A model generated the notes under the pieces. It was not told the DNA's origin. It ran no database searches and worked only from the letters and a program-made list of their open reading frames with translations. From NCBI GenBank assembly GCA_020247055.1, contig JADCJL010000112.1, positions 1 to 55,986 on the forward strand: 55,986 nt of DNA, read 5' to 3'. This document shows, piece by piece, positions 1 to 55,986 of this stretch. Positions within the stretch are counted from its first letter, which is position 1, and each line of letters opens with the position of its first letter. The DNA is from Acidobacteriaceae bacterium (lineage in GTDB: Bacteria; Acidobacteriota; Terriglobia; Bryobacterales; Bryobacteraceae). The position numbers were made by a program, and so were the translations under genes.

Positions 1-908
1 GCGATGCCGCTGGTGATCTGGGCGAGGGTTTGGCGGTAGTCCGGGCGGCGGAAGACGAGGCGGTCGAGGGCGGAATCGATGGGGCCGGCGGCGAGGAAGA
101 AGGCGTAGGCGGCGGTGAGGCTGGAAACGGCGAAAGCCGCCCCGAGGGAGGGGGCGGCCAGGAGGGCAATGAGGAGGAGCGCGCCGAGGACGGCGCCGCG
201 TTTGATGAGGACATCGAAGAAGGTCGCGCGGGTTTGGAAATAGATCAGACCGGCGAGGCTGGGGAGCATGGCGAGTTGGGGCAGGAGTTGGTTGGGGTGG
301 GTCCAGACGGTGAGATTAACCAGGAGGAGCGGAAGGAATGCCGTGGCCAGTGTGCGGATATCCGCGGCCGTGGCAGGGATGGTGAGCGGTTCCGGTTCGC
401 GGTGGGGGGTGAGGTGGAGCGAGATCGGGGCCGCGGGGGCGCCGCCCCACCAGCGGGGGCTGACGTTTTCAGACTTGGGCAGGTTGCGGAACAGGGCGCC
501 GAGCGTCAGAACGAAGATTCCGGCGGAGTTCAGGGAGAAGATCGCTTCGCCGCAGGTGAGGAGAACCGTATGGTGGCCCCTGATGAAGGGGATGGCCAGG
601 TCGGCGTAGGCGAAAGCGACGGGGAGGTGGGCCAAGTGTCTGGCTTCGCCGACCGAGTCGAGCATGGACACGGCACAGGCCGAAAAGTAGTGGACGCAGA
701 GGATGGCGACGATGAGTTGGGCGTAGAAGGCCGTGAGGGCCCAAGCGGGGCCGAGGGCGGCGAGGGTGTAGAAGGCCGTGAGCGTGAGCAGGATGAGCAG
801 AAGGAGGATCGCCCGTCCGCGGAGGCGGACACGGGTGGCGAAGGCCGCGGCCATGGTGAGGCAGGCAAGGGCGAAGGCGGCATTGGCGATAGTGGCTATG
901 GCTGGCAT
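1..908 (-). CDS. Membrane N-terminus of a probable sensor histidine kinase (partial)
   Basis: The reading frame enters from the left edge, so 302 codons of the N-terminal part are visible. It is not a shadow: the translation is rich in hydrophobic helices (roughly residues 1-75, 110-150, 190-275) separated by short polar loops. Near residue 221 the segment YFQTRATFFDVLIKRG precedes another helix. I associate this motif with the multi-helix sensor region that comes before GAF and kinase domains in acidobacterial histidine kinases, but the catalytic part lies outside the window, so the function is an inference. The ATG at 908 is the only start after an in-frame TAG five codons upstream. I see no clear ribosome binding site. 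It could equally be another kind of multi-pass membrane protein. Confidence 0.55.
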   Translation of the reverse strand, partial: MPAIATIANAAFALACLTMAAAFATRVRLRGRAILLLLILLTLTAFYTLAALGPAWALTAFYAQLIVAILCVHYFSACAVSMLDSVGEARHLAHLPVAFAYADLAIPFIRGHHTVLLTCGEAIFSLNSAGIFVLTLGALFRNLPKSENVSPRWWGGAPAAPISLHLTPHREPEPLTIPATAADIRTLATAFLPLLLVNLTVWTHPNQLLPQLAMLPSLAGLIYFQTRATFFDVLIKRGAVLGALLLIALLAAPSLGAAFAVSSLTAAYAFFLAAGPIDSALDRLVFRRPDYRQTLAQITSGI

Positions 909-1261
909 GGGCCCATCGTGCGGCTATTCGGGCGGCGGCGCGATAGAAACCATGGTAAGCGGTGCGAATGGGGTGGTGAGCGGTGCGAGGCTGGCGACCG
1001 CTGATCGATTCCTGTGGGTCTGGTTATCGGCGGGCTGGATGGATGGGCAACCGAGCGCCGTTTTGAGATGGCCGGTGCCTCATGTCGAAGCCCTGGCCCC
1101 GGTGCAATCGACCAAGCCGAATCAGGTGCCCGCATCGCGGCGAAGAGGGGCAGCCTGTCCGCACCGGCGTTGGCGCGGACCTGCCAGCGTAGGATCGGCC
1201 CCGTACCGGGGACGTTTCCGACGGGAGGGCCGCCAGCGGGGACGGCGAGGCGGAGTCCGAG
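909..1261. other. Intergenic stretch, nothing recognised
   Basis: This 353-base gap separates two minus-strand genes. Short open frames exist on both strands, but their translations are Arg/Pro/Ser-rich and look like high-GC noise. No RNA gene, clear terminator or promoter was found. Confidence 0.4.
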
Positions 1262-1879
1262 CTATGGCCGGGACCGTCGACGGCTGACGAGACCGAGGGC
1301 GGCGAGACCAGTGGCCAGCATGGCGTAGGTGGAGGGTTCGGGAATCGCGTTGCTATTGCTGGTGATGCGGGCCTGAATGACGGAGAAGCCGAAGTCAATA
1401 TCAGGCGGATTCAGCGAAATTGGGCCGTTGGACACCTCGTAGGTGATCGCGTTGGGGCCAGAACCGAGGGTGATACTCGGGGAGGACCAGGCGATGGAAG
1501 CGTTGCTGGTAAAGCTGCCCACGGAACCGGTGATTTGTCCGCTGGCGATGGAACCGTTGAGATTCTGGGGAGAGGACTGGTTCAGGACGATGTAAAGATT
1601 CAGGCCAATCAACGACTGCATGGCGCAGATGGCGGTGCCGTCGACGCACTGAATCTCCAGGTCCCCGAAGCTGGCTGGCGTGGATGGATTGGCTGTCACG
1701 GTACTGGAAGGGACCGGGTTATAGATGACTCGCAACTTGCCGATGTCCTGCTGCAACACGCCGCAACCGGCAGCGCCCACACAAAGCTCAGACGTTGCCG
1801 TGCCATAAGTGACGGTAGCCGCAGCGGCTCCAAGGGTCCCGAACACGCCGAGGGCAAGGGTCAGCAGTAGTGATTTCAT
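1262..1879 (-). CDS. PEP-CTERM sorting-domain protein
   Basis: A 205-residue exported protein. A Sec signal peptide occupies about residues 1-21 (Lys followed by a Leu/Ala-rich core). The C-terminus is a textbook PEP-CTERM tail: IPEPSTYAMLATGLAALG, then a short Arg-rich end (RRRSRP). In this family the tail is cut by an exosortase and the protein goes to the surface or to exopolysaccharide; no exosortase is in this window. The middle part is Thr/Ser/Asn/Gly-rich and probably beta-stranded. It holds two cysteine pairs (C-x5-C near residue 33 and C-x6-C near residue 80) that could form disulfides. The middle part belongs to no family I recognise. A candidate sigma-70 promoter lies about 80 bases upstream. 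Confidence 0.85.
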   Translation of the reverse strand: MKSLLLTLALGVFGTLGAAAATVTYGTATSELCVGAAGCGVLQQDIGKLRVIYNPVPSSTVTANPSTPASFGDLEIQCVDGTAICAMQSLIGLNLYIVLNQSSPQNLNGSIASGQITGSVGSFTSNASIAWSSPSITLGSGPNAITYEVSNGPISLNPPDIDFGFSVIQARITSNSNAIPEPSTYAMLATGLAALGLVSRRRSRP

Positions 1880-1960
1880 GGTTCTCCAGAGATCGTTCTT
1901 AGGTCCTCAGGCTCTCGACGGGAGGAATAGTACTTTCGTAATGGAGCGAAGGACCAAAGT

Positions 1961-1989
1961 AGGATAAACCACGCGGTGCGGCAGGTCAA
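1961..1989 (-). promoter_or_regulatory. Candidate sigma-70 promoter of the PEP-CTERM gene
   Basis: Read on the minus strand, TTGACC (1989-1984) and TATCCT (1966-1961) are separated by exactly 17 bases. This matches the -35 well and the -10 at four of six positions. It would give a leader of about 75 bases. Confidence 0.4.
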
Positions 1990-2029
1990 TTGCGTTGCGT
2001 TTCCTCCGTTTTTCGGAACCCAATTGACC
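1984..2029. promoter_or_regulatory. Inverted repeat GGTCAATTG-N28-CAATTGACC
   Basis: Perfect nine-base arms at 1984-1992 and 2021-2029. The left arm contains the -35 box of the PEP-CTERM promoter. The right arm places a TTGACC in the opposite direction, but no good -10 follows it. The symmetry suggests a regulator binding to both arms. Confidence 0.35.
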
Positions 2030-2128
2030 GCGCAGTACCGCCGCCGAGAGGATGCGGAACGAAGAGGTCCAATCCACGACCGGCGGAACGGATTCCGAAA
2101 ATGGACTTGGACAAACCCAATCAGCGCC

Positions 2129-2275
2129 TCAACCAATGAGTTGCTCGGCGGAAAGCCAACCAAAGGCGTTCCGGTCGAAGACAGTTCTGCTGCCCGCTGC
2201 CTGGGGGATCAGAAAGTCATCGTGCGCTTGCTGAATTCGGATGAGGAATTGGTAAGCCGCCGTCGCCCGCTCCAA
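2129..2275 (-). pseudogene. Possible C-terminal remnant of an unknown protein
   Basis: Within the long gap 1880-2566, a 48-codon frame gives an amino-acid mix like a real protein (for example FLIRIQQAHDDFLIPQ, then FDRNAFGWLSAEQLIG and a stop). It also has less extreme third-position GC than the neighbours. Upstream the signal dissolves into Arg/Pro-rich frames, so if it was a gene it is broken. I do not recognise the family. The rest of 1880-2566 holds only the promoter and repeat described above and the short -10 signal before the amidohydrolase. Confidence 0.2.
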
Positions 2276-2555
2276 GCAGTGGTTCCAGCCCCAGGAGGGG
2301 GGCCATCGAGCCGATCCTCGTCGATCCGGACTGCACCACGGACAGAATCCGCAGCGCCGGCAACATCCTCCCGGCGCCCCGGCGCTTGTCCGAGCACCGC
2401 GTTTGTTTCGCCGGAGAGTCCCCCAGCGCCCTGCACCGCCCCGCCGCCCACGCGCGGTTGGACGGCAAACTCCGGTTCGTCAGCTCTTCCGGCGTGGGCG
2501 TCCCCCGTCCAACCCCTGCGCTTGCCCCCTCGAACGCGGAAAACAAGGGATCAGT

Positions 2556-2561
2556 TACACT
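2556..2561 (+). promoter_or_regulatory. TACACT -10-like box five bases before a start codon
   Basis: TACACT ends five bases before the ATG at 2567, so transcription would start at or next to the start codon. No Shine-Dalgarno sequence is present. The same arrangement recurs elsewhere in the window. Confidence 0.3.
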
Positions 2562-2566
2562 CAGTC

Positions 2567-3898
2567 ATGCGGTCAGTCCTGATCCGGATTTACACCGGGC
2601 TACTCTTCTCTCACTTACTCCTCTGGGGTCAGCCATCGCCCATCGCTTTCACGGGCGCCCGCGTCATCCCCATCGCCGGTCCGGAGATAGAAAACGGCGT
2701 TGTGGTGGTGCAGAATGGCCGCATTCTTTCCGTCGGCCCGGCCAACTCGGCCATCCCGAACGGCGCCCAGCGCGTTGATCTGCGGGGCAAAGTGCTCATG
2801 CCGGGGCTCGTCGATTCCCACTCCCACATCGGCCAGCCCGAGGGAGCCGACTCCTCTTCCCCCTTCCAGCCCGATGTTCGGGTCCTCGACTCGCTCAATC
2901 CCCGCGCCGCGTCCATCAAACGGGCTCGCGCCGGCGGCATCACCACGGTCAACGTCATGCCCGGCTCCGGCCACCTGCTCTCCGGCCAGACGCTCTACCT
3001 CAAGCTACGGGAGTCGCGGATCATTGACGATCTCCTGATCCGCCTCTCGGACGGCACCATCGCGGGCGGCATCAAGATGGCCAATGGCACCAATCCCCGG
3101 CGCCCGGCCCCTTTCCCCGGTACGCGCGGCAAAGCCGCGGCGATCGTGCGGGAGCAGTACATCAGGGCCCAGGAATACGCCGCCAAAGTGAAGGTGGCCA
3201 ACGGCGACGCCGCCAAGCTTCCTCCGCGCGATTTGCGGATGGAGGCCCTGGGCGAAGCCCTGGCCGGCAAACGGATCGTCCAGCATCACACCCACCGCCA
3301 CGATGACATCCTCACCGTGCTGCGCCTCGCCGACGAGTTCAAGCTGAAGGTGGTCCTGCATCACGTCTCCGATGGCTGGATGGTCGCCCGGGAAGTGGCC
3401 GCCTCCCCGCAGATTCTCGGAGCCTCGGTCATCGTCATCGACTCCCCGGGCGGCAAGCTCGAAGCCAAGGACGCCGCGCTCGACACCGCCGGAGTCATGG
3501 ACCGCGCCGGCGTGCTGGTCGGGTTTCACACCGACGATGGCGTGACCGATTCGCGCTGGTTCCTGCGCTCCGCCGCGCTCGGCGTTCGCACCGGCATGGA
3601 TCGCCGCAAAGCGCTCGAAGCCGTCACCATCGCCAATGCACGCCTGCTCGCGCTCGACCATCGCGTCGGCTCGCTGACCCCTGGCAAGGATGCGGATCTG
3701 ATCATCCTCTCCGGCGACCCGCTGTCGGTGTACACGCACATCGAACAGACCTGGGTGGAAGGCCGGAAAGTCTGGGATCGTTCCGTGGCGGCTGACCGTA
3801 TCTTCGCCACGGGAGGCCCCGGCGCCGCTGCCGAGGGCGGCCTGATGAGCCTCGACGAATGTGGTGGTTTTTCCCTGCTGGGGGCGCGTTTCCAATGA
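2567..3898 (+). CDS. Exported imidazolonepropionase-like amidohydrolase
   Basis: A 443-residue metal-dependent amidohydrolase. A Sec signal peptide (about residues 1-21, ending near WGQ) indicates a periplasmic enzyme. The family fold is complete: the small beta domain, then PGLVDSHSHIGQ (the HxH metal site), a His-rich segment QHHTHRHDD, VVLHHVSDGW, the Asp-bearing GFHTDDGV, and the closing GSLTPGKDADLIIL strand. Relatives hydrolyse cyclic amides, dipeptides or xenobiotic amides; the substrate here cannot be read from sequence. The frame is open back to 1976, but the first 197 codons do not look like this family. The ATG at 2567 starts the signal peptide and is chosen. The stop overlaps the next gene as ATGA. 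Confidence 0.88.
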   Translation: MRSVLIRIYTGLLFSHLLLWGQPSPIAFTGARVIPIAGPEIENGVVVVQNGRILSVGPANSAIPNGAQRVDLRGKVLMPGLVDSHSHIGQPEGADSSSPFQPDVRVLDSLNPRAASIKRARAGGITTVNVMPGSGHLLSGQTLYLKLRESRIIDDLLIRLSDGTIAGGIKMANGTNPRRPAPFPGTRGKAAAIVREQYIRAQEYAAKVKVANGDAAKLPPRDLRMEALGEALAGKRIVQHHTHRHDDILTVLRLADEFKLKVVLHHVSDGWMVAREVAASPQILGASVIVIDSPGGKLEAKDAALDTAGVMDRAGVLVGFHTDDGVTDSRWFLRSAALGVRTGMDRRKALEAVTIANARLLALDHRVGSLTPGKDADLIILSGDPLSVYTHIEQTWVEGRKVWDRSVAADRIFATGGPGAAAEGGLMSLDECGGFSLLGARFQ

Positions 3899-5109
3899 AA
3901 ATCGGTCTCTTTCTCTCTCTGATCCCGGCTTTGGCCCTCGCGCAGCCCATCGCCGTGCGCGGCGAACTCGTTCACACCATGGCCGGCCCGCCCATCCGTG
4001 ACGGCGTGGTCATCGTCAACGGCGGCAGAATTGAGCGCGTCGGCCCCGCGGCGTCCACTCCGGTTCCCGCCGGCGCTCGCATTCTCCGCGCAAAAGTCGT
4101 CACCCCCGGTCTCGTCGACGCGCACTCGACCGTAGGCCTATCCGGCGCTCTCAACCAGCCGCACGACCAGGATCAGCTGGAACGCTCCGCGCCCGTGCAG
4201 CCGGAGTTGCGCGCGATTGACGCCTACAACGCCCGGGACCCGCTCGTGCCGTGGCTGCGCTCGTTCGGCATCACGACGATCCACACCGGCCACGGCCCCG
4301 GTGCGTTGATCAGCGGGCAGACGATGGTCGCCAAGACCACCGGGACTACCGTCGAGGCCGACACCCTCAAGCCGGCCGCCATGGTGGCGGCGAGCCTTGG
4401 CGACGCCGGCCGCGCCGAGGGCGGAAAGTCGCCCGGCTCGCGCGCGAAGATGATCGCCATGCTGCGTACCGAGTTTCTGAAAGCGCAGGAGCACGCCGGC
4501 AAGCTCGCCAAAGTTGAAAGAGGCGCTGAAAAGGACAAGGTGCCGCCGCGCGATCTCCATTTGGAGGCGTTGGTCCAGGTGCTCAAGGGCGAACTGCCCT
4601 TGCTGGTCACGGTCCACCGTGCTCACGATATCCTCTCGGCTATCCGCCTGGGCAAAGAGTTCCAACTCCGGCTCGTGCTCGACGGCGTGGCCGAAGCGCC
4701 GTCTGTGCTCGAGGAGATTAAGGCTTCCGGCTACCCGGTGTTCGTCCATCCGAGCATGGCGCGCCCGAACGGTGACGCCGAAGCGCTCTCGCTTGAAACC
4801 GCGTCGAAGCTGCGGGCCGCCGGGGTGCCTTTTGCCATCCAGTCCGGCTTCGAGGGGTATGTTCCCAAGACGCGCGTGATCCTGTTCGAAGCCGCCTTGG
4901 CGGCGGCCAATGGGCTGACGCCGGACGAGGCGCTGGCCGCGATCACCATCGAGCCCGCGAAGCTGCTCGGCCTCGACGGCCGGATCGGATCCCTGGCCCC
5001 GGGCAAGGACGCCGATATCGCGCTCTATGACGGCGACCCGCTCGAATACACCTCGCACTGCACGGGAGTGTTGATCGGCGGCAAACTGGTTTCGGAGATG
5101 CCGCGGTAA
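3895..5109 (+). CDS. Amidohydrolase-like protein lacking metal ligands
   Basis: A 404-residue paralogue of the preceding gene, starting at the ATG inside its stop (ATGA), so the two are probably translationally coupled. Signal peptide about residues 1-16 (LIPALALAQ). The overall fold is kept, including PGLVDAHS and GSLAPGKDADIALYDGDP. The metal site is eroded: HxH has become HST, the segment matching the VVLHH strand reads LVLDGVAEAP without His, and the Asp region reads IQSGFEGY. A zinc-dependent reaction is therefore unlikely. It may act as a partner subunit, or as a binding or scaffold protein for the upstream enzyme. The frame is open twelve codons further upstream, but that extension would bury the signal peptide. 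Confidence 0.82.
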   Translation: MKIGLFLSLIPALALAQPIAVRGELVHTMAGPPIRDGVVIVNGGRIERVGPAASTPVPAGARILRAKVVTPGLVDAHSTVGLSGALNQPHDQDQLERSAPVQPELRAIDAYNARDPLVPWLRSFGITTIHTGHGPGALISGQTMVAKTTGTTVEADTLKPAAMVAASLGDAGRAEGGKSPGSRAKMIAMLRTEFLKAQEHAGKLAKVERGAEKDKVPPRDLHLEALVQVLKGELPLLVTVHRAHDILSAIRLGKEFQLRLVLDGVAEAPSVLEEIKASGYPVFVHPSMARPNGDAEALSLETASKLRAAGVPFAIQSGFEGYVPKTRVILFEAALAAANGLTPDEALAAITIEPAKLLGLDGRIGSLAPGKDADIALYDGDPLEYTSHCTGVLIGGKLVSEMPR

Positions 5110-5127
5110 GCGCTGAGATTCGGCGGC

Positions 5128-5140
5128 GCCCCGCTGGGGC
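5128..5140. terminator. GC hairpin between convergent genes
   Basis: GCCCC-GCT-GGGGC is a five-pair stem with a three-base loop in the 81-base gap between two convergent genes. There is no T-run, so a role in termination is only suggested by position. Confidence 0.25.
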
Positions 5141-5190
5141 AAGCGGGCCGTGTGTCCTGTGCGGCCGCCGGCGGTCACCCCGCGTCCGGG

Positions 5191-8100
5191 CTAGCCAACC
5201 GCGTGCCCGGACGCCAGCGCCTGCGCCAGCGCCAGGGCCTGCCGCAGATCCGTCTTCCCGCTTCCCAGCGTGGGGATCGATTCGACCTGAAAGATAGACG
5301 CCGGCTTGGGAATCCACAGCGCCGGCAGTCCGGCCAGGGCCAGATGTTCCACCATCTGCGCCGGAGTATGCCCCGTCGCGGTGTGGAGCACCACAAGACG
5401 TTCCCCGCGCTGTGCGTCCGGAATCCCCAACGTCAGGCAGAGAGCATCGCGGAGCAGCGTTTGTAAAGACTCTTCAACCTTCAGATGCGGCACCATCTCC
5501 CCGGCAATCTTCGAGAACCGGGACAGACGGCCCGTGATGTACAAAAAGCCGTCTTCGTCCAGGCGAGCCATGTCTCCGGTTATGTAGAAACCCTCGTGAA
5601 GGACCTTGGCGGTGAGGGCGGGCTGACTCCGGTAGCCGCGCATGCGGTTCGGCCCGTTGACCAGCAGCATGCCTTCTCTGTTCGCCGGCAGCGGCTCCAT
5701 GGTGGCTGGATCAACAATGCGGACCTGAACGTTGGGCAGCGGGCGGCCCACGCTCAGCGGGCGGGAAGCGCCGGGGCTGTTGACGGCGACCACGGGGGAC
5801 ATCTCCGTGCAGCCATAGCCTTCGTGCATCGCCAGACCGAACTTTTCGAGGAACTCCGCGGCAATCGAGGGGCGGAGCTTTTCGGCGCCGACGAGCACAT
5901 AACGGATGTGGGCAAACTGCTCCCGGGTGCACTTGCGAGCGTAGGTCGCGGCGAAAGTGGGCGTCGAAAGCAGGAAGGTGGCCGCGTAGCGAGCCGCCAG
6001 CTCACCGATGCCCTTCGCATCGGCGGGATTCGGATGGAGCACTACCGGGAAGCGATAGAGCAGCGGGAAGCAGAGGTTATAGGCGAAGCCGAAGGAATGG
6101 AAGAAGGGCAACACCCCCAGCATCACGTCAGCGGGGGAGACCGGATAAAGCCGGGCGACGGCATCCATGTTGGAGAGCAGGTTCCGGTGAGTCAGTTCGA
6201 CGCCTTTGGGGTCGCCGGTGCTGCCGGAAGAGAAGATGATGGCGGCAACGTCGCTACCGCGCCCGGGACTGCCGAGAGAAAAGCGCGCCGCCAGGTACGC
6301 GCGAATCTTGGCCAGCTTCGAGAAAGAAGGCAGCAGGTCTTCGAGGTAGACGACCCCCTCTGGCGCTTCCATCTTCTGCCGCGTCAGGAAGGCGCGCGAG
6401 CTGAAGATCGTCCCGATGGAGCACTGGGAAATCGCGCTCCCGAGCGAGGACGGCCCCGCAGTGAAATTGAGGTTGACGGCGGTGCGGCCGCTCAGCAGGG
6501 TCGCCAGATTGGCGAGGGCCGCGCCCACCGAGTTCGGCAGCAGCAGGCCGATGTGGGTCTGGCCCTTGCCGTGCCGGTCGATCCACGATCGCAGCAGCTG
6601 CGCCGCGGTGAGCGCTTCCCCGAATGTGAGTTGCTTGCCCATGGAATCGGCCAGGGCGAGCGAGTTCCAACGCGCCCGGGCGGCGGCGATGAAGCGCGTG
6701 GCAATGGTGTCGCGACCCGGATCGGAAAGAGCCAGCACTTGAGCCTGGAGAGCCTCGGGTGAGATCGGCCCCTGAATCGGCTCGCCGATCGTGATGGTCA
6801 CACGCGGGCGGAACCAGCCCAGCCAGCTGCGTTCGGGATGAAGACTCAAGGGGTGGCCCCACATCCCATCGATGGAGACCGGGATGATGGGCGCGGCAGA
6901 ACCCGTCTTCGATTCCGCGATCCGCTCATAGCCGCGCTTGAACGGCAGCAGATCGCCGGTGCGGCTAATCTGGCCTTCCGGGAAGATCCCAACCAGCTCC
7001 CCCGCCTCGACTTCGCGGCGGCAGGCCAGCAGGCTTTGGACGGCATCGCGGCTGCGCGCCAGATCGATGGGAATGGCGCGGAAGAGCCGGAAGAGCGCAG
7101 GCGCCTGATCGAAAACCGCCTTCCAGGTGATCCAGCGGATCAGTCGAGGCGTGGCGCAACTGATCAGCAGGGCATCGGCGTAGGAAACGTGGTTGGCGAC
7201 GAGCACGGCGCCGCCGCGCGCGGGGAGTTGTCCGCGCATCTCCAGACGGAAGCACAGACGCAGGAGCACCTGCAGGAGAAACCGGACCGAGTGGGCCGGC
7301 AGGTAGCGAAAAAAGATGAAAAGCGAAGCGACGATCGAGAAAACGCCCGCCGCGCGAAAGAGGATGGTCGCCCCGCCGCCGAGCAGGTCGTGCCCGACAT
7401 AAAGAGCGGCGGAAGCCAGGATCACCCCCAGCATGTTCACGAAGTTGTTCGTCGCCAGAAGGCGCCCCTTTTCGGCCGCCGGGGCCTCCTCCTGGAGAAA
7501 GGCGTTGAGCGGCACGATGAAGAGACCACCAAAGAAGCCGATCAGAACCAGGCAGACGCCGGCCGCGCCCTGCGTACCGGTCGCCGCAAGGGCCAGCGTG
7601 GACAGACCCATCAGAAAGCCCGCCGGAGCAACGAAGCCAAGATCGATCGCATCGCCGGACAGTCGGCCGGCGGCCAGGGATCCAAGGCCAATACCGAACG
7701 CCAGAGCCGCGACCAGCAAGCCGATCTGACTCTCGGAGCCATGGAGCGTCTCCTTCACGAAGACCACGAGGGCCAACTGGAGCAGCCCGCCGATCATCCA
7801 AAACGCGGAGATGGCAAGCACCGTCAGGGCCATGGGCCGGTTGCCCGCCAGGATCCGGAGACCGCTCCCGACCTCGGAAAAGGGATTGCGATGAAAGGCC
7901 TCGCGAGAGGGCGAGGCGGGAACCCGGCGGATGCCAAGACTCGCGAGCGAACCGAGCACCGAAAGGCCAACGAGCAAAAGGCCCATCTTCCAGGCTTCCT
8001 GCTTCCAATGCTCGAACAGCACCGTGCCGACGCCCCCACCGAGGACGATGGCGACGAACGTAGAAAGTTCGAGCAGGGCATTGGCGCGCAACAGGTCACG

Positions 8101-8520
8101 CTCCGGCAGCATCTCGGGAAGAATGCCGTATTTGGCCGGACTGAAGAAGTTAGCCTGCGTCGCCAGCAGGAAGAGGATGGCGAGCAGAGCCGGCATGTTC
8201 GCGGCGTGTAGCGCGAACAGGGCCAGGATCATGGTCAGGATCTCGCTGGCCTTGGTTACCATCAACACCTGCGACTTCGAAAAGCGGTCGGCCAACTGTC
8301 CGGCCCAACCGGCCAGCAGCAGAAAGGGAAGCACGAATACGGCGCCGGTAAGGGCCAGGTAGCGGCTCCCTGCCTCCGGGTTCCCGACGGTATATGCTAC
8401 CGCGGCAACGGAGACGATCATCTTGAACAGGTTGTCGTTGAAGGCCGCGAGAAACTGGGTCCAGAGGAAACACTGGAAGCCGCGATCACGCAGGAGGCCG
8501 GAATAACTGGAGTTTTGCAT
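5191..8520 (-). CDS. Fused MFS transporter / acyltransferase / acyl-ACP synthetase (Aas-like)
   Basis: An 1109-residue three-domain protein. Residues about 1-400 are a twelve-helix major facilitator similar to the lysophospholipid flippase LplT (AFNDNLFKMIVS near the start). Residues about 420-610 are a PlsC-type acyltransferase with the catalytic NHVSYAD motif (NHx4D) near residue 442 and FPEGQIS further on. Residues about 630-1100 are an AMP-forming acyl-ligase with the P-loop-like IIFSSGSTGDPKG near residue 760 and GYGCTEMSP. In E. coli, LplT and Aas together bring in lysophospholipid, activate a fatty acid on ACP and re-acylate the lipid. This gene appears to join all three steps in one inner-membrane polypeptide. 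The start follows a GGAG-like site; the gene is divergent from the sigma-54 activator. Confidence 0.9.
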   Translation of the reverse strand: MQNSSYSGLLRDRGFQCFLWTQFLAAFNDNLFKMIVSVAAVAYTVGNPEAGSRYLALTGAVFVLPFLLLAGWAGQLADRFSKSQVLMVTKASEILTMILALFALHAANMPALLAILFLLATQANFFSPAKYGILPEMLPERDLLRANALLELSTFVAIVLGGGVGTVLFEHWKQEAWKMGLLLVGLSVLGSLASLGIRRVPASPSREAFHRNPFSEVGSGLRILAGNRPMALTVLAISAFWMIGGLLQLALVVFVKETLHGSESQIGLLVAALAFGIGLGSLAAGRLSGDAIDLGFVAPAGFLMGLSTLALAATGTQGAAGVCLVLIGFFGGLFIVPLNAFLQEEAPAAEKGRLLATNNFVNMLGVILASAALYVGHDLLGGGATILFRAAGVFSIVASLFIFFRYLPAHSVRFLLQVLLRLCFRLEMRGQLPARGGAVLVANHVSYADALLISCATPRLIRWITWKAVFDQAPALFRLFRAIPIDLARSRDAVQSLLACRREVEAGELVGIFPEGQISRTGDLLPFKRGYERIAESKTGSAAPIIPVSIDGMWGHPLSLHPERSWLGWFRPRVTITIGEPIQGPISPEALQAQVLALSDPGRDTIATRFIAAARARWNSLALADSMGKQLTFGEALTAAQLLRSWIDRHGKGQTHIGLLLPNSVGAALANLATLLSGRTAVNLNFTAGPSSLGSAISQCSIGTIFSSRAFLTRQKMEAPEGVVYLEDLLPSFSKLAKIRAYLAARFSLGSPGRGSDVAAIIFSSGSTGDPKGVELTHRNLLSNMDAVARLYPVSPADVMLGVLPFFHSFGFAYNLCFPLLYRFPVVLHPNPADAKGIGELAARYAATFLLSTPTFAATYARKCTREQFAHIRYVLVGAEKLRPSIAAEFLEKFGLAMHEGYGCTEMSPVVAVNSPGASRPLSVGRPLPNVQVRIVDPATMEPLPANREGMLLVNGPNRMRGYRSQPALTAKVLHEGFYITGDMARLDEDGFLYITGRLSRFSKIAGEMVPHLKVEESLQTLLRDALCLTLGIPDAQRGERLVVLHTATGHTPAQMVEHLALAGLPALWIPKPASIFQVESIPTLGSGKTDLRQALALAQALASGHAVG

Positions 8521-8602
8521 GAGGACAGAATTGGCAACTGGCGTACCAAAAGCTAAGTGATTGTCAGCAATGGCTTTCCGGCTGCTTGGGCGAGATTCGC
8601 CA

Positions 8603-8617
8603 GTACATTTCCTGTAC
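8603..8617. promoter_or_regulatory. Palindrome GTACA-N5-TGTAC, operator candidate
   Basis: A perfect inverted repeat with five-base arms, located between the divergent acyltransferase fusion and the sigma-54 activator. It ends four bases before the TATGAT box, where a repressor or autoregulator would block transcription. Confidence 0.4.
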
Positions 8618-8621
8618 GGGG

Positions 8622-8627
8622 TATGAT
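8622..8627 (+). promoter_or_regulatory. TATGAT -10 box of the sigma-54 activator gene
   Basis: TATGAT matches the -10 consensus at five of six positions and ends six bases before the ATG at 8634. The transcript would then be leaderless or nearly so. No convincing -35 is visible at 17 bases. Confidence 0.4.
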
Positions 8628-8633
8628 CAAAAA

Positions 8634-10073
8634 ATGTCTGACCTTCGATTTCTGGAAGCCGTGGCGGGGCTGGGCTACGCCAACCCGTTTCTGCCGCAGC
8701 GCGTAGAGTGGGAGCGTCGAGCCCTCGGCGACGAAATGGTGGAGGGCGAGGAGATCTGGACCGCCTCCGCAGCGGATCCTACCCGCGCACGGCCGAACGT
8801 CTGGCGAATCCAGGACAAGCTGGGGCCGGCGCTCGAGAGGGCGCGGGCGAGATTGCAGCGCAGCGAGGCCGAGTGGCCGGTTTATGAAGACAGCGTGCAC
8901 TTCTGGCTATACCAGCGGTATTACGAACGGATGCTGGCGGCGGAAGGGGACTTCCGCTTCTACACCGAGTTCGTCCACGACTGGGAGCGCTGCTTTTCCA
9001 TTGCGGGCAAGCGCTATCAAACGGCGTTACCGGTCGATCATTTTTTTGCCTGCTGCTGGCAGCTGCTGCGCGCCTTCCACCGGATCTACGACCACATCAT
9101 GGGGTCCTCGTTGCCGGCGGCGCGTTTGCGGGCCAACGTCTGGGAGTCCATTTTTACCTGCGATCTGCGTCGGTACCGGCAGGTTCTTTATCGCCGGATG
9201 GCTGACTTCCCCACCCTCATCACTGGTCCATCGGGAACCGGTAAGGAGTTGGTGGCCCGAGCCATCGCCGGGGCGCGCTATCTGGCGTTTGTCCCTGGCC
9301 GGAGGTCGTTTGAAGACGACAGGAACGGGAATTTTTTCGCGGTGAACCTCGCGGCGCTGTCGCCAACCTTGATTGAGAGTGAGTTGTTTGGGCACCGCAA
9401 GGGCGCTTTTACCGGCGCGGTGGCCGACCGCTTGGGCTGGTTTGAGGCTTGCCCGCGGCAGGGTTCGGTTTTCCTCGATGAGCTGGGCGAGATGGAACTG
9501 CCGATTCAGGTGAAGTTGCTGCGCGTGCTCGAAACGAGGGAGTACGCGGCCGTGGGCGACACTGCGGCCAAGCGGTTCGACGGCAAGCTGATTGCGGCCA
9601 CGAATCGGGATCTGGCGGCGGAGATTGCCGCCGGGCGTTTTCGGGAGGACCTCTACTACCGCCTTTGCGCCGACCTGATTGAGACGCCCACGCTCCGGGA
9701 GCAGTTGCAGGCCTCGCCCGGGGTGTTGAGCGAGCTGCTGTTGTTCATGACGAGGAGGGCGGTGGGCGAAGAGGCTGAAAACGCAGTGCCCCTGGTGCGC
9801 GAATGGATAGAGCAGAAGCTGCCGCCCGACTACAGTTGGCCGGGCAACTACCGCGAACTGGAGCAGTGTGTGCGCAATATTCTAATTCGCCGAACCTATC
9901 GCCCGCTGCGCCGCGGACCCGACTTGGGCGCCCGGATCGAAAAGGGCGAAGCGACCGCCGAAGAAGTGCTCCGCGAGTACGCCCGGCGGGTGTACGCACA
10001 AAGTGGAAGCTATGTGGAAACAGCGCGAAAGCTCGGCGTCGACCGGAGAACCGTGCGCGCCTGGCTCGACTAG
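8634..10073 (+). CDS. Sigma-54-dependent transcriptional activator
   Basis: A 479-residue bacterial enhancer-binding protein. Residues about 1-190 form an alpha-helical, Trp/Arg/Tyr-rich input domain that is not a receiver, PAS or GAF domain that I can recognise. The AAA+ core follows, with Walker A GPSGTGKE (near residue 200), the sigma-54 contact loop GAFTGA intact, Walker B VFLDELGE, and the arginine-finger region FREDLYYRL. The C-terminus is a Fis-like helix-turn-helix ending [17 protein letters not shown]. It should open promoters held by RNA polymerase-sigma-54. The signal and targets are unknown and no clear -24/-12 promoter was seen nearby. The start at 8634 fits the TATGAT box; the 16 codons upstream would overlap the operator-like palindrome. 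Confidence 0.88.
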
Positions 10074-10096
10074 GCCCCCAGGCCGCTCTGACTCGT

Positions 10097-10638
10097 GGCG
10101 GCATTCCCGACAATCGCAACCCCATCGTTGGCGCACCCCTGGCTCCCGGCGGCGTGGCCCCGATTGACGGCGCCAGGCTTGCGCTTGGAGAGCGCCGTGC
10201 CGCCGCCGGGGCATCCTGCTCTGCCTGGGGGCGAAACTCCTCGTCAGCGGCGTCCTGGCGTCGTTCTTCTCGAGCAGCAAGATCTAGCAGCAAGCCCCGG
10301 GCCGTCTGCCAGCAGGTTGCCGCCGGCAACCCAGGCTCGCGGGGCGAATCGCTTATCTTCTATCTGGTCGGCATGGACGCCACCAGCCCCAGCGTCCCCA
10401 CCGGCGCCCTTGCGCCCGCCGCCCCCCCCTCTCCGCCATTTACCAGATCAATCTGGCCGTTCCCATCACGGCGTCGAACGGCTGCCCCGCCAATCTTCAC
10501 CGACCACTCGGCAAACGGCAAGAGAAGAAATCGCGCGCCGGTACAGGATCCGGAGCTTCGGAGCAAAGCGAGACGTTTTGCAACCTTCCCCCGTCCTGCG
10601 AGTTTGCACCGAAGGCCGCAAGGGAGTGGTACATTTAG
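10097..10638 (+). pseudogene. Decayed TIGR03437-like (Solibacter C-terminal) domain
   Basis: The 608-base gap after the activator contains pieces of a domain common at the C-termini of secreted Solibacter proteins. One frame reads GAPLAPGGVAPIDGARLALGE and later FYLVGMDATSPSVPTGALAPAAP. After a run of eight C's near 10420 the frame shifts and continues AIYQINLAVPITASNGCPANL, ending at TAG 10636-10638. These match, in order, the beginning, the middle and the YQIN segment of the domain, with about 30 residues lost between the last two. No start codon or upstream protein remains. It is therefore a truncated, frameshifted relic. The family match is from memory. Confidence 0.45.
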
Positions 10639-10681
10639 GCCTGCGGGATTAGGTGGCATTTCCCACCCGTGAGGATAGAAC

Positions 10682-11053
10682 ATGGACAATTTGAGAGCCG
10701 TGCTGCAGATCATCGTCGCCTTAGGGCTCTTGAACGTCTGGCTGATTCGTTTCTCCCAAAGCACTCCCTACCGCGGAGGCCAGGCACGTTCGATGCCGGA
10801 GGAGTTTGCCGCCTATGGACTGCCGGCTTGGCTCCTCTACGTCGTGGGCGCTCTCAAGGTCGGCTCTGCCCTGTGCTTGCTTCTGGGGCTCTGGTTTTCT
10901 TCCCTGGTAATGCCGGCCGCAGCGGTCGTTGGCGTTCTGATGGTGGGGGCTCTGGCGATGCATGTGAGGATCGCCGACCCCTGGAAGAAATCTCTGCCGG
11001 CGGGCTTGATGCTCTCGCTTTGCCTCTTCATCGGCCTCGGCATGGTGCGCTGA
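10682..11053 (+). CDS. DoxX-like four-helix membrane protein
   Basis: A 123-residue protein with four predicted membrane helices (about 5-22, 47-68, 70-92, 102-121) and the short polar segment RFSQSTPYRGG after the first, as in DoxX-like families. Relatives are linked to quinone or thiosulfate oxidation or redox homeostasis, but most are uncharacterised, so no reaction is assigned. A ribosome binding site GTGAGGA sits eight bases before the ATG. A second DoxX-like gene lies just downstream on the other strand, so the two converge. Confidence 0.75.
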   Translation: MDNLRAVLQIIVALGLLNVWLIRFSQSTPYRGGQARSMPEEFAAYGLPAWLLYVVGALKVGSALCLLLGLWFSSLVMPAAAVVGVLMVGALAMHVRIADPWKKSLPAGLMLSLCLFIGLGMVR

Positions 11054-11066
11054 GTGGGCGCAACGA

Positions 11067-11112
11067 GCTGAAACCTCAGAGCGCTGAAACGAATCAGAGC
11101 GCTGAAACGAAG
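11067..11112. repeat. Short tandem repeat at the end of the second DoxX gene
   Basis: On the minus strand the last codons and stop of the gene, GTTTCAGCGCTCTGA, occur twice in tandem (18-base period) and a third time in degenerate form. Because the period is a multiple of three, a read-through would meet an identical stop six codons later. Confidence 0.6.
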
Positions 11113-11441
11113 ATGTAGGCGTTCAACACCCCAAGGCTGAATGCGGGGAGCGCGGCGATCAGCGGGTCGTTGATGCGGAGGCGGGTGATGACCCCCAGCG
11201 TCATCAGCGCCGTCAAGCCAGCCGCGGCGAGCAGCAGAACTGGGTGATACCAGTGGCCTACTACGATTCCGAGGCTGCCCAGAACCTGAAGAACCCCCGT
11301 GAGCACCCGGAAACGGGCCAGGCCGTAGCGTTTGAACTCTGTCACCATGCGGTCCGATCGCAGAGCGTGCAATCCGTATCCGGCAAAAAGAATCACGGAC
11401 ACGGACTGGGCGACGACATCGACGAGCTGTGACATATCCAC
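11094..11441 (-). CDS. DoxX-like membrane protein
   Basis: A 115-residue protein with four hydrophobic helices and the DoxX-like layout: first helix SVILFAGYGLHAL, a basic loop with EFKRYGLARFR, then three helices (LQVLGSLGIVVGHW; LLLAAAGLTALMTLGVI; ALPAFSLGVLNAYIF). It is only distantly similar to its convergent neighbour at 10682. No metal- or cofactor-binding motif is visible. A start at the third codon (MSQL) is equally possible. The 3' end is tandemly duplicated. Confidence 0.7.
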   Translation of the reverse strand: MDMSQLVDVVAQSVSVILFAGYGLHALRSDRMVTEFKRYGLARFRVLTGVLQVLGSLGIVVGHWYHPVLLLAAAGLTALMTLGVITRLRINDPLIAALPAFSLGVLNAYIFVSAL

Positions 11442-11880
11442 TTAGATTGCTGGTGGAAGCATTCGGTGTAGAACCCGGCCATGACGGTTCGCTGCCGACG
11501 GCATTCCGCCTCTGCGCACCTCCCCTCCCGCCCCTCTCCCGTTTATTCACCCGCCTATTGGTCTTCGATCACCCGCAAGCTCCGGCCAAAGAATGGGCGG
11601 CTTCGTATCCCCAACGCGGGGAGAGCGAGACGGCACGCGAACTTCTCCGAGCTTCCGGGAACAACTTGGGACGCCCGCTTTTTCCGGCCTTGGGGGGCGG
11701 TGGTTCATCTCCAGGCGTCTTTGCGGTTGCGGACGGTATGGATGCGTCAGGAATGGGGGTGTTCCCCGGTGAAGCGGACGCGGTAATCGCCGACACTTCG
11801 GCACTAGCCGCCGATCCAAATCACAGTATTCCGGCTCCGCGACGGACCCGCTATGAAGTGGGAACTGCGCCGGGTTTTAG

Positions 11881-12105
11881 AATCAGGACCATCCGTTCCA
11901 TGCCGCCAACGGTCTGACTCCGAAACTGATTCGGGAACGGCTCGATTACTCTCCCTTTCACCTCGGCCCCAGGTTTTCGGCCCGCGAAAGCGAGCAGATC
12001 AGCCTGTCGCGCTTCTACGCCATTGCCCGGATCGAGACCTGGGCCAATTTCATCTTCAGCCGCCATTTTGCGATCCACAAGATCTGCGAGCGCGGCTACG
12101 AGTGA
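11881..12105 (+). pseudogene. C-terminal remnant of an unknown protein
   Basis: After an in-frame TAG at 11878, an open frame of 74 codons reads like genuine protein: HAANGLTPKLIRERLDYSPF, then FSARESEQISLSRFYAIAR and IETWANFIFSRHFAIHKICE before TGA. The residue mix (many F, I, Y, H) is unlike the shadow frames of this GC-rich DNA. There is no start codon or ribosome binding site. Frames upstream (11480-11880) do not join it cleanly, so the gene has lost its 5' part. I do not recognise the family. Confidence 0.4.
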
Positions 12106-12268
12106 TCAGCGAAACACCCGGCGCCCGCGTAAACCGAAAGCGCAAGGGACACCTGGCCACCGTCGTCGAGCCGATAGTGCACCAGCGTTTCGGGCTTCCT
12201 GCAAAAACGCCGTCGTTAAGCAGTAGCAGCAGTTCGCCGTGTTCCTGCGCAACGCAGTGTGCCCTCAC
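12096..12268 (-). pseudogene. Frameshifted small gene or remnant after fliS
   Basis: From a GTG at 12268 one frame reads AHCVAQEHGELLLLLNDGVF. At a five-T run (12207-12203) the coding character jumps to another frame, CRKPETLVHYRLDDGGQ, then VSLALSVYAGAGCFADHS and a stop. A single-base change in the T-run would join them into about 58 residues. It lies in the same direction as fliS and may once have belonged to that operon. Its last bases overlap the opposite-strand relic. Family unknown. Confidence 0.25.
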
Positions 12269-12335
12269 AACCTCTTGCGTGACCGAGGGCCAAGGGAGGC
12301 GCCGGCGCCACGGTCCGTCTTCCGGAAGAAAACCC

Positions 12336-12806
12336 CTAGGCGCTTAAGTGCACCGAGGGGCGAAACGCCACATAGTCATCTTCACCCCTGTTCCCAGGAG
12401 TAGGAACCGACGGGCGCTCCTCGCGAACAGCTTGAGGCTGTTCATCCGGGATCTGCTGCCACGCTTCGAGCAGCGTCTGTAACAGTTTCTCTACTTCCAC
12501 TAGAGGCCCACCGATCTGCTCGATATTCGCCTCGATGAGACGCCGGTGCATGTACACGTACAGCTCGGCGAGATCCGCCGCCACTTTACCGCCCCGCCCT
12601 TTATCGAGTGAGACGGTAAGCTCCTCAATAATCGAACAAGCTTTCGTGATCTGTCGCGAACGGCCCCGAATGTCGCCCTGTTCCAGATTCTCGCGAGCGG
12701 TGCGTACCGCCCCAATCGCTCCCCGGTACAGCAATCGAACCAGTTCTACCGGCGAGGCCGACAACACGTTCAAATCCTGGCTGTTTTGATAGGCTGCAAG
12801 AGACAT
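12336..12806 (-). CDS. fliS: Flagellar export chaperone FliS
   Basis: A 156-residue FliS, the cytosolic chaperone that binds the flagellin C-terminus and stops premature polymerisation before export. The N-terminus AYQNSQDLNVLSASPVELVR matches the family's conserved opening (Y-x-x-N-x(n)-S-P-x-x-L-V/I), followed by LYRGAIGAVRTARENLEQGD and a helical bundle ending AWQQIPDE. The C-terminal 30 residues are a Pro/Arg-rich extension. It follows flaG at 56 bases on the same strand and is probably co-transcribed from the sigma-28 promoter upstream of flaG. No fliD lies between them, which is the more usual order, and no flagellin gene is in the window. Confidence 0.85.
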   Translation of the reverse strand: MSLAAYQNSQDLNVLSASPVELVRLLYRGAIGAVRTARENLEQGDIRGRSRQITKACSIIEELTVSLDKGRGGKVAADLAELYVYMHRRLIEANIEQIGGPLVEVEKLLQTLLEAWQQIPDEQPQAVREERPSVPTPGNRGEDDYVAFRPSVHLSA

Positions 12807-12862
12807 AACTAATCCTGAGGGGCATATCGCACCGCTCCCGAGAATCTTGAGCCAAACTCACC

Positions 12863-13141
12863 CTAATCCTTCCCCAGCTGTGATGCCACTCGCAAGGCAT
12901 ACTCAGCCGGAAGCTGCCGAATCACTTCCTTCGTCTCGCGATCAATAATCCGCACGAGCGTCCGCTGATTCGGCCGGTCAAACACAAATGTCAGCTCGTA
13001 GTTTTCCCCAAACGCCGCCGACTCATTGATCGCTTTGACGGCGCGGACCAACTCCTTTCTCTCCTCCAGTTGTTGCCGCTCCAGATCAGGGGGTGCCGGA
13101 GCAGGAACGCGAGGGGACGATTGAATGGATTTCGGTTCCAT
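12863..13141 (-). CDS. flaG: FlaG family flagellar protein
   Basis: A 92-residue protein with the FlaG signature: a variable Pro-rich N-terminus, a helix containing LVRAVKAINESA, then LTFVFDRPNQRTLVRIIDRE and EVIRQLPAEYALRVASQL. FlaG proteins influence filament length and usually sit next to fliD and fliS. A good sigma-28 promoter lies 36 bases upstream and reuses nuoB's stop codon. A hairpin with the ribosome binding site in its loop covers the leader. The start is the only ATG compatible with that site. Confidence 0.82.
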   Translation of the reverse strand: MEPKSIQSSPRVPAPAPPDLERQQLEERKELVRAVKAINESAAFGENYELTFVFDRPNQRTLVRIIDRETKEVIRQLPAEYALRVASQLGKD

Positions 13142-13142
13142 A

Positions 13143-13175
13143 ACGATAGATCTCCAGATTTTCAGGCTCTATCGT
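13143..13175 (-). promoter_or_regulatory. Hairpin in the flaG leader enclosing the ribosome binding site
   Basis: Read on the minus strand, ACGATAGA and TCTATCGT form perfect eight-base arms with a 17-base loop. The loop holds the GGAGA Shine-Dalgarno sequence, and the AUG begins one base after the stem. It may control translation of flaG. Confidence 0.45.
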
Positions 13176-13177
13176 GC

Positions 13178-13204
13178 GTATCGGAACCACCGGGAAAAGC
13201 TTTA
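13178..13204 (-). promoter_or_regulatory. Sigma-28 (FliA) promoter of flaG-fliS
   Basis: Read on the minus strand, TAAAGCTT, 11 bases, then TCCGATAC. The enterobacterial FliA consensus is TAAAGTTT-N11-GCCGATAA, so seven of eight and six of eight positions match with exact spacing. The first TAA is also the stop codon of nuoB. Confidence 0.65.
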
Positions 13205-13747
13205 GTCTAAATTAAGAACCTTGCGCGTCGTTCCCCGTTCCGCGTCAATCTTCTTCTGGAGCATCATGATGGCGTAAATCAACTGCTCCGGACGCGGAGG
13301 ACACCCAGGCACGTAAACATCCACCGGAATCACTTGATTCACCGGCACCAGCGCATAGTTACTGAACACCCCGGTCGACGTCGCACACGCCCCCATCGAA
13401 ATCACCCACTTCGGCTCCGGCATCTGATTGTACAGTTGCCGGATTACCGGCGCCATCTTGTTCGACACGCGCCCAGCAATAATCATCAGATCCGACTGCC
13501 GTGGTGACCCGCGGAAAACCTCCGCCCCAAACCGGGAGATGTCAAACCGCGAGGCGCTCATCGCCATCATCTCAATCGCGCAGCACGCCAAACCAAATGT
13601 CATCGGCCAAATCGAATTCTTACGCCCCCAGTTAATGGCCTTATCGAGAGTCGTCAACACCAGACTATCCGACAGATCGCCCGCCCCATCCGCATCAATC
13701 CGCGCAAACAGGTCTTCGGGAGCCGGTGGCAGTATTCGCTGTTCCAT
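13202..13747 (-). CDS. nuoB: NADH-quinone oxidoreductase subunit B
   Basis: A 181-residue NuoB, the complex I subunit that carries the terminal iron-sulfur cluster N2 and passes electrons to quinone at the membrane junction. The cluster ligands are present: the adjacent pair in [25 protein letters not shown] and [13 protein letters not shown]. The remaining conserved blocks ([31 protein letters not shown]) are intact. The frame stays open far upstream, but those 254 codons are antisense to malQ. The ATG at 13747 gives the usual length. No other nuo gene is adjacent: flaG-fliS follow on the same strand and malQ is divergent, so this is a stand-alone copy. A 17-base palindrome abuts the start and no Shine-Dalgarno sequence is visible. 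Confidence 0.93.
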
Positions 13748-13764
13748 AATCAAGCCGCTTGATT
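13748..13764. promoter_or_regulatory. 17-base palindrome at the nuoB start
   Basis: AATCAAGC-C-GCTTGATT has perfect eight-base arms and directly abuts the nuoB ATG within the 84-base divergent nuoB-malQ gap. It could be an operator or an mRNA hairpin that hides the start. Confidence 0.45.
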
Positions 13765-13811
13765 CAGTATGCCACGCACCGCCTCCACCCGGCCATGCCG
13801 CCCATCCCGGA

Positions 13812-13817
13812 TACACT
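13812..13817 (+). promoter_or_regulatory. TACACT -10-like box before malQ
   Basis: This box lies 14 bases before the ATG at 13832 and 5 bases before an in-frame TTG at 13823. It leaves at most a very short leader. Confidence 0.3.
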
Positions 13818-13831
13818 GAAGATTGCCCCGC

Positions 13832-16015
13832 ATGGCCTTCCCCCTTCCCGCTCTCCCCTCCCAGGACCTCGACCACGCTACCGCGCAAGCCGGCGAACTG
13901 CTCGGCGTCCAGTCCGCCTATTGGGATATCTGGGGCCGCGAACATCGCCCCGACCCGGCCATCCAACGCGCCATCCTCGCCGCCCACGCGCTCCCCATCG
14001 AATCCGCCGCCGCCCTCGACAATGCCATCCGGCGCCGCATCCACACCTCCCATCTCGCCATCCTCCCTCCCGCCACCGTCACCACCCCCGCCGACCCCGT
14101 CGTCCCCCTCTGCCTCCCCCACCCGTCCGAACCCGCCGCCTGGCAGCTCACCCTCGAAGACGGCTCCCGCCTTACCGGCCTTTGCCCCGCCAACCCTTCC
14201 GAAACCATCCACTTCGAAGGCGCCGCCTACGACCTCGTACCGCTCCACCTCCCCGACAGCCTGCCCTACGGCTACCACCGCCTCACCGTCAACAGCGCCG
14301 GCCGTCAGGCCACCACCCACCTCATCCACTGCCCCCCCGCCGCGCCGGCCCTCGCCCCCCACCAGCGGCTGTCCGGCATCGCTGTCTCCCTCTACGGCCT
14401 GCGCTCCCAACGCAACTGGGGCGTCGGCGATACCACTGACCTCGCCGCCTTCGTCTCGTGGGCCCACGCCGAAGCCGGCGCCGCCTTCGTCGCCCTCAAC
14501 CCCCTCCACGCCATCGGCAACCGCCTGCCCTATAACGCCAGCCCCTACCTGCCCAACTGCACCTTCTACCGCAACTTTCTCTACATCGACGTCGAGGCCG
14601 TCCCTGGCTTCGCCGCCAGCCCCGTCTGCCGGCGCCTACTCGCCCGCTACGCCCCGCAGATCGAATCCCTCCGCCAAGCCCCCCTCGTCCAGTACGAAGC
14701 CGTCGCCCGCCTCAAACTCCGCTTTCTCAAACAGCTCTACCGCGAGTTCCGCCTCCAGCCCGACCAATCCGCGTTCCACCAATACATCGCCGCCGAAGGC
14801 GAACTCCTCCGCCGCTTCGCCCTCTACTGCGCCCTCGACGAAACCCTCCACAAACAAAACCCCCAAGTCTGGATCTGGCCCCAGTGGCCCGCCGATCTCC
14901 AGGACCCTGACTCCCCCGCCGTCGCCGCCTTCGCCGCCGCCCACCCCCGGCTCCTCGAGTTCTACTCCTGGCTCGCCTGGACCGTCGACGAGCAACTCGC
15001 CCGCGTCCAGCGCCACGCCAAAACCATCGGCATGCCCATCGGTCTCTACCACGACCTCGCCCTCGCCACCGACCGCTGCGGCTCCGACCTCTGGGCCCAC
15101 CGCCCTTTTTACATGCAGGGCTGCCGCGTCGGCGCCCCGCCCGATGGCTTCGCCCCGCAAGGTCAGGACTGGGGCTTCCCCCCTCCCAACGCCCTCCGCC
15201 ACCAGCAGGACGGCTTCCGCCTCTTCGCCGCCGCCATCCGTAATAACTGCCGCCACGGCGGCGCCCTGCGCATGGACCACGTCATGCGCTTCTTCCGCCT
15301 CTACTGGATCCCCGCCGATCGCGACGCCACCGGCGGCACCTACGTCAAAGAGGACTGGCAGCCCCTGCTCCGCATCATTGCCCTCGAAGCCCACCGCGCC
15401 GGCGTGATCATCATCGGCGAAGACCTCGGCACCGTCGAAGACTACGTCCGCCAGGCGCTCAGCGAGTTTCACGTTCTCAGCTACCGCCTCCTCTACTTCG
15501 AACGCCACCCCGGCGGCGCCTTCAAGCTCCCCGCCGACTACCCGCCCCTCGCCATCGTCAGTTCCACCACCCACGACCTGCCCACCCTCGCCGGCTTCTG
15601 GACCGGCCGTGATATCGAAGCCCGCCACGCCGCCGCTCTCATCGACGAAGCCGGCTACCGCGCCCAATGGACCAGCCGTGAGCTGGACAAACAGCACCTG
15701 CTCGATGCCCTCCACCATCTGCGCCTCCTCCCCCCCGGCTACCCCGATGACATCCGCCACGTCCCCGAGCTGAGCGGAGAACTCCACAACGCCATCATTG
15801 GCTTCCTCGCCGCCACCCCTGCTCAGTTACTCGTCCTCAACCAGGAGGACCTCACCAAGGAAACCGAGCAACAGAACCTCCCCGGCGCCACCTGGCAGTA
15901 TCCCAACTGGCAGCGTAAGATGCGCTACACCCTCGAAGAGTTATCCACCGACTCGCGCGTGCACGACTTCACCCGCATGTACCGCGGCTGGCTCGAACGC
16001 ACCGGTCGCATTTAG
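13832..16015 (+). CDS. malQ: 4-alpha-glucanotransferase (amylomaltase, GH77)
   Basis: A 727-residue glycoside hydrolase family 77 enzyme, which moves maltodextrin segments between alpha-1,4-glucans in the cytosol. An N-terminal extension of about 170 residues precedes the catalytic barrel, which opens with [19 protein letters not shown]. The nucleophile Asp is in [13 protein letters not shown] (about residue 482). The acid/base Glu is in [14 protein letters not shown] (about residue 530), and the third Asp is in [13 protein letters not shown]. All catalytic residues are present. The ATG at 13832 is chosen over a TTG three codons upstream, though a -10 box right before that TTG makes it possible. 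It is divergent from nuoB and followed after 75 bases by pspA; no other glycogen gene is nearby. Confidence 0.92.
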
Positions 16016-16046
16016 CGGGAACTTTCCGCCGCCTCTTTGCGTTCGC

Positions 16047-16052
16047 TAGGAT
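16047..16052 (+). promoter_or_regulatory. Weak -10 box before pspA
   Basis: TAGGAT matches the -10 consensus at four of six positions; TTTCCG 18 bases upstream is a poor -35. Transcription from here would start at the base of the hairpin at 16060-16077. No sigma-54 promoter of the enterobacterial psp type was found. Confidence 0.25.
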
Positions 16053-16059
16053 TGTGGTT

Positions 16060-16077
16060 GTGCGGGACGACCCGCAC
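16060..16077 (+). promoter_or_regulatory. Hairpin just before the pspA ribosome binding site
   Basis: GTGCGGG-ACGA-CCCGCAC is a perfect seven-pair stem with a four-base loop. It ends directly before the GGGAGAGG ribosome binding site. It could end the malQ transcript or protect the 5' end of the pspA mRNA. There is no T-run. Confidence 0.45.
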
Positions 16078-16090
16078 GGGAGAGGCTGCT

Positions 16091-16849
16091 TTGATTCTTG
16101 GAAAATTCTGGGGCGCCATCAGCGCCCAGCTCAATAAGATCGCCAACCTGTTCTGGGAGGCCGATCCCATCGCGCAGATGCAACTCGAACACGATCGCGC
16201 CCTCGAGCAGATGAAGGAGGGGCGGCGTGGCCTCGAAACCTACCGCGGTCTCGTCGAACGCGTCACCCGCCAGGTGGCCACCGCCCGTGCCCACGTGCAA
16301 AAGCTGGAGGCCGAAACCAAGGCCTATCTCAAGATCGGTAACCGCGAAACCGCTGCGAAGTTCGCCCTCGAATTACAAAAGGCCAAGCAGGAACTCGCCG
16401 GCCATCTCGAACAACTCGAGATGCACGAAACGGCCTACGAGAACAACCTCAAGAAGATCCAACACGCCAGCCATCAATTGGCCGAAGTGAAAAACCGGAT
16501 CCAGAAGTACGACGCCGAACTCAAAATGAGCGCCGCCGAAGCCGAAATCGCCGCCCTCTCGGAGTCCTTCAACATGAGCGTCACCACGGATTTCGGCCAG
16601 ATCGAACGCGTCATCCAGGACCGCATCGACCGCAACCGCGGCAAGGCCCGCGTCGCGGCCGACCTGTCGCGCGAAGGGATCGCCGAGATCGAAGCCCAGG
16701 AGCAACTGCAAAAGTCCATGGCCGAAGACGCCCTGTTGCAGTTCGAAAGTGAACTCGGCCTGCGCTCTCCCGAAACGACTCGCCTCGCCGAAACACAAAA
16801 AGATTTGGGCCCGGCCGTGGCCGACCCGAAACTAACCGAACACAACTAA
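16091..16849 (+). CDS. pspA: PspA/IM30 family membrane-remodelling protein
   Basis: A 252-residue, almost entirely helical protein. It opens with a short amphipathic segment (LGKFWGAISAQLNKIANLFW), then ADPIAQMQLEHDRALEQMKE and long charged coiled coils to the C-terminus, the PspA/Vipp1 pattern. PspA proteins are ESCRT-III-superfamily members that coat and repair stressed inner membranes. I chose the TTG at 16091 because GGGAGAGG stands five bases before it and it begins the amphipathic helix; the frame is open 18 codons further upstream without such a site. It is the first gene of a tight set with an ABC importer, a coiled-coil membrane protein and a AAA ATPase. The PspF/PspBC partners known from enterobacteria are absent. 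Confidence 0.85.
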   Translation: MILGKFWGAISAQLNKIANLFWEADPIAQMQLEHDRALEQMKEGRRGLETYRGLVERVTRQVATARAHVQKLEAETKAYLKIGNRETAAKFALELQKAKQELAGHLEQLEMHETAYENNLKKIQHASHQLAEVKNRIQKYDAELKMSAAEAEIAALSESFNMSVTTDFGQIERVIQDRIDRNRGKARVAADLSREGIAEIEAQEQLQKSMAEDALLQFESELGLRSPETTRLAETQKDLGPAVADPKLTEHN

Positions 16850-16871
16850 TCCACCGCTTCCAGGTACCGCC

Positions 16872-18575
16872 ATGGCTCAACCCAAACCCGCCTTCTACGT
16901 CGCTGTCTTCCTTGTTGTCGCCGGACTGGTCGGCTACGGCCTCTGGCGCTTCAGCGCGCTGCCGCAGAAAGCCGGCGGCGTCATCTCGAAAGAGGATCTC
17001 GGTGGCGGTGCCGAAGCCCCCGATACGGCCGGTATCACCACCGCCAAGGACTACAACTACGTCCCGGCGCAGAAGTTGCCCGCCGTGCAGGGCATCTCCA
17101 GCTATAAGCCCATGGCGGACCGCACCGTCCGCTTCGCTCTCAATGTCTGGGCCGGCTGGGCGCCCATCATTCTCGCCAACCAGGGCCTGAAGCCGGGCAA
17201 GGTCTGGAAGACCCCCTCCGGCAAGGACTTCAAAGTCGAACTCGTGCTCATCGACGACCCCGTGGCCATGCGCGACGCCTACGCCGCCGGCAACGTCCAC
17301 ATCGGCTGGGGCACCCTCGACATGGTCCCCCTCCTGCTCGACAGTTTGAAGAAGGATTCGCGCGTCATGCCGCGCATCTATCAGCAGGTCGATTTCTCGA
17401 ACGGCGGCGATGGCATCGTCGTCCGCGACAGCATCAAATCCGTGGCCGACCTCCGCGGCAAAACCATCGTGCTCGCGCAGAACTCGCCCTCGCACTTCTT
17501 CGCACTCAACGCCCTCATCAACGGCGGCGTGCAGCCCGCCGAGGTCAATTTCAAATTCACACAGGACGCTTTTCAAGCTGCCGCGGCCTTCAACGCCGAT
17601 AAGTCGCTCGCCGGCGCTGTTTCCTGGGCCCCGGATATCTACAACCTGTCGAAGGTGAAGGGCAACCGTCTGCTCGTCACCACCGCCACGGCCAACAAAC
17701 TCATCGCCGATGTCTGGTTCGCCCGCGCCGACTTTGCCAAGGATCATCCGGACATCATCGAAGGCCTCGTGCGCGGCATCTTCGACCACATGGAGCTGCT
17801 CAAAGAGCAGACCAATAAACAGGCTGTCGCCAAGCTGATGGCCACCGCCTACTCCATCCCCGAAAGCGACGCGCTCGGCATGCTCGGCGACGCCCACAGC
17901 ACCAACCATGCCGAAAACCGCGAGTTCTTCCTGAACCAGAACAACCCGACCAACTTCGAGCGCACCTGGAACACCGCCTACTACCTCTATAAGCGCATCG
18001 GCGCCGTCTCCGACAAAGTCGACTTCGATCAGGTGATGGACTTCAGCCTCATCGAAAAGCTGAGCAAGGAGCCGAAGTACGCCCAGCAGACCAACGAGTA
18101 CAACGTGCAGTTCGTCCCCACCACGGCCACTTCGATTCAGGCCGAATCGGACGAGATTCTCACCAAAACCGTCGTCATCCACTTCTACCCGAACTCCTTT
18201 GACCTGGCCAAGGTCGTCGTCAAGAACGTCAACGGCAAAACGCTCGAAGAGCTCTACGACCCGAACGTGAACTTCGTCGTCGAAGAGGTCGGCAAACTGG
18301 CCGGCCAGTACGGCGCGGCGCGTATCGTCATCGAAGGCCACACCGATTCGTCGATGAAGGGCCAGGTGCCCGATTCCTCGGTCAAAGAGCTGGCCATGAA
18401 TCGCGCCAACGCCGTGAAAACCTCGCTCGTCAAGAAGTTCCCCACGCTGCCCGCCAACCAGTTCTCCGCCAACGGCCTTGGCTGGGACCGCCCGGCCGAC
18501 CCGGCCGATCCCCTGAATCACGCCAAGAACCGGCGCGTCGAAATCAAGGTCTATCCGCTCGAGGCCACGAAGTAG
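16872..18575 (+). CDS. ABC substrate-binding protein fused to an OmpA domain
   Basis: A 567-residue two-domain envelope protein. An uncleaved-looking membrane helix (about residues 8-27, no cleavage box) anchors it in the inner membrane. Residues about 80-390 are a periplasmic binding domain of the taurine/nitrate/NMT1 type (VRFALNVWAGWAPIILA; VADLRGKTIVLAQNSPSHFF). Residues about 430-565 are an OmpA-like peptidoglycan-binding domain with IVIEGHTDSS and AKNRRVEIKVYP, the Asp and Arg that hold diaminopimelate in this family. The protein could thus span from membrane to cell wall and present ligand to the permease encoded two bases downstream. The ligand is unknown; taurine-type proteins bind sulfonates, nitrate or pyrimidines. 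It is the third-longest gene product of the region and unlike the usual soluble or lipoprotein binding proteins. Confidence 0.85.
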   Translation: MAQPKPAFYVAVFLVVAGLVGYGLWRFSALPQKAGGVISKEDLGGGAEAPDTAGITTAKDYNYVPAQKLPAVQGISSYKPMADRTVRFALNVWAGWAPIILANQGLKPGKVWKTPSGKDFKVELVLIDDPVAMRDAYAAGNVHIGWGTLDMVPLLLDSLKKDSRVMPRIYQQVDFSNGGDGIVVRDSIKSVADLRGKTIVLAQNSPSHFFALNALINGGVQPAEVNFKFTQDAFQAAAAFNADKSLAGAVSWAPDIYNLSKVKGNRLLVTTATANKLIADVWFARADFAKDHPDIIEGLVRGIFDHMELLKEQTNKQAVAKLMATAYSIPESDALGMLGDAHSTNHAENREFFLNQNNPTNFERTWNTAYYLYKRIGAVSDKVDFDQVMDFSLIEKLSKEPKYAQQTNEYNVQFVPTTATSIQAESDEILTKTVVIHFYPNSFDLAKVVVKNVNGKTLEELYDPNVNFVVEEVGKLAGQYGAARIVIEGHTDSSMKGQVPDSSVKELAMNRANAVKTSLVKKFPTLPANQFSANGLGWDRPADPADPLNHAKNRRVEIKVYPLEATK

Positions 18576-18577
18576 CC

Positions 18578-19381
18578 ATGTCGCTCTGGGATCTGCGCGT
18601 CCCGCCGCCTGGCTACGCCGGCAAACTGCTCGGCGGGTTGACGCTGGCCGCCGTCGTCGGTTTCTGGTGGCTGGCCACGCAGGGCGCAACGCCGGAGGCG
18701 CGCTGGATCTCGCCCGTCATTCTCCCGTCGCCCGCCGAAGTCGCCGGCAGTTTCCCCGCGCTTTGGAACGATCGGGGGCTGCTCGCCTCCATCGTCGCCA
18801 CACTGCGCCGTGTGCTCGTCGGCTTTGGCCTTGCCGCGCTGCTCGGCGTGCCGCTCGGCATCGTGGCCGGCGCCTGGCGCGTCTTCGATTCGGCCTCCGC
18901 GCCGCTCGCGCTCTTCGGCCGCAATATTCCGGTGGCCGCGCTGATCCCGCTCACCATCCTCTGGTTCGGCATCGAAGAGACGCAGAAGGTGATGTTCCTG
19001 TTCCTCGCCTGCGTCCCGTTCGTCTTCTCCGACGCCGTCCGCGCCATCATCGCCGTGCCGGACCGCTACGTTGAAACGGCGCAGACGCTGGGCGCCACCT
19101 CCTGGCAGATTGTCACCAAAGTGCTCGTCGCCCTCGCCCTGCCTGATATCTACAAGAGCCTCCGCAGCCTGTTCGGCATGGCCTTCGGCTACATCATGCT
19201 CGCCGAACTCATCAACGCCGAACACGGCCTCGGCTATCTCCTCTCTACCAGCCAGCGGCGCGGCATGTCCGACCACATCATTCTGATCCTCGTCATCATC
19301 GGGCTGATCGCCTTCGGCATCGACCGCTTTCTTCTGTTCCTGCAGCGCGGCCTGTTCCCCCACCGCACGGAGGCCGATTGA
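18578..19381 (+). CDS. ABC transporter permease (SsuC/TauC type)
   Basis: A 267-residue inner-membrane permease of the BPD_transp_1 family with about six helices. The ATPase-contact EAA loop is seen at RYVETAQTLGATSWQIVTKV followed by ALPDIYKSLRSL, close to the sulfonate and taurine permeases. It begins two bases after the binding-protein stop, and its own stop overlaps the TTG start of the ATPase (TTGA). Together the three genes form a complete importer apart from an outer-membrane route. Its place between pspA and a AAA ATPase is unusual for a nutrient importer and suggests a role in envelope homeostasis, which is inference. Confidence 0.88.
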   Translation: MSLWDLRVPPPGYAGKLLGGLTLAAVVGFWWLATQGATPEARWISPVILPSPAEVAGSFPALWNDRGLLASIVATLRRVLVGFGLAALLGVPLGIVAGAWRVFDSASAPLALFGRNIPVAALIPLTILWFGIEETQKVMFLFLACVPFVFSDAVRAIIAVPDRYVETAQTLGATSWQIVTKVLVALALPDIYKSLRSLFGMAFGYIMLAELINAEHGLGYLLSTSQRRGMSDHIILILVIIGLIAFGIDRFLLFLQRGLFPHRTEAD

Positions 19382-20184
19382 AAATCGTCCACTTCGATAA
19401 GGTTTCGAAAACCTTTCCCGACGCTACCGAACACGGCCACACTGTCATCAAAGATGTCTCCTTCACGGTCGAAGACCGCCCCGGCCACGGCGAGTTCATC
19501 GGCATCCTCGGCCCGAGCGGCTGCGGCAAATCGACCATCCTCCGCCTCATCGCCGGCCTTCGGCCCCACCACCCCGCCACCGCCGGTACCGTTGAGGTCC
19601 TCGGCGGGCCCGTGCAGGGACCGGGCGCCGACCGCGGCATGGTCTTCCAGGACTACACGTCGTTTGATAACCGCACCGTGCTCGACAACATCGCCTTTGG
19701 CCTTGAATGCGCCGGGGTTGGCCGCCAGGAGCGATACGATCAGGCGCGCCTCTGGATCGAAAAGGTCGGCCTGAGCGTGAAACGCGACGGTGACAAGTTT
19801 CCCCATCAGCTCTCGGGCGGCATGCGCCAGCGCGTCGCCATCGCGCGGACCCTCATCCTCCGCCCGAAAATCATCCTGATGGATGAACCCTTCGGCGCCC
19901 TCGACCCCGCCACGCGGCTCAATATGCAGGACCTCCTCGTCACCCTCTGGCGGGAACTCGAAGCCACCGTCTTCTTCGTCACCCACGATGTCGATGAAGC
20001 GGTCTATCTCGGCGACCGGGTCCTGATCTTCTCGCCCGCGCCCGGCACCATCCTCCATAACCTCCCCGTGCCGCCGCCCGACCGCCCGGCCCGCGAAATG
20101 CAGCGCGACCCCGCCTTCGCCGCCGTCTCCCGCGAAATCGCCGACATTATTGAGAAACTGGAAGGAAAGGTTTCTGACTCCTAG
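19378..20184 (+). CDS. ABC transporter ATP-binding protein (SsuB/TauB type)
   Basis: A 268-residue ATPase of the importer. All motifs are intact: Walker A GPSGCGKST, Q-loop VFQDYTSFDNRTV, signature SGGMRQRVAIAR, Walker B IILMDEPFGALDP and the switch His in VFFVTHDVDEAVYL. This is the layout of nitrate/sulfonate/taurine ATPases. The start is the TTG in the TTGA overlap with the permease; AAAATCGTCCACTTC follows directly, giving the normal N-terminus KIVHFDKVSKTF. No ATG is available nearby. The C-terminal region (about 240-268) is helical and may contact the next protein, which starts three bases downstream. Confidence 0.9.
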   Translation: MKIVHFDKVSKTFPDATEHGHTVIKDVSFTVEDRPGHGEFIGILGPSGCGKSTILRLIAGLRPHHPATAGTVEVLGGPVQGPGADRGMVFQDYTSFDNRTVLDNIAFGLECAGVGRQERYDQARLWIEKVGLSVKRDGDKFPHQLSGGMRQRVAIARTLILRPKIILMDEPFGALDPATRLNMQDLLVTLWRELEATVFFVTHDVDEAVYLGDRVLIFSPAPGTILHNLPVPPPDRPAREMQRDPAFAAVSREIADIIEKLEGKVSDS

Positions 20185-20187
20185 CCC

Positions 20188-21051
20188 ATGGCCCATCTCT
20201 CCGCCGGTCTCGGTGCTTACCTCCAGCGAGCGTTTCTCTACCGCTGGAACCTGCTTGTGTTTCTCGGCGCCACGGCGGCCGCGGTGATGAGTCCGATTCC
20301 CGACGTGCTGCTGCCCCTCATCGCCGCCGGCGAACTCACCTACCTCGCCGGCCTCGTCGCCAACCCCCGCTTCCGCCAGGCCATCGACGCCGAACACCAC
20401 CAGGCCGCCACCGAGCAAACCACGGCCACCGCGCAGCGTTCCCTCGAGCAGATCGTCGGCACCTTCCCCTTTGAGTTCCGCCAGCGCTTTGAACAGCTCC
20501 GCAACCGGTGCCTCGAAATGCGCGACATCGCCCACGGCGTCCGCGGCCGTCAGCAGGCGCCCGCCGGCGAAGACTCCCACACCCAGGCGCTCGACCGCAT
20601 GCTCTGGGTCTTCCTCCGCTTGCAGACCACGCAGCTCTATCTCCAGCGGTTCCTCGAAAAAGCCAGCGAAGTCGAAATCCGCAACCGCATCCGCGAGGCC
20701 GAAGACCGCCTCGCCGCGCTGAACTCCCCCGACGAACGCATTAAGCGCTCCCTCGAAGATTCGCTCCTCGTCCAGCAGCAGCGCCTTGAAAATCACGAGA
20801 AAGCCCGGCAAAACCTCGACTACGTCCGCGTCGAACTCGACCGCATCGAAGCCAAGATTCAAGCCATCACCGAAGCCGCCGTCAACCGGCAGGACCCCGA
20901 CTTCCTCACGAGCCAAATCGACTCGGTCAGCCAGAGCATGGAGTCCACCGAAAAGGCGATCGACGAGCTGCAGCAGCTCACCGGCATTGTCGAAGAGATG
21001 CACACCCCGCCCCTGATTCTCGAAGCCGATCTCAGCCAGGTGCGCCGTTGA
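20188..21051 (+). CDS. Membrane-anchored coiled-coil protein, unknown
   Basis: A 287-residue protein of no family I recognise. Two hydrophobic stretches close to the N-terminus (about residues 20-35 and 38-57) would form a membrane hairpin. The rest, about 65-285, is charged and helical with long coiled-coil segments (for example RDIAHGVRGRQQ; LQTTQLYLQRFLEK; DRIEAKIQAITEAA). Heptad-like spacing of Leu/Ile runs to the end. It ends in TTGA, the TTG being the start of the AAA ATPase gene, so the two are probably made in a fixed ratio. A plausible role is a membrane receptor or adaptor for PspA or for the ATPase. That is inference from position and shape only. Confidence 0.6.
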   Translation: MAHLSAGLGAYLQRAFLYRWNLLVFLGATAAAVMSPIPDVLLPLIAAGELTYLAGLVANPRFRQAIDAEHHQAATEQTTATAQRSLEQIVGTFPFEFRQRFEQLRNRCLEMRDIAHGVRGRQQAPAGEDSHTQALDRMLWVFLRLQTTQLYLQRFLEKASEVEIRNRIREAEDRLAALNSPDERIKRSLEDSLLVQQQRLENHEKARQNLDYVRVELDRIEAKIQAITEAAVNRQDPDFLTSQIDSVSQSMESTEKAIDELQQLTGIVEEMHTPPLILEADLSQVRR

Positions 21052-22712
21052 GCCCCGCTCCGCCGCCCCCCGCCTGGGCCAATCAACTCACCGAACTCTT
21101 CTACTCCGGCTCCACCGTCCTGTTTGCCCTGCACGGCAACACGCAGGACCTCGTTCCCAACGGCGACGGCTTCTCGCCCCTGCCCGACTTCCTCGCCCAG
21201 CAGATCTTCGGCCGCTGGGATCTCGTCCTCTACTACGACCTCGCCCGCGGTCTGCGCGCCTTTGCCGGCGCCGACGCCGCCCGCCTCAAAGAGATGGTCG
21301 TGCTCGCCAACCGCAAAGTCGGCGACCTCGCCACCGCCCGCCGCGACCCCGCCATGGCCTTCGCCCTGCTCGATCGCTTCGTGCAGAACAACATCATGGC
21401 CGCCGATGCCGACCGTATCTCCGCCGCCGTCGTCATCGATCACGCCAGCTTCCTGCTGCCCGCCGGCGAGCCGGGCCGCCTCTCCGTGCCCGCCGCCACG
21501 CAAGTGGTCACGCTCCTCAACTGGGCCGCCAGTCCGCACCTCAAACGGCTCAACATGGCCTTCCTCGTCATCGACGAAAAGCTCTCGGCCCTCAACGAAC
21601 GGCTCACCACCAGCCCCCATACCGCCGCCATCGAAATTCCCCTGCCCGATGAAGCGACCCGCGCCCGCTTTGCCCCGGAGCTCGCCGCGCAAACCGCCGG
21701 CCTCACCCTGCTCGACCTCCGCGCCCTCAAAGAGTCCAAAGAGCCGCTCGACCCGAAGCGCCTCCGGGAACTCAAAAAGATGCTCATCGAGCGGCAGTCG
21801 CAAGGCCTGCTCGAGTTCATCGAACCGCGCTGGAACTTCAGCAACTGGATCGGCCATCCGCCCATCAAACAACGCCTGCAGGACGACGCCACGCTCCTGC
21901 GCCAAGGCAACCTCAACGCCCTGCCCATGGGCTATCTCGTCTGCGGCCCCGTGGGCACCGGCAAGAGTTTCCTCGCCCAGTGCCTCGCCGGTGAGATCGG
22001 CATCCCCTGCGTCACGCTCCGCAACTTCCGGTCGAAGTACGTCGGCGAGACCGAAGGAAACCTCGAGCGCCTGCTGAATCTGCTCCGCGCCCTCGGCCCG
22101 GTCATCGTCGTCGTCGACGAAGCCGACGCCGCCCTCGGCGACCGCGACCAGGAAGGCGACTCCGGCACCGGCAGCCGCGTTTTTTCAATGATCGCCACGC
22201 AGATGGGCGACACCCGCTACCGCGGCAAGATCCTCTGGATGCTGCTCACCGCCCGCCCCGACCTGCTGCCGATCGACCTCAAACGCCAGGGCCGCGCCGA
22301 AGTCCACATTCCCCTCTTCTACCCGGCCGACGCCGCCCAGGTCCGCGCCATGTTCCTCGCCATGGCGCGCAAGGCGCATACGCCGCTGGCCGAGGAGGAT
22401 ATTCCGCCCATCCCGCACCTCGGCCAGCTCTCGGGCGCCGACGTTGAAGGCATCGTCGGCCGCGCCGCCCGCCAGGCCTTGCTGGCCGGTGCGGCCGGCA
22501 TCACCCGCGAGGCCCTCGCCGCTGCCGTGGCCGAGTTCCTGCCCTCGACGCAGAGCCTCGAAAAGGAGATGCAGGAGATTGCCGCCATCCTCGAGTGCAC
22601 CGACCGTCAGTTCCTCCCGCCCGAAATCCTCGAAAAGATGAACGCCTTCGGCGGCCGGGAAAAATTGCAGGAGCGCTACACCCAGCTCCGCCGCATGATC
22701 GAATTAGCCTAA
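21048..22712 (+). CDS. AAA ATPase with Vps4/FtsH-like core
   Basis: A 554-residue ATPase. Residues about 1-270 form an N-terminal domain without recognised motifs. The AAA core then shows Walker A CGPVGTGKS (about residue 301) and a pore-loop segment SKYVGETEGNLERLL that closely follows the pattern of classic AAA unfoldases such as Vps4, p97 and FtsH. Walker B VIVVVDEADAA and the second region of homology with arginine finger (ARPDLLPIDLKRQGR) follow. The lid and a C-terminal helical region complete the chain. It likely remodels a protein partner by threading it. The start is a TTG in TTGA overlap with the preceding gene. Encoded in one operon with PspA, it is a candidate disassembly motor for PspA coats. 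Confidence 0.82.
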   Translation: MSPAPPPPAWANQLTELFYSGSTVLFALHGNTQDLVPNGDGFSPLPDFLAQQIFGRWDLVLYYDLARGLRAFAGADAARLKEMVVLANRKVGDLATARRDPAMAFALLDRFVQNNIMAADADRISAAVVIDHASFLLPAGEPGRLSVPAATQVVTLLNWAASPHLKRLNMAFLVIDEKLSALNERLTTSPHTAAIEIPLPDEATRARFAPELAAQTAGLTLLDLRALKESKEPLDPKRLRELKKMLIERQSQGLLEFIEPRWNFSNWIGHPPIKQRLQDDATLLRQGNLNALPMGYLVCGPVGTGKSFLAQCLAGEIGIPCVTLRNFRSKYVGETEGNLERLLNLLRALGPVIVVVDEADAALGDRDQEGDSGTGSRVFSMIATQMGDTRYRGKILWMLLTARPDLLPIDLKRQGRAEVHIPLFYPADAAQVRAMFLAMARKAHTPLAEEDIPPIPHLGQLSGADVEGIVGRAARQALLAGAAGITREALAAAVAEFLPSTQSLEKEMQEIAAILECTDRQFLPPEILEKMNAFGGREKLQERYTQLRRMIELA

Positions 22713-22722
22713 GGAGAACTCC

Positions 22723-23013
22723 ATGCCCAAAACCAGTTGGTTTGACGATTCCACCGACCTGCCCGTCATCGATGAACAGGTCGCCAAGCTCACCTCCTTC
22801 GCCGCCGCCATCGCCGACGGCGTGATTGAGAAACACGAACTCGCCGCGCAGCAGACCGTCGTGGTCGAAACCATGCGCACCGTCGAAGCGCTCCTGTCCG
22901 ACGCCCAGCACGCCGCCGTCACCCGCCTCCTGGTCGAACTGAGCGCCTATAACGTCATGCGCACCGTGCACGAACTCGAAGCCGGCCGGCTGCGCCGGTC
23001 GCTCGGCCTCTGA
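22723..23013 (+). CDS. Small helical protein of the PspA cassette, unknown
   Basis: A 96-residue acidic helical protein with no signal peptide or membrane helix. It begins MPKTSWFDDSTDLPVIDEQV, continues as an Ala/Glu-rich helix and ends VMRTVHELEAGRLRRSLGL. A strong ribosome binding site (AAGGAGA) precedes the ATG by six bases, and it starts ten bases after the AAA ATPase gene. I recognise no family. Size and position suggest an adaptor or regulatory subunit of the ATPase. Confidence 0.65.
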   Translation: MPKTSWFDDSTDLPVIDEQVAKLTSFAAAIADGVIEKHELAAQQTVVVETMRTVEALLSDAQHAAVTRLLVELSAYNVMRTVHELEAGRLRRSLGL

Positions 23014-23023
23014 GGGGCCCGCC

Positions 23024-24232
23024 ATGATCGATCTCGCGCAAATCGAAGCTGCCGCCGCGCGCATCGCCGGCGCTGTGGCCGTCTCGCCGCAGGTGCGTTC
23101 GGAAGAGCTCTCGCAGTTGACCGGCAACGACGTCTATCTGAAGCTCGACAACCTGCAGATGACGGGTTCGTTCAAAGAGCGCGGCGCCCTGAACAAGATC
23201 CTCACCCTCACGGCGGACGAAGCCGCCCGCGGCGTCATCTGCGCCTCGGCCGGTAACCACGCCCAGGCCGTCTCCTACCACGCCACCAAACGCGGCATCG
23301 GCGCCTATATCTACATGCCGCTCCACACGCCGCGCGTCAAGGTCACCGCCACGCGCCGCTACGGCGCCGAAGTGATCCTGCACGGCAACAACTACGACGA
23401 CGCCTTCGCCGAAGCCCGGCGCCGCGCCGACGCCGAAAACCTTACCTTTCTCCACGCCTTCGACGACCCGGCCGTCATCGCCGGCCAGGGCACGCTGGGC
23501 CTCGAAATGCTCGCGCAGGAGCCTGCGCTCGAAGCCATTGTCTGCCCCATCGGCGGCGGCGGCCTCATCGGCGGCCTCGCCTGCGCGGTGAAATCGGTCC
23601 GTCCGGACGTCCGCGTCATCGGCGTGCAGACCGCCCGCCTCCCCTCCATGCGCGCCGCCCTCGAACACCGCGAACCGGTCACCATCCCCCGCGCCACCAC
23701 CATCGCCGACGGTATTGCCGTCCGCCGCGCCGGTGACCACACCTACCCGCTCGTCCGCCGCTACGTCGATTCCATCGTCACGGTCGAAGAGGAGGAGATC
23801 GCCAAAGCCATCCTGCTGCTGCTCGAACGCGAGAAGACCCTGGCCGAAGGCGCGGGCGCGGCCGCTCTCGCCGCGGTCCTCCATGACAAGACCGGACTCA
23901 CCGGCCGCCGCCTCGGCGTGCTCGTCTGCGGCGGGAACATCGACGTCACCCTGCTCAGCCGCATCATTGAGCGCGGCCTCGTTAAAGACGGCCGCCTCGT
24001 CCGCCTGCGCATCCACCTGCCGGACCATCCCGGCTCGCTCCACCGCCTCACCCACATCATCACCCAGCACGACGCCAACATCGTCGAAACCCTGCACGAC
24101 CGCGCCTACTACGGCGTCAACCTCGGCGACACCGTGATCGACGTCACCATGGAGACCCGCGGCCCCGATCACATCGCCACCCTCATGCAGGCCCTGCTCG
24201 ACGCCGGCTTCCCGCACGATCGCGTGCAGTAG
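23024..24232 (+). CDS. ilvA: Threonine ammonia-lyase (threonine dehydratase)
   Basis: A 402-residue PLP enzyme that converts threonine to 2-oxobutyrate and ammonia, the entry to isoleucine synthesis or threonine degradation. The PLP lysine is in GSFKERGA (near residue 50). The substrate loop ASAGNHAQ and the phosphate-binding PIGGGGLIGG are intact. An ACT-like domain (about 325-402: RLRIHLPDHPGSLHRLTHII) makes up the C-terminus, as in the short, single-ACT forms. It starts ten bases after the last PspA-cassette gene on the same strand and may be co-transcribed, although no metabolic link is obvious. It ends ten bases from a convergent gene. Confidence 0.93.
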   Translation: MIDLAQIEAAAARIAGAVAVSPQVRSEELSQLTGNDVYLKLDNLQMTGSFKERGALNKILTLTADEAARGVICASAGNHAQAVSYHATKRGIGAYIYMPLHTPRVKVTATRRYGAEVILHGNNYDDAFAEARRRADAENLTFLHAFDDPAVIAGQGTLGLEMLAQEPALEAIVCPIGGGGLIGGLACAVKSVRPDVRVIGVQTARLPSMRAALEHREPVTIPRATTIADGIAVRRAGDHTYPLVRRYVDSIVTVEEEEIAKAILLLLEREKTLAEGAGAAALAAVLHDKTGLTGRRLGVLVCGGNIDVTLLSRIIERGLVKDGRLVRLRIHLPDHPGSLHRLTHIITQHDANIVETLHDRAYYGVNLGDTVIDVTMETRGPDHIATLMQALLDAGFPHDRVQ

Positions 24233-24242
24233 CCGTCCCGCC

Positions 24243-24737
24243 TCAGGCCGGCTGCATCCGCCCGGCGGCGTCGAGCACCGCCGCCAGAATCCTGTCCTGC
24301 ATCCCGCACCGGCACAGGTGGCCGCTCAGGCACTGTTGCACCTCCGCCGGCGCGGGGTTAGGCGACTGCCGGAGCAGCGCAACCGTCTTCATAATCAGGC
24401 CCGGCCCGCAGTAGCCGCAATGATAGGCCCCCTGCGCGAGAAACGCCTCCTGCACCGGATGCAGCCGCCGCCCCTCCGCCAAGCCCTCAATCGTGCGTAC
24501 CGCGTGGCCCGCCAACTCGCTCACCGGCGTCACGCAGGCGCTCACCGGCGCTCCGTCCACCAGCACCGTGCACGCGCCGCAGTGGCCCTCCCCGCACCCG
24601 CCCCGCGTCCCGCGCAAACGCAGTTGGTCATGCAACACCGTGAGCAGCGTGCCACTCGCCGCCGCCACCGGGTTGCCGTTTACCGTGAACGTTACTGCTT
24701 TGCCTTCTCCGGCCAGGCTACGTTTTTGAACGGCCAT
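24243..24737 (-). CDS. 2Fe-2S subunit of a molybdenum hydroxylase (orphan)
   Basis: A 164-residue small subunit of the xanthine dehydrogenase/isoquinoline oxidoreductase family, which passes electrons from a molybdopterin subunit. The plant-type cluster Cys residues are in GGCGEGHCGACTVLVDG and SACVTP. The second cluster Cys residues are in YHCGYCGPGLIM and GHLCRCGM. All eight are present. The ATG at 24737 overlaps the end of the upstream gene by 46 bases; the frame is open five codons further. No large (molybdopterin) or FAD subunit lies in the window, so its partner is encoded elsewhere or lost. The Cys-rich tail is closest to the two-subunit isoquinoline-oxidoreductase type. Confidence 0.87.
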   Translation of the reverse strand: MAVQKRSLAGEGKAVTFTVNGNPVAAASGTLLTVLHDQLRLRGTRGGCGEGHCGACTVLVDGAPVSACVTPVSELAGHAVRTIEGLAEGRRLHPVQEAFLAQGAYHCGYCGPGLIMKTVALLRQSPNPAPAEVQQCLSGHLCRCGMQDRILAAVLDAAGRMQPA

Positions 24738-25192
24738 GCTGCACCTACCCACTTTTTAACATCCGCCCGCAGCTTCGGCTCGAATCCTTTATCGAATTCG
24801 GCCTTGGTCACCCACATCCGCACCTGCGCGTCAAAGCCCGGCTGCCGGCTCGGCGAGATATAGACGCAGCCCAACTCCCGCTTGCCATCGGGCGTCAGCA
24901 CGGCATACGTGAAGCTCTTACGCGCATCGAAGCGGGCCTTTTCGCCTTCGACGTCCTTGACGGCATCCGCCATCGTCAGCTTAGCGTGCGGCCAGTTGCC
25001 GCTCGAAAACGTTGCCCGCAGGTGCTCAATCGACGACATGTACGCATCGTAGTCCTGCTTTGCCAACTCCGGTCCCAGCGGGACCAGCTTGTAAGTACTC
25101 ATGGTGGCCCCGGCCGGAACCTGAAAATCGGGAGCGACAAACTGGCCGAAGGCTGTCCCGCACAGCAGAACGAACGAGAGGAGGGTACGCAT
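24692..25192 (-). CDS. Exported hypothetical protein (GNAT-like)
   Basis: A 166-residue protein with a signal peptide (MRTLLSFVLLCGTAFGQ, cleavage after about residue 17). The mature part contains YKLVPLGPELAKQDYDAYMS, SGNWPHAKLTMADAVKDVEG and FTYAVLTPDGKRELGCVYIS, which resemble the GNAT acetyltransferase fold in outline. An exported GNAT would lack acetyl-CoA, so the biochemical role is unclear. The frame is open 50 codons upstream, but that part is low-complexity and would hide the signal peptide. It overlaps the next gene by 46 bases, so the two are probably translated from one mRNA. Confidence 0.65.
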   Translation of the reverse strand: MRTLLSFVLLCGTAFGQFVAPDFQVPAGATMSTYKLVPLGPELAKQDYDAYMSSIEHLRATFSSGNWPHAKLTMADAVKDVEGEKARFDARKSFTYAVLTPDGKRELGCVYISPSRQPGFDAQVRMWVTKAEFDKGFEPKLRADVKKWVGAAWPFKNVAWPEKAKQ

Positions 25193-25253
25193 CCCTTCGA
25201 GAATACAGGAAACCCGCCGCGCCTCGCTCGGCCCGGTGCGGCGGGGCCCCGGG

Positions 25254-25766
25254 TTACTTCTGCAGGAAGCGGGCCGCCAGACCCAGCACATCGTCCGCCA
25301 CCGAACCATCGCCATCCGCATCGAGCATCCCCAGCAAGCCACCGGCGCGCCCGGCGCCCCCCTGCTGGCTCATCCCACTCATCACCATCGTCGCCACCAC
25401 CGGCAGCATCTGCTTCAGAATGTCCGCGCCGATGCCCGTGCTGGCCGCCGCCTGACTCGCCACCGACCGGCTCACCTCCTTGCTGCCCAGCAGCTGGGCC
25501 AGAATGTTGTTGCCCGTCGCGGTCGTCTCGGGCGATTGAATGGCGTCGTTATCTTCGAGATAAGCCTCCGGCCGGCTGCCGCCCAGCAGCCCCAACAAAC
25601 CCTCCAGCCCCTGCGGTTGCGTGTTCTGCTGCATACCGCCAACCAGCGCCGGCACCAGTTGCCCCAGCGCTGCCGTCGCCTGCTGCTCGTCAAGGCCAAA
25701 CCGCTGCGCCAACTGGCCCACGGCGCCGCCGCCCTGCGCGTTCATGATTACCTGTAAGAGATCCAT
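25254..25766 (-). CDS. DUF937 family protein
   Basis: A 170-residue protein with the Gly/Ala/Gln-rich helical repeats of DUF937: DLLQVIMNAQGGGAVGQLAQ, LVPALVGGMQQNTQPQGLEG, LLGSKEVSRSVASQAAAST, ending with an Asp-rich LDADGDGSVADDVLG that looks like a calcium-binding EF-hand loop. The function of the family is not established. The ATG at 25766 follows GGTATGGGGA; 17 codons upstream are open but unlike the family. The gene is divergent from the BON-LysM gene. Confidence 0.75.
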   Translation of the reverse strand: MDLLQVIMNAQGGGAVGQLAQRFGLDEQQATAALGQLVPALVGGMQQNTQPQGLEGLLGLLGGSRPEAYLEDNDAIQSPETTATGNNILAQLLGSKEVSRSVASQAAASTGIGADILKQMLPVVATMVMSGMSQQGGAGRAGGLLGMLDADGDGSVADDVLGLAARFLQK

Positions 25767-25859
25767 TCCCCATACCCTACACGCTCGGCCATCGTTTTTC
25801 CACACCGTACTCGTCATCGTTGGCCCCCGGGTTGAAACCCTGTCCGCTTCCAGGCACTC

Positions 25860-25865
25860 TAGAAT
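25860..25865 (+). promoter_or_regulatory. TAGAAT -10 box of the BON-LysM gene
   Basis: TAGAAT matches the -10 consensus at five of six positions and is followed by a strong AAGGAG ribosome binding site (25869-25874) eight bases before the ATG. The leader would be about ten bases. Confidence 0.45.
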
Positions 25866-25882
25866 GCTAAGGAGTAATCACC

Positions 25883-26281
25883 ATGGACCGTTTTGAACAA
25901 CTCAAGGCCAAGTACAAGCCCGTGCTCGACCTCATCCCCGAACTGCACATCAAACTGAACAACCTGCACGTCGAGAACGATAAGCTCGTCCTCCGCGCCC
26001 ACGCCCCCGCGCAGGACCAGGTCAACGACATGTGGAACAAGATCAAGGCGATCGACCCCGCCTACGGCGACCTGGCCGCCGAAATCACCATCGACGCGAG
26101 CCTGCCGCCCGTGCCCAAACGCTACACCGTCGTCGCCGGCGACTCACTTTGGAAGATCGCCGCCCAACACCTCGGCAACGGCAGCAAGTACCCGGAGATC
26201 ATCAAAGCCAACCCCGGCAAGCTCAAGGACGACAAGAGCGTCATCCATCCGGGCGACGTGCTGATTATTCCCAACCTATAA
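25883..26281 (+). CDS. BON-LysM protein, Kbp/YgaU-like
   Basis: A 132-residue protein with two domains. Residues about 10-75 are BON-like (LHIKLNNLHVENDKLVLRAH). Residues about 80-131 are a LysM repeat (YTVVAGDSLWKIAAQHLGNG, ending PGDVLIIPNL). The same order and size are found in E. coli Kbp (YgaU), a potassium-binding protein, and LysM often binds peptidoglycan. There is no signal peptide, so it is cytosolic or exported unconventionally. It is followed by a strong hairpin and then by the pseudouridine synthase gene. Confidence 0.85.
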   Translation: MDRFEQLKAKYKPVLDLIPELHIKLNNLHVENDKLVLRAHAPAQDQVNDMWNKIKAIDPAYGDLAAEITIDASLPPVPKRYTVVAGDSLWKIAAQHLGNGSKYPEIIKANPGKLKDDKSVIHPGDVLIIPNL

Positions 26282-26287
26282 GCGCTA

Positions 26288-26320
26288 GCATGGGGAGCAG
26301 GGCCACCGGGCTCCCCATGC
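26288..26320. terminator. Strong hairpin after the BON-LysM gene
   Basis: GCATGGGGAGC and GCTCCCCATGC are perfect eleven-base arms with an eleven-base loop, placed seven bases after the stop of the BON-LysM gene and 27 bases before the next start. No T-run follows, so it may be a T-less terminator or an mRNA-stabilising stem. Confidence 0.5.
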
Positions 26321-26347
26321 CGCCCGCCCGGGCCACGCGCTAGATTC

Positions 26348-26932
26348 ATGTATCAGTACCTGCTCTTCCATAAGCCCTACGGCGTGCTGCCGCAGTTCAC
26401 CGATGGCTCCCCCGAACCCCGGCCCACGCTCGCCGGCTACATCGACATCCCCGACATCTACCCCGTGGGCCGCCTCGATCTCGACAGCGAAGGGCTGCTC
26501 TTTCTCACCGACGACAACTGGGTGAAACATCGCATGCTCGACCCGGAGTTCAACCACCCGCGCACCTACCACGCGCAGGTGGAAGGCGAGATCACCGACG
26601 AAGCGCTCGACCGGCTCCGCCGCGGCATCGCCGTCGGCGACTACATCTCCCGCCCGCTCAAAGCCAGGCGCGTCAGCCCGGTCTACCCGCCCCGCGTCCC
26701 CCCCATCCGCTTCCGCGCCAACATCCCCACCTCCTGGGTCCAACTCACCATGACCGAAGGCAAAAACCGCCAGGTGCGCCGCATGACCGCCGCCGTCGGC
26801 TTTCCCACCCTGCGCCTGCTCCGCGTCGGCATCGGCGACCTCACCCTCGATGGTCTCGCCGCCGGCAAGTTCCGCCGCCTGACCGCCTCGGAAATCGTCC
26901 AACTCCGCGAAGGGTTCCAAAGAAAGCGATGA
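26348..26932 (+). CDS. RsuA/RluE-type rRNA pseudouridine synthase
   Basis: A 194-residue pseudouridine synthase lacking the S4 RNA-binding domain. The catalytic Asp is in [15 protein letters not shown]. The other conserved blocks are [23 protein letters not shown] and [21 protein letters not shown]. Absence of S4 and the short length resemble RluE, which modifies 23S rRNA, rather than RsuA or RluB; the exact site cannot be told. Its stop overlaps the acetate kinase start (ATGA). Confidence 0.85.
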
Positions 26933-28086
26933 ACGTTCTCGTCCTCAACTGCGGCAGCTCGTCCATCAAGAGCCAGATCATCGACACGGCCTCGGCCGCC
27001 GTCCTCTCGAAGGTCACCATCGAACGCATCGGCAACCCGGACGCCATTCTTACGGCCTTCGACGCGGCCGGCCGGCGCCAGCGCCACACCCTGCCCGTCA
27101 AGGATTTCGACGCCGGCCTCGATGCCGCCCTCACCGCCCACTGCGGCGATCTCTGTGACATCCACGCCGTCGGCCACCGCATCGTCCACGGCGGCGAACG
27201 CTTCACCGAAGCGGCGCTCCTGACGCCCGAGGTCGTGCACGCCATCGAAGACCTCATCAGCCTCGCCCCGCTCCACAACCCGCACAACCTCCGCGGCTAC
27301 TACGCCGCCCGCCGCGTCCTACCCCAAGCCCGGCACGTCGCCGTATTCGACACCGCCTTCCATCACACCCTGCCGCCCAAGGCCTTCCTCTACGGGCTCC
27401 CCTACGCCTACTACACCCGCGATAAGATCCGCCGCTACGGCTTCCACGGCATCTCCCACCGCTACGTCTCGCAGCGCTGCGGCGCCCCCAAAGTCATCAC
27501 CTGCCACCTCGGCGCCGGCGCCTCGCTCTGCGCGGTGGCCAACGGCGTCTCCGTCGATACCTCCATGGGCTTCACTCCCCTTGAAGGCCTGCTCATGGGC
27601 ACCCGCTCGGGCGATGTCGACCCCAGCGCCGTGCTCGCTCTCCTCGCGCAGGAGGACGCCACCCCGCAAAGCGTCGAGAACCTGCTCAACCGCCAGAGCG
27701 GCCTGCTCGGCCTCTCCGGCCTCTCGCCCGATATGCGCATGCTGCTCGACGCCCGCGCCAACCAGTCCGGCCGCGCCGCCCTCGCCATCGAGGTCTTCAC
27801 TTACCGCATTCGCAAATACATCGGAGCCTATTGGGCCGTGCTCAACGGCGCCGATGCTCTCGTCTTCACCGGTGGCATCGGCGAGAATTCGCCCGCCATC
27901 CGCGCCGAAGCCTGCGCGGGCCTCGAAGCCTTCGGCATCGAAATCGATCCTCTGCGAAACGAAGCCACCGTCGGCAGCGAAGGCACCATCCACCGCGGCC
28001 GCACCCCCGTCCATGTCATCCCGGCCAACGAGGAGTTGCTGATCGCCCAGGACACCGAGCGGTGCCTCGCCTCACTCGTGGAGTAG
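26929..28086 (+). CDS. ackA: Acetate kinase
   Basis: A 385-residue acetate kinase, which interconverts acetate plus ATP and acetyl phosphate plus ADP. The N-terminal phosphate loop [14 protein letters not shown], the conserved [61 protein letters not shown] and FTGGIGENS are all intact. It starts inside the stop of the pseudouridine synthase gene. No phosphotransacetylase or phosphoketolase gene is adjacent. The last 15 bases overlap the convergent polyphosphate kinase gene. Confidence 0.95.
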
Positions 28087-28950
28087 CCGCTCCCGCGCCG
28101 CGGCAAAGGCCTGCTTGGTCTCCTTGCTCACCGACGGATAGTCCACGGCGAGGTCGAGAATCGTGTTGGTCAGAATCTCGGCCACCGCCGCCCGAGCCAC
28201 GAATTTATGGTCGGCCGGAATCACGTACCACGGCGCATGCTTGGTCGTCGTCGCCGCCAGCATCTCTTCGTAGGCCGCCTGATACTTGTCCCACAGCTTC
28301 CGCTCTTCGAGGTCGCCGAGCGAAAACTTCCAGTTCTTGGCCGGCTTGTCCAACCGTTCGAGAAAACGCCGCTTCTGCTCGTCTTTCGAAACATGCAGGA
28401 AGATCTTGATGATCCGCGTGCCGTTCCGCGCCAGGTGCAGCTCGAAGTTGTTGATGTCCTCGTAGCGCTCCTCCCAAATGTCTTTGTGGATCAGCTGCGG
28501 CGGCAGCTTCTGTTTGCCGAGCAGCTCCGGGTGGACCTTCACGACCAGCACCTCTTCGTAATGCGAGCGGTTGAAGATCGTAATCGTCCCCCGCGCCGGC
28601 GCCACCCGCATGCAGCGCCATAGAAACGAGTGGTCCAGCTCCTCGGCCGAAGGCGCCTTGAAGGCATGCACATGGCAACCCTGCGGATTCAGTCCGCTCA
28701 TGACGTGCTTGACGAGGCCGTCCTTGCCCGCCGCGTCCATCGCCTGCAGCACCACCAGAATACTCCACTCGTCGCCGGCGTAGAGCTTGCCCTGCGCCTC
28801 GTTGAGCAGCTCCAGGTTGCGCGCCATGGCCTCCTGCGTGACGGCCTCGGCCTCTTTGCCTTCGGGGCGCCAGGCCGTATCGTGCTCCTTCAGCCGGACC
28901 TTCTTGCCGGGCTTGAGCTTGAACTTGGCCATCCGCTTGGGATCGATCAT
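28072..28950 (-). CDS. Polyphosphate kinase 2 family protein
   Basis: A 292-residue PPK2-type kinase, which uses polyphosphate to phosphorylate nucleotides. The Walker A is in LQAMDAAGKDGLVKHVMSGL, followed by FKAPSAEELDHSFLWRC and RGTITIFNRSHYEEVLVVKV (lid and Walker B region). The single-domain length and these motifs fit class I or III enzymes (nucleoside di- or monophosphate phosphorylation). The ATG at 28950 is the start of the conserved part; the frame is open 84 codons upstream across the divergent gene. It converges on ackA, placing two phosphoryl-transfer enzymes tail to tail. Confidence 0.9.
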   Translation of the reverse strand: MIDPKRMAKFKLKPGKKVRLKEHDTAWRPEGKEAEAVTQEAMARNLELLNEAQGKLYAGDEWSILVVLQAMDAAGKDGLVKHVMSGLNPQGCHVHAFKAPSAEELDHSFLWRCMRVAPARGTITIFNRSHYEEVLVVKVHPELLGKQKLPPQLIHKDIWEERYEDINNFELHLARNGTRIIKIFLHVSKDEQKRRFLERLDKPAKNWKFSLGDLEERKLWDKYQAAYEEMLAATTTKHAPWYVIPADHKFVARAAVAEILTNTILDLAVDYPSVSKETKQAFAAARERLLHE

Positions 28951-28964
28951 TGCAGGCAGAATAC

Positions 28965-28970
28965 TACACT
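28965..28970 (+). promoter_or_regulatory. TACACT -10-like box with strong ribosome binding site
   Basis: TACACT lies 11 bases before the ATG at 28982, with AAAGGAGG (28972-28979) between. The 31-base gap to the divergent PPK2 gene must hold the promoter of this gene. Confidence 0.35.
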
Positions 28971-28981
28971 CAAAGGAGGCC

Positions 28982-30556
28982 ATGGGTCTGTTTGCCGCCG
29001 CACTTCTCGATACGCTCTTGCGCCTGGCCGCCGTGCAGCCGGACGCCGCCTTCGACCGCGCCCCGGAACTCGCCGCCGGCCCCTGGCGCGAGCGCGTGCA
29101 GCGCGAAGCCTTCTTCACTCTCGCCTCGAAGGACCCGCGCGCCGCCCATCGCCGCATCGGCGCCATCCTCGACCGCGACTGGCTCGCCGACCTGCCCTTC
29201 ACCCTCGCCCTCGAACAGGCCTACGCGCTGCCCCCCGCCCCCGGCCAGGCGCTCCTCGAAGCTGCCGCCCGCCGCCAGCCGGAGGCCGCCCTGCGCGAAG
29301 CCGCCACCTGCCTGCGTTTCCCTTACGGCCGCGCGGTGCTCGGCGCCGCCATCGCCGAAGCCCCGGCCGAAGCCGCCACGCTCGCCGCCCGCCTGCCGGA
29401 GTTGGCCGCCCTCGTCGAACATCGCAATCCCGTCACGGCTCCCTTCGCCTTCAAGAAGGTGCCCTTCCGCGAACCGGTGCTGCCCGCCCTGCTCGACGCC
29501 TACCGCGCCGACCCTTCCCCCTACTGGCGCCGCGCCCTCGCCCCGGAGGCGGCCGAGTTCTTCCGGCTGCTGCACCAGTCCGGCCTCGCGCCCCTCGCCG
29601 CTCTCGACGGACCGCAGCGCCTCACCCTGGCTTCGCTCGCCGCCAGTGAAGACGAATTGGCCCTCGTGCCGGCGCTGCTCGCCAAGCCCGAAGCCGATGC
29701 GCTGCCCGTCCCCCTCCTCCGCCGCGTCCTGGCCCTGGCCGCCGAACTCAACCGCTTCGCCCCCTTTGACCGCCAGCCGCTGCTCGACCGCGCCCTGCAA
29801 AACATCACCACCCTGCCCGAAGCCCTCGACGCGGCCGTGATTCTTGGCGCCACCGCCTACCGGCCTCCCCTCGGCAACTCCCCCTTCGCCCGCCTCCTGC
29901 TCGCCCCCCCGCCCCCGGCCCAACTCCGGCTCGGCGCCGAGATCGTCGAACGGTTCGTCTTCCCGAACGACGACGACGGCGTCGAGTCCTTCGCCAGCTT
30001 TCGCGCCGCCTACGCCGGCGACCCGGCCTGGCAGTGGCAGGAAGCCGATGGCGTCGTGCGCCTCCGCGCCGGGGGCCTCCTGCTGCTCGCGAATATCCCA
30101 CTTGACATTGTCAAGTATCCGGACCTGAAATCGGAGGCGACGAACCGCCAGCAACGGGTCGAAGCCCTGCTGCCGCGCCCGCCCGAGATCCTCGTCCACC
30201 GCGGCCACGACTATCACCTCGCGGCCACCATTCCGCTGATCCCCCGGTCAGCGCAAGTGGTCTTCCTTGGCAGTTGCCACGGTACGCAGGCGCTCGCCGA
30301 TGTGGTCGCCGCCGCCCCCCGCGCCCACATCGTCGCCACCCGCGGCATCGGCACCAAGGACGTCAACGACCCCTTTCTCCGCGCGATGAACGCCCACCTG
30401 CTGCGCCACGGCGGCCGGCTCGATTGGACGGCGCTGTGGCGCGACCTGCGCCGGTCGCTTGGCGACCAGGAACACTTCGCCGGCTACATTCCGCCTCCGG
30501 CCAACGCCGCCGCCAACTTCCTCGCCCGCTACTACGCCTACTTCGACGCCCGGTGA
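28982..30556 (+). CDS. Helical-repeat protein with caspase-like His/Cys tail, unknown
   Basis: A 524-residue protein. Residues about 1-330 are Ala/Leu-rich helices like HEAT repeats (for example RVQREAFFTLASKDPRAAHR). After a linker (about 335-400), the C-terminal part has two short beta strands, ILVHRGHDYHLAATI and VVFLGSCHGTQALADVV, then IVATRGIGTKDVNDPFLRAM. The RGHDYH and GSCHG motifs have the look of the His and Cys of caspase-like or CHAT proteases, though only about 24 residues separate them, less than usual. Similar undescribed tails occur, from memory, in Bacteroidota proteins. The start is fixed by AAAGGAGG. The 3' end overlaps the convergent sugar isomerase gene by 19 bases. Catalysis is unproven. 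Confidence 0.6.
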   Translation: MGLFAAALLDTLLRLAAVQPDAAFDRAPELAAGPWRERVQREAFFTLASKDPRAAHRRIGAILDRDWLADLPFTLALEQAYALPPAPGQALLEAAARRQPEAALREAATCLRFPYGRAVLGAAIAEAPAEAATLAARLPELAALVEHRNPVTAPFAFKKVPFREPVLPALLDAYRADPSPYWRRALAPEAAEFFRLLHQSGLAPLAALDGPQRLTLASLAASEDELALVPALLAKPEADALPVPLLRRVLALAAELNRFAPFDRQPLLDRALQNITTLPEALDAAVILGATAYRPPLGNSPFARLLLAPPPPAQLRLGAEIVERFVFPNDDDGVESFASFRAAYAGDPAWQWQEADGVVRLRAGGLLLLANIPLDIVKYPDLKSEATNRQQRVEALLPRPPEILVHRGHDYHLAATIPLIPRSAQVVFLGSCHGTQALADVVAAAPRAHIVATRGIGTKDVNDPFLRAMNAHLLRHGGRLDWTALWRDLRRSLGDQEHFAGYIPPPANAAANFLARYYAYFDAR

Positions 30557-31614
30557 CGGATGCCGAGCCCCAGCGTCTTCCGCGCGTAGGCCACCCCGCG
30601 CTCGACATGGTCGCGCTGCTGATACTGCACCGCGCTCAGGAACTGCGGCGCCACCGGCTTGCCATAAAGGTCCTCAGTCACCACGTGCCCCTCGTACGGC
30701 CCGCCGCGCTTGGCCAGCGCGAGGAAGCGCACAAAGTCCCGCGCCCTGGCCTCCGGGAAGCGCTCCCAGTAAGCCGGGTCGTAGATCGGCAGCACCTCGG
30801 GCGGACGACCCGTGATCGGCTTCACAAACAGATGCACCCCCGTCGCCAGCGCCCGGACCCGGGCGATGATCTTCGGGAAGTCCACGTTGCCTTCTCCGAG
30901 CGGTACCCACTGCACGGCGATGCCGCGCGGGTGCTCGTAGACCACCGAGTCCCGCAGATGCACGGTGATCGCGTAGGGCGCCAGCACCTCCACCGTGTGC
31001 AGCGGGTCCTCCATCACAAACACCGGGTTGCCCGTGTCGAGATAGCAGCCCACCGTCTCCTTGCCGGCCGCTTCGAGCAACCGCTGCATCTCCCAGGCCT
31101 GCAGATCCTTGTGATACTCGAGGCCGATCTTCACCTGCGCATCCTGCAGTTCGGCGCGGACGGCGCGGAAGATCTGCAAAGCGGTCTCGGTGTGCTGCGC
31201 AATCGAGCCGGGCGGCAGGTGCGCCCGGTCGCTCGCCAGCAGCGCCCGTACGAGCGGCGAACCCATGGCCCGCGCCCGTTGAATCTCCCGCCGCAGCTTG
31301 GCGATTTCGTCCGGAATTCCGGCCGGGGTGCGCGGCAGGATCACCCCGCCGCCTGTCTCTAAATGCAGCCCCAACTCCTTGGCCCGGCCCCGGACCCACT
31401 GCCAGTGGGCCGGGTCATAGCGGCCGGGGTCGGCCGAATCCTGCAGGAAAATCGCATCGAGTTGTAACCCGGCGCAGTAGTCGAGCAGCTGTGCATCGCT
31501 CCAGCGCAGCGAGCGCAGGCAGTAAGTATTGATGCCCAGGGGAATCAGGCCGGGCATCGCTGCCGCGGCGGCAGTCGCGCTGCCCGCAAGGGTCAGAAGG
31601 TGGCGGCGAGTCAT
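30538..31614 (-). CDS. Exported sugar-phosphate isomerase/epimerase-like TIM-barrel protein
   Basis: A 358-residue xylose-isomerase-like TIM barrel. The N-terminus MTRRHLLTLAGSATAAAAAM has twin arginines and a hydrophobic core, a probable Tat signal, so it is folded before export. The barrel begins LGINTYCLRSLRWSDAQL. Later LGLHLETGGGVI, VKIGLEYHKDLQ (the metal-site Glu-x-His region), GCYLDTGNPVF and VHLRDSVVYE match the family's divalent-metal site; the sugar is unknown. The ATG at 31614 is the first in front of the Tat motif; 37 codons upstream are open. It is divergent from the SGNH esterase gene. Confidence 0.82.
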   Translation of the reverse strand: MTRRHLLTLAGSATAAAAAMPGLIPLGINTYCLRSLRWSDAQLLDYCAGLQLDAIFLQDSADPGRYDPAHWQWVRGRAKELGLHLETGGGVILPRTPAGIPDEIAKLRREIQRARAMGSPLVRALLASDRAHLPPGSIAQHTETALQIFRAVRAELQDAQVKIGLEYHKDLQAWEMQRLLEAAGKETVGCYLDTGNPVFVMEDPLHTVEVLAPYAITVHLRDSVVYEHPRGIAVQWVPLGEGNVDFPKIIARVRALATGVHLFVKPITGRPPEVLPIYDPAYWERFPEARARDFVRFLALAKRGGPYEGHVVTEDLYGKPVAPQFLSAVQYQQRDHVERGVAYARKTLGLGIRHRASK

Positions 31615-31650
31615 CGGTAGGTTCAAATCTAACACGCGGTTTCGGGATGA

Positions 31651-31656
31651 TACACT
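31651..31656 (+). promoter_or_regulatory. Extended -10 TGaTACACT, leaderless position
   Basis: TG at 31648-31649, one base, then TACACT; only seven bases remain before the ATG at 31664 and no ribosome binding site is present. Confidence 0.4.
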
Positions 31657-31663
31657 CGGGAAA

Positions 31664-33124
31664 ATGATCGCCCGGCTCGGCCCCCTCTGTCTGCTCGTTT
31701 CCGCGCTCTTTGCCCAGGAACTCAAAATTTCGCTCGGTCCCGCCCCGGGTCAGGTGCTGCAGCGGGATGCCGATGGCCGCGCCACCATCAAGCTGGCCGG
31801 CACGGCGCTGCGCGCGGCGAACAAGATCGTGGAAGCCCGCGTCCTGAACGCCGCGGGGCCGCTTCCGGGCTTCGATTGGAAGGCGCTCGAACGCGTCAAG
31901 GCGAACAAATGGGAAGGCCTCTTGCAGGGCGTCCCGCAGGGCGGTCCGTACTCGCTCGAAGTCCGGATTGTGGCCGGAACGCCCGAAGTCATTAAGGATA
32001 TCTACATTGGCGACCTCTGGGTGCTCGCCGGCCAGTCGAACATGGAAGGGGTCGGCAACCTGCTCGACGTGGAGAGCCCCGAGGAGCGGGTGCGGAGCTT
32101 CGACCAGACCGACGTCTGGGGCCAGGCCATTGAGCCGCTGCACCGTCTGGTCGACGCCGCCGACCGCGTCCACTGGCGCAAAAACGCCGAAGGCCAGGTG
32201 GCCAAGCTGACCGGCCCGGCGCTCGAAGAGTACATCGCCAAGCGGAAGAAGGGCGCCGGCCTGGGCCTCCCCTTCGCCAAACAGATCCTGCTCCGCACCG
32301 GCATCCCCATCGGACTTATCCCGTGTGCCCACGGCGGCACGAGCATGGACCAGTGGAGCCCCGATCTCAAAGACAAACAGGGCGACTCGCTCTACGGCGC
32401 CACCCTCCGCCGCGTCATCGCCGCCGGCGGCCGCGTGAAGGGCATGCTCTGGTATCAGGGCGAGTCCGACGCCAATCCCAAGGCCGCCCCCGAGTACAGC
32501 GCCAAGATGGAGAAGCTGATCGCTGCCTTCCGGCAGGATTTTGCGCAGCCGGATCTGCCCTTCTACTACGTGCAGATCGGCCGCCATGTGAACTACACCA
32601 ACGCCGACGAATGGAACCAGGTGCAGGAGGCCGAGCGCAGGCTCGAAAGCCGCATTCCCCGCGTCGGCATGGTCCCGGCCGTCGACCTCACGCTCGACGA
32701 CGGCATCCACGTCAGCACCCCGGACCTGAAGCGGCTGGGCCGGCGCCTGGCCGACATGGTGACGCACGATCTGTATCCGGAGGTGGCCAAGTATCAGCCC
32801 TACAAGCGCGGCCCGCGCCCGGCCGGCGCCAAACGCGATGGCAACTTGGTGCGCATTCTCTTTGCCGAAGTGAATGGCAAGCTGATCACCACGGGGCGGC
32901 TGAACGGTTTTGTGATTTGCGATGCGGCGGGCAAGCCGCTGCCGATCGTCTTCCATCAACAGATCGACCCGGCCGATGGCAACGCGGTGCTGCTCCATAT
33001 TGGCTTGGCGCCGCTACCGGCGGGCGCGACTGTCCGCTACGGCGCCGGTCGCGATCCCTACGTAAACCTCAATGACGAACTCGATATGGGAACCCCGGTC
33101 TTCGGCCCCCTGGTTATCGAGTAG
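31664..33124 (+). CDS. Sialate O-acetylesterase-like SGNH hydrolase
   Basis: A 486-residue exported SGNH-fold esterase. Signal peptide about residues 1-17 (LCLLVSALFAQ). Catalytic blocks: the serine in VLAGQSNMEGVG, the oxyanion Gly in PCAHGGTSMDQW, the Asn/Gln block WYQGESDAN, and the C-terminal Asp/His in VDLTLDDGIHVST. These match 9-O-acetylesterases that remove acetyl groups from sialic acids, xylans or pectins; acidobacterial relatives probably act on plant or fungal polysaccharide. A beta-rich domain (about 380-486) completes the protein. The ATG at 31664 sits right after an extended -10 box. It overlaps the next gene by 53 bases. Confidence 0.88.
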   Translation: MIARLGPLCLLVSALFAQELKISLGPAPGQVLQRDADGRATIKLAGTALRAANKIVEARVLNAAGPLPGFDWKALERVKANKWEGLLQGVPQGGPYSLEVRIVAGTPEVIKDIYIGDLWVLAGQSNMEGVGNLLDVESPEERVRSFDQTDVWGQAIEPLHRLVDAADRVHWRKNAEGQVAKLTGPALEEYIAKRKKGAGLGLPFAKQILLRTGIPIGLIPCAHGGTSMDQWSPDLKDKQGDSLYGATLRRVIAAGGRVKGMLWYQGESDANPKAAPEYSAKMEKLIAAFRQDFAQPDLPFYYVQIGRHVNYTNADEWNQVQEAERRLESRIPRVGMVPAVDLTLDDGIHVSTPDLKRLGRRLADMVTHDLYPEVAKYQPYKRGPRPAGAKRDGNLVRILFAEVNGKLITTGRLNGFVICDAAGKPLPIVFHQQIDPADGNAVLLHIGLAPLPAGATVRYGAGRDPYVNLNDELDMGTPVFGPLVIE

Positions 33125-33590
33125 CCGGCTGCCGCCGCTGGCCGGGCCGCCCATCGCCTTCTCCTTCACGGACCGCCTCACCATCCGGGGCGTCGAGATG
33201 GACGCCGGCGCCTTCCTGCGCGAGCGCCGCGTCGTGCTCGCCCGGCACCTGCGGGGCAGGGAACTGCGGCGCGTCACCGTCCATGAACTCTTCCACTTTG
33301 TCTGGTGGCGGCTGGGCAACCCGGCGCGCCACTCCTGGGAGGCGCTGCTGCTGGCTGAACGCGCCCGCGGCGAAGCCGGCTGGTCCGCCGAATGGCGCAA
33401 GGCTGCGCTGTCGGAGGCCGACCGCCGCCACCGCACCCGCCGCTGGCGCGAGTACGCCTGCGAAGCCTTCTGCGACTCCGCCGCCGCGCTCTGGGCCAGC
33501 CCCGTGCAATGCACCCTGGCGCCGCGTTGGCTAGCGCGGCGGCGGGCGTGGTTTCAAGCAACCTTGGGCGGTCGGCCGTTATCTATATAA
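33072..33590 (+). CDS. HExxH-containing hypothetical protein
   Basis: A 172-residue protein carrying a zinc-protease-like motif, RVTVHELFHFVWWRLGN (HELFH), and further on REYACEAFCDSAAALW, in which the Glu or Asp could be the third metal ligand. No signal peptide is visible. The N-terminal part (about 1-45) is variable. Such short proteins are known in Acidobacteriota as hypothetical, sometimes annotated as metallopeptidases; I cannot assign a family. The 33072 ATG overlaps the esterase gene by 53 bases; no better start follows before the conserved part. It is followed 22 bases later by the TlpA gene. Confidence 0.6.
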   Translation: MTNSIWEPRSSAPWLSSSRLPPLAGPPIAFSFTDRLTIRGVEMDAGAFLRERRVVLARHLRGRELRRVTVHELFHFVWWRLGNPARHSWEALLLAERARGEAGWSAEWRKAALSEADRRHRTRRWREYACEAFCDSAAALWASPVQCTLAPRWLARRRAWFQATLGGRPLSI

Positions 33591-33591
33591 T
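33564..33591 (+). promoter_or_regulatory. Promoter with perfect TATAAT before the TlpA gene
   Basis: TTGGGC (33564-33569), 16 bases, TATAAT (33586-33591). A CAGGAG ribosome binding site follows at 33598-33603, nine bases before the TTG at 33613. It lies inside the end of the HExxH gene. Confidence 0.5.
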
Positions 33592-33612
33592 CAGAATCAG
33601 GAGTTTTCATAT

Positions 33613-34137
33613 TTGTATCGGTCCATCGTATTGACTGCCGCCCTCGTGGCCTTTCTCACCGGCTGCACGGATGGTCCGGAGCCAGTGCGCGCGGCGGTCA
33701 AACCCGTCAGCACGCGCAAAACCGCCCCGCCCATCGCGTTGAAAGACGCCGACGGCAAGCCGCTCAACCTGGCCGACTACAAAGGCAAAGTGGTGCTGCT
33801 CAACTTCTGGGCCACCTGGTGCGGCCCCTGCAAGATCGAGATCCCCTGGTTCATCGAATTTGAAAAAACCTACCGGGACCGCGGCTTCGCCGTCGTCGGC
33901 GTTTCGATGGACGACGAGGGCTGGTCGGTCGTCAAACCGCACATGGCGCGGAGCGGCATCAACTACCGCATGGTGATCGGCGATGAGCAGACCGCCATGA
34001 AGTACGGGGGCGTGGAGGCGTTGCCGAGCACGTTTTTGATTGATCGCGAAGGCCGCATCGCCGCCGTCCACATCGGCCTGGTCAGCAAGGGAGACTATGT
34101 TAAAGATATCGAGCAGCTTCTCGGCGCGGCTAAGTAG
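33613..34137 (+). CDS. TlpA/ResA-like thioredoxin lipoprotein
   Basis: A 174-residue periplasmic thiol-disulfide protein. The lipobox LTGC (Cys near residue 18) follows a short signal peptide, so it is a lipoprotein. The thioredoxin fold carries the active site NFWATWCGPCKIE and the cis-Pro in LPSTFLIDREGR, with the extra helix-strand insert of TlpA/ResA (SMDDEGWSVVKPHM). Such proteins keep cytochrome c haem-site or other cysteines reduced. The start is a TTG: CAGGAG stands nine bases before it and no in-frame ATG or GTG is available. It overlaps the DsbD-alpha gene by 41 bases. Confidence 0.88.
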   Translation: MYRSIVLTAALVAFLTGCTDGPEPVRAAVKPVSTRKTAPPIALKDADGKPLNLADYKGKVVLLNFWATWCGPCKIEIPWFIEFEKTYRDRGFAVVGVSMDDEGWSVVKPHMARSGINYRMVIGDEQTAMKYGGVEALPSTFLIDREGRIAAVHIGLVSKGDYVKDIEQLLGAAK

Positions 34138-34573
34138 ACTGGCGTTCCTGCTGCCCCTTACGCTCGGCGCGCAGACGGAGCTGCTGACCGTCACAGCCCC
34201 GCCGGTTACCGCGAAGAGGGCTGAACCCTTCGTCTTCAAACTCAATGCGCAGCTCAAAGAGGGCCTGCACTGCAACACCAACAAGCCCAACGATGAGCTG
34301 CTGATCCCCCTGAAGCTGACCATCGACAAGGGCGGCTTCGACGTCGTGAAGATCGACTATCCGGCCGGCAAGAACGAAAAGTACTCCTTCTCCGAGCAGC
34401 CGCTGAACGTCTACACCGGCGCGTTTACGATCTCTGTGACTCTGAAAGCGCGGCCGGGCACCCCCGGCGGCCTCGCCATGGCCGGCGGCAAGCTCCGCTA
34501 TCAGGCGTGCTCCGATACCATGTGCTTCCCGCCGAAGACGGTGGACGTCCGCATTCCGATCGACCTCCGTTGA
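34097..34573 (+). CDS. Stand-alone DsbD alpha (N-terminal) domain protein
   Basis: A 158-residue protein matching only the periplasmic N-terminal domain of the disulfide reductase DsbD. A signal peptide covers about residues 1-24. The immunoglobulin-like fold follows (LNAQLKEGLHCNTNKP; PLNVYTGAFTISVTLKA) with the redox pair in YQACSDTMCFPPKTVDV. In full DsbD this domain hands electrons to targets; here the membrane and thioredoxin parts are absent, but the TlpA gene directly upstream could take that place. The ATG at 34097 has AAGGGA six bases upstream and lies inside the TlpA gene. The stop overlaps the GT9 start (TTGA). Confidence 0.78.
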   Translation: MLKISSSFSARLSRLAFLLPLTLGAQTELLTVTAPPVTAKRAEPFVFKLNAQLKEGLHCNTNKPNDELLIPLKLTIDKGGFDVVKIDYPAGKNEKYSFSEQPLNVYTGAFTISVTLKARPGTPGGLAMAGGKLRYQACSDTMCFPPKTVDVRIPIDLR

Positions 34574-35373
34574 AGACCCTGCTCATCCGGCCCGGCGCGA
34601 TCGGCGACTGCATTGTCAGCCTGCCGGCGCTCGAGCATCTCCGGAGTGAGTACACCGAAGTTTGGGTTCGTTTCGCAAATCAGCCTCTCGTGCGCTTCGC
34701 CGACCGGGTGGACTCGATCACGGCGACCGGTCTGGACCTGGTCGGCATTCAGACGCCGGCGCGGACCATGGACCGCCTCGCGCAGTTTGACCGGATCATC
34801 TCCTGGTACGGCACCCGCCACGAAGAGTTCCGGGCGGCGGTGCGGCATCTGCCCTTCACCTTTTACGACCCGCTGCCGCGCGATGCGGCCCGCCACGCCG
34901 TCGACTTCTACGCCGCGCAGGTGGGGGCACCGGACGGATTGATCCCACGCCTCCCCGTGGGTGAGGTGGCGCGGCGGGAGAGCGTGGTGATTCATCCCTT
35001 TTCGGGTTCGGCGCGGAAGAACTGGCCGCTCGCGCGTTTTCGCGAACTGGCCGCGGCGTTGCCCGGCCCGGTCGAGTGGACGGCCGGGCCGGAGGAGCCG
35101 CTCGCCGAGGCCACGCGTTTTGACGATCTGTACGAGTTGGCCCGCTGGCTGGCCGGCGCCCGCGGCTACATCGGCAACGACAGCGGCATCAGCCATCTGG
35201 CGGCGGCCGTCGGGGTGCCGGTGGTGGCGCTGTTCCGGCACGACAACGCGGCGGTGTGGTCCCCCCGGCCCTCGCATGTTAGACTCGTCAACGATGAAAC
35301 GGAGATCTCTGCTCTCTTTCCTTTGTTTGGCCCTGGTTGGGGCGCTGCCGGGCCTCGCGCAAAAGAAGATTGA
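34570..35373 (+). CDS. Glycosyltransferase family 9 (heptosyltransferase-like)
   Basis: A 267-residue GT9 enzyme, similar to the ADP-heptose:LPS heptosyltransferases RfaC/RfaF. The N-terminal block KTLLIRPGAIGDCIVSLPAL, the phosphate-contacting VVIHPFSGSARKNWPL and the nucleotide-sugar motif GNDSGISHLAAAVGVPVVAL are typical. It is shorter than classic heptosyltransferases by 50 residues or more. It starts with TTG in a TTGA overlap with the DsbD-alpha gene, so the cluster TlpA/DsbD-alpha/GT9 is probably co-translated. The C-terminus overlaps the next gene by 80 bases; the sequence after PSHVRLVND is less conserved and may be an add-on. It probably acts on lipopolysaccharide core or another glycolipid. 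Confidence 0.8.
   Translation: MKTLLIRPGAIGDCIVSLPALEHLRSEYTEVWVRFANQPLVRFADRVDSITATGLDLVGIQTPARTMDRLAQFDRIISWYGTRHEEFRAAVRHLPFTFYDPLPRDAARHAVDFYAAQVGAPDGLIPRLPVGEVARRESVVIHPFSGSARKNWPLARFRELAAALPGPVEWTAGPEEPLAEATRFDDLYELARWLAGARGYIGNDSGISHLAAAVGVPVVALFRHDNAAVWSPRPSHVRLVNDETEISALFPLFGPGWGAAGPRAKED
35280..35285 (+). promoter_or_regulatory. Extended -10 TGtTAGACT inside the GT9 gene
   Basis: TG at 35277-35278, one base, TAGACT, then eight bases to the ATG at 35294. It would give a leaderless or nearly leaderless transcript starting within the GT9 coding region. Confidence 0.4.
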
Positions 35374-36358
35374 GACGATAGCGGGCAACGGGCGGCCAGG
35401 CTACGCCGCTGACCAGATCAACAACCCCTACGGCTTGACCATCGGCCCCGACGGCGCCCTCTACATCTGCGAGATCGACAACCACGTTATCCGCCGGCTG
35501 GACCTGAAGACCGGCGCCCTGACCACCGTGGCCGGCAACGCCCGGCGCGGCTATGCGGGCGACGGGGGCCCCGCTACGGCGGCTTCGTTGAACGAGCCTT
35601 ACGAGATCCGCTTCGATAAGCAAGGCCACATGTTCTTTGTCGAGATGAAGAACCACATCGTCCGGCGCGTGGACGCCAAAACCGGGATCATCTCCACCGT
35701 GGCAGGCACCGGCAAGCCCGGCTTCGGCGGCGACGGCGGCCCGGCCACGGCGGCGCTGCTGCAGCAGCCGCACAGCATTCAGTTTGATCCGGCGGGCGAC
35801 CTGCTGATCTGCGACATCCAGAACCAGCGGATCCGGCTGGTCGAAATGAAGACGGGCCTCATCCGCACCTGGGCCGGGACGGGCGAAAAGAAGCCGACGC
35901 CGGACGGAGCGCCGCTCACGGGCACCCCGCTGTGGGGACCCCGCGCGATTGACTTCGACGCCAAGGGCAACGCTTACCTCGCCCTGCGCGAAGGCAATCA
36001 GGTCTTCCGGATCAACCGCACCACGCAGCGGCTCGAACACCTGGCCGGCACGGGCGAGAAGGGTTATGCTCCCGGCCCCGAACCGGCGAAAACGGCGAAG
36101 TTGAACGGGCCGAAGGGCGTGGCCTGGTCGCGGGATGGCGGGGTGTATCTGGCCGATACCGAGAGCCATACCATCCGCCGCATCGACCTGAAGACCGGGA
36201 TGATCGCCACGGTGGCAGGTGCGGGTTCCCCCGGCGATGGGCCCGAGACCAGTCCGCTGGCCTGCAAAATGAAGCGCCCGCACGGGGTGTACGTCGATAA
36301 GAAGGGTGTGGTGTACATCGGCGACTCCGAGGCGCACCGGGTGCGGCGTCTGCGCTGA
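35294..36358 (+). CDS. Exported NHL-repeat beta-propeller protein
   Basis: A 354-residue protein with a signal peptide (about residues 1-22, LVGALPGLAQ) and at least five NHL-type repeats of about 55 residues. Each has a GxGxxGY/F-gDGGPA block, a GPDGALYI or similar strand, and an NHVIRRLD or IRRIDLKTG strand. Repeats of this type build a six-bladed beta-propeller that binds proteins or carries a Ca-dependent hydrolase site as in SMP-30 relatives. No catalytic residues can be fixed. The start lies in the GT9 gene behind an extended -10 box; the frame is open 58 codons further upstream. It converges on the TPR gene, six bases away. Confidence 0.83.
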   Translation: MKRRSLLSFLCLALVGALPGLAQKKIETIAGNGRPGYAADQINNPYGLTIGPDGALYICEIDNHVIRRLDLKTGALTTVAGNARRGYAGDGGPATAASLNEPYEIRFDKQGHMFFVEMKNHIVRRVDAKTGIISTVAGTGKPGFGGDGGPATAALLQQPHSIQFDPAGDLLICDIQNQRIRLVEMKTGLIRTWAGTGEKKPTPDGAPLTGTPLWGPRAIDFDAKGNAYLALREGNQVFRINRTTQRLEHLAGTGEKGYAPGPEPAKTAKLNGPKGVAWSRDGGVYLADTESHTIRRIDLKTGMIATVAGAGSPGDGPETSPLACKMKRPHGVYVDKKGVVYIGDSEAHRVRRLR

Positions 36359-36364
36359 GGCGAG

Positions 36365-37405
36365 CTACTTCATGACAATCGATTCCGGGTTGGCCTCGCG
36401 CCGTAACTGCGCCACCCGGGCGAAGGCCTGCCGGGCCTCGGCGGCGCGGCCGAGTGCCTGCAGCGCGCGCGCCAGCTGATAGTGAACCGGGGCTTCGCGC
36501 GGGGCGCGCCGGGCCGCCGTTTCGAGTAGCGGCAGGGCGGCGGCGGCGTGGCCCAGCGCCAGATGGGCCTTGCCGAGGTAGTAGGGGGTCCCCCAAAGAT
36601 CGGGGCGGGCCGCGGCCACGGCTTCGAGCAGAGGGATCGCCGGTTTGGGTTCGTTTTGCTGCACGTGCAACGCGCCGAGGAAGTATTGGGCTTCCACCTC
36701 GTTCGGATTCTCGGCCAGGGCCCGGCGCAGGGCGGTGGCCGCCTCGTCGTTGCGGCGGAGGCTGATGAGCGTTTTGCCGGTTTCGAGGGCGTGGCCGGAC
36801 TTTTCAAACGCCGCAAGGGCTTTATCAAACAGAGCGGCGTCGTACCAGACGCGGCCTTCGAGGTAGTGCGCCTGCGCCTCCGGAAGCATGGCGTAGAGCT
36901 TGGCGAGGGTGGCTTCGGCGCGGGGGAGATCCTGCTGCCGGACGTAGGCAAGCGCGAGGAAGTGGTAGACGGCCGGAGTCGGCGGCAGCTGCTCGAGCGC
37001 GGCGCGGGCGGCGGCGACTTCGCCGGTTTGGAGCTGGCAGATGGCGTGGAGTTCGCGCGCCTGCGGGGTGGCCACGCGGGCAAAGAGCGGCTTGGCGGCG
37101 GCGTGATTATCGAGCTTGAGGTAGGCGAGGCCGAGGTTCAGGAGTAGACCGGGTTCGGCGGGGGCGAGGCGGAGGGCGCGCTGGTAGGTATCGATGGCGA
37201 GGGTGGGTTTGTTTTGCCGGGAGTAGAGAACGCCGAGGTTGCCGAGGGCGCCCAGGTTATTCGGTTCGCGGCGGAGGACTTCGCGGAAGGCCGTTTCGGC
37301 CTCGGTGAGCCGGTTGGCTTGGAGGGCGCGGACGGCCGAATCGAAGAGCTGCGGAGTGGTCTGGCCCTGCTGCAGGAGCAGGGCCAGACAGGTGAAGAAG
37401 ACCAT
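36365..37405 (-). CDS. Tetratricopeptide repeat protein
   Basis: A 346-residue protein with about nine to ten TPR units (for example FREVLRREPNNLGALGNLGV; IDTYQRALRLAPAEPGLLLN; ALRRALAENPNEVEAQYFLG; ALQALGRAAEARQAFARVAQ). A short hydrophobic N-terminus (MVFFTCLALLLQQ) is probably a signal peptide. TPR proteins are scaffolds. It follows the TonB-receptor gene at nine bases, so it may help assemble or regulate that receptor, an inference from position. Members next to TonB receptors are frequent in this phylum. Confidence 0.8.
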   Translation of the reverse strand: MVFFTCLALLLQQGQTTPQLFDSAVRALQANRLTEAETAFREVLRREPNNLGALGNLGVLYSRQNKPTLAIDTYQRALRLAPAEPGLLLNLGLAYLKLDNHAAAKPLFARVATPQARELHAICQLQTGEVAAARAALEQLPPTPAVYHFLALAYVRQQDLPRAEATLAKLYAMLPEAQAHYLEGRVWYDAALFDKALAAFEKSGHALETGKTLISLRRNDEAATALRRALAENPNEVEAQYFLGALHVQQNEPKPAIPLLEAVAAARPDLWGTPYYLGKAHLALGHAAAALPLLETAARRAPREAPVHYQLARALQALGRAAEARQAFARVAQLRREANPESIVMK

Positions 37406-37414
37406 GTTCTGAGG

Positions 37415-40400
37415 TTAGAACAGGACCTTGATGCCGAGTTGGATGGTACGGGGATCGCGCGTCGAGTTGATCTGGCCGAAGGTGCCGCGGGTGGCGGCGG
37501 TGGGGACCGTGCCGGGGTTGGGCACGCTCAGACCGGTGTTGACGCCGGCCCACTGCGTTTGGTTGAAGGTATTGAACGTTTCAAAGCGCAGCTGCACGTT
37601 GACGCGTTCAAAGATCGTGGTGGTTTTGATCATCGACACGTCCCACTGCCGGATGCCGGGGCCGCGGAGAATGCCTTCGCCGGTGTTGCCCAGGCTGCCT
37701 TCGGCCGGCCGGGCGAAGGCGAAGACGTTGAAGTAGTCGAGCTCGCTCGGGTTGGGGTTGGTGACGCTGCCGCCGATGTAGTCGGCGCGGGGGCCGCCGC
37801 CGAGGGTGCCGGGGTTGCCGTTCGAGGTGATGGTGAGCGGGGTGCCACCCCAGTAGCGGACGATGCCGTTCATCTGCCAGCCGTTGACGATTCCCTTGAC
37901 GAAGCCGTTGGCGTTGGCGAGCTTAGGCAGTTCGTAGATGAAGTCGACGGTGACGATCTGCTTGCGGTCGAAGTTCAGCAGGCCGTACTCGCGCCGCCGG
38001 TCGAAGGTGTAGGCGAGGGCGTTGGTGTCGCCTTCGTTGACGCCTTGTGCTTTGGCCCAGGTGTAGTTGAAGTTGCCGGTGAAGCTTTTGGCAAAGCGGC
38101 GGGAGACGCGGGCCTGGAGGCCGTTGTAGTTGGACGTGGAGCCGAACTCGGTGAAGTTCACGCTGGCGTAGCCGCGGTAGGGGCGGAGCGCGTTGGCGAC
38201 GCCATTGACGGCGGTGAGTACGCCGGGCTGCAGCGTGGCGCCGAGCGGCAGCTGGTTCAGGTCGCGGCGATACTGCAGGTAGCGGCCGCGGTTGCCGATA
38301 TAGCTGATGTCGAGCGAGGTTTTGGCGCCGATTTCGCGCTGTACGCCGAAGCTCCAGGAGTAGATGGTGGGGATCTGGCCCGCGGCGTCGATGGCGACGA
38401 TGTTCACAGGCGAGCGGCGGCCGCCGGCGATGAGGCCCGTGTTGATGGCATCGACGTTGCCGGCAAAAACGCTGGGCTGGAAGGTGAGCGGCGGGTTGCC
38501 GAGACCGTCGAAGTTGTTGGCATTCTGCCGGATGCGTTCATAGAAGACGCCGCCGCCGCCGCGGATGGAGGTTTTGCCGTCGCCGAACGGATCCCAGGCG
38601 AAGCCGACCCGGGGGCCGAAGTTGTTCCACCGGTGTTGGACGCCGCCTTTGGGCAGGCCGTTGGCCGCGCCTTCCTCGACCATGCCGTTGAACGGGTCGC
38701 CGGCGTTGGGGACGATGGTGCCGAGGGTGAGGCCGCGGTTGAGGTCGATCTGCGCGGCTTTGGCCGGGTCGTAGCGGCGGGGGTCGAAGTAGTTCTGGAG
38801 GAACTTCCCATAAGTGAAGGTGGGACCGAGGTAGGCCCAACGGACGCCGTATTCGAGGGTGAGTTTGCGGTTGACGCGCCAGGAGTCCTGCGCGTAGCCT
38901 TCGATGCCGTAGAAGCGGAAGGAGCCGTAGAAGCGGCCGTTGGTCTGGGTGACCGAGGTGTAGTTACCGATCAGCATGTTGGCGAAGGTGTTGCCGGTGG
39001 AGATCGGATTGTCGGCCGAGTCGCCGAAGTTGAAGCTCATGGCGTCGGTCCAGCTGGGCTGCTGGCCGTTCAGGTTCATGTTGAAAAAGCCGCCGAACTT
39101 GAGGGTATGTTTGCCGATGTTCTTGGTCAGGTTGTCGGTCCAGGTGAACTGCCGGGCTTCCGAGAGCCAGCCGGCGGCGAAGCCGGGGTAGTTACAGCTG
39201 CCGACGCCGCAGTTGAAACGCGGGAAGCGGCTGCGGAGGTTGGCATCGGGGAAGAACTCGGGGAAGGTAAAGCCGAGCGAGGAGCGATCATAGAGGGCTT
39301 TGTTGGCGTCCTCCTGCACGTCGACGAGCTGGGTGAGCCGGTTGTAGCTGAAGATGAACTCGTTGGTGGTGGAGGGCGAGATGACGTTGACGAGGTTATA
39401 GCTCCAGGAGCTGCCGGGCTTGCGGCGGAACTGGGGGAAGACCGGGTAGGGAGTCGAGGCGAAGATGCCGAGGCCCTGCTCTTCGTGATTGGCGTCGTCG
39501 GCCCAGCGGAAGAAGAAGTTGGCGCGGTCGGAGATGGTGTAATCGACGCGGGCTACCTTGCCTTCCTTGTTGAACTGATAGGTGTCCTGGAAGAACGACC
39601 GCACGGTTTCCGGGACGTTGGGCGTGGGCACGGTGCCGGCGTAGTTGGCGCCGGAGAGGACCTTCAGGAAGGCCGGAGCGTTGCGGGCCCATTGGGTGCG
39701 GGGGACGATGTTGCCGGGGTAGGGCTGGCCGCCGATGATGCGGCCGCCGGCTTCGCGGACCACGGTGCCGGGCTGGAAGACCTGGCCGATACGGAAGCCG
39801 GTATCGACGCCCTGGGCCGTGAGGATATTGCCGGCGCGGTAGAGGCGGGAGAGGTCGCCGTTGAGCAGGTCCGGGTGGGGCAGGTCGACGAAGGAGCCGC
39901 CGCTGGGGCGCGTGGCGAGCGTCTTTTCGTAGTTAAAGAAGAAGAAGAGCTTGGGGTCCTGCCGCGTCGAGAATTTGGGAATCAGCAGCGGCCCGCCGAA
40001 GTTGGCGCCGAACTGGTTGAAGCGCAGCTTCTGGGTGGTGCCGGTGCGGTCGAAGGGCTGGCGGGCGTCGAGGGCGTTGTTGCGGAGGAACTCGTAGAAG
40101 GTGCCGTGGTAGTTCTTGCCGCCGGACTTGGTGTTGACCGAGATCATGATGCCGGGGTTGCGGCCGAACTCGGCGTTGAAGGTGGAGGTTTGGACGCGGA
40201 ACTCGCCGACGGCGTCGAGGGAGATCTGCGTGTACTGGCCGTCGTTGGCGCCGACGTCGGTGTTGATGGCGCCGTCGAGGAAGACGTTGTTGTTGGAGCC
40301 GCGGAGGCCGTTGACGTTGAAGGCGTCGGTGTTGTTGAAGGCGAGGCGGAAGTCCGTGCGGTCGTTCGAGACTACGCCTGGCAGGGTGCGCATGAGCGAC

Positions 40401-40846
40401 TGGAAGTCGCGGCCGTTCAGCGACAGGTCGGTGACCTGCTTACTACTGATGGTGAAGCTCTTGTTGGCGGTGGAGGTTTCAACGAGAGGCACTTCGGCTT
40501 CGACCGTGATCGACTCGGTGGTGGCGCCGACTTCGAGCGAGACGCTGCCGAAGTTGAGAATCTGGTTGGTGTCGAGTTGGATATCGGTACGGGTTAGTGA
40601 TTTGAAGCCAGGGGCGGTGAACTTGAGGGTATAGAGGCCGGGCTGGATGTTGCCGAGTTGGAAGCCGCCATCGTCAATGGTGGAGACCTCGCGGACGAGG
40701 ACGGACTTACGCTGGTCGGTGGCGGAGATTTTCGCGCCGCGGATGGCGGCGCCGGATGGGTCGACGAGGGTTCCCTGGATGGTACCGGTTTGGGCGAAGG
40801 CGAGCGAGGCACAAACCAAGACGAGAGCTAACTGTTTAGCGCGCAT
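37415..40846 (-). CDS. Oar-like TonB-dependent outer-membrane receptor
   Basis: An 1143-residue outer-membrane protein. Signal peptide about residues 1-18, then a carboxypeptidase-regulatory-like beta domain (IQGTLVDPSGAAIRGAKISA to about residue 110), a plug domain (LPGVVSNDRTDFRLAF; VNGLRGSNNNVFLDGAINTD) and a long barrel with aromatic-rich strands ending QLGIKVLF. The terminal Phe and strand alternation are usual for barrels inserted by Bam. This is the Oar/TonB receptor type expanded in Acidobacteriota; ligands are likely polysaccharide or peptide fragments. No SusD-like partner is present. The antisense strand has a very long frame that is a shadow. Confidence 0.93.
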   Translation of the reverse strand: MRAKQLALVLVCASLAFAQTGTIQGTLVDPSGAAIRGAKISATDQRKSVLVREVSTIDDGGFQLGNIQPGLYTLKFTAPGFKSLTRTDIQLDTNQILNFGSVSLEVGATTESITVEAEVPLVETSTANKSFTISSKQVTDLSLNGRDFQSLMRTLPGVVSNDRTDFRLAFNNTDAFNVNGLRGSNNNVFLDGAINTDVGANDGQYTQISLDAVGEFRVQTSTFNAEFGRNPGIMISVNTKSGGKNYHGTFYEFLRNNALDARQPFDRTGTTQKLRFNQFGANFGGPLLIPKFSTRQDPKLFFFFNYEKTLATRPSGGSFVDLPHPDLLNGDLSRLYRAGNILTAQGVDTGFRIGQVFQPGTVVREAGGRIIGGQPYPGNIVPRTQWARNAPAFLKVLSGANYAGTVPTPNVPETVRSFFQDTYQFNKEGKVARVDYTISDRANFFFRWADDANHEEQGLGIFASTPYPVFPQFRRKPGSSWSYNLVNVISPSTTNEFIFSYNRLTQLVDVQEDANKALYDRSSLGFTFPEFFPDANLRSRFPRFNCGVGSCNYPGFAAGWLSEARQFTWTDNLTKNIGKHTLKFGGFFNMNLNGQQPSWTDAMSFNFGDSADNPISTGNTFANMLIGNYTSVTQTNGRFYGSFRFYGIEGYAQDSWRVNRKLTLEYGVRWAYLGPTFTYGKFLQNYFDPRRYDPAKAAQIDLNRGLTLGTIVPNAGDPFNGMVEEGAANGLPKGGVQHRWNNFGPRVGFAWDPFGDGKTSIRGGGGVFYERIRQNANNFDGLGNPPLTFQPSVFAGNVDAINTGLIAGGRRSPVNIVAIDAAGQIPTIYSWSFGVQREIGAKTSLDISYIGNRGRYLQYRRDLNQLPLGATLQPGVLTAVNGVANALRPYRGYASVNFTEFGSTSNYNGLQARVSRRFAKSFTGNFNYTWAKAQGVNEGDTNALAYTFDRRREYGLLNFDRKQIVTVDFIYELPKLANANGFVKGIVNGWQMNGIVRYWGGTPLTITSNGNPGTLGGGPRADYIGGSVTNPNPSELDYFNVFAFARPAEGSLGNTGEGILRGPGIRQWDVSMIKTTTIFERVNVQLRFETFNTFNQTQWAGVNTGLSVPNPGTVPTAATRGTFGQINSTRDPRTIQLGIKVLF

Positions 40847-40894
40847 TACTGGTGATGGTACCAGCCCGTACGGGCCGGGGCAATCACCGGGCCG

Positions 40895-42100
40895 CTAACT
40901 CCAATAAGTCTCGCCGGGGGCGAGATGCGCCTTCGCCGTATCGGGATTCAGTTCGATGCCGAGGCCCGGCTTATCGGTGGCGGCGATGTAACCGTCCTTG
41001 ATATACGGACCGTCGAGGAGCAGTAACTTATCCATCCAGTCGCCTTTGCCGGTGACGGTTTCGCAGGCGATGAAGTCGCGGATGCTGGTGGCCCACTGGG
41101 CGTTGGCGTAGGTGTTCACCTGGCTGCCGGTGTTGTGGGTGCCCATGGGCATCCCGAAGGGCGCGGCGAGATCGGCGATGCGCTTGGTTTCAAGAAAGCC
41201 GCCCGAGTTACGGAGATCGGGGTGGAGGATATCGGTGCCCTGGTTGAGGATGAAGGGAAGGAAGCCTTCGCGGCGGGCGAGATTTTCGCCCATGCAGATG
41301 GGGACTTCTGAGCTGGCGCAGAGGCGTTTCCAGGAGTCGGAGTAATCGACGAGCATCGGGTCTTCGAGCCAGACGGGCTTGATGTCCTCGACGGCTTCGG
41401 CGATCTGGATGGCGGTGCGGACGTCGTACTCCCAGTGGCAGTGGACCATGATGTCGTGGTCCCAGCCGATGGCTTCGCGGCAGTTTTCAAAGCCCTTCTG
41501 AATATTGATCAGTTCTTTGGTGGAGAGAATGCGGTTGGTGTGCTTGTCGTGCGGGAAGCCGAACTTGTGGCAGGTGAAGCCGGCGGGGTCGGCCTTGACC
41601 TTGGCGGCCCACTCGCGACAGGAGGCTTTATCGAGCATGTTGGCGGGGGCGGCGTGGTCGTACATGCGGGTACGGTTGGCGAAGCGGCCGCCGAGGAGGG
41701 TGGAGGCGGGGACGTTGAGGAGCTTGCCGGCGAGGTCGAACAGCGCCATGTCGATGGCGGAGGCGGCGCGGAGGAAGTTGTGAGCCGAGCCGTCGGTGCG
41801 GGAGCCGGAGAGGCTGGAGGCGCCCTGGCCGAGGAGGGTGAAGATCTTGTCGGTTTCGAGGGGGTCTTTGCCGATGAGCCAGGGTTTGAGGGAGAGGATC
41901 TGCTCCTTGACGCCGTAGCCGGGGGTGCCGTAGGCCTCGGCGATGCCGTAGACGCCGTTGTCGGCGGTGATCTTGACGAGGATGTAGGTGCGTCCACCCT
42001 GGAGGGTCATCGTCTGGACGTTGGCGATTTTGTGGCGCGCGACGGCGGCGGAGGCGAGGGAGAAGAAGGGCAGGGAAGCAAGGAGGGTGCGGCGTTGCAT
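40895..42100 (-). CDS. Tat-exported enolase-superfamily (mandelate racemase-like) enzyme
   Basis: A 401-residue enolase-superfamily protein of the mandelate racemase/sugar-acid dehydratase group. The N-terminus MQRRTLLASLPFFSLASAA has a twin-arginine signal. The capping domain (LVKITADNGVYGIAEAYGTP) and the barrel follow. The barrel shows DIMVHCHWEYD, the metal Glu in VWLEDPM, the third ligand in CMGENLARREGF, the Asp/Asn block HPDLRNSGG and the His in GTHNTGS. In many relatives the first metal ligand is Asp where this protein has His (MVHCH), so metal use may differ. The substrate is probably a sugar acid. It lies between the TonB receptor and GT39 genes in the same direction. Confidence 0.87.
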   Translation of the reverse strand: MQRRTLLASLPFFSLASAAVARHKIANVQTMTLQGGRTYILVKITADNGVYGIAEAYGTPGYGVKEQILSLKPWLIGKDPLETDKIFTLLGQGASSLSGSRTDGSAHNFLRAASAIDMALFDLAGKLLNVPASTLLGGRFANRTRMYDHAAPANMLDKASCREWAAKVKADPAGFTCHKFGFPHDKHTNRILSTKELINIQKGFENCREAIGWDHDIMVHCHWEYDVRTAIQIAEAVEDIKPVWLEDPMLVDYSDSWKRLCASSEVPICMGENLARREGFLPFILNQGTDILHPDLRNSGGFLETKRIADLAAPFGMPMGTHNTGSQVNTYANAQWATSIRDFIACETVTGKGDWMDKLLLLDGPYIKDGYIAATDKPGLGIELNPDTAKAHLAPGETYWS

Positions 42101-42131
42101 GCTCGGGCAATTCTATCTCATGCCGGAGCGG

Positions 42132-43934
42132 CTACGGGATGCCGATGCCGGACAGGATGAGGCCGAGGCGGCGGGCGTCGTTGGGGGCCTGGAACGGCCG
42201 GTCGATGGAGAGGGTGACGGAGAGGTCGCCTTCGCCGGCGGGAAGATCGGCGGTGCGGAGCTCGTAGGAGCCGGGGCCGGGGAGCGTCTGGGTGTGGACC
42301 AGTTGGCCATCGACGGTGAGGGTGATGAGCCGGCCCGGGGCGGCGTCCGGCAGGTAGATTTTGGCGACGAGGGGGCCGGGCTTGCGCTCGAGCAGGACGG
42401 TGCCGCGGTCGGACATCCAGCGCCAGTTCTCGCCTTCGAGGTCATAGATGCCGGAGACGATCTGGCTGGTGGCGGCGGGGTCGCCCATGGGGAGATAGCT
42501 GCGGGTGGGGCGCTGGGCGATGATGCCGGCGAGTTGGAGGCGGTCGAGGGGGCCGGCGGCGAGGTCAAAGGCCCGGAGGCCGTGCTGGGCCGAGGAGTAG
42601 GCGCTGCGACCGTCGAGACAGATGAGGCAGAGGGGCAGGAGCGGGCGGACGTCGGCCTGTTTGGTGAGGGCGGCGCGGCCGCCGCCGGTGGTGAAGTTGA
42701 CGGGGCTCGAGAGGGCGCTCGTGAGGACGGCGTCGCCGGGCTGCACGGGTTCGCCACGGAGGAGCGGGACGCCGCCCACGGCTTCGGCGTAGAAGCGGAG
42801 GCCCCATTCGGCGTTCACCCAGAGACGGCCTTCCGGGGGCGTGACGAAGTCACGGTAGGCCTGCCAGTGCTGATAGTTGGTGAAGGCGAGCGCGGCGGAG
42901 AGGGCGAACTGGAGAGCGATGGCGGGGCGGGCGAGCGGGTAGTGGCTGGCCAGAATGGCGATGGGCAGGGCAAGGGGGAGCAGGTAGCGGTTCGCGCCGG
43001 CGAAGAAGATGACGAGGGCGGCGGTGAAGAAGAGGGCGATCCATTGGTGGAGCCATTCGGTTCTGGGCTTCAAGGAGAGCAGGAGGCTGGCGCCGAGGCC
43101 GAAGGGCAGCCAGAAGAGCGGGTGGGGATCGTAGAGGGCGCCGGCGAGGGCGAACGGGATAGCGTAGCGCCAGTGGACGGGGAGCGTGGCGAGGGGGAAG
43201 ACGAGCCAGCCGAGGTGCGTGGTGAGCGCGGCGGCGTTGCGGGCCTTGTTGATCAGGGATTGCAGCGCGTACTGGGAGAAGTAGCCGGTGAGGACCTGGG
43301 CGGGGAGGGTGCCGGTGCTGGACCGTTCGAAGAGTTGGAAGGCGGCGATGGTGAGAGCGGGGGTGAGGGTGACGGGCCAGTATCGGCGGTTGTAGAGAAA
43401 GAGGATGGGGATGAGGACGACGGACTGGTAGGCGGTGAGGGCGGCGAGCGCAAGCGGGACGATGGCGAGCCAGGGGCGGTGGGCGGTGTAGAGAGCGATC
43501 GAGAGGAGCCAGAAGGCGAGCAGGGGGACGTCGGTTTCGAGGCTGTTGCCGTTGATGACAAAAGCAGGGGTGGCGAGGAAGAGGAGGGTGGCGGTGAGGG
43601 GATGGGGGCTGAAGCGGCGGGCGAGTGAGAGGGCGCTGAGCGCGGCGATGAGGGAGAAGGGCAGGTAGGCGGCGTGGAAGGGGACTTCCTTGATATCGCC
43701 AAAAACGGCGAGGAGAGCGCCGAGGTACCAGGCGTTAAAGGGGCCGTGGGGGTGGCCCTGCATGGAGACCATCTGGCCCTCGAAGGCGAAGCGGGCGCGG
43801 AGGGGGTGGGCGGGATCGATCTGGGCGTGTTGGGCGCTGACGAGGTAGTAGACGTCGTCGCCCTGGATGGGGTGGTTCAAGTACGGCACGCGGAGGGCCA
43901 GGACGAGGGCGATGACCAGCAGCGCGTGCCGCAT
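42132..43934 (-). CDS. GT39-like membrane glycosyltransferase
   Basis: A 600-residue polytopic protein with about twelve membrane helices and a C-terminal periplasmic domain of about 200 residues. The first loop after helix one contains NHPIQGDDVYYL, the acidic motif at the start of ArnT/PMT-like enzymes, followed by GHPHGPFNAWYLGALL. Such enzymes transfer sugars from polyprenyl phosphate to lipid or protein outside the inner membrane. The ATG at 43934 starts helix one, seven bases after gcvH; 17 codons upstream are open but lie within gcvH. The C-terminal beta domain (LPDAAPGRLITLTVDGQLVH) could bind carbohydrate. Family assignment is moderately sure, acceptor unknown. Confidence 0.75.
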   Translation of the reverse strand: MRHALLVIALVLALRVPYLNHPIQGDDVYYLVSAQHAQIDPAHPLRARFAFEGQMVSMQGHPHGPFNAWYLGALLAVFGDIKEVPFHAAYLPFSLIAALSALSLARRFSPHPLTATLLFLATPAFVINGNSLETDVPLLAFWLLSIALYTAHRPWLAIVPLALAALTAYQSVVLIPILFLYNRRYWPVTLTPALTIAAFQLFERSSTGTLPAQVLTGYFSQYALQSLINKARNAAALTTHLGWLVFPLATLPVHWRYAIPFALAGALYDPHPLFWLPFGLGASLLLSLKPRTEWLHQWIALFFTAALVIFFAGANRYLLPLALPIAILASHYPLARPAIALQFALSAALAFTNYQHWQAYRDFVTPPEGRLWVNAEWGLRFYAEAVGGVPLLRGEPVQPGDAVLTSALSSPVNFTTGGGRAALTKQADVRPLLPLCLICLDGRSAYSSAQHGLRAFDLAAGPLDRLQLAGIIAQRPTRSYLPMGDPAATSQIVSGIYDLEGENWRWMSDRGTVLLERKPGPLVAKIYLPDAAPGRLITLTVDGQLVHTQTLPGPGSYELRTADLPAGEGDLSVTLSIDRPFQAPNDARRLGLILSGIGIP

Positions 43935-43941
43935 GGAGGGC

Positions 43942-44316
43942 TTAGCCGAGATAGGCCTGATAGTCGGCGGCGGAGAGGAGGCCATCGAGTTCGCCGGGGG
44001 CGGTAATCTTCACTTTGATGAGCCAGGCGCTGTCGTGGGGGGAGGAGTTGAGGAGTTCGGGCTGGGTGTTCAGGTCGCTGTTGACCGCGACGACCTCGCC
44101 CGAGACGGGGGCGTAGAGGTCGGAGACGGCTTTGACGCTCTCCACCGAACCGAAGGTCTTACCCTGTTCGATGGTGGCGCCCACTTTGGGCAGGTCGACA
44201 AAGACAATGTCGCCGAGTTCGGACTGGGCGTGATCGGTGATGCCGATGGTGCCGGATTCGCCGTCAACCAGAACCCATTCATGCTCTTTGGTGTAGCGGT
44301 AGTTGTCTGGATACAT
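43942..44316 (-). CDS. gcvH: Glycine cleavage system H protein
   Basis: A 124-residue lipoyl carrier. The lipoyl-lysine motif is GSVESVKAVSDLYAPVSGEV; the N-terminal YTKEHEWVLVDG and C-terminal SAWLIKVKI match the family. H protein shuttles the aminomethyl group between P, T and L proteins. It starts three bases after gcvT. The glycine decarboxylase gene gcvP, usually next, is not here; a glycosyltransferase gene follows instead. Confidence 0.95.
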   Translation of the reverse strand: MYPDNYRYTKEHEWVLVDGESGTIGITDHAQSELGDIVFVDLPKVGATIEQGKTFGSVESVKAVSDLYAPVSGEVVAVNSDLNTQPELLNSSPHDSAWLIKVKITAPGELDGLLSAADYQAYLG

Positions 44317-44319
44317 GGG

Positions 44320-45411
44320 TTATTTCGCTCGCTTGTAGAAGGGGATGGGGACTACGACCGCCTCGACGGGCTGCTGGCGGATGCTGATTTCGATGGTTTG
44401 GCCGGGGGTGGCGTACGCCACGGGAAGGTAGCAGAGGCCGATGTTTTGGCCGGTGGTGGGGGAAGGGCCTCCGCTGGTGACCCAGCCGGCCTTGACGCCG
44501 TTGACGGCGACCTCGTAGCCATCGCGGCCGATGCCGCGGCCGGTCATGGTGAAGCCGCAGAGTTTGCGGGTGAGGCCGGCGGCTTTCTGTTCGGCGAGTT
44601 TGGCGCGGCCGTTGAAGTCGCCCTTGTCGAACTTGACGATCCAACTGAGCCCGGCTTCGAGCGGCGAGATGGTGGCATCGATTTCGTGGCCGTAGAGGGC
44701 CATGGCGGCTTCGAGGCGGAGCGTATTGCGGGCGCCGAGCCCCGCGGGTTTGGCGCCACGGTCGACGAGTTTGGTCCAGAGGGCCGGGGCTTGGTCCGGC
44801 GCCAGATAGAGTTCAAAGCCGTCTTCGCCGGTGTAGCCGGTCCGGGCGATGCGCGTGGGGACACCGTCAACCTCGCCATCGACGAAATGGTAGTACTTGA
44901 TGGCGGCGAGATCGACCGGGGTGAGCGGCTGCAGCGTGGCGAGGGCGAGCGGCCCTTGGAGGGCGAGTTGGGCCCAGCGAGGGCCGGCGTTTTCGACGGT
45001 GGCGTCGAAGCGGTTCTGGCCGACGATGTGGGCGTAGTCGGCGTCCTGATTGGCGGCGTTGACGCAGAGGAAGAAGTGGTCGGCGGCTACTTTGTGGACG
45101 AGGATGTCGTCGGCAAAGCCGCCGTGGTCGTAGAGCAGGCCCGAGTAGTGGGCCTGGCCGGTTTGGAGCCGGGCGGCGTCGTTGGACGAGATCCATTGGA
45201 CCAGGTCGAGGGCCTGGGGACCGCGGATCTCGATTTCGCCCATGTGGGAGACGTCGAACAGGCCTACGGCGGTGCGGACGGCCTGATGCTCATCGAGAAT
45301 GCCGGTGTACTGCACGGGCATGTCCCAGCCGCCGAAGTCCACCATTTTCGCGCCGGAATTGCGATGCACGGCGTGGAGCGGGGTGGTCTTCAGGGAGGAC
45401 GATCCAGGCAT
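44320..45411 (-). CDS. gcvT: Aminomethyltransferase (glycine cleavage T protein)
   Basis: A 363-residue tetrahydrofolate-dependent T protein, which transfers the one-carbon unit from aminomethyl-H protein to tetrahydrofolate. The hallmark blocks are [71 protein letters not shown] and [11 protein letters not shown]. Length and motifs are typical. It begins the minus-strand run gcvT-gcvH-GT39-enolase-TonB-TPR. No folate riboswitch or glycine riboswitch was recognised in the 92-base gap to the divergent acyltransferase gene. Confidence 0.95.
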
Positions 45412-45503
45412 GAAAGCTCATTGTAGCAGCGGCGCCCCAAGTTGACAGAACCATAATGGATTCTTCATCGGCCTGCAATCCGGGCGGCGTAATCTCGGGC
45501 TCA

Positions 45504-47204
45504 ATGGACGCCTTTCAAATCAAAGCGCTGCGGGAGTTCTACGCCCGGACGCGCGGCGGCGACGAGCGCGCGCTGACGCGCCGGATGATGGAGGAGTTGG
45601 GGGTGAAGCTGGAATGGCACGAACCGGACCTTGAGCGGATTCCGAAGATCGGGCCGGCCGTGATTGTCTGCAACCATCCCTACGGGATGCTCGAAGGTCT
45701 TCTGCTGACCCAACTGCTCACGCCGCTGCGGCCGGACGTGCGCATCGTCACCAACCAGTTGCTCGCCGAGATCACCGAACTGAACCGGATCTGCATCTGG
45801 GTGGACCCGATTGCGGACCGCAGCCGGGCGGCGCGCTTCAACTCGCGCGGCCTGCGGGAGTGCCTGGCGTGGCTGCAGGGCGGGGGATTGCTGGTGCTGT
45901 TTCCGGCCGGGGCCGTGTCGACGATTGACGTTAAGCGGCGGGGCATCGTCGACCCGGCGTGGATTCCTTCGGCGGCGTGGCTGGCGCGCAAGACCGGCGC
46001 CGTGACCGTTCCCTTCTACTTCTCCGGCAGTAACTCGTTGCACTTTCACTTACTGGGCCTTCTGCACGCTAAACTGCGGACCGCGGCATTGCCGGCCGAG
46101 TTCCTCAATAAGCGCGGCCATCCCGTCGAGGTGCGCATCGGCCGTCCCGTACCGGCGGCCACGCTCGACGGTTTCGGCGACGACCGGACGGCGGCTGAGT
46201 ATCTGCGTTCCCGCACCTACCTGCTCGCTAAGCGCGGCCGGCCGGCGGCCCACGCGGCGCTTGGCGAGGGGGAACCGTTGGCCGCGCCGGCCTCCCCCGA
46301 TCTCCTCGCGGGAGAGGTGGCGGCGCTGCCGGCCGGTCAACTGCTTGATGAAAGCAGGGAACTGTCGGTCTGGTACGCCTCCGCCGGGCAGATCCCCGGC
46401 ATCCTCTCCGAGATCGGCCGCCTGCGCGAGGCTACCTTCCGCGCCGTGGGCGAGGGATGCGGACGGGCCATTGACCTCGATCGCTTCGACCGGCACTATC
46501 AGCAGTTGTTTGTCTGGAACCGGGAGCGGCGCGAGATCGTGGGCGGCTACCGGTTGGTGCATACCGCGGATGTGCCGCTGGACGATCTGTACTCCCGCAC
46601 GCTCTTCCGGTTCGACCGCCGTTTCTTGCAGCGGATCGGCCCGGCGGTTGAGTTGGGCCGGAGTTTCGTGCGGCCGGAGTATCAGCGGCAGTACGCGCCG
46701 CTGCTGCTGTTGTGGAAAGGCATCGGGCAGTATGTCGCGCGCCGCCCGGAGGCGCCCGTGCTGTTCGGCGCGGTCAGCGTCAGCAATGACTATTCGGAGA
46801 TTTCGCGGCGCCTGATCGTGCGGTATTTCGAAACCCGGCAGCGCGATGCGGAGCTGGCCCGCCTCGTCCGCTCGCGGCGGCCGTTGCGAAAGCTGTTGGT
46901 GGAGTGGGAAGTCGATTCGCTCGTCCAGTTGAGCCGGAATCCCGAAGACTTAGGCGCCCCGATCATGGACCTGGAACCGGATGGCAAAGGGCTGCCGGTG
47001 CTGCTGCGGCAGTACTGCCGTCTGGGGGCGAAGATGCTGGCCTTCAGCGTCGATCCCCGGTTTGCCAATGCTCTCGATGGCATGATCCTCGTCGATCTCC
47101 GCGACAGCGAACGGGCGCTGCTCGACCGCTACATGGGGAAGGAGACGGCAGAACGATTTCTCGCCGAAGCCGGCGGCTGCCGGACCTTCGCACAGGTGTC
47201 CTGA
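45504..47204 (+). CDS. OlsF-like bifunctional acyltransferase (ornithine lipid type)
   Basis: A 566-residue two-domain enzyme. Residues about 1-240 are a lysophospholipid-type acyltransferase with AVIVCNHPYGMLEGLLL (an NHx(n)-type site) and LLVLFPAGAVSTID, as in OlsA. Residues about 290-566 are a GNAT-like N-acyltransferase of the OlsB/hemolysin type (IGRLREATFRAVGEG; VELGRSFVRPEYQRQYAPLL). In OlsF the order OlsA-OlsB in one chain makes ornithine lipid from ornithine in two acylations. The same order here supports that assignment, but relatives may use other amino acids. The frame is open 16 codons upstream of 45504; the second ATG begins the conserved part, and TAATCT seven bases before it could be its -10 box. 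Confidence 0.8.
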   Translation: MDAFQIKALREFYARTRGGDERALTRRMMEELGVKLEWHEPDLERIPKIGPAVIVCNHPYGMLEGLLLTQLLTPLRPDVRIVTNQLLAEITELNRICIWVDPIADRSRAARFNSRGLRECLAWLQGGGLLVLFPAGAVSTIDVKRRGIVDPAWIPSAAWLARKTGAVTVPFYFSGSNSLHFHLLGLLHAKLRTAALPAEFLNKRGHPVEVRIGRPVPAATLDGFGDDRTAAEYLRSRTYLLAKRGRPAAHAALGEGEPLAAPASPDLLAGEVAALPAGQLLDESRELSVWYASAGQIPGILSEIGRLREATFRAVGEGCGRAIDLDRFDRHYQQLFVWNRERREIVGGYRLVHTADVPLDDLYSRTLFRFDRRFLQRIGPAVELGRSFVRPEYQRQYAPLLLLWKGIGQYVARRPEAPVLFGAVSVSNDYSEISRRLIVRYFETRQRDAELARLVRSRRPLRKLLVEWEVDSLVQLSRNPEDLGAPIMDLEPDGKGLPVLLRQYCRLGAKMLAFSVDPRFANALDGMILVDLRDSERALLDRYMGKETAERFLAEAGGCRTFAQVS

Positions 47205-47502
47205 GTAATCGGCCTGAGCCGGGTGGAAACTCGGGCGGTCCCCGGCCGGGCTCGACGGAGAATCGGGAGGGGCGACGGACCCTAAACATGACCCGACAGA
47301 TTCCTTTGCTGACGTCCCGGCGTTCTGTCCGGGCCTCTGCGGCCGTTGTTTGCTACCTCACGCTGAACCACCAGATTCCGCTGCGCCGGATGCAGATGCT
47401 CGGCGTGGGCGCCGAACAGCCGGTGGCCGAGAACGGCACCCGCCCGGGCCGCGGTGAACCGCTACAGACCGGGGGCCAAAACCGGGCTGATACACTGGTG
47501 GC
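47205..47502. other. Spacer before the bacterioferritin-like gene
   Basis: A 298-base gap. An open frame of 73 codons (ATG 47288 to 47509) has a plausible start but no ribosome binding site and overlaps the next gene. I do not call it. The only signal is the extended -10 box near its end. Confidence 0.4.
47491..47496 (+). promoter_or_regulatory. Extended -10 TGaTACACT before the ferritin gene
   Basis: TG at 47488-47489, one base, then TACACT, six bases before the ATG at 47503. No Shine-Dalgarno sequence fits, so the mRNA is probably leaderless. Confidence 0.45.
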
Positions 47503-47985
47503 ATGGTAGGCAATCCAAACGTAATTGCGTATTTGAACGAAGTCCTGAAGGCTGAGTTGACGGCCATCAATCAGTACTTTCTCCACGCCGAGATGCTCGA
47601 AAACTGGGGTTATACCAAACTGAGCAAATACACCCGGAAGGAATCGATCGAGGAGATGATGCACGCCGAATCGCTCATTGAGCGGATTCTGTATCTCGAG
47701 GGCGATCCCGAGATGGCCGAACTGTTCCGCCTGCGGATCGGCAAGACCGTCAAGGAGCAGTTTGAGAATGACCTCGCGCTCGAATACGAGGCGGTGGCCC
47801 GGTTGAACAAAGCGATTGCCGTGTCGCTCGAGGCCGGCGACAACGGGTCGCTCGAACTCTTCAAGAAGATTCTGCTGGACGAGGAGCACCACGTCGACTG
47901 GCTCGAAGCGCAATTGCACCTGATCCAGGAAGTGGGCGCGGCGAACTACCTCGCCCAGCAGATTGACATCAACTCATCGCACTAG
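47503..47985 (+). CDS. bfr: Bacterioferritin
   Basis: A 160-residue ferritin-like four-helix protein that oxidises and stores iron. Ferroxidase ligands are at the expected places: the first Glu in LKAELTAINQYFLHAEML, ExxH in EMMHAESLIERILYLEG, Glu in LALEYEAVARLNKAI and ExxH in LLDEEHHVDWLEAQL. The Met in GDPEMAE is not the usual haem Met52, which in bacterioferritin lies in the MMHAE region (here EEMMHAES has it). The gene is probably transcribed leaderless from the adjacent extended -10 box. It converges on mscS, six bases away. Confidence 0.88.
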   Translation: MVGNPNVIAYLNEVLKAELTAINQYFLHAEMLENWGYTKLSKYTRKESIEEMMHAESLIERILYLEGDPEMAELFRLRIGKTVKEQFENDLALEYEAVARLNKAIAVSLEAGDNGSLELFKKILLDEEHHVDWLEAQLHLIQEVGAANYLAQQIDINSSH

Positions 47986-47990
47986 CGCGC

Positions 47991-48800
47991 TCAGTCCCGC
48001 TTGGTGATGATGTAGTGGGTTTCGGGGGCTGGGAAGCCGGCCTCCGCGAACGATTCGCGAATGATGCGGTTGGTGTCGAAGTAGACCTGCCAGTAGTGGT
48101 CGGTGTGGGTGTAAGGCCGGACGACCAACACCGGGCCGGCCATGGTGAAGGTGCTGATTTCGATATCGGGCGCCGGGGAAGCAATCACGTTTGGGATGGC
48201 CGCCACGCGCTGCTTGAGCAGCGCGATCGCCGCCCGGTGGTCCACCGCGCCGTTCAACTGCGCCGTCAGGTCCACGCGGCGGTAGGCGTTGGCGCTGAAG
48301 TTCTGGATGTTGTCGGAGAACACCTTGTTGTTGCCGATGATGGTGAGGACGTTGTCGGGCGTATCGATGGTGGTGCCGAACAGGCCGATGGCGCGGACGG
48401 TGCCGGTGACGCCGCCGACGCTGATGAAGTCGCCGACCTTAAAGGGCCGCAGAATGATCAGGAAAATGCCGGCGGCGAAGTTGGCCAGCAGTCCCGCCCA
48501 GGCCGCGCCAATCGCAATGCCGGCCGCGGCCAGCAGGGCGGCGAACGAGGTGGTCTCGATGCCGAACACGCCGAGAATGGCGATCGCCAGGGCAATGTTC
48601 AACCCGACGGAGATGCTGGCCAGCAGGTAGGTGACCAGGGTGGCGTCCACCTTCCGCACCTCCATGGCCTTGCGCGAAATGCTCATGATGATCGCGATCG
48701 CCCAGCGGCCGACAATCCACAGGGCCAGTGCGCCGAGAATTTTGAGGCCGACCGCCGTTCCTACCGCCGTGGCGGTGGCGATGATTTGATTGATGTCCAT
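47991..48800 (-). CDS. mscS: Small-conductance mechanosensitive channel (MscS)
   Basis: A 269-residue MscS-type channel. Three membrane helices precede a conserved pore helix (FAALLAAAGIAIGAAWAGLL, then NFAAGIFLIILRPFKVGDF) and the cytosolic cage begins with ISVGGVTGTVRAIGLFGTTI, followed by NNKVFSDNIQNFSAN. Such channels open on osmotic down-shock to release solutes. Length matches E. coli MscS. A good AAGGAG ribosome binding site lies 12 bases before the ATG. It is divergent from the MFS importer. Confidence 0.93.
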   Translation of the reverse strand: MDINQIIATATAVGTAVGLKILGALALWIVGRWAIAIIMSISRKAMEVRKVDATLVTYLLASISVGLNIALAIAILGVFGIETTSFAALLAAAGIAIGAAWAGLLANFAAGIFLIILRPFKVGDFISVGGVTGTVRAIGLFGTTIDTPDNVLTIIGNNKVFSDNIQNFSANAYRRVDLTAQLNGAVDHRAAIALLKQRVAAIPNVIASPAPDIEISTFTMAGPVLVVRPYTHTDHYWQVYFDTNRIIRESFAEAGFPAPETHYIITKRD

Positions 48801-48856
48801 GCGTTACAAAGTCTCCTTGTTGTGATAGGGTGGTTTGCTTGTCAACCCAAACCCCC

Positions 48857-50092
48857 ATGCCGTCTGCCCTGCGATGGGCTGTTGTCTGCCTGCTGAGCCT
48901 TGGGATGATTATCGCCTACGTGGACCGGGCGAACATCTCCGTGGCCCTGGCTTTACCCGCATTCCGCAAGCTGTTTCAGTTGACCGATAGCCAGCGCGGC
49001 GCGCTGAATTCGGCATTTTTTTGGAGCTATGCATTTCTGCAGATTCCCGCAGGCTATGTGGTGGACCGGTACGGAGTCAAGTGGCCATACGCGATCAGCT
49101 TCGTGCTGTGGAGTCTGTTCAGCGCCGCGACGGCGTTCGCCACTACGGTCGGCCAGATCGTGGTCCTCCGCCTGCTGCTTGGCATCGGCGAGGCAATTGT
49201 CACCCCGGCCAGCATGCGCTGGATCCGCTTCAACGTGCCGGAAAGCCAGCGCGGTCTCGCCGTCGGTATCTACATGGCCGGCACCAAGTACGGCCCGGGC
49301 ATCGGGATTCCGATTGCGGCGTTCTTGAGTCGCGACTACGGATGGCAGAACATGTTTCTCATTCTTGGCCTCGGCGGCATGGTGTGGCTGATTCCCTGGA
49401 TTCTGATGGTGCGCAACGACGACCGCGCGCTGGCGAGCGCCGCCGCGGCCCGCGACACCGGCCCGGCGCTGCCGTTTGCCGAGGTCTTCAAGACCCCGCT
49501 GATTTACGGCGTGATCGTCGGAACGTTCTGTTACAACTACTTCGTCTTCTTCTCGATGACCTGGCTGCCCGCCTATCTCGTTGAGCAGCGGGGCATGACG
49601 CCGGAGCAGATGGGCATCATCGCCTCGGCGAGTTTCAGCGGCATGGGCACCGCCGCGATTCTGGCCGGCCTGGTGGCCGACCGCATGATCGCCCGGGGTT
49701 GGGACGCCGTCAAGGTACGCAAAGGATTTACGCTGGCGGGCCTGGGGCTCGCCTCGACCGAGTTGGTCGGCGCCCTCAGCAGCGACACGAATGTGGCCAT
49801 GATCTTCGCCGTTATCTCGTTGACCGGCCTGGGCCTCGCCACGGCCAACTACTGGGCGCTGACCCAGACCCTCATCCCCGGCGGCGCCCTCGCCGGGCGC
49901 ATCGCCGGCGTGCAGAACTTCGCCTCGAACGGCTCCGGCATCGTCGCTCCCCTGCTTACCGGGTGGCTCAAGGAGACTACCGGCACCTACGAGGTGCCCA
50001 TGGCGTTCATCTTCGGCCTGCTCCTGCTCGGCATCGGCGCCTACGTCTTTCTCGTGCGGGAACGCTACGTTCCCCGTTTGGTGACCTCGTGA
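48857..50092 (+). CDS. MFS anion:cation symporter (sugar-acid type)
   Basis: A 411-residue twelve-helix major facilitator of the ACS family. The opening MIIAYVDRANISVALALPAF and LNSAFFWSYAFLQIPAGYVVDRYG-type motif after helix two (D-R-Y/F-G) match hexuronate, galactonate and glucarate porters. It probably imports sugar acids, which would fit the exported enolase-type enzyme encoded elsewhere in the window, an inference. The ATG at 48857 is preferred; a GTG nine codons upstream is in frame and cannot be excluded. The stop overlaps the cupin gene start (GTGA). Confidence 0.87.
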   Translation: MPSALRWAVVCLLSLGMIIAYVDRANISVALALPAFRKLFQLTDSQRGALNSAFFWSYAFLQIPAGYVVDRYGVKWPYAISFVLWSLFSAATAFATTVGQIVVLRLLLGIGEAIVTPASMRWIRFNVPESQRGLAVGIYMAGTKYGPGIGIPIAAFLSRDYGWQNMFLILGLGGMVWLIPWILMVRNDDRALASAAAARDTGPALPFAEVFKTPLIYGVIVGTFCYNYFVFFSMTWLPAYLVEQRGMTPEQMGIIASASFSGMGTAAILAGLVADRMIARGWDAVKVRKGFTLAGLGLASTELVGALSSDTNVAMIFAVISLTGLGLATANYWALTQTLIPGGALAGRIAGVQNFASNGSGIVAPLLTGWLKETTGTYEVPMAFIFGLLLLGIGAYVFLVRERYVPRLVTS

Positions 50093-50436
50093 AAAAAATC
50101 CTGCTGACGGCTCTGCTCTCCTCCGCCGTAACCTACCTCGCGCTCACCGGCGCGCCCATGCCCGAAACCGTGAAGTTGGACAACGCCCGCGTGCGCGTCA
50201 AAGAGGTGCTCTACGCCCCCGGCGTCGCCCGCGAACGCTACATCCGGCCGACGGACCAGGTGATCGTCTTCCTCGACGACTCACAATACGAGCGCATCGA
50301 TTCGACGACGAAAGAGCGCACCGTGCGGACCCGCAAAAGCGGCGACATCATCTGGCACGACAAGGGCGAAGACGCTCCGGTGTTGAAGAACCTCGGCGCC
50401 AAACCCTATCGGACTCTGGTGATTGAATTGAAGTAA
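50089..50436 (+). CDS. Small exported cupin-like protein
   Basis: A 115-residue protein with a signal peptide or N-terminal anchor (KKILLTALLSSAVTYLALTG) and a single cupin-like beta barrel (VRVKEVLYAPGVARERYIRP; DQVIVFLDDSQYERI; GDIIWHDKGEDAPVLKNLG). The usual metal His residues are only partly present (one His in IIWHDKGE). It starts with GTG overlapping the MFS stop as GTGA, so it is translationally coupled to the importer and may bind the same ligand. No enzyme activity can be assigned. Confidence 0.7.
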   Translation: MKKILLTALLSSAVTYLALTGAPMPETVKLDNARVRVKEVLYAPGVARERYIRPTDQVIVFLDDSQYERIDSTTKERTVRTRKSGDIIWHDKGEDAPVLKNLGAKPYRTLVIELK

Positions 50437-50454
50437 CCGGCGCCGCGAACCGGC

Positions 50455-51891
50455 CTACCGCCAGTTCAGCGCCAGGTCGATAAACGTGCGCACGCATACC
50501 CCCGTCGGGCCCTTGGCCAGAAACGGCTTGGTCTCTTCGAGCCACGCCGTGCCGGCGATGTCGAGGTGCACCCACGGCGTGCCCCCGGTCCACTCCTTGA
50601 GAAAGTACGCCGCGGTGACGGCGCCGCCCCAGCGTCCCCCAATGTTTGGCAGGTCGGCGAAGGGCGTCTTGAGATAGTCCTTGTAGTCGTCATCGAGCGG
50701 CATGTGCCACAGGTTTTCGCCCTGCGCGCGCGCCGAAGCCAGCACCCGGCCGAGCATCTCTTCGTCGTTGGTGAACGCGCCCACGTGCACATGGCCGAGG
50801 GCCACCACAATCGCGCCCGTTAGCGTGGCGGCGTCGACCATGTGCGTCACCCCCAGCCGCCGGGCGTACTCAATGGCGTCCACCAGAATGAGCCGGCCTT
50901 CGGCGTCCGTGTTGAGCACTTCGATGGTCTTGCCGCTCAGCGAGGTCACAATATCGCCCGGCCGCAGCGAGCGGCCGCCGCACATGTTCTCAACCGTCGG
51001 CACAATCGCCGTCACCGCCACTGGCGGCTTCAGCTGTGCAATCGCCTGCATGGCACCTAGCACCGCCGCGCCGCCCGCCATGTCGTATTTCATCTTCTCC
51101 ATGCCGTCGGACGGCTTGATCGACACCCCGCCCGTATCGAACGTGACGCCCTTGCCGATCAGGCAAAGGTGGTCCGGCGAGGGAGTCGCCGGGGTGTAGC
51201 GCAGGATGATCATCGCCGGCGGCTGGTCCGAACCCATCGCGACGCCGAGCAGCGAGCCCATGCCCAACTGCCGCATCCGGTCTTCGTCCAGAATCTCGCA
51301 ATCGAGACCGTTCTCGTTCGCCATCTTCGCCGCGCGGGCGGCCAGTTCGAGCGGCGGCAGCAGGTTGCCCGGTTCGTTCACCAACGCCCTGGCGAAGTTC
51401 TGCGCCCGGGCGATGGTCTCCCCGTGCGCCACCGCGGGCGCGAGGTCGGCTGGCGAGATGAGTTGAAAGGTAGCGAGGTCCGTCGCCCGGCCCTCGGACT
51501 TGTGGACATCGACCTCATAGTTGCCCAGTACGGCTCCTTCGACCGCCGCCGCGGCCAGCGCCGCCTCGGCGTAGGGATGGTCCAGGCACAGCGCGATCGA
51601 GTGCACGCCCTTCGACTTCAGCGCCCGGACAGCCGCGCCGGTGATCTTCCGCAGCACGGCCGGGGTAAACGAACGCGCCGGACCCGCGCCAGCCGCCACC
51701 AGGCGCTTGGCGGCAAAACCCGCCGGGCGGTGGAGTACGGCCAGATCAAACACCTTGCCCTTTGCTTCGCCCGAAGCCGCCAGTTCGCTGAACCACTCGT
51801 GGGCGGGCGATGGGTCGTCTTCAAAATGGAGCATCAGCAGCGCATCGGCCGCGATGGAGGAGAAAGGACTGCTGTGGAATTCTACGTTCAT
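50455..51891 (-). CDS. pepA: Leucyl aminopeptidase (M17)
   Basis: A 478-residue M17 cytosolic aminopeptidase. The catalytic and two-zinc residues are in LIGKGVTFDTGGVSIK, KYDMAGGAAVLGAMQAI and the signature VLNTDAEGRLILVDAIEYAR. The N-terminal macro-like domain covers about residues 1-165. Length and motifs are complete. In several bacteria PepA also binds DNA; nothing here tells whether this one does. smpB lies two bases upstream on the same strand, so the pair is probably co-transcribed. Confidence 0.95.
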   Translation of the reverse strand: MNVEFHSSPFSSIAADALLMLHFEDDPSPAHEWFSELAASGEAKGKVFDLAVLHRPAGFAAKRLVAAGAGPARSFTPAVLRKITGAAVRALKSKGVHSIALCLDHPYAEAALAAAAVEGAVLGNYEVDVHKSEGRATDLATFQLISPADLAPAVAHGETIARAQNFARALVNEPGNLLPPLELAARAAKMANENGLDCEILDEDRMRQLGMGSLLGVAMGSDQPPAMIILRYTPATPSPDHLCLIGKGVTFDTGGVSIKPSDGMEKMKYDMAGGAAVLGAMQAIAQLKPPVAVTAIVPTVENMCGGRSLRPGDIVTSLSGKTIEVLNTDAEGRLILVDAIEYARRLGVTHMVDAATLTGAIVVALGHVHVGAFTNDEEMLGRVLASARAQGENLWHMPLDDDYKDYLKTPFADLPNIGGRWGGAVTAAYFLKEWTGGTPWVHLDIAGTAWLEETKPFLAKGPTGVCVRTFIDLALNWR

Positions 51892-51893
51892 GC

Positions 51894-52373
51894 TTACCCT
51901 TTGAGAGAGCGGTTCATGGCGGCCCGCGCTTCGGCGTTCTGCTCGCGCGTGCGTTCGGCCTCGCGCTTGTCATGAAGCTTTTTGCCCTTGGCGAGAGCGA
52001 CTTCCAGCTTGATTTTGCCGCCCTTGAAGTACATTTTGGTGATGACCAGCGACAGGCCCTTTTCGCGCGTCTGTCCCCGGAGTTTTTCGATCTCGCGCCG
52101 GTGCAGCAGCAGCTTACGCTTGCGCATCGGGACGTGGTTGGCAATGTTGCCGTGCGAGTATTCGGCAATGTGGGCGTTCACCACCCAGGCCTCGTTATCC
52201 CGCACTTCGGCAAAGGCATCCTTTAATTGGACCTTGCCGCCGCGGGCGGCCTTCACCTCGGTACCCGAGAGGACGACGCCGGCCTCCCAGCGGTCCAGCA
52301 GGAAATAGTTATGTCCGGCCTGCCGGTTGTCGGCGATGATCTTGATACCGGAGTCGGATTTTGCGGTTGCCAC
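51894..52373 (-). CDS. smpB: SsrA-binding protein SmpB
   Basis: A 159-residue SmpB, which brings tmRNA to stalled ribosomes. Conserved blocks: [70 protein letters not shown] and the basic C-terminal [15 protein letters not shown]. It is followed at two bases by pepA. No tmRNA gene was found in the window. Confidence 0.96.
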
Positions 52374-52411
52374 GTTTTGTTCTCCACGCAGCGGCTCTTC
52401 CCGACGTCTTG

Positions 52412-52421
52412 CCTAATTAGG
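52412..52421. promoter_or_regulatory. Palindrome CCTAATTAGG in the smpB-secretin gap
   Basis: A perfect ten-base palindrome in the 79-base divergent gap. It could be an operator or the paired AT-rich part of two promoters. No clear -10/-35 pair was identified for either gene. Confidence 0.25.
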
Positions 52422-52452
52422 GATTGGTCCAGCCGCGCGAGCGGTAGTCCTG

Positions 52453-54801
52453 ATGATACCATGCCCTCTTTTTAAAATGATTGGATTCAATAGGTTAACC
52501 ACGGGACAAACGCTCTCCTGCCTGCTCGTCCTGATTTTGCTCGCGCCCGGACCGGTTGTGGGCAAGACGCGCAAGGGCGACCGGTTCTATGCGGCGGCAA
52601 AAAAGGCCGAAAACGCCGGCGATTGGGAAAAGGCCTTTGAAGAGTATGAAAATGCGCTGCGCGAGGACCCGGCTGAGAGTAACTATCAGATCGGGCACCG
52701 GCGGACGCGCTTTGAGGCTGGGGCGCGTCGCACGCAGCGGGCGCAGAAGCTTCGCTCGGAGGGCAAGCTTGAAGAAGCGTTGACGGAGTTTGAGCGCGCC
52801 TTTCTGACCGATCCGTCGAGCGCGATCGCCATTCAGGAGATTAAGCGGACCAAGGCGCTGCTCGACGCCGAGCGGCTACGGGGCGCCAAACTCGCTCCCG
52901 AGGAGCGCGGCCTGACTCCGGTCGAATCGGCGCGCCGCGAGAGTGAAGAAAAGATCGGTCGGATTCAGGCGGCCCCCGAGTTGAAACCCCTGTCGCGGCA
53001 GGTCACCTCGCTCAAGATGAACAATCAGAACATCCGGGTTCTGTACGAGACCCTCGGCAAGCTCACCGGCATCAACGTGGTCTTTGACCCGGAGATGCAG
53101 CAGCCGTCGAAGAACTTTTCGGTCGATCTGACGAACACAACGCTTGAAGATGCGCTCGAGCACCTGTCGACCCTGACCAAGATGTTCTGGAAGCCGCTCA
53201 ACCCCAACACCATCTTTCTCACCAACGACAATGTCACCAAGCGGCGGGATTACGAAGAGAACGTGGTGAAGGTCTTCTACCTGCAGAACATTACCAGCGT
53301 GCAGGAGTTGAACGAGATCTCCGTGGCGATCCGGTCGGTGACCGAGATCCGCCGGCTGTTTACTTATAACGCCCAGAACGCGATTCTGGCGCGGGGCACG
53401 GTGGATCAGGTGGCGCTCGTCGAAAAGCTGCTGCAGGACCTCGACAAGCCCAAGCCCGAGGTGCTGGTGGATGTGATCGTGATCGAGACGAGCCGCGGGC
53501 GCACGCGCGATCTGGCGTCGGCCCTGTCGTCGACGAGCGGGTCGAGCACCAGCAACGGGATCAGCGTCGGCGTGACCCCGGCGCTTGGCTCGGCCGGCAC
53601 GGGCAACACGGTGCGGCTGGACAAGCTCACCTCGCTCACGGCGGGCGATTTTGCCATTAACCTGCCGAGCGCGATTTTACGGGCGGTCATGTCGGACAGC
53701 AACGCGAAGGTGCGGCAGACCCCGCAGGTGCGGGCGGCCGATGGTATGAAGGCTTCGCTCAAGATTGGCGAGAAGGTTCCGACCGCCTCCGGGTCGTTTC
53801 AGCCTGGCATCGGGTTGGGTGGCGGAGGCGTGAGCCCGCTCGTCAACACGCAATTCCAGTATCTCGATGTGGGTGTTAACGTCGACATTCTTCCCAAGAT
53901 CCACGGGGCCGATGAGGTCTCTCTGCACGTTGAGATCGACATCTCGACCGTCCGTGAGCGCATCGACATCGGCGGCATCCAGCAGCCGGTGATCGGTCAG
54001 CGCAAGGTGATTCACGACCTGCGGTTGCGGGAAGGCGAAATGAACCTGATTGGCGGTCTGGTGCAGCAGAACGAGACCCGGACCAACAGCGGCATTCCGT
54101 TGCTGATGCAGATCCCCTATCTGGGCCGACTGTTTTCGAACGAATCGATCAACCGGACCGAAAGCGAATTGATGATCGCCCTGGTGCCCCACATCGTGCG
54201 CAGCCAGGAGATCACCCCGGTGAACCTGCGCGGGATTGCGGCGGGCGCCGACCAGACCATCCGGCTGATCCGCTCGATTCCGGAGCCGGCGGGCGGCACC
54301 GCCCCAGCGGCGCCCGCCGTAGGCGGCCTGGACGCGCCGAAGCCGGCGGCCGACGCGCCCAAAGCGAGTGTGGTGAAGCCGGCCGCGCCCGTGAAGCTGG
54401 TGTGGCAACCGGAAGGGGTCGTCACCAAAGCGGGTTCGCCCGTGGTGGTGACGCTGCAGGTGGCCGAGGCGCAGGACCTGTTCTCGGCGCCGATGAAGGT
54501 CAAGTACGACCCGAAGAAGTTGAAGCTGGCGACCGCTACCGCCGGAGCGTTCCTGTCGGGTGACGGCCAGCGGGTGAACTTCACTTTTCAGGACGCGCCC
54601 GCGGCAGGCGAGGTGTCGGTGATTCTCAACCGCCTGCCCGGGGTGCCGGGGCTGAACGGCTCTGGGGCGCTGCTCTCGTTAACTTTCCAGGCCTTAGCGG
54701 CCGGGCAGACCACGGTAACCGTTCTCGACAGCAGTCTCAAGAACTCGAAGCTCCAGCCGGTACCGGCGCAGACCCCGGGGGTGCCGGTCGAAATCCGATG
54801 A
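52453..54801 (+). CDS. Secretin with TPR N-terminus and cohesin-like C-terminus
   Basis: A 782-residue outer-membrane secretin of type II/IV secretion systems. After a signal peptide (LSCLLVLILLAPGPVVG) come two TPR-like helices (FYAAAKKAENAGDWEKAFEE), an N0/STN-like domain (LYETLGKLTGINVVFDPEM), N1 repeats and the secretin core (VDVIVIETSRGRTRDLASAL; GEMNLIGGLVQQNETRTNSG; IPLLMQIPYLGRLFSNES; ESELMIALVPHIV). After an Ala/Pro-rich linker (about 620-650) an Ig/cohesin-like domain follows (VVVTLQVAEAQDLFSAPMKV to SLTFQALAAGQTTVTVLD). This tail could bind surface proteins. A start at 52477, eight codons in, is equally possible. The stop overlaps the pseudopilin gene (ATGA). Confidence 0.88.
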   Translation: MIPCPLFKMIGFNRLTTGQTLSCLLVLILLAPGPVVGKTRKGDRFYAAAKKAENAGDWEKAFEEYENALREDPAESNYQIGHRRTRFEAGARRTQRAQKLRSEGKLEEALTEFERAFLTDPSSAIAIQEIKRTKALLDAERLRGAKLAPEERGLTPVESARRESEEKIGRIQAAPELKPLSRQVTSLKMNNQNIRVLYETLGKLTGINVVFDPEMQQPSKNFSVDLTNTTLEDALEHLSTLTKMFWKPLNPNTIFLTNDNVTKRRDYEENVVKVFYLQNITSVQELNEISVAIRSVTEIRRLFTYNAQNAILARGTVDQVALVEKLLQDLDKPKPEVLVDVIVIETSRGRTRDLASALSSTSGSSTSNGISVGVTPALGSAGTGNTVRLDKLTSLTAGDFAINLPSAILRAVMSDSNAKVRQTPQVRAADGMKASLKIGEKVPTASGSFQPGIGLGGGGVSPLVNTQFQYLDVGVNVDILPKIHGADEVSLHVEIDISTVRERIDIGGIQQPVIGQRKVIHDLRLREGEMNLIGGLVQQNETRTNSGIPLLMQIPYLGRLFSNESINRTESELMIALVPHIVRSQEITPVNLRGIAAGADQTIRLIRSIPEPAGGTAPAAPAVGGLDAPKPAADAPKASVVKPAAPVKLVWQPEGVVTKAGSPVVVTLQVAEAQDLFSAPMKVKYDPKKLKLATATAGAFLSGDGQRVNFTFQDAPAAGEVSVILNRLPGVPGLNGSGALLSLTFQALAAGQTTVTVLDSSLKNSKLQPVPAQTPGVPVEIR

Positions 54802-55382
54802 GTACGCGCCGGCGCCAGCAACGGGGGATGACGCTGATCGAACTGATCGTGGCGTTCACGATTCTTGTCCTGTTGACGTCGATGGCCGTGCCGCTGGCGC
54901 GGAACAAGGTTCGCCGCGACAAAGAAAAAGAGCTGCGCTTTGCGTTGCGCGAGATCCGCACGGCCATTGACCGTTATAAGGATATGGCGGACAAAGGGCA
55001 GTTGGGCCAGTTGAAGGCGGATGCAGATGGGTACCCGGAGACGCTTGAGATGCTGGTGGACGGCGTGAAGGTGACCGGCCAGCCCGGCGGCGGGGCGACT
55101 GTGGCGGGTGCGGGAGGATTCGGCGGCGTCATGGGGCCCCAGCAGCAGGGGATTCCCGGCGCGCCCGGGCAGCCTTCCGGAAGCCTGAGCGACAGCGGAG
55201 AGAAAAAGGTGCGGTTCCTCCGGCGGATGCCGAAGGATCCCTTTACCAACTCGACCGAGTGGGGTAAGCGCTCTTCGCGGGATGATCCGAAGTCGTCGGC
55301 CTGGGGCGGGCAGAATGTGTTTGATGTGTATTCGAAGACGATGGAGAAGGCAGCCGATGGAACGCCGTATGCGGAGTGGTAG
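54798..55382 (+). CDS. GspG-like type II secretion pseudopilin
   Basis: A 194-residue prepilin. The type III signal is RQQRGMTLIELIVAFTILVL, with the Gly for peptidase cleavage and Glu at +5, followed by a long helix (VRRDKEKELRFALREIRTAI). The central Gly/Gln/Pro-rich loop (about 95-140) is longer than in usual GspG. The end, DPFTNSTEWGKRSSRD and NVFDVYSKTME, resembles the GspG calcium-loop region. It is co-translated with the secretin (ATGA) and overlaps the next gene by 26 bases. No ATPase or inner-membrane platform gene is in the window. Confidence 0.87.
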   Translation: MSTRRRQQRGMTLIELIVAFTILVLLTSMAVPLARNKVRRDKEKELRFALREIRTAIDRYKDMADKGQLGQLKADADGYPETLEMLVDGVKVTGQPGGGATVAGAGGFGGVMGPQQQGIPGAPGQPSGSLSDSGEKKVRFLRRMPKDPFTNSTEWGKRSSRDDPKSSAWGGQNVFDVYSKTMEKAADGTPYAEW

Positions 55383-55761
55383 GCGTGGTTTCACGCTGGT
55401 GGAGCTGATGGTGGTGATGGCCATCGTGCTGGTGGTGGTCAGCGTGGCGGTGCCGCTTTACAACAAGTCGGTGATCCGGGCGCGCGAGAGCGTGCTGCGG
55501 CAGAATCTGTTCACGATGCGGGCGGTGATTGATGAGTACACCTACGACAAGCAGAAGGCGCCGCAGACTTTAGAGGATCTGGCGCGGGAGGGCTATCTGC
55601 GGCAGATCCCGGTCGATCCGATTGTGGGCAACAACTCCTCCTGGCGTTTGATCATGGAGGAGGCGGCGGTGTCGGCCAGTCAGAGCGAGCCTGGAATTTT
55701 TGACATCCGCAGTTCGTCAGAAAAAATCAGTTTAGAAGGCACGAAGTATTCAGAGTGGTAA
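55357..55761 (+). CDS. Second type II secretion pseudopilin
   Basis: A 134-residue prepilin with the signal RRGFTLVELMVVMAIVLVVV, the Gly cleavage site and Glu at +5, then helix VPLYNKSVIRARESVLRQNL. The globular part (LEDLAREGYLRQIPVDPIVG; WRLIMEEAAVSASQSEPGIF) is GspG-like, closing with SEKISLEGTKYSEW. The ATG at 55357 lies within the previous gene; one at 55369 is also possible. Together with the secretin and first pseudopilin it forms a minimal secretion or pilus-like gene set. It ends 22 bases before the tRNA gene. Confidence 0.87.
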   Translation: MERRMRSGRRGFTLVELMVVMAIVLVVVSVAVPLYNKSVIRARESVLRQNLFTMRAVIDEYTYDKQKAPQTLEDLAREGYLRQIPVDPIVGNNSSWRLIMEEAAVSASQSEPGIFDIRSSSEKISLEGTKYSEW

Positions 55762-55783
55762 ACTAAAAAGGTTGGGTTAACGC

Positions 55784-55857
55784 TCCCCGGTCGTCTAATG
55801 GTAGGACAGCGGCCTTTGACGCCGTGAATCTTGGTTCGAATCCAGGCTGGGGAGCCA
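55784..55857 (+). tRNA. tRNA-Gln (anticodon TTG)
   Basis: The acceptor arm TCCCCGG pairs with CTGGGGA (one G-T), the anticodon stem GCGGC pairs with GCCGT around the loop CTTTGAC (anticodon TTG at 55816-55818), the T-loop TTCGAAT is standard and CCA is encoded. Total 74 bases including CCA. Confidence 0.95.
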
Positions 55858-55864
55858 ATTTTCA

Positions 55865-55893
55865 AACGACTCTTTTCTTGCTTCCAAGTCGTT
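55865..55893 (+). other. Hairpin after the tRNA
   Basis: AACGACT and AGTCGTT are seven-base arms with a 15-base loop, seven bases after the tRNA CCA. There is no T-run; it could assist 3' processing. Confidence 0.3.
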
Positions 55894-55944
55894 GAAATTG
55901 AAAGTTTTAACCTAGTTCGAGCGTCGCACCAGCGAAAACGGTTC

Positions 55945-55967
55945 GAACAGCGCTGTTCTCAGTTTTT
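55945..55967 (+). terminator. Candidate terminator downstream of tRNA-Gln
   Basis: The perfect palindrome GAACAGCGCTGTTC is followed four bases later by five T's. This is the best intrinsic-terminator candidate in the window. Confidence 0.45.
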
Positions 55968-55986
55968 CTCCTGCCAGGAAGCCTCC

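Follow-up and report, generated by a model that had tools for sequence, protein, structure and literature searches.

A conserved gene set of PspA, a double-AAA+ ATPase and a wall-anchored ABC transporter as a candidate ESCRT-like membrane-remodelling system in several bacterial phyla

Related systems and layout of the locus

The closest described arrangement is the class of operons outlined by Ravi et al. 2024 (PMC11237479, section 18), in which PspA is encoded together with a transmembrane (TM) “Snf7 homologue”, a double AAA protein, an ABC ATPase, a permease and a PBP-OmpA protein. That section describes the N-terminal AAA copy as inactive, gives OGG56892.1 as an example and proposes ATP-dependent membrane remodelling linked to transport for these operons. 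In ESCRT-III/Vps4 (CdvB/CdvC), an ESCRT-III-superfamily polymer protein is likewise found beside a classic AAA motor with a pore-loop aromatic; according to the available text of a 2024 preprint, ESCRT systems with vps4 are confined to archaea and eukaryotes (PMC11188069). For PspA/Vipp1, the available text of Liu et al. 2021 (PMC8281802) leaves open which ATPase, if any, acts as Vps4.

The window analysed here, a stretch of 55,986 nucleotides, is an entire contig of a 6.56 Mb Acidobacteriaceae genome that is 97.7% complete. It holds seven tightly packed genes on one strand (Table 1), with intergenic gaps, in gene order, of 22, 2, -4, 3, -4 and 10 bases; all coordinates and gaps given in the original prediction for this DNA were reproduced. 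The pspA reading frame could also open at 16037, and the start at 16091 was preferred because many named homologues begin with MI[LF]GKFW or similar, which fits the latter position. In the window's own genome, a single PspA copy was found, located inside the cassette, along with a single copy of the AAA N-domain.

Table 1. Coordinates of the gene set, its main domains and neighbouring features in the window
Feature	Position	Strand	Description
Seven-gene set	16091-23013	+	tightly packed
pspA	16091-16849	+	252 aa, TTG start; PspA/IM30, ESCRT-III superfamily
PspA tail motif	16799-16813	+	K-D-L-G-P, residues 237-241
SBP-OmpA fusion gene	16872-18575	+	Pfam OmpA and NMT1
OmpA domain of SBP-OmpA	18315-18530	+	C-terminal
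ABC permease gene	18578-19381	+	Pfam BPD_transp_1; TauC-like by NCBIfam, below cut-off
ABC ATPase gene	19378-20184	+	Pfam ABC_tran; TauB-like by NCBIfam, below cut-off
Coiled-coil (CC) gene	20188-21051	+	no Pfam match above cut-off
Hydrophobic helix pair of CC	20242-20361	+	predicted; N21 and E49
Double-AAA+ ATPase gene	21048-22712	+	Pfam AAA
N-terminal AAA	21069-21806	+	degenerate (predicted)
C-terminal AAA	21936-22313	+	predicted active; classic Cdc48/Vps4 type with pore-loop aromatic
p96 gene	22723-23013	+	96 aa; zero Pfam matches
ilvA	23024		first position past the gap
GNAT-acyltransferase fusion	45456-47204	+	Acetyltransf_5 fused to Acyltransf_2
Secretin	52453-54801	+	C-terminal cohesin domain

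Compared by published description, the cassette has the same kinds of genes as the class of Ravi et al. (PMC11237479): a PspA gene, a two-AAA protein with an inactive N-terminal copy, and an ABC ATPase, a permease and a PBP-OmpA protein. The difference is p96, which section 18 leaves unmentioned and which may appear in the supplements. The original prediction knew of no description of this exact set, a claim that has to be given up, since the main outline, all but p96, is already published in that section. What is new here is p96 as a conserved neighbour of the AAA gene, the modularity of the set, the conservation of the AAA, ABC and peptidoglycan (PG)-binding motifs, and the lead offered by the PspA tail. 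The gene set is not described in the available text of PMC9239133, PMC11746142, PMC8281802, PMC13051332 or PMC11188069, literature word searches covering titles and abstract openings returned no other paper about it, and no experiment on it was found in the available text of the literature examined.

The PspA_IM30 protein is common to the cassette and to classical PspFABC, whereas the other partners differ. The original prediction had the known Psp partners absent, and for PspC this is borne out by 0 matches in the window's own genome, in a search whose control was positive in 7/14 genomes. In addition, sigma-54 and sigma-70 scans found no site close 5' of pspA, and their counts were not above those of shuffled sequences.

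Upstream of the cassette lies malQ, and ilvA begins 10 bases past p96. We considered ilvA as a further member and rejected it, because in relatives it is either distant from p96 (~4.5 kb in L026 and L027) or not found beside it (fetched flanks of L028 and L029). Elsewhere in the window, at a distance of ~30 kb, lies a gene for a secretin, a protein class well known for inducing the Psp response. The GNAT-acyltransferase fusion recalls bifunctional ornithine-lipid synthesis enzymes and is possibly involved in membrane lipid synthesis.

Conservation and modularity of the gene set

Named loci were taken from an AAA-alignment scan as the best 80 of 220 AAA relatives, a sample that is biased towards window-like loci. 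Thirty-four of these loci extend at least 6.5 kb to either side of the AAA gene, and 19 of them have the complete set of seven; counted per gene over the 34, pspA is present in 32, CC in 29, SBPompA and the ATPase in 26 each, and the permease and p96 in 24 each. The 19 complete loci belong to Acidobacteriota, Myxococcota, Planctomycetota and one unclassified lineage, and within the same best 80 of 220, at least six of the genes occur together in Acidobacteriota, Gemmatimonadota, Myxococcota, Planctomycetota, Hydrogenedentota and Elusimicrobia.

Gene order differs among these best 80 of 220 relatives. Specifically, the usual order in Acidobacteriota, Myxococcota and Gemmatimonadota is pspA-SBPompA-permease-ATPase-CC-AAA-(p96), and that in Planctomycetota is pspA-AAA-p96-SBPompA-permease-ATPase-CC. 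The two orders therefore point to two mobile blocks, AAA-p96 and SBPompA-permease-ATPase-CC, with pspA common to both; exceptions are a few Acidobacteriota in which SBPompA lies beside pspA, apart from the permease. Reduced versions also occur in this sample: some Planctomycetota carry pspA-AAA-p96 triads with no ABC genes within ~8 kb (e.g., L065 and L071), Balneolota loci hold pspA, CC and AAA without SBP-OmpA, and a Riflebacteria locus is without CC. Three Balneolota loci (L115, L116 and L122) show pspA, a short second PspA-like gene, CC, a gap of ~2.2 kb and then AAA.

Relatives of the window carry near-identical gene sets, and the window's gene order is kept in 19/20 fetched loci as far as the contigs reach, the remaining one (L043) being pspA-CC-AAA only. 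Within the same genus (19 genomes, the window's own included), seven genomes have the window's version (CC identity 77-100%), nine have a version at 24-28% identity and three have none, and no genome holds both CC versions.

We also surveyed the phylum from the CC gene, using 80 regions of the 92 CC matches in 396 genomes (twelve were left out, including the window's own). By its own terms, the original prediction would fail if the genes lay apart in most relatives; on the same strand and within 8.5 kb of CC, pspA was found in 69/80 loci, but AAA in only 40/80. These 80 loci comprise, among others, 28 bare pspA-CC dyads, 15 pspA-CC-AAA loci without ABC genes, 7 loci with CC alone and several permuted orders. 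Across the 396 genomes, the AAA N-domain was found in 70 (7 weak matches of 77, with E >1e-5, were left out), CC in 86 and PspA in 128. AAA and CC co-occur in 58 genomes (Fisher 5e-36, with related genomes treated as independent). PspA accompanies CC in 84/86 genomes and AAA in 64/70, so that 6 AAA genomes are without a PspA match, and 12/70 AAA genomes are without CC. When 13 genomes without CC near AAA were examined, only 5 had CC elsewhere; a 14th (L110) has CC beside AAA. The system can therefore do without AAA in some cases, as bare pspA-CC dyads make up 28/80 loci and 28/86 CC genomes have no AAA match at the threshold applied.

Altogether, its recurrence across phyla and in differing orders makes the clustering more than chance. 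The gene set is a real and conserved system, as the original prediction had anticipated, and a modular one.

A separate arrangement was seen in L293 (genome G258) and L295 (G072), where a diverged AAA gene adjoins ABC genes and several genes of SBP-OmpA-like type but no CC gene; this is possibly a sister system.

Predicted properties of the encoded proteins

In the length-filtered set of AAA sequences, the Walker A lysine, the Walker B DE and the KRxGR motif are kept in 112/112, and the pore-loop Y/W in 111/112. The protein thus has the core of Vps4, that is, a classic AAA domain that has an aromatic pore-loop residue and, after sensor 1, conserved arginines. The profile of its N-terminal part hits AAA domains of Cdc48/p97 (4e-7 at best; 7e-7 for the longest stretch, Cdc48 304-434), no Walker A was seen there, and the region is predicted to be a degenerate first ring. 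Unlike Vps4, the cassette AAA carries this degenerate domain N-terminally, gave no MIT match at E 0.1 and has Cdc48 as its closest NCBIfam model (1e-17), with CdvC further down. The product of the adjoining gene, p96, is an all-helical protein and the conserved seventh member of the set; a PDB sequence search with it gave nothing useful (best 0.11), and kinship with TerB found no sequence support, the TerB alignment, for which the longest ORFs were taken, being poor.

The SBP-OmpA protein has a hydrophobic anchor at ~residues 7-25, followed by a TauA/SsuA-like solute-binding domain and the OmpA domain. The solute-binding domain is closest to TauA (E 2e-12), and TauC and TauB are among the best NCBIfam models for the permease and the ATPase, although all three resemblances fall far below the NCBIfam equivalog cut-offs for TauABC/SsuABC (216.8 versus 357 for TauB; 73.2 versus 333.9 for the best SBP model). 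The anchor and the OmpA fusion distinguish the cassette protein from its TauABC/SsuABC counterparts. In the length-filtered sets, the SBP core residues S176, G178, D180, W252 and P254 are kept in 72-73/73 sequences. The ABC ATPase has Walker A/B, signature and H-loop, and its residues K51, S146, G147, D169, E170 and H203 are kept in 56-58/58. Within the OmpA domain, D492 is found in 72/73 and R511 in 71/73 of the length-filtered sequences, the remainder being gaps. We equate these two residues with the DAP-site Asp and Arg that contact peptidoglycan in OmpA_C-like domains, and the conserved Asp/Arg pair is that of a PG-binding domain of this type.

The CC protein was described in the original prediction as a two-helix coiled-coil protein. 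A coiled-coil gene is indeed present, but its product has a predicted hydrophobic helix pair (residues 19-58) followed by several long helices (AlphaFold mean pLDDT 89.6). Two polar residues, N21 and E49, are each kept in 136/138 sequences of the length-filtered set; lying at or inside the hydrophobic helix pair, they are unusual for a simple anchor. Whereas section 18 of PMC11237479 calls the TM protein of its operons a Snf7 homologue, Pfam and hhalign gave no sequence support for Snf7 kinship of the CC protein, and a PDB sequence search with it returned nothing useful (best 0.0077). Compared with BdpA, a bacterial BAR-like protein as given in the available text of PMC8687657, it reached a Z at a level common among helical bundles.

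The cassette PspA scores 37.1 bits against PF04012 (PspA_IM30; cut-off 33.9), its family profile matches solved Vipp1/PspA structures, and its N-terminal stretch is amphipathic when read in 18-residue windows (muH up to 0.63). At the other end of the protein, 41 aligned cassette PspAs have an invariant G240 and K237 in at least 90%, in a tail that is otherwise variable. We defined the tail pattern as [KR]x[LIM]G[PGAS] or a terminal KT[LIM], chosen after the tails had been seen; an earlier, looser pattern was dropped because it also matched the end of a PspA helix. Among genomes with an available PspA sequence, excluding within-genome duplicates and PspA ORFs that are shorter than 200 aa or run off a contig, the motif is present in 47/54 AAA+CC+, 1/5 AAA+CC-, 4/26 AAA-CC+ and 0/26 AAA-CC- genomes, so that seven AAA+CC+ genomes are without it. 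Five AAA+CC+ genomes encode two PspAs each (G102, G306, G317, G318 and G334); in these, the linked copy has the motif, as a terminal KTM in G102, and the unlinked copy is without it; in the two-PspA AAA+CC- genomes G258, G428 and G432, neither copy has it. Where pspA lies away from AAA, the motif is kept in five genomes (G111, G123, G156, G183 and G225) and absent in four (G126, G281, G401 and G406). On a PspA tree built with the tail left out, which included 28 named loci chosen by hand and omitted the ORF artefact G248, only 6-7 independent pairs remained, ~2 of them concordant and ~0 discordant (median p 0.5). The K-x-[LIM]-G tail thus appears to accompany the presence of AAA, in a manner that is not significant once descent is allowed for, and we regard it as a lead rather than a finding.

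Some AAA+ genomes have PspA tails that end otherwise, without K-x-[LIM]-G (L210 and L237; L275, L276 and L279), e.g., with a shared SAFDEK ending. Given these divergent endings, PspA may have other handles.

A proposed machine and its alternatives

We propose, with a probability of roughly 0.55, that the seven genes specify a bacterial machine for ESCRT-like membrane remodelling, in which PspA is recycled by its own Cdc48-like motor and which is tied to the cell wall and to a TauABC-like transporter. In this scheme, whose physical interactions we infer from the gene set and its conserved motifs, PspA would polymerise on the inner leaflet of the inner membrane, and the double-AAA+ protein would serve as a dedicated motor that extracts PspA subunits from the polymer through its active C-terminal ring, probably by gripping the C-terminal tail of PspA. 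The small p96 would act as an adaptor of this motor, and the CC protein, held in the membrane by its helical hairpin, would recruit or nucleate PspA. The TauABC-type transporter and the wall-bound SBP-OmpA protein would fix the machine at the envelope and couple it to the import or sensing of a putative small periplasmic ligand.

The AAA protein might instead serve transporter quality control, extracting or unfolding damaged membrane proteins, chiefly the ABC transporter, with PspA merely sealing the membrane in the meantime. Cdc48 and FtsH extract or unfold damaged membrane proteins, and the closeness of the AAA protein to the Cdc48 model agrees with such a role, as does the diverged AAA of L293, whose neighbours include ABC and SBP-OmpA-like genes but neither pspA nor CC. 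Yet the Planctomycetota triads (best 80 of 220) and the 15/80 CC loci with pspA-CC-AAA have no ABC genes nearby, and PspA is the most constant neighbour; we therefore consider quality control rather unlikely. It is very improbable that we are dealing with an ordinary transport operon that includes a stress gene, its members clustered for co-expression and forming no single machine. Dense packing alone is no proof of a complex, and the modules do also occur alone, but the same genes cluster in several arrangements, and at least six of them do so in six phyla (best 80 of 220).

The original prediction regarded the genes as one machine that senses or repairs the inner membrane, with the ABC part either an importer or a mechanical sensor, and the conserved set is in keeping with the first part of this claim. 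As a sensor, SBP-OmpA would span the inner membrane and the wall and signal loss of contact via the ABC unit to the CC protein and PspA, with no solute import. The hydrophobic anchor, the conserved PG-binding residues of OmpA and the near-invariant polar N21 and E49 in the CC hairpin would suit such a device, whereas the SBP core and the key residues of the ABC ATPase are conserved as in a working transporter, which makes the sensor improbable in our judgement. Because the SBP core, the ABC motifs and the PG-binding residues are all conserved, a working, wall-anchored transporter fits better than a purely mechanical tether, while sequence does not distinguish between sensing, repair and import.

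Returning to the ESCRT-like machine, a wider version of this reading, which we put forward tentatively as a possibility, is that several phyla own a Vps4-independent ESCRT-like cycle. In such a cycle, a Cdc48-type double-ring motor would recognise PspA by its K-x-[LIM]-G tail, either directly or via p96, and recycle the polymers; a BAR-like membrane-hairpin protein would be the nucleator, and the wall-anchored transporter would provide positional or metabolic input.

The loci supply candidates for the motor (AAA), for its handle (the PspA tail) and for its adaptor (p96), and therefore the question of which ATPase acts on PspA/Vipp1 becomes testable by in vitro disassembly. The gene set also allows experiments on how bacterial relatives of the ESCRT proteins, which repair membranes in eukaryotes, are recycled. 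If the proposed reading is true, archaea and eukaryotes would not be alone in using a dedicated AAA motor for the ATP-driven recycling of ESCRT-III-type polymers.
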